33,745 nt of DNA from Holophagae bacterium (GTDB lineage: Bacteria; Acidobacteriota; Thermoanaerobaculia; Thermoanaerobaculales; Thermoanaerobaculaceae): NCBI GenBank assembly GCA_012516935.1, contig JAAYVZ010000247.1:1-33745 (forward strand), given 5' to 3'. Both the position numbers and the translations under genes were made by a program. A model generated the notes under the pieces. That model was not told the DNA's origin and made no database searches. It was given only the letters and a program-made list of their open reading frames with translations. Shown here one piece after another: positions 1 through 33,745 of the stretch; within the stretch, counting starts at the first letter, position 1; every line of letters starts with the position of its first letter.

Positions 1-556
1 CGAGCCAGATTCGCTCCGCAGGGATACCGGCGGAGCGGGCCGCCGCTGCCCGCTCGCCCCGCCGCGCCACCACCTCCGCCAGGACATCGGCGTACGAGGT
101 GTCGTCCTGCATGGTGCCGGGCGTACCACGCATGTGCATGAGGACGATCGCTGCACCGCCGGCGGCGACCAAGGGGAGCATCGCGGGGTCACCAGCAGCG
201 GTCACATCGTTGACGATCTTCGCCCCTGCCCTCAGCGCTGCGGCGGCGACCTCGGGCTTGCTGGTGTCGACCGATAGGAGCAGCTCGGGATGGCGCTCGT
301 GCAGGGCAGCGATCACCGGCAGCACCCGCGAGGCCTCGTGGTCGGGCGCGAGCGGTTGGGCACCCGGCCGGGTGGACTCCCCACCCACATCGAGAATGTC
401 GGCACCTTCAGCCAGCAGCACCTCGGCATGGGCAAGTGCCCGGACAGGATCGGAGAAACGACCTCCATCGGAAAAGGAGTCGGGGGTGACGTTGACGATC
501 CCCATGATCAGCGGGCGCCGCCGCTCCCATGGGATCTCCGGTCGCAAGCTCAACAC
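1..556 (-). CDS. folP: Dihydropteroate synthase (C-terminus cut by window edge)
   Basis: Cytoplasmic folate-pathway enzyme joining 6-hydroxymethyl-dihydropterin pyrophosphate to p-aminobenzoate. Reading the minus strand, residues about 18-30 are MGIVNVTPDSFSD, the family signature, followed by GADILDVGGESTRPG (second signature), then SVDTSKPEV and IVNDVTA, in the usual order. The frame stays open to base 1, so roughly the last third of a 270-280 residue protein is missing. I chose the GTG at 554-556, giving VLSLRPEIPW before the first signature, because a TACCCT box lies 6 bases upstream with no Shine-Dalgarno, as in other genes here. The next TTG codon is an alternative start. upp ends 51 bases upstream on the same strand. 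Identity is very secure; the start is moderately so. Confidence 0.95.
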   Translation of the reverse strand, partial: MLSLRPEIPWERRRPLIMGIVNVTPDSFSDGGRFSDPVRALAHAEVLLAEGADILDVGGESTRPGAQPLAPDHEASRVLPVIAALHERHPELLLSVDTSKPEVAAAALRAGAKIVNDVTAAGDPAMLPLVAAGGAAIVLMHMRGTPGTMQDDTSYADVLAEVVARRGERAAAARSAGIPAERIWL

Positions 557-562
557 CCCGGC

Positions 563-568
563 AGGGTA
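563..568 (-). promoter_or_regulatory. Putative -10 box (TACCCT) of leaderless folP
   Basis: On the minus strand TACCCT is followed by 6 bases and then the folP GTG, so transcription would start at or next to the start codon. No Shine-Dalgarno is visible. No convincing -35 was found. It belongs to a group of five similarly placed boxes in this window. Confidence 0.45.
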
Positions 569-607
569 GCCGATGTGGCCGGCAGCGGCCAACCCCCCCG
601 AGGCCGC

Positions 608-1228
608 TCAGGTCCCGAAAAGCCGGTCACCGAAGTCACCGAGCCCCGGGAGGATGTACTTGCGCTCGTTCAGCCCACGATCGAGAGCAGCGGTGTAGAT
701 CTCGGCGTCGGGGGCGGCCGCCTGGAGCAACGCGACTCCTTCCGGCGCGGCGATCACGGACAGAAACCGCACCCGCCGGGCACCCCGCTCGCGCAGCCCA
801 TCGACAGCCTGCACCGCTGAGCCCCCCGTGGCGAGCATCGGATCGAGGAGGAACACCACGGCGTCGTGGAGGTTGGCAGGCACCTTCTCGTAGTAACGGC
901 GGGCCACAGCCGTGGTTTCGTTGCGCTCGAGGCCGAAGTAGCCAACGCTAGCCTGAGGCACGAGGTCGAGGAAAGCCTCCAGCATCCCGACCCCAGCCCG
1001 CAGCACCGGCACAGCCACCACGCGGGCCGCCAGCCGACGCACCGTGGTTGCCTCGAGCGGCGTCTCGACAACGCTCGTCTGGGTGGGAAGATCGCGGGTC
1101 GCCTCGGCCACCAGGAGGAGAGCCACCCGGTAGGCAAGCCGTCGGAACTCGTCGCACGGTGTCCGACGGTCCCGTAGCCCGGCGAAGGTGTCGTCCACCA
1201 GTGGATGTGACAGCACGTGCAACGCCAC
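608..1228 (-). CDS. upp: Uracil phosphoribosyltransferase
   Basis: Salvages uracil with PRPP to give UMP in the cytosol. The 206-residue reading matches the usual 208-residue family length. Visible motifs are HPLVDD at the N-terminus, VPVLRAGVGML, the PRPP loop DPMLATGGSA, and the C-terminal uracil-binding segment YILPGLGDFGDRLFGT. I chose the GTG at 1226-1228 because the protein then has seven residues before HPLV, exactly as in E. coli Upp, and because TAAGGT lies 7 bases upstream. The frame is open to 1744, but that extension does not resemble the family. GTG at 1237 and ATG at 1312 are weaker alternatives. folP follows after a short gap. Pyrimidine salvage fits the pyrimidine-type catabolic genes a few kilobases away, but a functional link is only inference. 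Confidence 0.95.
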   Translation of the reverse strand: MALHVLSHPLVDDTFAGLRDRRTPCDEFRRLAYRVALLLVAEATRDLPTQTSVVETPLEATTVRRLAARVVAVPVLRAGVGMLEAFLDLVPQASVGYFGLERNETTAVARRYYEKVPANLHDAVVFLLDPMLATGGSAVQAVDGLRERGARRVRFLSVIAAPEGVALLQAAAPDAEIYTAALDRGLNERKYILPGLGDFGDRLFGT

Positions 1229-1235
1229 GGCCGTC

Positions 1236-1241
1236 ACCTTA
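1236..1241 (-). promoter_or_regulatory. Putative -10 box (TAAGGT) of leaderless upp
   Basis: TAAGGT on the minus strand ends 7 bases before the GTG that gives the family-length Upp protein. A weak TCGAGC lies 18 bases upstream as a possible -35. There is no Shine-Dalgarno. Confidence 0.45.
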
Positions 1242-1523
1242 GCACAAAGCTCGGGCCGTGCTCGACGCTCTCCCACTCGAGTCCCGTCACCGGTTGCTTC
1301 TCGCTTCCGCATGCGGTTAGGAGGTCGATGACGAGCACGAGGACGTGGCCCCTCTGGTTGTCTCTCCGACCAGGGGGACTGGCGATCGCCGCTTTCGCTC
1401 GTGGCACTCGCTCCGGACATTGCGTTCTTCCACGCTGGCGACGAGCCGTTGCGCTCGAAATCACGTGACCACAACTCGCACAACTCGGGCGACCGGTTGG
1501 GCGCCCTCGACTCGACTGGCAAG

Positions 1524-1540
1524 AAAAACACCTTCGGTGT
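1524..1540 (-). terminator. Weak terminator-like hairpin upstream of upp
   Basis: Read on the minus strand, ACACC-GAA-GGTGT is followed by TTTTC. The stem is only 5 bp, so this is a weak candidate. Nothing obvious is transcribed into it unless a longer upp leader exists. Confidence 0.25.
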
Positions 1541-1710
1541 CGGCCTGCCGCCGGCCGCGGACAACGGCAGCGACCAGCGTGCCGGGTCGCACCACGGCGG
1601 TGTCCGTGTGCAGCGAGATGGCTGATCGACCCGCTCCGACGGCTTTCCGAAGGGACCGCCTGGAGCGGTCCGTTCGCACGTCCGGAGGATGTCGACTGGC
1701 GACTGCGGGC

Positions 1711-1716
1711 TAGAAT
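1711..1716 (+). promoter_or_regulatory. Putative -10 box (TAGAAT) of leaderless membrane gene
   Basis: TAGAAT is followed by 7 bases and the GTG at 1724. No Shine-Dalgarno lies between the box and the start. Confidence 0.45.
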
Positions 1717-1723
1717 ACGAGGC

Positions 1724-3136
1724 GTGCTCGCGTCGCTCTTCCAAGAAGACGAGACCTCATCTCGGGCTCGGGCGCTGACGGTGTGGCTGCTCGCGGCCGC
1801 ACTCCTCGCCGGGTACCTCTGGGTACCCAACGAGAAGGGCTCGAACGACAATTACGCCCACTGCCTCACGGCGCTCTCGCTCGCCCGCGGAGAGTGGGGG
1901 CGACTCGATGACCTGAGGGAGTACTGGAGCTCCCCCGAGCTGGGGCTACGGGCCACCGTCATCGAGACTCCGGACGGCCACGTCGTCGGCGGCACCGGGA
2001 TCGGTGCTGCCCTGGCCTTGGCGCCGTTTTATGTGCTGGCGAACCTGGCGGGGGCAGGGTCGATCCTGATGCTCTCTCCGGCGTTCAACCATCCCATCGC
2101 GGCGCTGTGGTCGGTGGTCGGGGTGGTGGCGTTTTACCTCACCTGCCGCCGGCTGGTGGCACGAAGACCGGCTGCTTTCGCCACGCTCACGGTCGCCCTC
2201 GGCTCATCGGTGCTCTCCGTCCTCTCCAGGGAGCCCTGGCAGCACACCTTCCTCGTTGCCCTGCAGTGCGTCGCCTTGTGGCTGGTGCTGAAACCGGACG
2301 CGACTGGTCCACGAGGGGCGTTGGCTGCTGGCCTGCTGCTCGGATGGGGTGGGCTGGTGCGGGCCACCGGCTTTCTCTACGTTGTCGCTTGGGCGTGGCT
2401 GGTCCGACGCGCCGGTCGGGATCGCCTCCGGCCGTTTCTCATCGGCGTCCTCCCCGGACTGCTCGCGACCCTGGCGTACAACTGGTGGACGTTCGGGCGG
2501 CCGTGGCTTTTCGGACAGCTCATCATAGGCCGTGTCCGATTCGGCTACGAGGCCTCGCACGCCGTACCGTTCAACCCGCTTACGGCGCTCGCCGGGCTGT
2601 TGGTGTCGCCCGGGCGCGGGCTGTTCGTGTTCTCGCCCGTCCTCCTGTGGGCGCTGCTCGTCCTGGCGGCGGTGGCGGTGGGACGCCGCGGTGCCGACGC
2701 GGGCGACGGCCGTGTCGGCTCGGCGCCGTGGCCGTTCTGGCTCGCTCCCGCCCTCGCCATCATCGCCGTCAACCTCGCCTCAGCGGCCACCTGGAAGGAG
2801 TGGGCAGGCGGCTGGACCTACGGCCCGCGGTACCTGTCCGACACCATCCCCTCGTGGGGGCTGGTCGTGGCCGCAGCGGCCGCCCGGGCTGGGCTCGGCC
2901 GCGGCGTCGTCCACCGCGGCCTGGCCATACTCGCATGGCCACTGCTCGCGGTGTCGATCGCCTTCCACGCCGCCGGCCTCCTCGTCAGCCCCTATCGACC
3001 CGATGCCTACTCGGCTCGGATCGATCCCGACCACCACCCAGAGCGGCTGTGGCGCTGGCGCGACTTCCCGCCGCTCGACAACCTTCGTCTCTGGATCGAG
3101 GATCGGGCCGAGGGTGGACGGACGAAAACACCATGA
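1724..3136 (+). CDS. Multi-pass membrane protein, glycosyltransferase-39/ArnT-like
   Basis: The 470-residue protein has roughly ten or more hydrophobic segments, the first at about residues 17-34. The loop after it (about 36-90) is hydrophilic, as in lipid-phosphate-sugar dependent GT-C glycosyltransferases. Conserved-looking stretches are LVSPGRGLFVFSP (about 289-301) and WAGGWTYGPRYL near residue 370. Both have counterparts in the gene at 11674, so the two are paralogs. The GTG start follows a TAGAAT box by 7 bases. The stop overlaps the next gene's ATG (ATGA), so the two are co-transcribed. A likely role is transfer of a sugar from a polyprenyl carrier to a cell-envelope acceptor. Donor and acceptor cannot be read from the sequence, and the family assignment is by topology and weak motifs only. 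Confidence 0.6.
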   Translation: MLASLFQEDETSSRARALTVWLLAAALLAGYLWVPNEKGSNDNYAHCLTALSLARGEWGRLDDLREYWSSPELGLRATVIETPDGHVVGGTGIGAALALAPFYVLANLAGAGSILMLSPAFNHPIAALWSVVGVVAFYLTCRRLVARRPAAFATLTVALGSSVLSVLSREPWQHTFLVALQCVALWLVLKPDATGPRGALAAGLLLGWGGLVRATGFLYVVAWAWLVRRAGRDRLRPFLIGVLPGLLATLAYNWWTFGRPWLFGQLIIGRVRFGYEASHAVPFNPLTALAGLLVSPGRGLFVFSPVLLWALLVLAAVAVGRRGADAGDGRVGSAPWPFWLAPALAIIAVNLASAATWKEWAGGWTYGPRYLSDTIPSWGLVVAAAAARAGLGRGVVHRGLAILAWPLLAVSIAFHAAGLLVSPYRPDAYSARIDPDHHPERLWRWRDFPPLDNLRLWIEDRAEGGRTKTP

Positions 3137-4356
3137 CCCGGGTGGGTGAAGCTCGAGCCGCGACTTTGCTCGCGCTTTCGGGGGTGCTGGTCGCGGCTGC
3201 GGTGCTGGCCCTGACGCTGCCGCACGTCAGCCCCGCCGCGGATGCTGACGAGGGCGTGTACCTCCGGTACGTACAGGAGCTCGACGAGCACGGTCTCGGC
3301 GCGTTGCCCGAGCTGCACGCTCGCTTCGCATCCGACCGGCGGCTTTCTGCGTTCCCGCCGCCGACGCGCGTTGGCTACCTGTTTCTCGCCCTGGCCTGGT
3401 GCACCCTTTTCGGTACCTCGTTCGGCGCCCTCTCGGCGCTGTCGGCGAGCTGCCACGTCGCCGCTACCGCAACCACGTTCCTGCTCGCCCGCCGGCACCT
3501 CGAAGGGTGGAGGGCGGCGCTGGTCACCTGGCTCGTGGGCTGCTCGCCTTTGTGGCTAGCCCTCGGCCGGCGCGCCCTCACCGATGCCCCGGCGCTCCTG
3601 TTCACTTCGCTTGCCTGGTGGAGCTTCCTGTCCGTGCTCCGGCGGCCCGCATCCCTCCCGGCCAAGCTGGCATTCGTCGCCACCACCGCCATGTCGCTCT
3701 CCATCAAGGAGCTCTCCGTGCTGCTGCTGGTGCCGCTGGCAGTGATGTTCGTGTGGGAGCGGAAGCGCGGTCGTTCTTCGCTCGCCCTCGGCACCCTCGC
3801 CTGGCTGCTGGCAGTACCACTCGTGGTTGCCGGCGGGATCGGCGTCGTCGCGGCCGGTGGGCCGGGCAGGGTCGTGGAGGTGGCGCGGATCGTGCTGGGG
3901 TCTCCTGCCGACAGCGCCTTCGTGCGGGCCTTCTGCGGCGGCCCGTGGTACCGACACGTCGTCGACCTGCTGCTGATCTCGCCACCGACCACTCTGCTCG
4001 GGCTCGGTGGCGTGCTCGCCGTGCTCGCTCGGGCGGTCCACAAAAAGGAGCAGAGCCTGGAAGCCGCGGCGGCAATCCTGATCGTGGTCGGGCTCGCCGA
4101 GTTCGCCCCGCTGATCAAGAACGTACGCTACGTGGCGCTGCTGGACTTGCCGCTCCGCCTGCTCGCTTTTGGGGTGCTCTCGGAGCTCGCCGACGGGCTC
4201 GGTGAGCACTGGCGGCGGCCCGCTCTCGCTGCGGCGCTCGCTGTGCTGGTGGCCGTGGATCTGGTGTCGTTTTTCGAGCTGTTCGTGGCGGGAGGGATCT
4301 ACGACCCGACGAGCTTCAACCTGCTGGCGGCCCGCCGGATGATCCCGGTCCGGTAG
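3133..4356 (+). CDS. Glycosyltransferase family 39-like membrane protein
   Basis: A 407-residue multi-pass membrane protein starting at the ATG that overlaps the previous stop (ATGA). After the first membrane segment comes an acidic loop, DADEGVYLRYV, the position where GT-C enzymes carry their catalytic acidic residues. Further stretches are RRALTDAPALLF and SIKELSVLLLVP, also typical of PMT/ArnT-like proteins. The frame is open to 2107, but that extension lies wholly inside the preceding gene and has no hydrophobic segments, so it was excluded. The gene ends 4 bases before the convergent dihydropyrimidinase stop. It probably works with the preceding gene on an envelope glycan; substrate unknown. 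Confidence 0.65.
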   Translation: MTRVGEARAATLLALSGVLVAAAVLALTLPHVSPAADADEGVYLRYVQELDEHGLGALPELHARFASDRRLSAFPPPTRVGYLFLALAWCTLFGTSFGALSALSASCHVAATATTFLLARRHLEGWRAALVTWLVGCSPLWLALGRRALTDAPALLFTSLAWWSFLSVLRRPASLPAKLAFVATTAMSLSIKELSVLLLVPLAVMFVWERKRGRSSLALGTLAWLLAVPLVVAGGIGVVAAGGPGRVVEVARIVLGSPADSAFVRAFCGGPWYRHVVDLLLISPPTTLLGLGGVLAVLARAVHKKEQSLEAAAAILIVVGLAEFAPLIKNVRYVALLDLPLRLLAFGVLSELADGLGEHWRRPALAAALAVLVAVDLVSFFELFVAGGIYDPTSFNLLAARRMIPVR

Positions 4357-4360
4357 CCGG

Positions 4361-5707
4361 TCAGCCCTGGAGCGCCAGGCCGGCCGGTTCGGCGTCCACG
4401 AGCCGCCCGTCCCGAACCACCTCCACCCCCCGCAGGAGCACGTGCCGAAACCCGAGCCGCGTGGTTCGACCGGCCCAGGGGTCGTGTGCGTCCGCCAGCG
4501 TCGAGCGCACCGGCTGCAGGGGCCCGCATGGGTCCAGCACCACGAGGTCGGCGTCGGCACCCTCGCGAATCGTCCCCTTGCGGGGATACAGGCCAGCCAG
4601 CCGGGCCGGGTTGGTCGCCACCATCCGCACCAACGCCTCGAGGCCGGGCCCTCCCTGCTCGGTCAGCAGCTCGAACGCCAGCGGGACGAGGGCGCCGAGC
4701 CCCGGCACGCCGCAGGGTACGGCACGGAAATCACCGTTGATGATGTCTTTGTCGCGACGGGAAAAGGGGCAGTGGTCGCTGGCCAACACGTCGAGGGCAC
4801 CGGCCAGCACGAGCTCACCGAGCAGCTGTCGCGTATCCTCGTTGCGCAGCGGCGGCGAGCACAGCAGGCGATATCCCTCGGGTCGCCGCAGCGCCTCCTC
4901 GGTCAGGTACAGGTATTGCGGACAGGTCTCGGCCGAGACCGGCTGGTGCGGGCGGGCGGCGGCAACGAGGCGAGCGCCGCGCGCGGTCGAGACGTGGACG
5001 ATGTGCAACGCGCAGCCAGCCTGTCGGGCGAGCACGAGGGCGTGCTCGATCGCCTCCACCTCCGCCTGGGGAGGTCGCAGCAAGGTGTGGGAGAACGGAT
5101 CGCAGAGGTCGAGACGGGTGGCGTCCACTCGTGAGAGAACGCCGTCGTCCTCGCAGTGCAGCAGCAGCCGCAGCCCGAGCTCGGCCAGGCGGGGCAGCAG
5201 CTCGGCCAGGCGCTCCCACGACGAGTACAGCCCCGCCTGCCGGTAGGTGGTGTACAGCTTGACGGTGCCGAACCCCCGTCCGACCAGGCGGGTGAGCGCC
5301 GCCCAGTCCCACCGCTCACCGGTGGGGGTGAGGTGGAAGGCGACGTCGCACCGGCTCCGCGCGGGAACCTTGGCGAGGTAGCGCGCGGCGCACGTCTGCA
5401 GCTCCTCTCCGGGCCGCTGCGTGGCGAAGCCGACGATCGTCGTGACGCCGCCGAGCAGCGCGGCTTCCGATGCCGAGCCAAGGTCGTCGGCCAGCGTCCA
5501 GCGCCCGATCTCGTCGTCCGCGTGGACGTGGAAGTCGATGCAGCCGGGAATCACGAAAAGACCCGCAGCGTCGATCACCCGGGCACGACCCGCGTGGCCG
5601 GCGAGGTCGCTCCCCACCGCGGCGATCCGCCCATCGCGCACGAGCACGTCGCCGCAGAGCACGCCGCCTTCGGTGACGACGCGCCCGTTGGCGATCAGCA
5701 GCTCCAC
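4361..5707 (-). CDS. Dihydropyrimidinase / hydantoinase-type amidohydrolase
   Basis: A 448-residue cyclic amidase of the metal-dependent amidohydrolase superfamily. It would open a dihydropyrimidine, hydantoin or similar ring in the cytosol. The motifs are in order: GCIDFHVHADDE (metal HxH), GTVKLYTTYRQAG (lysine expected to be carboxylated and bridge the metals), LLLHCEDDG and HIVHVSTARG (metal histidines), and LASDHCPFSRRDK (catalytic Asp). The GTG start at 5707 has GGAG 8 bases upstream and lies 17 bases after the ssnA stop. The open frame continues to 6232 but there overlaps ssnA. It is the third gene of the operon, downstream of a PreT-PreA fusion and SsnA, so it would act on the reductase product. 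Whether the substrate is dihydrouracil or another ring is open. Confidence 0.9.
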   Translation of the reverse strand: MELLIANGRVVTEGGVLCGDVLVRDGRIAAVGSDLAGHAGRARVIDAAGLFVIPGCIDFHVHADDEIGRWTLADDLGSASEAALLGGVTTIVGFATQRPGEELQTCAARYLAKVPARSRCDVAFHLTPTGERWDWAALTRLVGRGFGTVKLYTTYRQAGLYSSWERLAELLPRLAELGLRLLLHCEDDGVLSRVDATRLDLCDPFSHTLLRPPQAEVEAIEHALVLARQAGCALHIVHVSTARGARLVAAARPHQPVSAETCPQYLYLTEEALRRPEGYRLLCSPPLRNEDTRQLLGELVLAGALDVLASDHCPFSRRDKDIINGDFRAVPCGVPGLGALVPLAFELLTEQGGPGLEALVRMVATNPARLAGLYPRKGTIREGADADLVVLDPCGPLQPVRSTLADAHDPWAGRTTRLGFRHVLLRGVEVVRDGRLVDAEPAGLALQG

Positions 5708-5724
5708 TTTTCGATCTCCAGGCC

Positions 5725-7065
5725 TCAGAACCGGCGCCAGAGCGCGGCCGCCAGCTCGCGGGCGCGGGCCGCCACCGCCGCCTCGTCGATGTCCAGGCAG
5801 AGGCGCTTGCCGTGCATGAGCACGCGCCCCCGGCAGATGGTGGTGTCCACCTGTGACTGGGAAACGCCGAAGACGAGGTGCCCGAGCAGTGTGCCCTCGT
5901 CGAGCGGCGTCGGCGGTTGGTAGTCCACCAGCACCACGTCCGCCGCCGCGCCCGGGGCCAGCACACCGAGCGGCACCTGCCAGTACCGGCTGGCGATGCG
6001 GGCGTTGCCGGAGAGCAACAGCCCCACCGTCTCCGCAAAGCCCACGGAGGGGTTGCGAGCGGCCAGGTGCCGCACCCACAGCGCCGCGCGTAGCTCCTCC
6101 AGCATGTTGGTGGTCATGGCGTCGGTGCCGAGGCCCACCAGCACCCCCGCCCTCGACATCGCCGGCACGTCCGCCACGCCCACGGCGTTGTTCATGTTCG
6201 ACTGTGGGTTGTGGACCACCGCAGCGCGCCACTCGGCGAGCAGCTCGAGCTCGCGCTCGGAGAGGTGTACGCCGTGGGCACAGATGGTCTTCTCACCCAG
6301 GATCCCGGCGCGGGCGAAGCGCTCCACCACCCGGCACCCGTGGTCGCGCTGGCACGCCTCCTGGTCCGAGGCCGCCTCGGCGGTGTGGACGTGAAACCCA
6401 ACCCCGAGGTCGTGGCCCGCCTGCGCTGCCGCCGCGAGCGTCCGGTCGCCGATCGTGAACGAGGCGTGCAGCCCGAAAAGCGCCTTGAGCTGCTCGCCGC
6501 CGGAGGTTGCACACTCCCCGATCCAGGCGATGTTCTCCTCGATCCCCTCGCGGGCGACGGTCTCGCCGTCCCGGTCCGAGAGCTCGTAGCAGAGGCTGGC
6601 GCGCAGGCCGCTGTCACGTACCGCACGGGCGATGGCCGGCAGCGAGCCGCGCACCGCGTGCGGGCTCGCGTGGTGGTCGACGAGCGTCGTGGTGCCGTGG
6701 CGGATCGCCTGCAACAGCGCGATCAGCGCCGAAACGTAGCAGTCCTCGAGCGTGAGCTGGCGGTCGAGGCGCCACCACAGGTGCTCGAGCACTTCCTGGA
6801 AGCTCGCCGCCGGCTCGGCCTTCCCGAGCCCGCGCACGAGCGTCGAGTAGAAGTGCATGTGGGCGTTGATGAAGCCTGGGAGCACGAGCTTGCCCGCGGC
6901 GTCCACGACCCGGGCGTCGGTGCGATCAACCTCACCGTGACGCGCGATGGCCGTGATCCGCTCACCCTCGATGACCAGCGCGTGACCCTCGAGAACGCGA
7001 CCAGGCTCGCCGAGCGTGGCGATGACGCCGCCGTCGACGATGAGACGTCGTGAGACCGCGGACAT
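5725..7065 (-). CDS. ssnA: SsnA-type amidohydrolase/aminohydrolase
   Basis: A 446-residue protein of the AtzF/TRZ-like amidohydrolase superfamily, the same length as E. coli SsnA (about 442). Visible residues are the metal motif INAHMHFYSTLVRG, VHTAEAASDQE, the histidine motif ICAHGVHLSERE, VVHNPQSNMNNAVG and the catalytic GLGTDAMTTNM. The family removes amino or halide groups from heterocycles; SsnA itself has no firmly established substrate. The ATG lies directly after the upstream stop, and its Shine-Dalgarno (AAGGAGG, 7071-7077) is built into the last codons of the PreT-PreA gene, so translation is coupled. In other bacteria SsnA occurs with selenium-dependent molybdenum hydroxylase clusters; none is in this window. 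Confidence 0.85.
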   Translation of the reverse strand: MSAVSRRLIVDGGVIATLGEPGRVLEGHALVIEGERITAIARHGEVDRTDARVVDAAGKLVLPGFINAHMHFYSTLVRGLGKAEPAASFQEVLEHLWWRLDRQLTLEDCYVSALIALLQAIRHGTTTLVDHHASPHAVRGSLPAIARAVRDSGLRASLCYELSDRDGETVAREGIEENIAWIGECATSGGEQLKALFGLHASFTIGDRTLAAAAQAGHDLGVGFHVHTAEAASDQEACQRDHGCRVVERFARAGILGEKTICAHGVHLSERELELLAEWRAAVVHNPQSNMNNAVGVADVPAMSRAGVLVGLGTDAMTTNMLEELRAALWVRHLAARNPSVGFAETVGLLLSGNARIASRYWQVPLGVLAPGAAADVVLVDYQPPTPLDEGTLLGHLVFGVSQSQVDTTICRGRVLMHGKRLCLDIDEAAVAARARELAAALWRRF

Positions 7066-9561
7066 CTATACCTCCTTCAAAGCTGCGAGCTCATCGGCGG
7101 TGCGCTCGCGCATGTACAGCGCCCCGGCGAAGCACTTCTGAGCGCAAATCGAGCAGCCGATGCAGCGCTCGGCATCGGTGCGCGGCACCTTTCGCTCGTC
7201 GAGCGTGATCGCGAGGTAGGGGCAGCGGGTGCAGTTGCCGCAGTGGTGGCAGAGCTTTTCGTGCACGGCCGAGATCGGCTTGGTCGCCGGCAGCTCCATG
7301 AAACCGGTGATCGGGTTGGGCAGCGCCCGCCCGATGAGCTCCGCCACCGAGCCGATCCCGCGCTCGGCCAGCAGATACGACAACCCCGAGTGGAGCTCCC
7401 GCACGACCTCGTACCCGTACTTCATGACCACCGTGCAGAGCTGGACCGTGCGGGCACCCAGCGCCAGGAAGTTGGCGGCGGCCTTGTAGTCCATCGGCCC
7501 GCCGTTGCCGGACACCACGACACCCAGGCGCGAGACGTTGGCGAGCGTCAGGTTGGAGATCGGGATCACTCCTTCGCCCGACATGCCGACCACGATCCCC
7601 TCCTCCCACCCGGTCTTGGTCCCGGGGCGGAACGCCAAGGTCGGAAAGGTGTTGGCGAGCGTGACACCAGCCCGCTTGCCGGGGTAACGGGCGAAGACCT
7701 CGGTGACCGCCGCCATGATCGGGTAGATCGACGTGACTGCCGCGGTCAGCTTGAAGAGCTTGGGCACCTCCGGGTCGCCGACCTGCATTACCCAGTCGAT
7801 GATCGCGGCGGTGAGCTCGGGATCCTGCGAGACGATGTCCCCTTTGGTGCCGTCGCCTCCCTGCGGGCAGGAGAGCGAGTACTCGATCCCGCACACCCCC
7901 GCCCGCTCGAGCATGGCGGTGTTGGACTGCCACCCCAGGGCGTCGAGCTCCGCGTTGCCGGTGACGGGGCCGCCGGTCGAGGCGAGGGTGAGGCGGTCAG
8001 GGAACTCGCGACGTAGCCGCTCCACCTCGCGGCAGACGCGGTCCAGCGGGTGCCCGGACACGTTGTCGCAGTTGGCGTAGGTGGACGGCGTGAGGGCGAA
8101 CATGTAACGGGCCGGGATGTGGATCGGCACGTTGTCGAACGCTGTCTTCATCACGCCACCGGCCCACCCGGCTTCGTAGGCGCGCCGCATCTGCTCGTAC
8201 CCGTCGGTGGGGGGCGCCGCCGAAAGCAGGAACGGAGAAAGGATCGGCCGGCCGAAGAAGTCGCAGCCCAGCGGCACCGGTGTGGGATCGTAGCCCCGCA
8301 GCAGCGCCCAGCTTTTGACCGGTGTGTCCACCCCGGGCGGCGCGGCGCCCTGGAGAAACGCGTGCACCGCCAACGCGGTGTTCTTGCCAGCCGCCACGGC
8401 TTCAACGACGGTCGTCGGTCCGTTGGCGAGATCACCGGCTGAAAACACGCCAGGCGAGGCGGAGAGGCGGAGCGCCGAGCGGGCGCCGATCGCCACCAGG
8501 ACGAGATCGAAGTCCGGACGGGACTGCTCGGTGCCCGGGACCTCCTTCACGTGGCGTGGATGGAACGGCACTCCGTCCGGTAGTTGGACCTTGCAGGTGT
8601 CGAGACCGACGATGAGGCCGTCGCGGACCGAGATCCCGGTGACCCGCGTGCGCCCCGAGAGGTGGACGCCCGCCGTCATCAACCCCCGCAGCTCACGCGG
8701 CGTCAGCGGCAGCTCGGCCAGGCTCTCCAGCACCAGCATCTCCACCCGGGCGGCACCGCGCCGGACCGCGATCTCGGCGCAGTCCGCGGCCACCGCACCG
8801 CCCCCAATCACCGCGACCCGACGCCCGAGCACGGGGTGGCGGTCGGGCGCCCGAAGGAACGACAGCCCCAAAATCGCCACCTCTTCACCCGGAATCCCCA
8901 GCCGAAGCGGCTCGTCGAGGCCGGTGGTCACCACCACCGCGTCGAAGCCCTGCTGAAGGAGCACCTCGGGGCTTTCGACGGCCTCGCCGCGCCGCACCTT
9001 CACGTCCCCCAGCGTCTCCACGAACGCGAGGTCGGCTGCCAGCACCGCGGGATCCAACCGATACTCCGGGATGAGGGCGGCCATCCCACCGCTCCGCCCC
9101 GCGGTCTCGAACAGCTCGACCGCATGCCCTTCCTGCGCCAGAACCGCGGCCGCTCCGTACCCAGCCGGTCCAGCTCCGACGATCGCCACCCGTTGACCGG
9201 AAGCCGGAGCAGTCCCGAACCCACCACGCCAGCCCAGCTCCCGGGCTTTGGCGATCAGCGTCGCCTGGATGGCCGGAATCTCGATCGCACGGTCGAACGT
9301 GCGACGGCTGCAGGCATGCTGGCAGTGGGTGTCGGGACACACCCAGCCGCAGACGCCGCCGAGTGGGTTCTTGGAGAGGATCATCGCCGCCGCCCGGCGA
9401 TAGTCGCTTGGCTCTCCGACACGTGCCGCCATGATGAAGTCAGCCGGCGAGCAATCGGCCGGGCAAGCGGCTTGGCACGGCTTTTCGGCACACGACTCAC
9501 AGCGTGCGAGCTCGGCACGCAACTGAGCATCGGTCAGCAGATAGCGTTCGTTCTCGGACAT
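7066..9561 (-). CDS. Fused PreT-PreA dihydropyrimidine dehydrogenase-like oxidoreductase
   Basis: This 831-residue protein has the domain order of mammalian dihydropyrimidine dehydrogenase. An N-terminal cysteine-rich Fe-S domain (about 20-90, with CESCAEKPCQAACPADC) is followed by an FAD domain (GAGPAG near 130) and an NAD(P)H domain (IGGGAVAADCAEIA near 255). Next is an FMN barrel (about 430-740), then two C-terminal [4Fe-4S] motifs, CHHCGNCTRC and CIGCSICAQKC. E. coli encodes these as separate PreT and PreA. The FMN domain keeps the SCP catalytic cysteine and ANT, but reads YSLSCPQGG where dihydropyrimidine dehydrogenases have NLSCPHG, and STGGPVTGN in the other substrate-binding segment. 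The substrate may therefore not be uracil or thymine. I prefer the ATG at 9561: TAGGGT at 9578-9583 overlaps the GTG at 9579 and leaves a short leader before the ATG. Confidence 0.85.
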   Translation of the reverse strand: MSENERYLLTDAQLRAELARCESCAEKPCQAACPADCSPADFIMAARVGEPSDYRRAAAMILSKNPLGGVCGWVCPDTHCQHACSRRTFDRAIEIPAIQATLIAKARELGWRGGFGTAPASGQRVAIVGAGPAGYGAAAVLAQEGHAVELFETAGRSGGMAALIPEYRLDPAVLAADLAFVETLGDVKVRRGEAVESPEVLLQQGFDAVVVTTGLDEPLRLGIPGEEVAILGLSFLRAPDRHPVLGRRVAVIGGGAVAADCAEIAVRRGAARVEMLVLESLAELPLTPRELRGLMTAGVHLSGRTRVTGISVRDGLIVGLDTCKVQLPDGVPFHPRHVKEVPGTEQSRPDFDLVLVAIGARSALRLSASPGVFSAGDLANGPTTVVEAVAAGKNTALAVHAFLQGAAPPGVDTPVKSWALLRGYDPTPVPLGCDFFGRPILSPFLLSAAPPTDGYEQMRRAYEAGWAGGVMKTAFDNVPIHIPARYMFALTPSTYANCDNVSGHPLDRVCREVERLRREFPDRLTLASTGGPVTGNAELDALGWQSNTAMLERAGVCGIEYSLSCPQGGDGTKGDIVSQDPELTAAIIDWVMQVGDPEVPKLFKLTAAVTSIYPIMAAVTEVFARYPGKRAGVTLANTFPTLAFRPGTKTGWEEGIVVGMSGEGVIPISNLTLANVSRLGVVVSGNGGPMDYKAAANFLALGARTVQLCTVVMKYGYEVVRELHSGLSYLLAERGIGSVAELIGRALPNPITGFMELPATKPISAVHEKLCHHCGNCTRCPYLAITLDERKVPRTDAERCIGCSICAQKCFAGALYMRERTADELAALKEV

Positions 9562-9577
9562 CCGACCCCCGTCGCTC

Positions 9578-9583
9578 ACCCTA
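9578..9583 (-). promoter_or_regulatory. Putative -10 box (TAGGGT) of the PreT-PreA/ssnA/hydantoinase operon
   Basis: TAGGGT on the minus strand lies 16 bases before the ATG at 9561, the same spacing as TACCAT before hydE and TAGACT before the nitrilase-like gene. It overlaps the alternative GTG start at 9579 and so argues for the ATG. No clear -35. Confidence 0.35.
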
Positions 9584-9615
9584 CCACACCCTCGCCCGGG
9601 AGACAGGAGGCGGGC

Positions 9616-11528
<1,913 letters not shown>

Positions 11529-11661
11529 GTCTGGCTCCCGGTCCGATGGGCCCGCCGGAAACGTCCCGGGGGTGAGGAGGCACCTTACATCAACCGGCGT
11601 CAGGCGAAGAACCCCCTCGGCGCGAGCCGACGACCGGCACCCCGTCGACCTGCCCAGCGTT

Positions 11662-11667
11662 TACCAT
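11662..11667 (+). promoter_or_regulatory. Putative -10 box (TACCAT) of leaderless membrane gene
   Basis: TACCAT is followed by 6 bases and the GTG at 11674, again without a Shine-Dalgarno. It supports this GTG over the in-frame ATG at 11527, which would overlap htpG's start and add a non-conserved arginine-rich stretch. Confidence 0.45.
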
Positions 11668-11673
11668 GATGCC

Positions 11674-13293
11674 GTGCACGCCGCGACCCCCGGACTCTCC
11701 GAATCGCGACGCCCCACACGGCGAGCGCCGCTCGTCGCTGCGGCGCTCGCGGGCACCGTCCTGGTGCTGGGCGTCAACTTCTGGCCCGCGTTCCCCAGCC
11801 CCAACGAGTGGCCGCGGGTCTTTCAGGCGATGGCGGTGGTCCATCGGGGCTCGCTCGACATTGGCCCGGAGCTCGCCCGATTCGGGGCGAGCGAGGACGT
11901 CTCGGAGCACCGTGGACGCGCGTTCCCCAACAAGGCCCCCGGGATGCTCCCGCTCCTCCTTCCGGGCGCCTCGATGGCCCACCTTCTGGCCCCCTGCGGC
12001 TCACAGGACGAGCTGCGGCTCGCGTGCTGGCTGGGGCGCCTGCTCGCCTCGTCGCTGCCGTTCGCCCTCACCTGGTGGCTGCTCGCAAGCTGGCCAGGCG
12101 CCGGCACGGAAGGCAAGCGACTGGCGGCCGCGACGTGGGCGCTCGCGTCGCCAGCGCTTGCATCAGCGCTCACTCTCTTCGCCCACGCCCTGAGCGCCTG
12201 CCTGCTGCTGGCAGCGCTGCGGCTGCTGAGCGAGGCACGGCGGCGGCGCGCTGCGCTCGCCGGTGCGCTGCTGGGGTGGGCGTGCGCCTGCGAGTACGCG
12301 CTGGCCGCGCCTGCTGCCGTTCTGGTCGTCGTGCTGGCGAGGGAGCTGAGGTGGAAAGGGGTGGCCAGCGTCGTCCTGGGCGGCACTCTCGGCATCCTGC
12401 CGCTGGCCCTCTACAACCACCTGTGCTTCGGAGCATGGTGGTCCCTCTCGACGAGCCACGAGGCTTTTCAAGCGTTCGCCACGCTTCGCCAGCAGGGGCT
12501 GTTCGGCATCGGGCCGCCGAGCTGGGAAGGGCTGTGGGGGCTGCTCGTCTCGCCCACGCGGGGTCTGCTGGTGTGGTGCCCGCTGGCGCTCGTGGGTCTG
12601 GTACCCCTGCCCAGGACCACCTCCCGGCCACCAGCTTTCGCGCCCGCCTGGGGAGCGGCCGTCGGGCTGCTGCTGCTGATGGCCGGGTTCCGGGACTGGC
12701 ATGGCGGTTGGTTTCCTGGACCGCGCTACCTCCTGCCGGTCCTCCCGTTCCTGTTCCTGCGTCTTGCCCGTCAGTGGGAGAACGGGCGTCAGGGGACTCT
12801 GTGCCGGGTCCTGTGGGCCGCGGCCGCCGTCTGGGGAGCGATGGTGAGCTGGGGAGCGATTGCGGCGTTCCCGTACGCTCCTGAGGACTTCCCCCTGCCG
12901 CTCGTCACCTTCACACGCCATCTCCTGGCGGACGGGGTCTGCATGACCTCCTGGCTGTCCCGCCCACTCTGGTTGGGCGTGGTGGTTGCAGGGGCGCTCA
13001 CGACGGCGCGTGAACTGTCAGCGCAGGGTGCCACCGGCGGGCGCGGGCGCACAGCAGTCTTGACGGGCGTCCTGTTGGCCATCGCCGGCATGGGTGTGGT
13101 GGCAGCGCTTGTCCCCACCCCGGCCTCGTGGAAGGCGCGGATGGAGCTGGCCGTGGTCCGCGAGGTCTATTGCGGCGTGCGGCCGGCGATCGAGCTGCCG
13201 GCTTTGCGTCGCGACTGCCGCACGCCGGCGCAGTGCGCCACGGTCGATCGCTGGCTCGCCGAGCTCAGGCCCGAGGCGGCGCCGCATCCCTAG
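11674..13293 (+). CDS. Multi-pass membrane protein, glycosyltransferase-39-like
   Basis: A 539-residue polytopic membrane protein. After a short basic N-terminus and one membrane segment comes a hydrophilic loop with NEWPRVFQAMAVVHRG and GRAFPNKAPGMLPLL. About ten further hydrophobic segments follow. LLVSPTRGLLVWCP and WHGGWFPGPRYLLPVLP match LLVSPGRGLFVFSP and WAGGWTYGPRYL in the gene at 1724, so the two are paralogs of one GT-C-like family. The C-terminal 45 residues are soluble and contain two cysteine pairs. The gene stands alone between divergent htpG and the convergent permease, whose 3' end it overlaps by 29 bases. A sugar-transfer role at the membrane is inferred from topology; no donor or acceptor can be named. 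Confidence 0.6.
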   Translation: MHAATPGLSESRRPTRRAPLVAAALAGTVLVLGVNFWPAFPSPNEWPRVFQAMAVVHRGSLDIGPELARFGASEDVSEHRGRAFPNKAPGMLPLLLPGASMAHLLAPCGSQDELRLACWLGRLLASSLPFALTWWLLASWPGAGTEGKRLAAATWALASPALASALTLFAHALSACLLLAALRLLSEARRRRAALAGALLGWACACEYALAAPAAVLVVVLARELRWKGVASVVLGGTLGILPLALYNHLCFGAWWSLSTSHEAFQAFATLRQQGLFGIGPPSWEGLWGLLVSPTRGLLVWCPLALVGLVPLPRTTSRPPAFAPAWGAAVGLLLLMAGFRDWHGGWFPGPRYLLPVLPFLFLRLARQWENGRQGTLCRVLWAAAAVWGAMVSWGAIAAFPYAPEDFPLPLVTFTRHLLADGVCMTSWLSRPLWLGVVVAGALTTARELSAQGATGGRGRTAVLTGVLLAIAGMGVVAALVPTPASWKARMELAVVREVYCGVRPAIELPALRRDCRTPAQCATVDRWLAELRPEAAPHP

Positions 13294-14716
13294 TCGCCAG
13301 CTTGCTGTGCCGGTAGGAGTAGGTACAGTAAATGATCAACCCGAGCACCAGCCAGGCGACGAAGCGTATCCAAGTGGATAGCGGCAACCGCACCATGAGC
13401 CCACCACACAACAAGATCCCGAGTGCCGGCACAAACGGGAACATCGGCACCCGAAACGGCCGGTGAATGTCCCGGCGCGTGAAGCGCAGAACGATGACGC
13501 CGGCAGAGACGATGACGAACGCAAAGAGCGTTCCGATCGAGCAGAGCTCGGCCACGACGTCGATCGGCAGGAGCGCCGCACCCACAGCCACCACGAGCCC
13601 GGTCACGATCGTGGTGGTAACCGGCGTGCGATAGCGCGGGTGCACCTTCGACATTGCGACCGGCAGGAGCCCGTCCCGGGACATGGCGAAGAAGATGCGC
13701 GGCTGGGCCATCAGCAGCACCAGCAGGACGCTGGTGATGCCGGTGATCGCACCGACCGAGACGAGGGCTGACGCAAGCTTCATGTCGAGCACGTTGAGCA
13801 CGAGCGCCACGGGGTCGGCCACACCCAGATCGGTGTAGGGCACGATGCCGGTCATGATTGCCGACACGCCCATGTACAGGACAGTCGCCACCGCGAGCGA
13901 GCCCATGATCCCCATCGGCATGTCGCGCTGCGGGTTTCTCGCCTCTTCGGCAGCGGTGGACACGGCGTCGAACCCCACGAACGCCAGAAAGACGATCGCC
14001 GCGGCCGTGGTCACGCCGCTGAAGCCGAACGGCATGAATGGCTTCCAATTGGCGGGCTCGACGTGCCACACGGCCAGACCGATGAACAGCAGGATCACCC
14101 CCAGCTTGATCACCACCATGATGCTGTTGACGCGGGCACTTTCCCTGATGCCACGCACCAGCAGGATGGTCAGGAGCGCGACGATCGCCAGGGCGGGCAG
14201 GTTGACGAAGGCTCCGGTGGTCCGGAACTCGTGGGCGGCGCTGTCCCACACCAAAGGCGCACTCGCGAGCACGGATGGGATCTCGAGCTTCCAGCGCGAG
14301 AGCAGCGTATTGACGAGGTTGGAGAAGTAGGCGGACCAACCGATCGACACCAGCCACGCCGCCACTATGTACTCGAGGATGAGGTCCCAGCCGATGATCC
14401 AGGCGAACAGCTCGCCGAGCGTCGCATAGCCGTAGGTATAGGCCGAGCCGGCCACGGGGATCATGGCCGCCAGCTCGGCGTAGCACAGTGCCGCGCACGC
14501 GCACGCCGCGGCCGCGATGGCGAACGAGAGGATGATCCCGGGCCCGGCGTGCTTGGCCGCCTCGACCCCGGGGAGCACGAAGATCCCGACGCCGATGATG
14601 CAGCCGATGCCAATCGCCACCAGGTCCCAGGGACCGAGCGCCCGTCGCAGACCTCCGTGCTCGCTGTCGGGATCGTCAACGACGACAGCGAGCGGCTTGG
14701 TTCGAAGAAGCGACAT
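13265..14716 (-). CDS. APC-superfamily amino-acid permease
   Basis: A 483-residue inner-membrane transporter, the usual length of cationic-amino-acid (CAT/YfnA-type) permeases, with about 12-14 hydrophobic segments. The N-terminal signature GIGCIIGVGIFVLPG (TM1, substrate-binding glycine stretch) and FVGFDAVSTAAEEARNP (TM6 region) are characteristic. The ATG at 14716 is preceded by GGGGAGG and by a promoter with TTGCGG and TATAGT 17 bases apart. The frame is open to 14893, but the extension overlaps hydE and carries no family features. Substrate cannot be read from sequence; amino-acid uptake or exchange in a fermentative metabolism is the simplest reading. It lies just downstream of hydE on the same strand but has its own promoter. 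Confidence 0.88.
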   Translation of the reverse strand: MSLLRTKPLAVVVDDPDSEHGGLRRALGPWDLVAIGIGCIIGVGIFVLPGVEAAKHAGPGIILSFAIAAAACACAALCYAELAAMIPVAGSAYTYGYATLGELFAWIIGWDLILEYIVAAWLVSIGWSAYFSNLVNTLLSRWKLEIPSVLASAPLVWDSAAHEFRTTGAFVNLPALAIVALLTILLVRGIRESARVNSIMVVIKLGVILLFIGLAVWHVEPANWKPFMPFGFSGVTTAAAIVFLAFVGFDAVSTAAEEARNPQRDMPMGIMGSLAVATVLYMGVSAIMTGIVPYTDLGVADPVALVLNVLDMKLASALVSVGAITGITSVLLVLLMAQPRIFFAMSRDGLLPVAMSKVHPRYRTPVTTTIVTGLVVAVGAALLPIDVVAELCSIGTLFAFVIVSAGVIVLRFTRRDIHRPFRVPMFPFVPALGILLCGGLMVRLPLSTWIRFVAWLVLGLIIYCTYSYRHSKLATRDAAPPRA

Positions 14717-14749
14717 GGAGGCCTCCCCGGCGAGGTGCGGCGCCACCCA

Positions 14750-14778
14750 ACTATATCCAGGCGCCCGTCCTGCCGCAA
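14750..14778 (-). promoter_or_regulatory. Sigma70-type promoter of the amino-acid permease
   Basis: On the minus strand TTGCGG (14778-14773), a 17-base spacer and TATAGT (14755-14750) precede a leader of about 30 bases with a GGGGAGG ribosome-binding site. Confidence 0.6.
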
Positions 14779-14789
14779 CGGACGCCTGT

Positions 14790-15830
14790 CTACCCCCTTC
14801 CCCGTCGCCGACCTCCCGACCCCCGACCGATCTGCCTGCCCATGCGCACGATCCTGCCCGACAGGCAGTGGACGCACTCGTTGGCGGTCTCACGGATACA
14901 GGCCTTGCCGGGGTAGATCTCGTACAGCGCCCGGTACTCCACCGGCGTCAGGTTCGGCATCACGACGTTGGCGCCGCGAGTCAGCCCGAGCTCTCGCCCC
15001 GAGGCGAGGTTGAGCGTCGCCAGCGCCGTCGTCGACGGGATGTTGGCCTCCGGACAGAGCAACCGAGTCAGGGCCACGACCTTGTAGGTCATCAGCTCGG
15101 TGTTGGGAACCTGCTCGCTGTCCGCGGCCGGCGGCAGCTCGCCGCGGCCGAGAGGCGTCACGGGATGGGGTAGCCACGGGCCAACGCCGATCATGTCGAG
15201 GTCGAGCTCCACGAACGATTGCAGGTCGTCGGCGAGTGTGGCGTAGGTCTGGCCTGGAATACCGATCATCACCCCAGAGCCGACCTCGTAGCCGAGCTCC
15301 CGCAGCCGGCGGAGCAGTACGAAGCGGTCCGACAACCGGCCCGGCAGCGAGGGGTGGATGCGGGCGTACAGCTCCTGGTCGGAGGTCTCGAACCGCAACA
15401 GGTAGCGATCGGCACCGGCTGCACGCCATGACCTGAGGTCCTCGTCGGAGCGTTCACCGAGGCTCAGGGTGACGGCAAGACCGGTCTCGTCCTTGATCCG
15501 CCGGACGACGTCAGCGACGGCCCCGCGCGTGAGACCGTAGTCCTCGCCCGCCTGCAAAACCACCGTGCCGTACCCCAGCTCCCGCGCCTGACGGGCACAG
15601 GCGAGGATCTCCTCCGCGCTCATCCTGTAGCGCTTCACCTCGGAGTTGCTGACGTTGATCCCACAGTACGCGCAACGGCGCACGCAATGGTTGGAGACCT
15701 CGATGAGACCGCGTAGGTGCACCTCGTCGCCGACATGGACCCGGCGCGTCGCGTCGGCCCGCGCCCAGAGCTCCTCCAAGCGCGCTTCGTCGCTCTCCCG
15801 CAGCCACTCGATCAGGTCACGTCGGTCCAT
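14790..15830 (-). CDS. hydE: [FeFe]-hydrogenase maturase HydE (radical SAM)
   Basis: Radical SAM enzyme needed to build the dithiolate-bridged di-iron subcluster of [FeFe] hydrogenase. The 346-residue protein has the SAM-cluster motif CVRRCAYCG (Cys49, 53, 56), a GED-type SAM-contact region (LQAGEDYG), and near the C-terminus C-x7-C-x2-C (ACIRETANECVHC), the optional second-cluster motif of HydE. I chose the ATG at 15830, which has GGGGAG just upstream. An ATG 18 bases earlier overlaps the putative -10 box and lacks a ribosome-binding site. The gene lies downstream of the hydrogenase operon but is separated from it by a strong terminator, so it is probably transcribed on its own. The other maturases, HydF and HydG, are not in this window. 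The last residues are an Arg/Gly-rich tail. Confidence 0.9.
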   Translation of the reverse strand: MDRRDLIEWLRESDEARLEELWARADATRRVHVGDEVHLRGLIEVSNHCVRRCAYCGINVSNSEVKRYRMSAEEILACARQARELGYGTVVLQAGEDYGLTRGAVADVVRRIKDETGLAVTLSLGERSDEDLRSWRAAGADRYLLRFETSDQELYARIHPSLPGRLSDRFVLLRRLRELGYEVGSGVMIGIPGQTYATLADDLQSFVELDLDMIGVGPWLPHPVTPLGRGELPPAADSEQVPNTELMTYKVVALTRLLCPEANIPSTTALATLNLASGRELGLTRGANVVMPNLTPVEYRALYEIYPGKACIRETANECVHCLSGRIVRMGRQIGRGSGGRRRGRG

Positions 15831-15846
15831 CGGCTCCCCGGGTCGC

Positions 15847-15852
15847 ATGGTA
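15847..15852 (-). promoter_or_regulatory. Putative -10 box (TACCAT) of hydE
   Basis: TACCAT lies 16 bases before the hydE ATG and 17 bases after the terminator T-run of the hydrogenase operon, so it could restart transcription for hydE. No clear -35. Confidence 0.35.
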
Positions 15853-15869
15853 GAGAGTGCTGAGAGAAG

Positions 15870-15933
15870 AAAAAAGGGGCCGGGAGCGGGAGGTGGCCGA
15901 CGATCGGGGATCCGGCGGCTCCTCTCCCACCCC
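15870..15933 (-). terminator. Intrinsic terminator ending the hydrogenase/sensor operon
   Basis: Read on the minus strand, arms GGGG, GGGAG and GGAG (15933-15919) pair with CTCC, CTCCC and CCCC (15892-15876) with only 1-2 base interruptions, followed by six T (15875-15870). It lies just after the receiver-kinase gene and before hydE. Confidence 0.8.
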
Positions 15934-15951
15934 GGGTTTTCCAACCACCGG

Positions 15952-17082
15952 TCACTGCCGTTGCAATGTCACCGTGAAGGTCGTCCCGACCTCGGGGGTG
16001 CTGTCGACGCCGACCTCGCCTCCGTACAACATCGCCAGCTTCTTGAGGATCGACAACCCCAGCCCCGAACCCTGGATGCTCCGGGTCTTGGCGTTCTTGA
16101 TCCGCACGAACTCACCGAAGAGAAGCTTGACTTCCTCGGGGCTCATGCCGATGCCAGTGTCCGCCACCGCGATCCTGACCTGGTCGCCGACCTCGGAGAG
16201 ACGCACCTCGACCTGCCCACCCTCTCGGTTGTACTTGACCGCGTTCGAGACCAGGTTATTGAAGATGATTTCGATCTCACCGGGATCCGCATGGAGCAGC
16301 ACCCGCTCGGGGCCAACGAGGTTCACGGTGATCTGCCGATTGCGGGCGGCCGGGGTGGAGGTCTCGATGGCGCGAACCGCGATCTCGCGCACGTCGACCT
16401 CCACCAGCTCACGCCGCTTCTGCCCGGATTCGATCCGGGTCAGATCGAGGATGTCGACGATCAGCTTGCGCATTCCCTCGATGCGCTCGAGGCTGCGACC
16501 CAACACCTCACCGGCCTTGGGACTCGCAGGATCCACCACCCGATCGCGCAGGAGCTGCAGGTAGCCCTCGACCGCTGCCAGCGGCGCCTTGAGCTCGTGG
16601 GCGAGCACCGAAATGAACTGGAAGCGGACCTGCCGCTTCTCTTCGGCGAGTCGCTTGGCCTCGCGCTGCAGCAGCAGATGGCGGGCGGTCTTGGCGATCG
16701 TCGCCTTGAGCTCCTCGGGGGTGAAGGGCTTGGCGAGGAAGTCGTAGGCGCCGCGCTTGGTGGCACTGACCGCGGTCTCGATCGTGGCGTACGCCGTGAT
16801 CATGACCGTGAGCCAGTCGCGCGGCTCGGCTGCCACCCACTCCAGCACCTCGAGCCCCGACATCCCGGGCAGCTTGTGGTCCAGCAGCAGGATGTCGACC
16901 GGGTTCTCCTTCAGGTACGCGACCCCGTCCTCACCGGACTCCGCCTGGCTGATGGCGAAACCCACGTCGGCCTCGGATTCGGGGACACGCACCCGGAACG
17001 ACTGCAGCACGCGAGTGACACCGAACCGGATCCCCGCCTCGTCGTCGACGACCAGGACCTTGAGGTTGTCCATGGCCGTCAC
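15952..17082 (-). CDS. Receiver-first hybrid sensor histidine kinase
   Basis: A 376-residue cytosolic two-component protein with no membrane segment. An N-terminal receiver domain (about 7-135) has the acidic pair at VVDDE, phosphoacceptor Asp68 in LLLDHK and Lys118 in LAKPF. A short coiled linker leads to a HisKA domain with FISVLAHELKAP (His162) and a HATPase domain with NNLVSNAVKYN, DTGIGM and GSGLGLS. A receiver ahead of a kinase lets an upstream kinase control its autophosphorylation. The likely donor is the [FeFe]-domain kinase two genes upstream. There is no DNA-binding or other output domain. The GTG at 17082 follows the previous stop by 2 bases; the ATG at 17073 is a plausible alternative. 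This is the last gene before the operon terminator. Confidence 0.9.
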   Translation of the reverse strand: MTAMDNLKVLVVDDEAGIRFGVTRVLQSFRVRVPESEADVGFAISQAESGEDGVAYLKENPVDILLLDHKLPGMSGLEVLEWVAAEPRDWLTVMITAYATIETAVSATKRGAYDFLAKPFTPEELKATIAKTARHLLLQREAKRLAEEKRQVRFQFISVLAHELKAPLAAVEGYLQLLRDRVVDPASPKAGEVLGRSLERIEGMRKLIVDILDLTRIESGQKRRELVEVDVREIAVRAIETSTPAARNRQITVNLVGPERVLLHADPGEIEIIFNNLVSNAVKYNREGGQVEVRLSEVGDQVRIAVADTGIGMSPEEVKLLFGEFVRIKNAKTRSIQGSGLGLSILKKLAMLYGGEVGVDSTPEVGTTFTVTLQRQ

Positions 17083-17084
17083 GG

Positions 17085-17486
17085 CTACGCGTTGAGCTTG
17101 AGGAGACGGTTGATCTCGCGGATGAGCTGCTCGAAACGCACGGGCTTGTCGAGGATGACATCCGCCCCGGCCCAGGCACGCTCCCCTTTGCTCGCCGCAT
17201 CAAAAGCGATGCCGGCCTCGCTCGCCACCGCCGTAACCATGATCACCGGGATGCGGGGATCCTTGCGCTTGATCGCGTGGGCGAGCCCGAACCCCGAGTC
17301 CGCATGCTCCATCATGAGGTCGCAAATCGCGAGGTCGAATCCGGTGCTCACCACCAGCTCGCGCGCCTGCGCGGCGCTCTCCGCCGTCACCGTCGCGAAA
17401 CCCCCGGCCTCGAGCTGCAGCTTCATCTGCTCGAGGAAGTCGGGGTTGTCGTCCACAACCAGGATCGTGCGAGGGAGTGTGGTCAT
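17085..17486 (-). CDS. Stand-alone response regulator receiver protein
   Basis: This 133-residue CheY-like single-domain protein carries ILVVDDN (acidic pair), phosphoacceptor Asp56 in LAICDLMM, a Thr/Ala switch region (VTAVAS) and the conserved lysine in LDKPV. No effector domain follows. It probably shuttles phosphate between the upstream [FeFe]-domain kinase and the downstream receiver kinase, or acts by protein contact; this is inference. The ATG has GGAGG about 5 bases upstream. The sensor kinase ends 34 bases before it, and the next gene starts 2 bases after its stop, so all three are co-transcribed. Confidence 0.88.
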   Translation of the reverse strand: MTTLPRTILVVDDNPDFLEQMKLQLEAGGFATVTAESAAQARELVVSTGFDLAICDLMMEHADSGFGLAHAIKRKDPRIPVIMVTAVASEAGIAFDAASKGERAWAGADVILDKPVRFEQLIREINRLLKLNA

Positions 17487-17520
17487 GTCGCCTCCATCTC
17501 GAGCCGTCGGCCGGCCACCA

Positions 17521-19533
17521 TCACTCCCGCCGGCCGGCCCGGGGCAGGGTCACGGTGAAGCTTGTTCCCGTCGGACCCACGGCGGGGTCAGCGTTCGACT
17601 CCACCTTGATGTCGCCGCGGTGCATCTTGACGATACCGTAGATGACCGGCAGCCCGAGCCCGGTACCCTTGCCCATCGGCTTGGTGGTGAAGAACGGCTC
17701 GAAGACCTTGTTCATGTTCTCCTTGCTGATGCCGACGCCGGTGTCGGCCACGGTGAGTAGCACCGACTCTTTGGCGGTGCGGGAGGAGAGCGTAAGCGTG
17801 CCGCCCTCCGGCATCGCCTCGATGGCGTTGGAGATGAGGTTGGTGAGTACCTGCATCACCTGGTCACGGTCGATCTCCGCCGCCAGCTCCGGCTCGTCGT
17901 GCTCGACCCGCACCCTCACGTGGTCGGGAATCGGCACGCTTCGTACCCCCTGGAGGACCAGGTCGCGGATCAGGGTCTCTTGCAAGAACACCTTGTTCTG
18001 CCGCGCAAAATTCAGCAACCCCGAGACGATCTTCTTGCAGCGATCGGCCTGAGCCACGATCATCTCGAGGTCCTTGCGACCCGGCGCATCCTTCGGCGCC
18101 TCCTCGAGGATCATGTGGGCGTACAGCAGCACCACCCCCAACGGGTTGTTCACCTCATGAGCGATACCAGCGGCGAGCTGGCCCATGCTCGCCAGGCGCT
18201 CCGAGTGCATAAGTGCCTGCTGCGTGTTGCGCAGCTCCTCGTGGGAGAGAGCCAGTTCCCCGACCGACGTGCGCAGCGCCTCGATGGTGAACGGCAGACA
18301 CATCTCCGACTCCGCGAGCCCCTTGCACACCGCCACGGCGTGCTCGCGGCAGGTGTCGTAGCCGCAGGCGCCGCAGTTGAGCTCGTCAGCCGGGGTGTGC
18401 TTGCCCATGCGCTCCAAGACCTCGGTGATTTCGGTGGACGAAGGCGTCGGCAGGCGTTGGTCGTCGGCGACGAACGTCCGCCCCAGGTCCAGGTTGGCGA
18501 AGCGATCGAGCCACGCTTGGTGGTCGTGGGGATGCGAGGCGGCGAGGTGCTGGCGGACGTACTTGCTGACCACGGCCCGACGGCGGAACAGCGGCACCTC
18601 GGAGGTCATGCCCGCCCCCATGATGCAGCCGTTGCAGCACAGCAGATCGAGCAGCCGGGCATTGAGGTCGAGATCCCCCGACTCGAACTCCTTGATCACC
18701 TCCACGAAGCTGGTCCGCCCGTCCGCCGCGACGATATCGCCGAGGATGAGGTTCTCGTCGATGCTGGCCGCCTGCAGCGCACCGCGACTGAGGGGGAACA
18801 GCGCCCCTGTCCCGCCGTGCGGCGGGTCGAACTCCGAGGCCTCGGTCTCCTCGGGGTGGATCCCGGCCGCGGCCAGCATCTGCCGCAGCTCGGCGAACGT
18901 GAGCACCTCGTCGATCTCCGGCGATAGACCGGTGTCGAGCTCCTCGCCCTTTTTGGCCACACAGGGTCCGATGAACACCGTCTTGAGCTCGGGCCCGTGC
19001 ACCTGACGCAGCGCCCGCGCGGTGGCCACCATCGGCGACGCTACGGGAGCGAGAAAGTCGACGAGCGAGGGGTAGTAGCGCTCGACGAACGTAACGATTG
19101 CCGGACACGAGGTCGAGATGTAGCAGCGGTCCGGGTTGTCGGCCAGAAGCTGGCGGTATCGGCGAGCCACGAGGTCGGCCCCGAACGCCACCTCATTGAC
19201 GAGCGCAAACCCCAGCCGGCGAAGCATCCCCACCAAGACCTTCGCGTCGAGCTCGACGAACTCGGCTGGAAAGCTGGGCGCCACGCAGGCGGCAACCCGC
19301 TCTCCGGAAGCCAGGAGCGCTTGCACGGCAGCCTCGGAGCTCGCGACCTGCTTGGCTTTCTGGCTGCACACCCGCACGCAGTTGCCGCAGCCGATGCAGC
19401 GTCCCGGCACAACCTCGGCCTGCCAACCGGCGATGCGTATGGCTTTGGCCGGGCACTCGCGTACGCAGGTATAGCAGACGCGGCAGCGCTCTTTGACGGT
19501 GGTGACGAGCGGGACGTGCGAGAGTCTGGCCAC
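17521..19533 (-). CDS. [FeFe]-hydrogenase-domain sensor histidine kinase
   Basis: A 670-residue soluble protein joining hydrogenase and kinase modules. Residues 17-27 and 46-56 are two [4Fe-4S] ferredoxin motifs. About 75-330 is a HydA-like H-cluster domain with STSCPA (Cys143), GPCVAKKGEE (Cys191) and LCCNGCIMGAG (Cys299, 303), so all four expected cluster ligands are present. Residues 387-412 (CGACGYDTC ... C) match the CGxCGxxxC Fe-S domain of PF04060 type. A coiled segment leads to HisKA with GIAHEVNNP (His459) and a HATPase with NLISNAIEA, DTGVGI and GKGTGLGL. Sensory [FeFe] hydrogenases are known, often with PAS domains; here no PAS is seen and the kinase is fused directly. A likely role is reporting H2 or redox state to the two receiver proteins downstream. 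The GTG start lies 9 bases after the hydA stop. Confidence 0.9.
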   Translation of the reverse strand: MARLSHVPLVTTVKERCRVCYTCVRECPAKAIRIAGWQAEVVPGRCIGCGNCVRVCSQKAKQVASSEAAVQALLASGERVAACVAPSFPAEFVELDAKVLVGMLRRLGFALVNEVAFGADLVARRYRQLLADNPDRCYISTSCPAIVTFVERYYPSLVDFLAPVASPMVATARALRQVHGPELKTVFIGPCVAKKGEELDTGLSPEIDEVLTFAELRQMLAAAGIHPEETEASEFDPPHGGTGALFPLSRGALQAASIDENLILGDIVAADGRTSFVEVIKEFESGDLDLNARLLDLLCCNGCIMGAGMTSEVPLFRRRAVVSKYVRQHLAASHPHDHQAWLDRFANLDLGRTFVADDQRLPTPSSTEITEVLERMGKHTPADELNCGACGYDTCREHAVAVCKGLAESEMCLPFTIEALRTSVGELALSHEELRNTQQALMHSERLASMGQLAAGIAHEVNNPLGVVLLYAHMILEEAPKDAPGRKDLEMIVAQADRCKKIVSGLLNFARQNKVFLQETLIRDLVLQGVRSVPIPDHVRVRVEHDEPELAAEIDRDQVMQVLTNLISNAIEAMPEGGTLTLSSRTAKESVLLTVADTGVGISKENMNKVFEPFFTTKPMGKGTGLGLPVIYGIVKMHRGDIKVESNADPAVGPTGTSFTVTLPRAGRRE

Positions 19534-19542
19534 TGGCGAGCT

Positions 19543-21261
19543 CTATCGTACGACGTCCCGACGATGGTAGTGCGTGTGGAGGAGGTGATGGCTGCGTTCG
19601 CTCAGAGGCTGGCCGAGAAACTCACGGTACAGCTCGGCGACCGCCTCGTTGTGATGCGACATGCGGATGGGACCCTCGGCATCGATCGCATACAACCCCG
19701 CGAGGCGGCGCTGCACCCCGGCGAGGTCCACACCGAGAAGCTGACCGCCGCCCGCAATGCAGCCCCCCGGACAGGTCATAACCTCGATAAAATGCAGGTC
19801 CTTGCGACCCTGGCGTACCTGCTCGACGAGGGCGCGGGCGTTGCCGAGCCCCGAGACCACAGCCAGGCCGAGATCGAGGCCTCCCACCTTGACCCGCGTC
19901 TCCTTGACACCGGCGAGCCCGCGTACCGCTTCAACCTCCATCACTTCCGGATCTTGCCCGGTGACCAGGAAGCAGGCGGTGCGGACCGCCGCCTCCATGA
20001 CCCCACCGGTGCCGCCGAACAGCTTGCCGGCGGTCGAGCGCTCCCCGAACGGCCGGTCGGCGTCCTCCGCTTGCAACGCCAGCACGTCCAGACCATGCAT
20101 CCGGATAAGCTGGACCAGCTCGCGGGTAGTGAGCACGGCATCGATGTCGGCGATTCCGTCGTGCACCATCTCCGGACGGCTTGCCTCGAACTTCTTGGCC
20201 GTGCACGGCATCACCGAAACCGAGTAGACCTTCGAGGGATCGAGTCCCTGCTTGACCGCCCAGTAGCCCTTGATCACGGCGCCGAGCATCTGCTGCGGGC
20301 TCTTGCAGGTGGACAGGTGCCCCAGCATATCCGGGTAGAACTCCTCCATGAACTTGATCCATCCCGGCGAGCAGCTCGTCATCATCGGCAGGGTACCGCC
20401 AGAGGTGAGCCGCTGCACGAGCTCGGAGGCTTCCTCCATGATCGTCAGGTCGGCCGAGAACGAGGTGTCGAACACGTAGTCGAAGCCGAGTCGGCGCAGC
20501 GCCGCGGTCAACGTGCCGGCGATGTCCTGGCCAGCCGGCAGCCCGAACGCCTCCGCCAGCGTCACCGAGACCGCCGGGGCGTGCTGGATGACGACCGTCA
20601 TCTCGGGGTCCTGGATCGCCGCCATCACCTGCTTGACGTGGCTTTGCTCGAACAATGCCCCGGTGGGGCAGACCATCACGCATTGCCCGCAGAGGATGCA
20701 GCTCGACAGGTTGAGCCCCTCGTTGAAGGCGGGCCCCACACGCGTCTTGGAGCCGCGGCCGATGAAGTCGATCGCCGCCACCGACTGCACCTCCTCGCAC
20801 TCGCGTACGCACTTGCCGCAAAGGATGCACTTGGCGGGGTCGCGGCCGAGCGCGGGACCGGAGATGTCGATCGTGTGGTCGGACTTTAGGCCCGAGAAGC
20901 GGCGTTGGGCGATACCGTGCTCGGCCGCCAGCGTCTGGAGCTGGCAGTTGTTGTTGCGCACACAATACAAGCAGTCATCGGGATGGTTCGAGAGCAGTAG
21001 CTCGATGATGGTGCGACGGGCGGCAACGGCGCGGGCTGAGTGGGTGAGGATCTTCATGCCGTCGGCGACCGGGTACGAGCACGCCGGAATCAGGCTGCGC
21101 TGGCCTTCAACCTCGACCGCGCAGATCCGGCATGCACCCGAAGGCAGCAGCCCTTCCATGTGGCAGAGGGTGGGAACCGACAGCCCGGCCCGCTTGAGAG
21201 CTGCGAGGATCGTCTCGCCGGCCTGGGCCTCGATGGGACGGTTGTTGACCTCGATCTGCAT
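19543..21261 (-). CDS. hydA: [FeFe] hydrogenase catalytic subunit HydA (bifurcating type)
   Basis: Catalytic subunit for reversible H2 formation. The 572 residues carry an N-terminal [2Fe-2S] domain (Cys33, 44, 47, 61), an HxxxC-type [4Fe-4S] motif (His93, Cys97, 100, 106), two ferredoxin clusters (Cys145-155 and 188-198) and the H-cluster domain. The latter has TSCSPGW (295-301), MPCTAKKFE (351-359) and MTCPGGCIAGGG (495-506). It ends in the small-subunit-like segment GQPLSERSHHLLHTHY. The domain order matches HydA of trimeric NADH/ferredoxin-linked hydrogenases, although it lacks the extra C-terminal domain of the Thermotoga enzyme. I chose the ATG at 21261, preceded by GGAGAGAG. The ATG at 21273 overlaps the hydB stop and is also possible. 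It is co-transcribed with hydC and hydB. Confidence 0.95.
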   Translation of the reverse strand: MQIEVNNRPIEAQAGETILAALKRAGLSVPTLCHMEGLLPSGACRICAVEVEGQRSLIPACSYPVADGMKILTHSARAVAARRTIIELLLSNHPDDCLYCVRNNNCQLQTLAAEHGIAQRRFSGLKSDHTIDISGPALGRDPAKCILCGKCVRECEEVQSVAAIDFIGRGSKTRVGPAFNEGLNLSSCILCGQCVMVCPTGALFEQSHVKQVMAAIQDPEMTVVIQHAPAVSVTLAEAFGLPAGQDIAGTLTAALRRLGFDYVFDTSFSADLTIMEEASELVQRLTSGGTLPMMTSCSPGWIKFMEEFYPDMLGHLSTCKSPQQMLGAVIKGYWAVKQGLDPSKVYSVSVMPCTAKKFEASRPEMVHDGIADIDAVLTTRELVQLIRMHGLDVLALQAEDADRPFGERSTAGKLFGGTGGVMEAAVRTACFLVTGQDPEVMEVEAVRGLAGVKETRVKVGGLDLGLAVVSGLGNARALVEQVRQGRKDLHFIEVMTCPGGCIAGGGQLLGVDLAGVQRRLAGLYAIDAEGPIRMSHHNEAVAELYREFLGQPLSERSHHLLHTHYHRRDVVR

Positions 21262-21272
21262 GACTCTCTCCA

Positions 21273-23267
21273 TCACTCCACGCGCACGGCCTGGGGCCGG
21301 CAAACGGCGAAGCACGAGCCGCAGGATATGCACTTCTCGGCCACGATGTAGTGGGGGCTCTTGAGGGTGCCGAGGATCGCCTGGGTGGGGCAGGCCTTGA
21401 GGCAGAGCCCGCAGCCTACGCAGCGCTCGACGTCGATCGAGTACGTGAGCAGCTCCGCGCAGGCGCCGGCCGGGCATTTCCGCTCGTAGATGTGCGCCTC
21501 GTACTCGTCCCGGAAGTAGCGCAGCGTCGATAGCACCGGGTTGGGGGCGGTTTGCCCCAAACCGCACAGGCTCGTGTCCTTGATCACCTCGGCGAGCTGC
21601 TCGAGCGCCATCACTCCCTGGAACCGCTGCAGGGCGTCGGTGCCGGCCTCGCTACGGCGGGCGCGAGTGATCCCTTGCAGGATCTCGAGCATCCGGCGGG
21701 TGCCCTCGCGGCACGGAATGCACTTCCCACAGCTCTCGCGCTGGATGAAGTCCATGAAGAACTTGGCAACGTCAACCATGCACGTGGCCTCGTCCATGAC
21801 CACGAGGCCGCCCGAACCCATCATGGCACCGACTGTCTTGAGCGACTCGTAATCGATCTCGATATCCAGATGCTGCGTGGGGATGCAGCCGCCGGAGGGG
21901 CCGCCGACCTGGGCCGCCTTGTACGCCTTGCCGTCGGGGATCCCGCCGCCGATGTCGAAGACGATCTCCCGCAGGGTGGTGCCCATCGCAACCTCGACGA
22001 GCCCGGTGCGGTCGATCTTGCCCGAGAGCGCGAACACCTTGGTGCCCTTCGAGCCGGCGGTGCCGACCGACGCGAACCACTCGGCGCCGCGATCGAGGAT
22101 CGCTGGGACGTTGGCCAGGGTCTCGACGTTGTTGATCACCGTCGGCTTGCCGAACAGCCCCGCCTGCGCCGGATAGGGAGGCCGTGGGCGTGGCATCCCA
22201 CGCCGACCTTCGATCGAGTGCAGCAGCGCCGTCTCCTCGCCGCACACGAACGCCCCGGCGCCTTGCTTGATGACGATCTCGAGGTGGTAGTCGGTGCCGA
22301 GAATCTGTTCGCCGAGGAAGGCATGTGCCTTGGCCTCGGCGATCGCGTGCAGCAGCCGCTTGATCGCCAATGGGTATTCGGCCCGGATGTAAACGTACGC
22401 CTTGTTGGCACCGATGGCGTAGGCGGCGATCGCCATGCCCTCGAGCAGGCGGTGCGGGTCGCCTTCGATCACCGCGCGGTCCATGAACGCGCCCGGATCG
22501 CCCTCGTCGGCGTTGCATACCAGGTACTTCTGGGGTCCGGCCTGACGGTTGGCGATGCTCCACTTGCGGCCGGTCGGAAAGCCGCCACCTCCCCGGCCAC
22601 GCAGCCCGGAGAGCTCGACGGCGCTGCACACCTCGGCCGGAGTCATGTCGTTGAGCACCTTGCTGAGGGCGCGGTAGCCACCGAACGCCAGGTACTCGTC
22701 GATGTCCGAGGGGTCGATGATGCCGCAGTTGGCGAGCACCCAGCGGGTCTGGGGGGCGAAAAACGGGTGCTCGTCGAGGTAGGGCAGGCCGTCCCACGGT
22801 TGGAGCAGGTCGTTGCGATGCTGACCCAGTACCGCAGCCGCCGGCATCTCGCCCGCCAGCGCCTGGTCGAGCAGCGCCGGCACCATCTTCTCCGTCACCT
22901 TCTGGAAGCAGACGCGAGTGCGACCGGGAAGCTGCACGTCGACCAGTGGCTCGACCGAGCACATGCCGATGCACCCGACCTCGACGATGTCCGCCGAGTG
23001 ATCGTGCTCGACGAGCCACGACTCGATGGCCTTGAGCGTCTTGGCCGCCCCAGCCCCGAGGCCGCACGTTCCCGTGCCGACGAAGATCGTCGGACGGTCC
23101 ACGACGTCCCGGCGCAGGGCGTGCAGGCGACGGCCGCGCTCCTGCGCACACGCCGTGCTCTCGTGGCAGTGGGGACCGTCCACGAGGCAGCTCAGGAGGT
23201 CCTTGCAGTACTCGGCATGGCTGTGCCAGCAGCCGTCGCAGCAGGGATCGATGAGGGTCCTACGCAT
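21273..23267 (-). CDS. hydB: HydB / NuoF-like flavin subunit of bifurcating hydrogenase
   Basis: NAD(H)- and FMN-binding subunit, the presumed site of electron bifurcation. Its 664 residues contain a thioredoxin-like [2Fe-2S] domain (Cys68, 99, 103), the FMN/NADH fold with GRGGGGFPTGRKW (224-236), a [4Fe-4S] motif ESCGKCIPCREG (511-522, plus Cys568), and two C-terminal ferredoxin motifs (Cys616-626 and 646-656). The first 40 residues are an unusual Cys/His-rich extension with cysteines at 9, 10, 13, 21, 27, 34 and 40, ahead of the usual start of the family. The ATG at 23267 overlaps the hydC stop (ATGCGTAG, 8 bases). The frame is open to 23489, but that stretch lies inside hydC. Confidence 0.94.
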   Translation of the reverse strand: MRRTLIDPCCDGCWHSHAEYCKDLLSCLVDGPHCHESTACAQERGRRLHALRRDVVDRPTIFVGTGTCGLGAGAAKTLKAIESWLVEHDHSADIVEVGCIGMCSVEPLVDVQLPGRTRVCFQKVTEKMVPALLDQALAGEMPAAAVLGQHRNDLLQPWDGLPYLDEHPFFAPQTRWVLANCGIIDPSDIDEYLAFGGYRALSKVLNDMTPAEVCSAVELSGLRGRGGGGFPTGRKWSIANRQAGPQKYLVCNADEGDPGAFMDRAVIEGDPHRLLEGMAIAAYAIGANKAYVYIRAEYPLAIKRLLHAIAEAKAHAFLGEQILGTDYHLEIVIKQGAGAFVCGEETALLHSIEGRRGMPRPRPPYPAQAGLFGKPTVINNVETLANVPAILDRGAEWFASVGTAGSKGTKVFALSGKIDRTGLVEVAMGTTLREIVFDIGGGIPDGKAYKAAQVGGPSGGCIPTQHLDIEIDYESLKTVGAMMGSGGLVVMDEATCMVDVAKFFMDFIQRESCGKCIPCREGTRRMLEILQGITRARRSEAGTDALQRFQGVMALEQLAEVIKDTSLCGLGQTAPNPVLSTLRYFRDEYEAHIYERKCPAGACAELLTYSIDVERCVGCGLCLKACPTQAILGTLKSPHYIVAEKCISCGSCFAVCRPQAVRVE

Positions 23268-23730
23268 TGGCGGCCGCCTCCTTGCGCAGCGTGCTGAGAA
23301 GCTTGCCGAGCGACTCCGGCTTGAGGTTGCCGTGGAACTCGCCGTTGATGCACAGCACCGGCGCCAGCCCGCACGCTCCGAGACAGGCCACGACCTCGAT
23401 CGAAAAAAGCCCGTCCCGCGTCGTCTGTCCAGCGTCGATGCCGAGCGAACGCTTGAGCGACTCGAGCACCCCCAGCGAGCCCTTGACATGACAGGCGGTC
23501 CCGCGACAGACCTGGATGTTGTAACGACCGAGGGGCTGGAATCGGAACTGGTTGTAGAACGTCGCCACGCCGTAGACCTTGCTGGCCGGGAGGCCGAGGT
23601 ACTGGCCGACGGCGATGACGCTGTCGCGTGAGAGGTATCCCTGCACGTCCTGCACCTCCTGCAGGATCGGTATCAGGGCATCGCGCTTGGCCCCGGGGTA
23701 CCTCTGGAAAATGAATTGTAGGTCGGTCAT
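23260..23730 (-). CDS. hydC: HydC / NuoE-like [2Fe-2S] subunit
   Basis: This 156-residue thioredoxin-fold ferredoxin subunit has helical N-terminal residues, YGVATFYNQFRF, and the [2Fe-2S] ligands Cys75, 80 (CRGTAC) and Cys116, 120 (CLGAC), the NuoE pattern. It passes electrons between HydB and HydA in the hydrogenase complex. The ATG has a strong Shine-Dalgarno, AAGGAGG, 7 bases upstream (23738-23744). It is the first gene of the operon hydC-hydB-hydA-sensor-receiver-receiver kinase. I found no convincing sigma70 or sigma54 promoter in the 400 bases upstream. Confidence 0.93.
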   Translation of the reverse strand: MTDLQFIFQRYPGAKRDALIPILQEVQDVQGYLSRDSVIAVGQYLGLPASKVYGVATFYNQFRFQPLGRYNIQVCRGTACHVKGSLGVLESLKRSLGIDAGQTTRDGLFSIEVVACLGACGLAPVLCINGEFHGNLKPESLGKLLSTLRKEAAANA

Positions 23731-23990
23731 CGAGTGCCCTCCTTGGTGATCGTGGCCCCAAACGGGCGGGGAGCTCCGCGAGGCGTACCACGGGCAGCCT
23801 CGACGTTCCGGCTTTCCGGGAAGTGAGCGGCTCAGCGTTCTCTCAGCCTTTGCCGCCCGGGCACCTCGCCTACCCTCTCCTCACCCGATCACCTGCCTGC
23901 GTCGCTCCCCCCAAACCAGCAGCGCAGGCGGACATGTGAAAGCTAGCACAAGAACCGGCCCGTGGCAACCCCTGGCAGCCCCCGAAAAGT

Positions 23991-24022
23991 GGAGGTTCTG
24001 TCCGCGAAGCGGCACAGCTTCC
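23991..24022 (+). other. Stem-loop upstream of the rplU promoter
   Basis: Arms GGAGG, CTGT and CCGC pair with GCGG, ACAG and CTTCC around a GAA loop, with a 2-base and a 1-base bulge. There is no T-run on either strand. It lies about 50 bases upstream of the rplU -35. Role unknown. Confidence 0.4.
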
Positions 24023-24072
24023 GTCCGAACGGCCCCCGCACGGATCGATCCAAGACAGGAGGTGCCCGGTGT

Positions 24073-24101
24073 TTGACACCTCCGCTCCGGTGTGGCAAAA
24101 T
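24073..24101 (+). promoter_or_regulatory. Sigma70 promoter of the rplU-rpmA-obgE operon
   Basis: A perfect -35 TTGACA (24073-24078), a 17-base spacer and CAAAAT (24096-24101) precede a leader of about 26 bases. It is the best promoter match in the window. Confidence 0.75.
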
Positions 24102-24134
24102 CTCCGGTCCTGGCTGTAATGGGCGGGGGTTGAC

Positions 24135-24452
24135 ATGTACGCGATCGTTGAAGCAGGAGGCAAGCAGCACCGCGTCGAGGTCGGGCAGCGGCTGGCTGTG
24201 GAACGCATCTGGCCGAGCCTCGAGCCGGGCGCCGAGGTGGCGTTCGAGCGGGTGCTGCTGGTCCGTGACGAGCACAAGGTGCGGGTCGGCAAGCCGCTGG
24301 TCGAAGGTGCCATCGTCAAAGGCACCCTCACACGGCTGCTGCGCGGCGAGAAAATCATCGTTTTTCACAAGAAGAAGCGGAAGGGCCACCGCAAGACCAC
24401 CGGCCACCGCCAGGACCTCTACGAGGTCCGCATCGACGCCATCGAGGCGTGA
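24135..24452 (+). CDS. rplU: 50S ribosomal protein L21
   Basis: The 105-residue 23S rRNA-binding protein begins MYAIVEAGGKQHRVE and has VLLVRDEHKVRVGKPLVEGA and the basic HKKKRKGHRKTTGHRQ stretch. Both length and motifs are those of bacterial L21. It is the first gene after a strong promoter and lies 9 bases before rpmA, the standard rplU-rpmA-obgE order. A G-rich stretch (GGGCGGGGG) just upstream of the ATG serves as ribosome-binding site. Confidence 0.98.
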   Translation: MYAIVEAGGKQHRVEVGQRLAVERIWPSLEPGAEVAFERVLLVRDEHKVRVGKPLVEGAIVKGTLTRLLRGEKIIVFHKKKRKGHRKTTGHRQDLYEVRIDAIEA

Positions 24453-24461
24453 GGAGGGGTC

Positions 24462-24719
24462 ATGGCGCACAAGAAAGGACAAGGCTCCAGTCGCAACGGC
24501 CGCGACTCCAACGCGCAGCGACTCGGGATCAAGGTCGGTGACGGACAACTGGTGCACGCCGGTACGATCATCATTCGGCAGCGTGGGACGCGCTGGAAGC
24601 CCGGCCTGAACGTCGGTCGTGGCAAGGACGACACGCTCTTTGCGCGGGTTCATGGGCACATCCGGTTTCGCGATCGCGGGCGGCTGGGCCGCTTCGTGCT
24701 AGTCGAGCCGGCTGCCTGA
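24462..24719 (+). CDS. rpmA: 50S ribosomal protein L27
   Basis: An 85-residue ribosomal protein whose N-terminal tail, [20 protein letters not shown], reaches the peptidyl-transferase centre. The signature [15 protein letters not shown] is intact. It has no Firmicute-type cleaved N-terminal extension. A GAGGAGG ribosome-binding site precedes the ATG. It is co-transcribed with rplU and obgE. Confidence 0.98.
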
Positions 24720-24737
24720 CCCGCGCGCCCCTCGCTC

Positions 24738-25733
24738 ATGTTCCTCGACGAAGTCCACCTCTTCGTCAAGGCCGGTGACGGGGGGCGCGGCTGTGTCAGC
24801 TTCCGGCGCGAGAAGTTCGTTCCCAGGGGCGGTCCCGACGGTGGTGACGGCGGGCACGGCGGTAGCGTCGTCGTCCGCGCCTCCCGCCACTGGAACACCC
24901 TCGCTCATCTCTACGATCGCCATCACGTGAAGGCTGGCCGAGGCGAGCACGGCCGCGGCTCGAACCAGACCGGTGCCTCGGGTGAGGACGCCTTCCTCGA
25001 GGTGCCGTGCGGCACCGTGGTCCGCGACCTGGATAGCGGTGAGATCCTGGCCGACCTGGTCGAGGAGACCGCACAGGTCGTGGCTGCGCGGGGTGGACGC
25101 GGCGGACGGGGCAACCAGCACTTTGCGACCCCTACCAACCAGGCGCCGCGACGAGCCGAGCCCGGTGCCCCGGGTGAGGAGCGTCACATCCAGCTCGAGC
25201 TCAGGCTGCTGGCCGACATCGGCCTGGTGGGCCTGCCCAACGCCGGCAAGTCGACGCTCCTCTCGCGCATCTCGGCCGCCCGCCCAAAGATCGCCGACTA
25301 CCCGTTCACCACCCTCACCCCCCACCTGGGCGTGGTCTCGCGTCACCACGGGGAGCGCTCCCTTGTCTTCGCTGACCTGCCCGGACTGATTGCAGGTGCC
25401 CACCAGGGTGCCGGGATTGGGCACCGCTTCCTGCGGCACGTCGAGCGCTGCCGCGTGCTGCTCCACCTCGTCGATCTGGCAGGGGAGCAGGGCGTGCGCG
25501 AGCAGGTGCAGGTGCTGCGCACGGAGCTCGAGCTCTACGACCCGGGGCTGCTGGACCGTCGGTTGCTGCTCGTCGGAACCAAGACCGACGCTCTCTCCGA
25601 CCCGGCCCGGGTCACCGCGTTGGAAGCGCTGGCCGCGGAGCTCGGCGTCGGCTGCATCGTGATCTCGGCGGTCACCGGCGAGGGGCTCGACAGCATGCTC
25701 GAGGCCACGTTCGCGCTCGCGAGCCCGTCATGA
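24738..25733 (+). CDS. obgE: Obg/CgtA family GTPase
   Basis: Ribosome-associated GTPase in 50S maturation and stress signalling. The 331 residues comprise the glycine-rich Obg fold (about 1-158, with [14 protein letters not shown]), then the G domain. G1 is GLPNAGKST (165-173) and the G2 region is DYPFTTL. G3 is DLPG, and the NKxD-type motif reads GTKTD. The protein stops soon after the G domain, so it lacks the variable C-terminal OCT domain of some homologs, which is common. Its stop overlaps the nadD ATG (ATGA). Confidence 0.96.
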
Positions 25734-26380
25734 GGCGCGTTGGCTTTTTCGGCGGAACGTTCGACCCGCCGCATCGCGGGCACCTCGAGCCGGCTCAGCG
25801 CGCCGCCGAGGCGCTCGGTCTCGACGCGGTCGTCTTCGTGCCGGCCGGCTCTCCGCCGCACAAGCAGGGCGAGCCGATGACCTCGTTCGGTCACCGCTTC
25901 GCCATGACCGTACTGGCGACCCAGGGCGAGCCTGGCTTTTTCGTCTCCGACCTCGAGGCGGCCCGCCAGGGACCCACCTACACCATCGACTCGGTGCCGC
26001 TGCTGCGCCGCGCGTGGCCGGCGGAGCAGACGTTCTTCATCCTGGGCTCGGACTCGTTCGTCCAGATCACGACGTGGCACCGCTGGGCGGAGCTTCTAAC
26101 CCTCATCCACCTCGTCGTCCTCCACCGTGACACGAGCTGGGGAGCGGCGATGCTGGAGGCCGTCCCGAGCTGGGTCGCCCAGCGGGTGGTCTGGGCCAAG
26201 CCCGGTCGGACGTTGGCAGTCCCGGAGACCGGTCCGCGCCGCATCGTCATGGTGGAGCACCCGCCGATCGCGGCGGCGGCCACCGACCTGCGAGCTCGCA
26301 TTCGCGCCGGCGAGTGTGTCGCCGGGCTGGTCCCGGACGCGGTCCTGGACCACATTGCCAAGTACCGGCTCTACCGGTAG
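25730..26380 (+). CDS. nadD: Nicotinate-nucleotide adenylyltransferase
   Basis: Converts nicotinate mononucleotide and ATP to deamido-NAD in the cytosol. The 216-residue protein has the nucleotidyltransferase signature [14 protein letters not shown] (HxGH type) at the N-terminus, ILGSDSF in the middle and [11 protein letters not shown] near the end, the ISSTxIR-type ATP-binding position. It overlaps obgE by 4 bases and is followed 16 bases later by rsfS, the common nadD-rsfS pairing. nadE, the next enzyme of the pathway, lies 5 kb away on the other strand. Confidence 0.96.
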
Positions 26381-26396
26381 GGAGCGTGAGCAAGGC

Positions 26397-26762
26397 ATGG
26401 AACCCGAAGTGATGACACGCTTGCGACCGGCCATGGCCGCGCTCGAGAACAAGAAGGCGTTCCACCTGATCGCTCTCGACGTCGCCCAGCACACCTCCAT
26501 TGCCGATGCCTTCGTGATCTGCTCCGTCGGCTCGCAGCGCCACGCGCAGGCGGTGGCCGACGAGGTCGCCCAGGTCCTGCGGGAGCGCGGCACCCGCCCT
26601 CTGGCCGTCGAGGGGTACTCGCAGGGCAGCTGGATCCTCATGGACTACGGCGACTTCATCGTCCACGTCATGCAGGAGGAGCGGCGGGAGTACTACGCTT
26701 TGGAGCGGCTTTGGGGGGACGCGCCCGACATCACCGCCGACCTGCTCGCCCCGACACCGTGA
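26397..26762 (+). CDS. rsfS: Ribosome silencing factor RsfS
   Basis: This 121-residue protein binds L14 and blocks subunit joining during starvation. Characteristic segments are DVAQHTSIADAFVICS, QRHAQAVADEV, VEGYSQGSWILMDYGDFIVHVM and RREYYALERLWGDA. The ATG at 26397 gives the family length. The frame is open back to 26127, but that part lies within nadD. Its stop overlaps the GTG of the next gene (GTGA). Confidence 0.95.
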   Translation: MEPEVMTRLRPAMAALENKKAFHLIALDVAQHTSIADAFVICSVGSQRHAQAVADEVAQVLRERGTRPLAVEGYSQGSWILMDYGDFIVHVMQEERREYYALERLWGDAPDITADLLAPTP

Positions 26763-27685
26763 AGACCCTCTTGCCCAGCCGCCACCCCCAGGTGAGGGAG
26801 CTCGGGCGCCGGCTGACACGAGCCGCCACCTCCGATATCCCTCTTCTGCTCGAAGGCGAGACCGGCGTCGGCAAGAGCTGGACCGCGGCGCGCGTCCACC
26901 GTTCGAGCCGCCCCGGACGCCCGTTCGTCGTCGTCGACTGCGGCGCCCTGGCACCCGGCCTCGTGGCCTCGGAGCTGTTCGGCCACCGGGCCGGCGCCTT
27001 CACCGACGCGAGCCGCCCTCGGGCGGGCTGGCTCGAGCGCGCCGGCGACGGAACGCTGGTGCTGGACCGCCTCGAGAGCCTCCCGCCCGAGGCTCAGGTG
27101 GCGCTCCTGCGGGTGCTCGAGGAGGCCCGCTTCTTCCCCGTGGGCGCCACGCAACCCCGTCCGTTCCGGGCCCGGGTCATCGCCCTCACAGACGTGGCGG
27201 CCGGCGATCGGGTGACCCGCGGAGAGCTGCGGGCCGACCTTTACCACCGGGTCGCCGGCCTGCCTCTCACGCTGCCTCCGCTGCGCCAGCGCCATCTCGA
27301 CATCCTCCCCCACGCCGAGCGGGTGCTGCGGCGTCTGGCCACCCGCTCGGGCGCCGCGCACACCCTCGACCCCGAGGCGCGGGCGGTGCTCGAGGCGTAT
27401 CCGTGGCCCGGAAACTTCCGGGAGCTCGAGGCAACGCTGGCACGAGCCGCACTCACCACCAGAGCGGAGATCGGTGTGGTCGATCTCGGGCTGCCCGCTG
27501 GGGGGTGGGAGACGGTCGCCGCCCAAGCCACAACCCGCCTTCTGCCGCTGGCCGAGGTCGAGCGGCTCTACGCGCTGTGGGTCCTCGCCAGCCAGGGCGG
27601 AAACGTGACCCGGACCGCACGCGTCCTCGGCGTCTCCCGACGCACCGTGATCCGTTGGCGCAAGGAGCGGCCTCGCCCGACATGA
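26759..27685 (+). CDS. Sigma54-type AAA+ regulator without sensory domain
   Basis: A 308-residue protein with only an AAA+ domain and a Fis-type helix-turn-helix. Residues 33-40 are Walker A (EGETGVGKS region). GAFTDA (79-84) sits where sigma54 activators have GAFTGA. The Walker B region reads TLVLDRLESLP (99-109), with Arg104 where the catalytic Glu of the DE pair is expected. LRADLYHRV and LPPLRQR are typical. The C-terminus (about 270-303) is a Fis-like helix-turn-helix, GNVTRTARVLGVSRRTVIRW. There is no receiver or other N-terminal sensor, so it could act constitutively or be controlled by partners. The GTG overlaps the rsfS stop, and its own stop overlaps the rlmH ATG, an unusual place for a sigma54 regulator. 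The family assignment is firm; activity as a sigma54 activator is uncertain. Confidence 0.85.
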   Translation: MKTLLPSRHPQVRELGRRLTRAATSDIPLLLEGETGVGKSWTAARVHRSSRPGRPFVVVDCGALAPGLVASELFGHRAGAFTDASRPRAGWLERAGDGTLVLDRLESLPPEAQVALLRVLEEARFFPVGATQPRPFRARVIALTDVAAGDRVTRGELRADLYHRVAGLPLTLPPLRQRHLDILPHAERVLRRLATRSGAAHTLDPEARAVLEAYPWPGNFRELEATLARAALTTRAEIGVVDLGLPAGGWETVAAQATTRLLPLAEVERLYALWVLASQGGNVTRTARVLGVSRRTVIRWRKERPRPT

Positions 27686-28203
27686 ACGGTGTGCTGGTGC
27701 TGTGGACAGGCAAGCGCGGCTCTGCCGCCTGGGAAGAGCTGGTGGGCGAGTACCGCTTGCGGGTCGGCCGTCACATGCCAGCGGAGGAGCGGCGCCTGCG
27801 GCCGGTCGAGGGTCGGAGCGGTGATCGCTCCCGCGTCCTCGCACAGGAAGCAATGCGGGTGGCCTTGCACGTCGAGCCAGCAGATGCGGTCGTCGCTCTG
27901 GACGAGCGGGGGATCGAGCTCGGCAGTGAGGAACTAGCTCGCTGGCTCGGAGAGCGGCGCTTGCGCGTGGTCGCGATCGTCGGCTCCGACCTCGGGCTGG
28001 ATCCCGACCTCCTGCGCCGCGCCAACCTGCGGCTGGCGCTCTCGCGGCTGACCCTGCCTCATCAGTTGGCCCGATTGATACTGTGGGAGCAGCTTTATCG
28101 GGCGTCCGACCTGCTCGCTGGCGGCAGCTACCATCGGGGCTTCGCGGAGGCCGGGAAGAGCAGAGGGCGCAGACCTGTTGTCCCACCTCGGCCGGGCCCG
28201 TAG
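27682..28203 (+). CDS. rlmH: RlmH-like 23S rRNA pseudouridine-1915 methyltransferase
   Basis: SPOUT-family methyltransferase acting on helix 69 of 23S rRNA. The 173-residue protein shows VVALDERGIELGSEELARWL, LSRLTLPHQLARLILWEQLYRA and SYHRGF, matching the RlmH C-terminal half. The segment expected to read IGGPEG in the SAM-binding knot is IVGSDLG (99-105), a divergent version. The tail adds about 17 residues rich in Arg and Pro beyond the usual 155. The ATG overlaps the preceding stop (ATGA). The order rsfS-(regulator)-rlmH keeps the common rsfS-rlmH link with one gene inserted. Confidence 0.85.
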   Translation: MNGVLVLWTGKRGSAAWEELVGEYRLRVGRHMPAEERRLRPVEGRSGDRSRVLAQEAMRVALHVEPADAVVALDERGIELGSEELARWLGERRLRVVAIVGSDLGLDPDLLRRANLRLALSRLTLPHQLARLILWEQLYRASDLLAGGSYHRGFAEAGKSRGRRPVVPPRPGP

Positions 28204-28220
28204 TGGCAGAGGTGGTACGA

Positions 28221-28226
28221 TATAAT
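28221..28226 (+). promoter_or_regulatory. -10 box (TATAAT) of the dksA-like/holA pair
   Basis: A perfect TATAAT lies 19 bases before the TTG start, with GAGGAGG (28234-28240) between them. The -35 is not clear. Confidence 0.6.
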
Positions 28227-28245
28227 CACATCCGAGGAGGTTTCA

Positions 28246-28602
28246 TTGGCACCGACCATCGATCTCGAAGCGACCCGACGCCAGCTTGCCACGAAGCGAG
28301 AGGAGCTGCTCGAGGGTGTCTCGCGCGCCCGTGAGATGGGTGCCGTCGAGGGCGAGGCCGGCGTACCCGACATTGCGGACCGCGCCACCAACGCGTTCCA
28401 GAGGGAGTTCTCCTTTTCCGTTTCGGAGAACGAAGCCCGCATGCTCAAGCTCATCGAAGAGGCCATCAAGCGGCTCGAGAACGGCACGTACGGCCACTGT
28501 ACTCATTGCGATGAGCCCATCGAACAACCACGCCTGCAGGCCATCCCTTGGGCGCGCTACTGCATCTCCTGTCAAGAGATGCAGGATCGAGGCGAGATCT
28601 GA
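28246..28602 (+). CDS. DksA/TraR-family zinc-finger transcription factor
   Basis: A 118-residue protein that would enter the RNA polymerase secondary channel and modulate initiation. It has an N-terminal coiled-coil region and, at 42-47, DIADRA, which fits the acidic DxxDxA tip motif of DksA. The C-terminal zinc finger is C-x2-C-x17-C-x2-C (Cys85, 88, 106, 109). The only start supported by a ribosome-binding site is a TTG: GAGGAGG lies 5 bases upstream, with TATAAT before it. holA follows with its coding frame overlapping or touching the stop. Confidence 0.92.
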   Translation: MAPTIDLEATRRQLATKREELLEGVSRAREMGAVEGEAGVPDIADRATNAFQREFSFSVSENEARMLKLIEEAIKRLENGTYGHCTHCDEPIEQPRLQAIPWARYCISCQEMQDRGEI

Positions 28603-29753
28603 GCGTTCCCGCGGTCGTACTGCTGGCGACGGGCGACGACTACCTCCTCGAGCTCCACCGCAACGACCTCGAAGCCGAGTGGCGGGGCGAACACCCCGAC
28701 GGTGAGGTGTTGGCCTTCGAGACCGTCCCAGCGATGGCGCGTCTCGAATGTGAGCTCTACGTTCCCTCCCTGTTCGCGCCGGCGCGGCTGCTGGTTGTCC
28801 GTGACGCGAAGGAGCTGTTCGAAAAGGACGGCAAGTCGGACGCCCAGCAGCTTGCCGAAGCCCTGGCGAGGGGACGCCTCGTGGACGTCTGCCTGATCCT
28901 CGCCGCCGAGCTGAAATCGCCGCCGGCGGGACCGGTTGCCGAGATCGTGCGGCGGCTCGGCGAGGTCCGCTTCCTGCCCCTGCCGGAGCCCCCGAAGCCC
29001 TGGGAGCAGCCAGGGCTCACCCCGCCGCAGCGCACGGTGCTGCGTGACCTTCTCAGGCGCACGCTACCCGCCCTGAGGCTCCCGCCCGAGACCGTCGACG
29101 CGCTGTGCGAGGCCTACGGCTTCAAGCCCCGGGCACTGGTCCAGGCCGCGGAGCGCCTGGCGCTCGGCGGGGATCTCACGCCCGAGGCGGTGCGTGCCCA
29201 GGCCGGCGCCGGTGAGTGCTCGCCGCGCGAGATCGAGGACCTGCTCATCGCGCGCGACGGCGAGGGGTTGGCCGGTCTGCTGGCGCGACTGAGCTCCGGC
29301 GCTGCGCTCGTCGACTGGCAGGGGAAGGCGCTCGACCCGGGTGAGACCGGCGCCTTCCTGGGCCGGATGCTCGGCCGGCTGCTGCGGCAGACTCTGGCCG
29401 TGCGCTGCGCCGGGGAGGAGTCGGGGCTCGCCGCCGCGCTGGACCCCAAGCGCTGCGCGGAGAACCGCTGGTACGTGAAAACCTTCAAGCCTTCGATCCT
29501 GCCCCGTCTGCAGCCAGCGATCGCGAGCGACGAGTACTCCCCCGTCGCCACCGCCTCTCCCTGGCAGCTCCACCGGCTCTTCCGACTGGCCGCGCCCTAC
29601 ACCTCGAGGGAGCTGCTCGGCGCCTTGGCGGGGCTCGGCGCGGCGGGCGTCGAGCGTGAACGCCGGCCGGCCTGGAGGCTGGCGGCGCTCGGTTCGGTCC
29701 TCCTGACGCTCACCGGTCCGCCGCGAGCAGCTCGAAAAGCCGCCGCCGGCTGA
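28548..29753 (+). CDS. holA: DNA polymerase III delta subunit
   Basis: Clamp-loader subunit that opens the sliding clamp. Recognisable parts are the N-terminal VVLLATGDDYLLELHRNDL, the KSPPAGPVAEIVRRLG region of the Rossmann-like domain, YGFKPRALVQAAERLAL, and the C-terminal helical domain with WYVKTFKP and SPWQLHRLFRLA. About 350-400 residues is normal. The start is unclear. The only ATG/GTG/TTG codon ahead of the conserved region is the TTG at 28548, inside the preceding gene. A CTG at 28599 overlapping that gene's stop (CTGA), with GAGG about 8 bases upstream, would give a protein more like the family. I list the TTG as the only conventional start. The 3' end overlaps convergent rsmI by 44 bases. 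Confidence 0.85.
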   Translation: MGALLHLLSRDAGSRRDLSVPAVVLLATGDDYLLELHRNDLEAEWRGEHPDGEVLAFETVPAMARLECELYVPSLFAPARLLVVRDAKELFEKDGKSDAQQLAEALARGRLVDVCLILAAELKSPPAGPVAEIVRRLGEVRFLPLPEPPKPWEQPGLTPPQRTVLRDLLRRTLPALRLPPETVDALCEAYGFKPRALVQAAERLALGGDLTPEAVRAQAGAGECSPREIEDLLIARDGEGLAGLLARLSSGAALVDWQGKALDPGETGAFLGRMLGRLLRQTLAVRCAGEESGLAAALDPKRCAENRWYVKTFKPSILPRLQPAIASDEYSPVATASPWQLHRLFRLAAPYTSRELLGALAGLGAAGVERERRPAWRLAALGSVLLTLTGPPRAARKAAAG

Positions 29754-30606
29754 TCCCGAGTGCTGACGCCGCCTCCCTGCGCGCGCCGGCGAGCACCAGG
29801 CCCTTCGCCAGCGCGGCCTCGAGCGCTCGTCGGGCGTCCTCGCGACCTACGTCTGCCTCGACGGCGACGGCGCCGGGCCCGATCACGAGGGTGTGCTCGC
29901 CACGTGCCTCGCCGTGCTCCGCCCAGACCGCGAGCTCGGCGAGGGTACCCTGCCGGCAGCGCTCGTGGAGCTTGGTCAGCTCCGAGCACAGGGCGGCGGG
30001 CCGGTCGCCCCCCAACGCCCCAGCGCAGGCCGCGAGCTCGTCTCCGAGGCGATGCGGGGACACGAAGATGACCAGCGTGTGCGGCAGCGTCCGGACGCTG
30101 GTCAGCAGCCGCTGCCGTGCACCCGCCCTCGGTGGCAGAAAGCCGAGGAACGTGAACGGGATCGGCGGCAAGCCCGAGACCGTGAGGGCGGCAGCAACGG
30201 CCGAGGGACCGGGCACCGTCAGCACCGGCACTCCGGCCTTCCGACACCCCCGCACCAGCCTGAATCCCGGGTCGGAGAGCAGCGGCGTGCCGGCATCGGA
30301 CACCAACGCCAGCTCCTCCCCGGCCAGTAGGCGCGCCACCAGCGACGGCACCAAGTGCTCCTCGTTGTGCTCGTACAAGGCCTTGGTGGGTGTCGAGATA
30401 CCGAAGTGCGACAAGAGCTTGCGAACCTGACGGGTGTCCTCCGCCAGAACCGTGGCGACGCGCCGCAGCGTCTCGACGGCGCGGGGCGAGCAGTCATGCA
30501 GGTTGCCGATCGGCGTCGCGACCACCCACAGGGTGCCGGGAGATGGCGAACGACCGCCAGGAGACAGCGGTGCAGCCCCTGCTCTCCTCTCCGCTGCCTT
30601 CCTCAC
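29710..30606 (-). CDS. rsmI: 16S rRNA (cytidine-1402-2'-O)-methyltransferase
   Basis: Methylates C1402 in the decoding centre of 16S rRNA. The 298-residue protein has LWVVATPIGNLHDCSPRAV, LAEDTRQVRKLLSHFGI, YEHNEEHLVP, VSDAGTPLLSDPGFRLV and VPGPSAVAAALTVSGLP, all in the family order. The C-terminus ends in a helix-turn-helix-like stretch, REAASALGISRRRLFELL. The GTG start at 30606 overlaps the nadE stop (GTGA). The frame is open to 30852, but that part lies inside nadE. It is the last gene of the nitrilase-like/nadE/rsmI operon. Confidence 0.96.
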   Translation of the reverse strand: MRKAAERRAGAAPLSPGGRSPSPGTLWVVATPIGNLHDCSPRAVETLRRVATVLAEDTRQVRKLLSHFGISTPTKALYEHNEEHLVPSLVARLLAGEELALVSDAGTPLLSDPGFRLVRGCRKAGVPVLTVPGPSAVAAALTVSGLPPIPFTFLGFLPPRAGARQRLLTSVRTLPHTLVIFVSPHRLGDELAACAGALGGDRPAALCSELTKLHERCRQGTLAELAVWAEHGEARGEHTLVIGPGAVAVEADVGREDARRALEAALAKGLVLAGARREAASALGISRRRLFELLAADR

Positions 30607-31427
30607 CTCGGGTTCCTCGGCAGGAAGCGGTCGACGTTGATGCACGATGAGGAGACCCGGGCGATCACGGTCGGCCGCCACTTGAAGCGGTTGCGCCGAT
30701 ACGCCCGCAGCACGGCAGTCACGAGCGGCTCGGCGAAACCAGCGGCCACCAGCGCCTCGTCGTTCATGCCGCCCTCGTGGTGCCAGTACAGCACCGGGTC
30801 GGCCTCGAGATAGTCGAACCCCATCTCGCCGGCATCGGTCTGGCCTGGCCACAGGTCGGCGGTCGGCGGCTTGTCAACCACCTCCCGCGGCAGCCCGAGC
30901 GCCAGCCCGAGCTGGAAGACGTGCGTCTTCCAGACGTCCCCGAGCACCTGCACCGAGGCCGCGGAGTCCCCGAAGAGCGTGGAGTAGCCGAGCAAGATCT
31001 CGCTCTTGTTGGAGGCGCCGAGCACCAGTGCCCCGGAGCGGCGGGCGCGGTCGAACAAGGCGACCATGCGCAGCCTGGCCATGAGGTTCCCGAAGCGCAG
31101 CCGGTCCTCGCCGATACCTAACGTCGCCGCGGCCAGGCGGCCGGTCTCGGCGAGGTCGACGACCTCGAGGCGGACCTGGAGCTTTTCGGCTACCAGCCGC
31201 GCGTGCTCGAGGCTCGCGGCGCTCGAGGTGGGCCCCGGCAGCGCGACGGCCTCGAGCCGCTCCGGTCCCAGCGCCCGGACCGCCAGAGCTGCCGCCAGCG
31301 CCGAGTCGAGGCCACCGGAGAGACCGAGCACGTAGCGCTTCTGCCCGGAGGCGCGCAGCTCCTCGCTCAGGAAGCCCTGGAGCGCCTCGCTCACGAGCGT
31401 GAGGTTGATGGCGGGCAGCTCACGCAT
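30603..31427 (-). CDS. nadE: NAD+ synthetase (ammonia-dependent type)
   Basis: Amidates deamido-NAD to NAD+ in the cytosol. This 274-residue single-domain enzyme has the PP-loop YVLGLSGGLDSALAAALA (SGGLDS at 37-42), LPGPTSS, GNLMARLRM and GASNKSEILLGYSTLFGDSA, plus KPPTADLWPGQTDAGEMGFDY. It lacks the fused N-terminal glutaminase domain of long NadE proteins. A separate nitrilase-type protein overlaps it upstream by 8 bases (ATGCGTGA), so the glutaminase and synthetase domains look split into two coupled genes. That upstream partner has lost its catalytic cysteine, which would leave free ammonia as the nitrogen source. Confidence 0.95.
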   Translation of the reverse strand: MRELPAINLTLVSEALQGFLSEELRASGQKRYVLGLSGGLDSALAAALAVRALGPERLEAVALPGPTSSAASLEHARLVAEKLQVRLEVVDLAETGRLAAATLGIGEDRLRFGNLMARLRMVALFDRARRSGALVLGASNKSEILLGYSTLFGDSAASVQVLGDVWKTHVFQLGLALGLPREVVDKPPTADLWPGQTDAGEMGFDYLEADPVLYWHHEGGMNDEALVAAGFAEPLVTAVLRAYRRNRFKWRPTVIARVSSSCINVDRFLPRNPR

Positions 31428-32283
31428 GGCCACGCTCCAGGGTCGAGCGCCCCAGCTCGAGACGCTCCAGGCACGGGGCCGGCTGCAGCGAGCGGGCGAA
31501 GACGGTATCGGCACGCGAGTAGGAGACGGTCACCAGCGCCTCCTCGAAGAAGGAGGTAATCGTCGTCAGCGGCCGACCGAGCGCATCCACCCCCCCGGAG
31601 CATCCCCCGAAGAGGATCCCTTCCTCCCAGCCGCAGCGGTCGGCAAGCAGCACCGGTTGCACGGTGGTGATGGCGGTCGTGGCGACGAGGTGTTGCCATC
31701 GCCTGCCACCGGCTGGCGTGTTGCCGGCGTCGAGCTCGGTGGGGGTTCCGGCCATGATCAGCAACGCCTCCGCCCCCGCCTGCGCCAAATGGAGCGCGGA
31801 GGAAAGGTGCCAGGCGTCCTCGCCGATGAGCACGCCGAACCGTCCGAGCGAGCATTCCAGCGGCTGCAGACGCGGGCCAGGCATGAACCAACGCCTCTCG
31901 TCGAACCGGCCGTGGGCAGAGAGGTAGAGCTTGCGGTGCACCCCGCGCAGCTCGTTCCCTTCGAGCAGCAGGGCGGCGTTGGAGATCCGCCCGTCCGGCT
32001 CGCGCAGCGGCAACCCGACGAGCAGGGCGATCTCCCGGCTCGCAGCAAAAAGCGGCGCCAGGCGCGGGTCGTCCGCGCGCATGGCCATCTCGAGCACCCC
32101 GTGCGCCACCACGTAGCCCGAGAGGGAGAGCTCGGGGAAGACCACCAGCTGCGCGCCCACGGCCCGCGCCCGATCGAGCATCTCGAGGTGACGTTCGAGG
32201 TTGTGCCCGAGCTGCGCCGGGCAGGTTGCGATTTGTGCCAGCGCGATACGCACCTCGCCGCGGTCGTGGGATCTCGGCGTCAT
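31420..32283 (-). CDS. Nitrilase-superfamily protein lacking the catalytic Cys
   Basis: A 287-residue protein of the carbon-nitrogen hydrolase fold. The catalytic Glu51 (VVFPELSLSGY) and Lys118 (GVHRKLYLS) are present. The third catalytic position, normally ICED or IC.D, reads VLIGEDAWH, with Gly154 (codon GGC) where cysteine is expected. It cannot use the known thiol mechanism. It precedes and overlaps nadE, and the ED-W signature resembles the glutaminase domain of NAD synthetases. It may be a pseudo-glutaminase that binds or regulates NadE. The ATG has GGGGAGG about 5 bases upstream and a TAGACT box 16 bases before it. A GTG at residue 11 is an alternative start. Confidence 0.85.
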   Translation of the reverse strand: MTPRSHDRGEVRIALAQIATCPAQLGHNLERHLEMLDRARAVGAQLVVFPELSLSGYVVAHGVLEMAMRADDPRLAPLFAASREIALLVGLPLREPDGRISNAALLLEGNELRGVHRKLYLSAHGRFDERRWFMPGPRLQPLECSLGRFGVLIGEDAWHLSSALHLAQAGAEALLIMAGTPTELDAGNTPAGGRRWQHLVATTAITTVQPVLLADRCGWEEGILFGGCSGGVDALGRPLTTITSFFEEALVTVSYSRADTVFARSLQPAPCLERLELGRSTLERGHA

Positions 32284-32299
32284 CCTGCCTCCCCTTTCG

Positions 32300-32305
32300 A
32301 GTCTA
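32300..32305 (-). promoter_or_regulatory. Putative -10 box (TAGACT) of the nitrilase-like/nadE/rsmI operon
   Basis: TAGACT on the minus strand lies 16 bases before the ATG, with GGGGAGG in between. No clear -35. Confidence 0.4.
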
Positions 32306-32369
32306 CGGGAAACCCGATCACGCGTCGACGGCCGGATGGTGGGCACGCGACCTCGGCCTTTGGGTGGAG

Positions 32370-32375
32370 TAGGAT
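32370..32375 (+). promoter_or_regulatory. Putative -10 box (TAGGAT) of leaderless SurA-like gene
   Basis: TAGGAT is followed by 6 bases and the GTG at 32382, with no Shine-Dalgarno between. Confidence 0.45.
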
Positions 32376-32381
32376 TCGCTC

Positions 32382-33023
32382 GTGCGTCTGGCGTCTACCG
32401 TAATCATCGCGACCCTCGCGTGGATCGCGCTGCCCCTGTTGGCCGCGGGGGAGGAGGTGGAGCGCGTGCTGGCGCTCGTCAATGGCGTGCCGGTGCTGGC
32501 CTCGGACGTGGAGCTGGCCGAGATCGCCCGGTTGGTGCCACGACGGGCAGAGGAAAGCGACAGCGACTACCGACGAGTCGTGGTCGAGGCCTTGGTGGCG
32601 CTCGAGCTGCGCTGGCAAGACCTGCAGGCGGCCGGAGTCGTCATGCGCCTGCGGACCGACGCCGAGCGCGCCTGGCACTCCGTGGTCGAGCGGGCCGGCG
32701 GTTCGCGGGCGGTGCACGATCGGTTGGCCGCCGCCGGGCTCGAGGAGTCCTTGCTGCGCGAGCTGACGCGGCGGGCGGCAGTCGTCGAGGCGTACGTCGC
32801 GAGTCGCTTCGGCACCTTCATCCACCCCACAACCGAGGAGCTCGAGCGGGCCTTCAGGGAGGAGTTCGTGCCGTCCCTGCCGGCGGGCAGCGCACCGCCC
32901 GACCTGGCGACGGTGCGTCCTCAGCTCGAGGCGATCCTCAGGGAGCGTAAGCTCGAAGCTGAGGTCGAGCGTTGGACGCGCAGCCTCGAGTTGCGGGGTG
33001 AGGTCGTTCGCTACCTGAGGTGA
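32382..33023 (+). CDS. Exported SurA N-domain-like protein without PPIase domain
   Basis: This 213-residue protein begins with a signal peptide (hydrophobic residues about 5-21, likely cleavage near LLAAGEE). RVLALVNGVPVLASDVELAEIARLVP follows, the typical start of SurA/PpiC-type chaperones. The rest is helical and charged and resembles the SurA chaperone domain. No parvulin peptidyl-prolyl isomerase domain is present; SurA proper is about 430 residues. It probably acts in the periplasm in envelope-protein folding, which would imply a diderm cell; this is inference. The 3' end overlaps the convergent lytic transglycosylase by 13 bases. Confidence 0.75.
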   Translation: MRLASTVIIATLAWIALPLLAAGEEVERVLALVNGVPVLASDVELAEIARLVPRRAEESDSDYRRVVVEALVALELRWQDLQAAGVVMRLRTDAERAWHSVVERAGGSRAVHDRLAAAGLEESLLRELTRRAAVVEAYVASRFGTFIHPTTEELERAFREEFVPSLPAGSAPPDLATVRPQLEAILRERKLEAEVERWTRSLELRGEVVRYLR

Positions 33024-33745
33024 GAGGCCAGAGCCTCTCCTTCCACCACCTTGAGCACGTAGGTCGCGGTCTCCTGATAGGGCACGGCCACCGCGAACAG
33101 CACCTCGGAACCCGGGTTCCCGAGCACGCCCAGCCAGGCCCCGACGATTGGGTCTCCGGCGTTGTAAGCCGCGGCCACAGGCCCCAGCCGGCCTCCGAAC
33201 GCGACGTCCAGCCTACCCAGCTCGCTCGCCGCTGCCGCCAACATCGTGTGGGCCTCGCCTGCCGCTGTCGGGTCGATCCCCAGGCGTCGCATCGTTTCCG
33301 GCACGAGCTGGACGAGCCCCACGGCGCCCGCCGCTGAGCGCGCAGCCGCGTCGAAGCGCGACTCCTGGCGGACGACCCCCACGAGCCAGCTCGCCCGCAG
33401 GCCGCGTACCGTAGCCGCCGCAACACATCCCCCCACCAGCTCGGGAGGGAGCACGAGCGGCCTCAGCGCATCCGGCACCAGCCACGCCGGGACCTCGAGC
33501 CGGGCCCACAGCCGTTCGCCCATACCCAGTGCGGCTGGGCCGTTGCCCAAAAACGCGAGCGTCCGTGCGCTCCATGCCAGCTCGGCCGGCGTGCCGGCGG
33601 GAAAGCGGTGTGGGTATAGCTGAGCCGCCACCTCTTCGAGGCCGTGCGCGGTCAGCTCGGCGGCGGGTCCGGCCCAGCTCGCCGGCTCGCTGACCGCCCC
33701 AGCCAACAGCGGCGCCCAGGCGGGGTCGCGGGCCAACCCGAGCGC
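33011..33745 (-). CDS. Lytic transglycosylase, SLT domain (N-terminus beyond window)
   Basis: Peptidoglycan-cleaving enzyme of the Slt70/MltC type. The visible C-terminal part holds the SLT domain: VRQESRFDAAARSAAGAVGLVQLVPETM with the catalytic Glu in the ES pair, then PVAAAYNAG and VPYQETATYVLKVVEG. The upstream helical region is Ala/Leu-rich, as in the superhelical part of Slt. The frame is open through base 33745, so the start, signal peptide and much of the N-terminal domain lie outside. An internal TTG at 33736 is unlikely to be the real start. The product acts in the periplasm during wall turnover. Confidence 0.9.
   Translation of the reverse strand, partial: ALGLARDPAWAPLLAGAVSEPASWAGPAAELTAHGLEEVAAQLYPHRFPAGTPAELAWSARTLAFLGNGPAALGMGERLWARLEVPAWLVPDALRPLVLPPELVGGCVAAATVRGLRASWLVGVVRQESRFDAAARSAAGAVGLVQLVPETMRRLGIDPTAAGEAHTMLAAAASELGRLDVAFGGRLGPVAAAYNAGDPIVGAWLGVLGNPGSEVLFAVAVPYQETATYVLKVVEGEALASHLR

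Follow-up and report, generated by a model that had tools for sequence, protein, structure and literature searches.

HydDB distinguishes three types of group C [FeFe]-hydrogenases, all of them putative: histidine kinase-linked (C1), chemotactic (C2), and phosphatase-linked (C3) (PMC5037454). A unifying feature of the sensory hydrogenases of groups C and D is an Fe-S module with the motif Cx2Cx4Cx16C (PMC8163306, PMC13104023), which, along with the loss of the cysteine C299, marks these groups; a signalling role has been proposed for the extra cluster (PMC8163306), which has been tested in TamHydS (PMC13104023), and the proton-relay C299 is replaced in the characterised slow sensory hydrogenases (PMC10055695, PMC8163306). 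The group C3 protein “BfuT,” encoded with A3 hydrogenases, carries PAS in its sub-type IV and a histidine kinase domain in its sub-type V; the cluster organisation of sub-type V comes from Hydrogenedentota and is the same in Caldithrix abyssi (PMC11406978). The question of how putative sensory [FeFe]-hydrogenases transmit their signal arises from the characterised representatives, TmHydS and TamHydS, which have no fused kinase; the search of the openly licensed literature turned up no biochemical work on a kinase-fused member. A sensor and a kinase joined in one protein make signal transmission directly testable, and the sequence data point to two features of such proteins, a shortened P3 loop and a helix of fixed phase that links the last Fe-S cysteine to the kinase.

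Here we analyse such a protein, denoted HydS, encoded in contig JAAYVZ010000247.1 of the Holophagae bacterium assembly GCA_012516935.1, the whole 33,745-nucleotide stretch of which is hereafter the window. The source genome (3.7 Mb, 98% complete, 293 contigs) has a Thermoanaerobaculaceae MAG of the Acidobacteriota (locus L023) as its nearest named relative. The gene is, as in the original prediction, a single frame of 670 amino acids at 17521-19533, to which we add the strand (minus) and a GTG start. Full-length orthologues with the same architecture are present in two relatives (80% and 71% identity), which rules out an assembly chimera or a frameshift. The protein is laid out as follows:

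17521..19533, minus strand: HydS-type sensor kinase of 670 aa; the coordinates take in the stop codon (ORF, Pfam, orthologues, alignment)
19366..19494, minus strand: N-terminal ferredoxin region with two [4Fe-4S] clusters, residues 14-56 (Pfam, alignment)
18613..19299, minus strand: H-cluster domain Fe_hyd_lg_C, residues 79-307 (Pfam, fold match)
19105..19107, minus strand: codon of Cys143, P1 ligand, CpI C300 (alignment, HMMER against CpI)
18961..18963, minus strand: codon of Cys191, P2 ligand, CpI C355 (alignment, HMMER against CpI)
18625..18636, minus strand: Cys300-Asn-Gly-Cys303, shortened P3 ligand loop, CpI C499 and C503 (alignment, HMMER)
18298..18375, minus strand: C-terminal Fe-S motif Cx2Cx4Cx16C, Cys387/390/395/412, PF04060 (Pfam, alignment)
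18187..18297, minus strand: predicted signalling helix, residues 413-449 (AF2 model, linker counts)
17998..18186, minus strand: HisKA dimerisation and phospho-acceptor domain, His459 (Pfam, alignment)
17539..17871, minus strand: HATPase_c kinase domain, residues 555-665 (Pfam, alignment)

The Pfam scan, in which each reported domain exceeded its gathering score, recovered all the modules named in the original prediction (two ferredoxin clusters, a HydA-like domain, a CGxCG-type Fe-S domain, and HisKA/HATPase): Fer4_10 at residues 14-56 (E 2e-8), Fe_hyd_lg_C at 79-307 (E 8e-43), PF04060 at 385-414 (E 1e-7), HisKA at 450-512 (E 2e-13), and HATPase_c at 555-665 (E 2e-25). All cysteines of both ferredoxin clusters (Cys17/20/23/27 and Cys46/49/52/56) and those of the C-terminal cluster (Cys387-412) are invariant in an alignment of 74 homologues. 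The kinase half has the phospho-acceptor histidine and the N, G1, F, and G2 boxes of a HisKA-type sensor histidine kinase, with H459, N565/N569, D597xG599xG601, F614, and G621xGTGLG (G621-G627) invariant in the same 74 proteins, so that the predicted completeness of the ATP-binding boxes is borne out. Cys387/390/395/412 fit the group C and D motif Cx2Cx4Cx16C exactly (PMC8163306); the idea that this CGxCG module is a novel insertion was dropped, given that PF04060 is present in all 10 HydS-type proteins scanned and has already been described in these groups (PMC8163306). No PAS domain was detected by the Pfam scan, in keeping with the original prediction and against a hidden PAS, and in the AF2 model helices directly follow the C-terminal Fe-S motif. 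The protein thus falls outside the PAS-type sub-group of group C (M2f, TmHydS-like, with a PAS domain after this motif); only that sub-group is excluded because group D and kinase-bearing C3 proteins also have no PAS domain.

The AF2 model, built from the 74-sequence alignment, has a mean pLDDT of 84.1, with values below 50 only at residues 1-3, 430-456, and 507-513. Foldseek and VIA matches cover mainly residues 1-359; VIA-align of residues 3-357 yielded Z scores of 41.9 with CbA5H and about 38-40 with CpI, and about 345-350 residues of the hydrogenase domain align with these two enzymes at an rmsd of 2.4-2.8. The three ligand motifs, STSCPAI (P1), GPCVAKK (P2), and LLCCNGCIMG (P3), supply the four cysteines expected of the [FeFe]-hydrogenase superfamily, although P3 reads CxxC rather than CxxxC. 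Among the ligands originally proposed, Cys143, Cys191, and Cys303 stand, whereas Cys299 is one residue off: in the HMMER alignment to CpI (the C299A variant), “llccn-gc” falls on “VMACHgGC,” which pairs Cys300 with C499, Cys303 with C503, Cys299 with A498, and Leu298 with M497. Among the 74 homologues, Cys143, Cys191, Cys300, and Cys303 are all invariant, whereas position 299 is variable (Cys in 53, Ala in 17, Ser in 4). With Cys300 as the ligand, P3 falls one residue short of the canonical CxxxC. Because CpI C299 directly precedes the ligand C300, Ser142 occupies the proton-relay position and Cys143 is the ligand; the 74 homologues have T, S, A, N, or P at the relay position, that is, C299 is not conserved, as in sensory groups C and D. 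Lys194 of the P2 motif PCxxK, a residue that touches a cyanide ligand in CpI, is invariant in the 74 close homologues. Two distant kinase-fused sensors have altered P2 motifs, PCISR in L136 and SCISR in L137, and their H-cluster sites are possibly degenerate or repurposed.

The CxxC form of P3 was found in 73 of the 74 kinase-fused proteins of the main alignment (the exception is L066), in 14 of 15 further kinase-fused proteins from the window's phylum in the tree set (the exception is L131), and in all 21 kinase-type proteins from additional loci. The CxxxC form is present in 8 PAS-type proteins, ten non-kinase proteins, the MCP-fused L144, and the window's own HydA. Among the sampled sequences, the shortening of P3 appears to go with kinase fusion, a link of which no description was found in the openly licensed literature searched. 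With one residue fewer in this loop than the characterised enzymes have, assembly of the H-cluster is not assured, and this bears on two competing explanations. One, which we regard as unlikely although it deserves serious attention, holds that the N- and C-terminal [4Fe-4S] clusters let the sensor kinase read the redox state of the cell (reduced ferredoxin), with the H-site serving for electron storage or being vestigial, and H2 not being the physiological signal. Such a role would agree with the invariance of the two N-terminal clusters and the C-terminal one, the replaced relay cysteine, the short P3 loop, and the altered P2 motifs of some distant members (L136, PCISR; L137, SCISR), but sits poorly with the invariance of the four ligands and the PCxxK lysine in the 74 close homologues, and with the presence of HydEFG, with hydE inside the operon. 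The other, which seems to us improbable, makes the hydrogenase part a pseudo-enzyme whose H-site binds only a [4Fe-4S] cluster and whose role is that of a structural platform or an O2/CO sensor. The short P3 loop and the replacement of C299 are compatible with this, as is the statement, in PMC11406978, that Hydrogenedentota group C1 sequences are largely devoid of recognisable H-cluster motifs; however, the ligand set and the surrounding residues are invariant over many phyla, and hydABC and hydE are adjacent.

The segment between the sensor and the kinase is nearly constant in length. Cys412 and His459 are 47 residues apart in 94 of 100 proteins (four others have 40 and two have 54) and in 20 of 21 further ones (65 in the remaining one), for a combined 114 of 121, with six of the seven exceptions off by exactly one heptad. 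Leucines of the sensor kinase recur with a 7-residue period at positions 413, 420, 427, 434, and 441, where at least 96% of the homologue linkers have Leu or another aliphatic residue. At least two cases of 40-residue linkers (L032 beside L047; L053 within L044/L092) occur on well-supported branches adjoining 47-residue relatives, indicating that linker length changed more than once, by whole heptads. An unbroken heptad rule does not hold because L167, one of the 21 further proteins, has 18 additional residues. This mostly heptad-phased spacing speaks for a signalling helix of the coiled-coil type that leads from the Fe-S cluster to the kinase, a reading that rests on sequence because confidence of the model is low at residues 430-456. 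No mention of a fixed linker length or heptad phasing was found in the openly licensed literature searched.

The sensor kinase gene belongs to a compact minus-strand operon in the order hydC (NuoE-like), hydB (NuoF-like), hydA, hydS, REC, REC-HK, and hydE, in which neighbouring genes overlap or lie a few to 34 bases apart. The neighbours of hydS are:

23260..23730, minus strand: HydC/NuoE-like [2Fe-2S] subunit (profile matches)
21273..23282, minus strand: HydB/NuoF-like subunit with two [4Fe-4S] motifs at the C terminus besides an FMN domain; its start is not fixed (profile matches)
19543..21267, minus strand: HydA, group A catalytic subunit of a trimeric hydrogenase (NF040763, 799.5 bits)
17085..17486, minus strand: REC, stand-alone receiver protein, 133 aa, with conserved Asp56 and Lys114 (Pfam, alignment)
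15952..17082, minus strand: REC-HisKA-HATPase protein (REC-HK), 376 aa, with conserved Asp68 and His162 (Pfam, alignment)
14790..15944, minus strand: HydE, H-cluster maturase; coordinates of the ORF, true start probably further in (match above the curated cut-off)

HydG and HydF are encoded on another contig of the same genome, both above cut-off, and complete the HydEFG maturation set. REC-HK also keeps its ATP-binding boxes; no DNA-binding domain was found in REC or REC-HK, and none of the genes of the window operon was seen to encode a DNA-binding regulator. In the stand-alone REC, the segment ahead of the K114-P115 loop looks longer than in the usual receiver and contains a W105 that is conserved (43 sequences). 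The position of hydS, only 9 bases downstream of hydA, together with the presence of HydA directly upstream in 61 of the 72 loci with enough flank (L099 is missed from this count only because its genes overlap), could signify an auxiliary role for the sensor kinase in the HydABC complex, as a subunit for slow catalysis or electron transfer, with the kinase monitoring the activity of the complex and not free H2. We hold this to be very improbable: some homologues have no adjoining hydA, and HydABC enzymes, with 7p5h, 8a6t, and 7q4v as solved complexes, are not known to need such a subunit. The P1 motif of the window HydA is TSCSPGW, in which a Ser falls where CpI has its ligand C300; this is probably ordinary because the solved Acetobacterium woodii HydA (7q4v) has the identical motif and Ser at this position is called common in PMC11406978. 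The same paper links the FMN domain and the two C-terminal [4Fe-4S] motifs of HydB to bifurcation. Elsewhere in the window, an HtpG/Hsp90-like reading (9616-11528) is divided between 10704-11528 and 9616-11067, frames that overlap, which suggests a frameshift or an assembly error, and the region 4361-9579, in which a PreA/GltD-like fusion (7066-9579) lies beside ORFs resembling hydantoinase/dihydropyrimidinase and amidohydrolase, looks like a nucleobase degradation cluster.

A search for relatives of residues 1-425 produced at least 571 candidate stretches, the best 80 of which were examined for architecture and operon. Complete ORFs of 650-700 aa, in which the H box comes after the Fe-S motif, were obtained from 75 of these 80; in this set the fused architecture prevails, and most loci preserve the operon hydC-hydB-hydA-hydS-REC-REC/HK(-hydE). 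REC adjoins hydS in 56 of 65 loci with enough flank, REC-HK lies downstream in 60 of 65, and HydE follows in 27 of 52. The gene order of the window, complete or up to the contig end, recurs in records named Planctomycetota, Acidobacteria, Marinimicrobia, Latescibacteria, Eisenbacteria, KSB1, Hydrogenedentota, Myxococcales, and Fermentibacteraceae, among others. Of the genomes sampled, 30 of 396 from the window's phylum and 46 of 392 from that of L024 encode the sensor module, mostly in frames of about 670 aa or more, or of about 560-630 aa; the shorter proteins scanned include four PAS-type (one from a plasmid record) and one MCP-fused. The module thus serves as a plug-in input for several outputs, which are all joined at one site behind the fourth Fe-S cysteine. 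The kinase-fused members are not recovered as one clade: the tree, which has long branches and a single group A row, needs at least two label changes. A search of a plasmid collection with the sensor kinase gave partial matches only. In three genomes (G425, G426, and G427), a second sensory [FeFe] gene, 36-42% identical and with an open frame of about 600-620 aa, accompanies the kinase-fused one. Twenty loci (L030, L037, L045, and 17 others) contain a gene for a Rex-like redox repressor, which directly precedes hydC in 18 of these; it was not seen at that place in the window, and its presence upstream in relatives implies that H2 sensing need not be the main control.

Taken together, the domain content, the conservation of the ligands, the structural match to CpI and CbA5H, the HydEFG set, and the operon with HydABC, REC, and REC-HK make it well supported, as the original prediction had it, that a sensory [FeFe]-hydrogenase domain feeds a histidine kinase. 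The explanation that we prefer, with reasonable but far from full confidence, is a soluble H2- or redox-responsive sensor kinase with a HydS-type group C input that adjusts the adjacent bifurcating-type HydABC via REC and REC-HK. H2 would react at a HydEFG-matured H-cluster held by Cys143, Cys191, Cys300, and Cys303; the redox change would move to the C-terminal [4Fe-4S] cluster (Cys387-412), which, at the foot of a continuous helix, may alter helix packing and thereby the phosphorylation state of His459; the phosphoryl group would pass to the adjacent REC and/or REC-HK, whose output would adjust the neighbouring trimeric HydABC to the H2 level. In this scheme, the sequence itself shows the domains, the ligand and kinase residues, the mostly heptad-phased linker, the conserved operon, and the maturases; we infer the cluster occupancy, H2 as the ligand, which way the switch works, the succession of phosphotransfer steps, and what is regulated. 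Counted against it are the shortened P3, the lack of a DNA-binding output in REC and REC-HK, the Rex-like gene in 20 relatives, and the linker variant with 18 extra residues. More speculatively, and with rather doubtful standing, the kinase-fused [FeFe] sensors might form a distinct, widespread class of H2-sensing two-component systems, in which the CxxC form of P3 tunes the H-cluster for sensing, the C-terminal [4Fe-4S] cluster directly drives the kinase via a heptad-phased coiled coil without a PAS domain, and a dedicated REC and REC-HK relay the signal.

With respect to known systems, TmHydS of Thermotoga maritima (group C, M2f), compared here by its published description, shares with the window protein the two N-terminal [4Fe-4S] motifs, the H-domain, the Cx2Cx4Cx16C motif, and the replacement of C299 and of M353, the latter by Gly (Gly189 here), but has PAS in place of the kinase (PMC10055695). 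TamHydS of Thermoanaerobacter mathranii (group D, M2e) has no fused kinase and a separate signalling partner (PMC8163306, PMC13104023). WP_013483411.1 of Ruminococcus albus pRUMAL01 (35% identity over residues 10-415) has the same order of Fer4, H-domain, and PF04060; unlike the window protein, it is 558 aa long, with no kinase and a CxxxC P3, and is adjoined by a SpoIIE phosphatase gene. A close counterpart is BfuT sub-type V, which also combines a sensory [FeFe] domain with a histidine kinase and whose gene adjoins A3 HydABC; the accessible part of this account gives no REC or REC-HK partners, linker, or P3 loop, unlike the window locus (PMC11406978), and we recovered Hydrogenedentota loci with the window's own gene order (L068, L078, L098). 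The original proposal of an uncharacterised sensor class, built on the absence of PAS and the extra Fe-S module, is therefore not supported: the Fe-S module is standard in groups C and D, and a kinase-bearing C3 protein beside A3 hydrogenases is already on record (PMC8163306, PMC13104023, PMC11406978). The architecture is thus a published one, the family is widespread, and the window protein is of a known kind, agreeing with BfuT sub-type V in architecture and operon.
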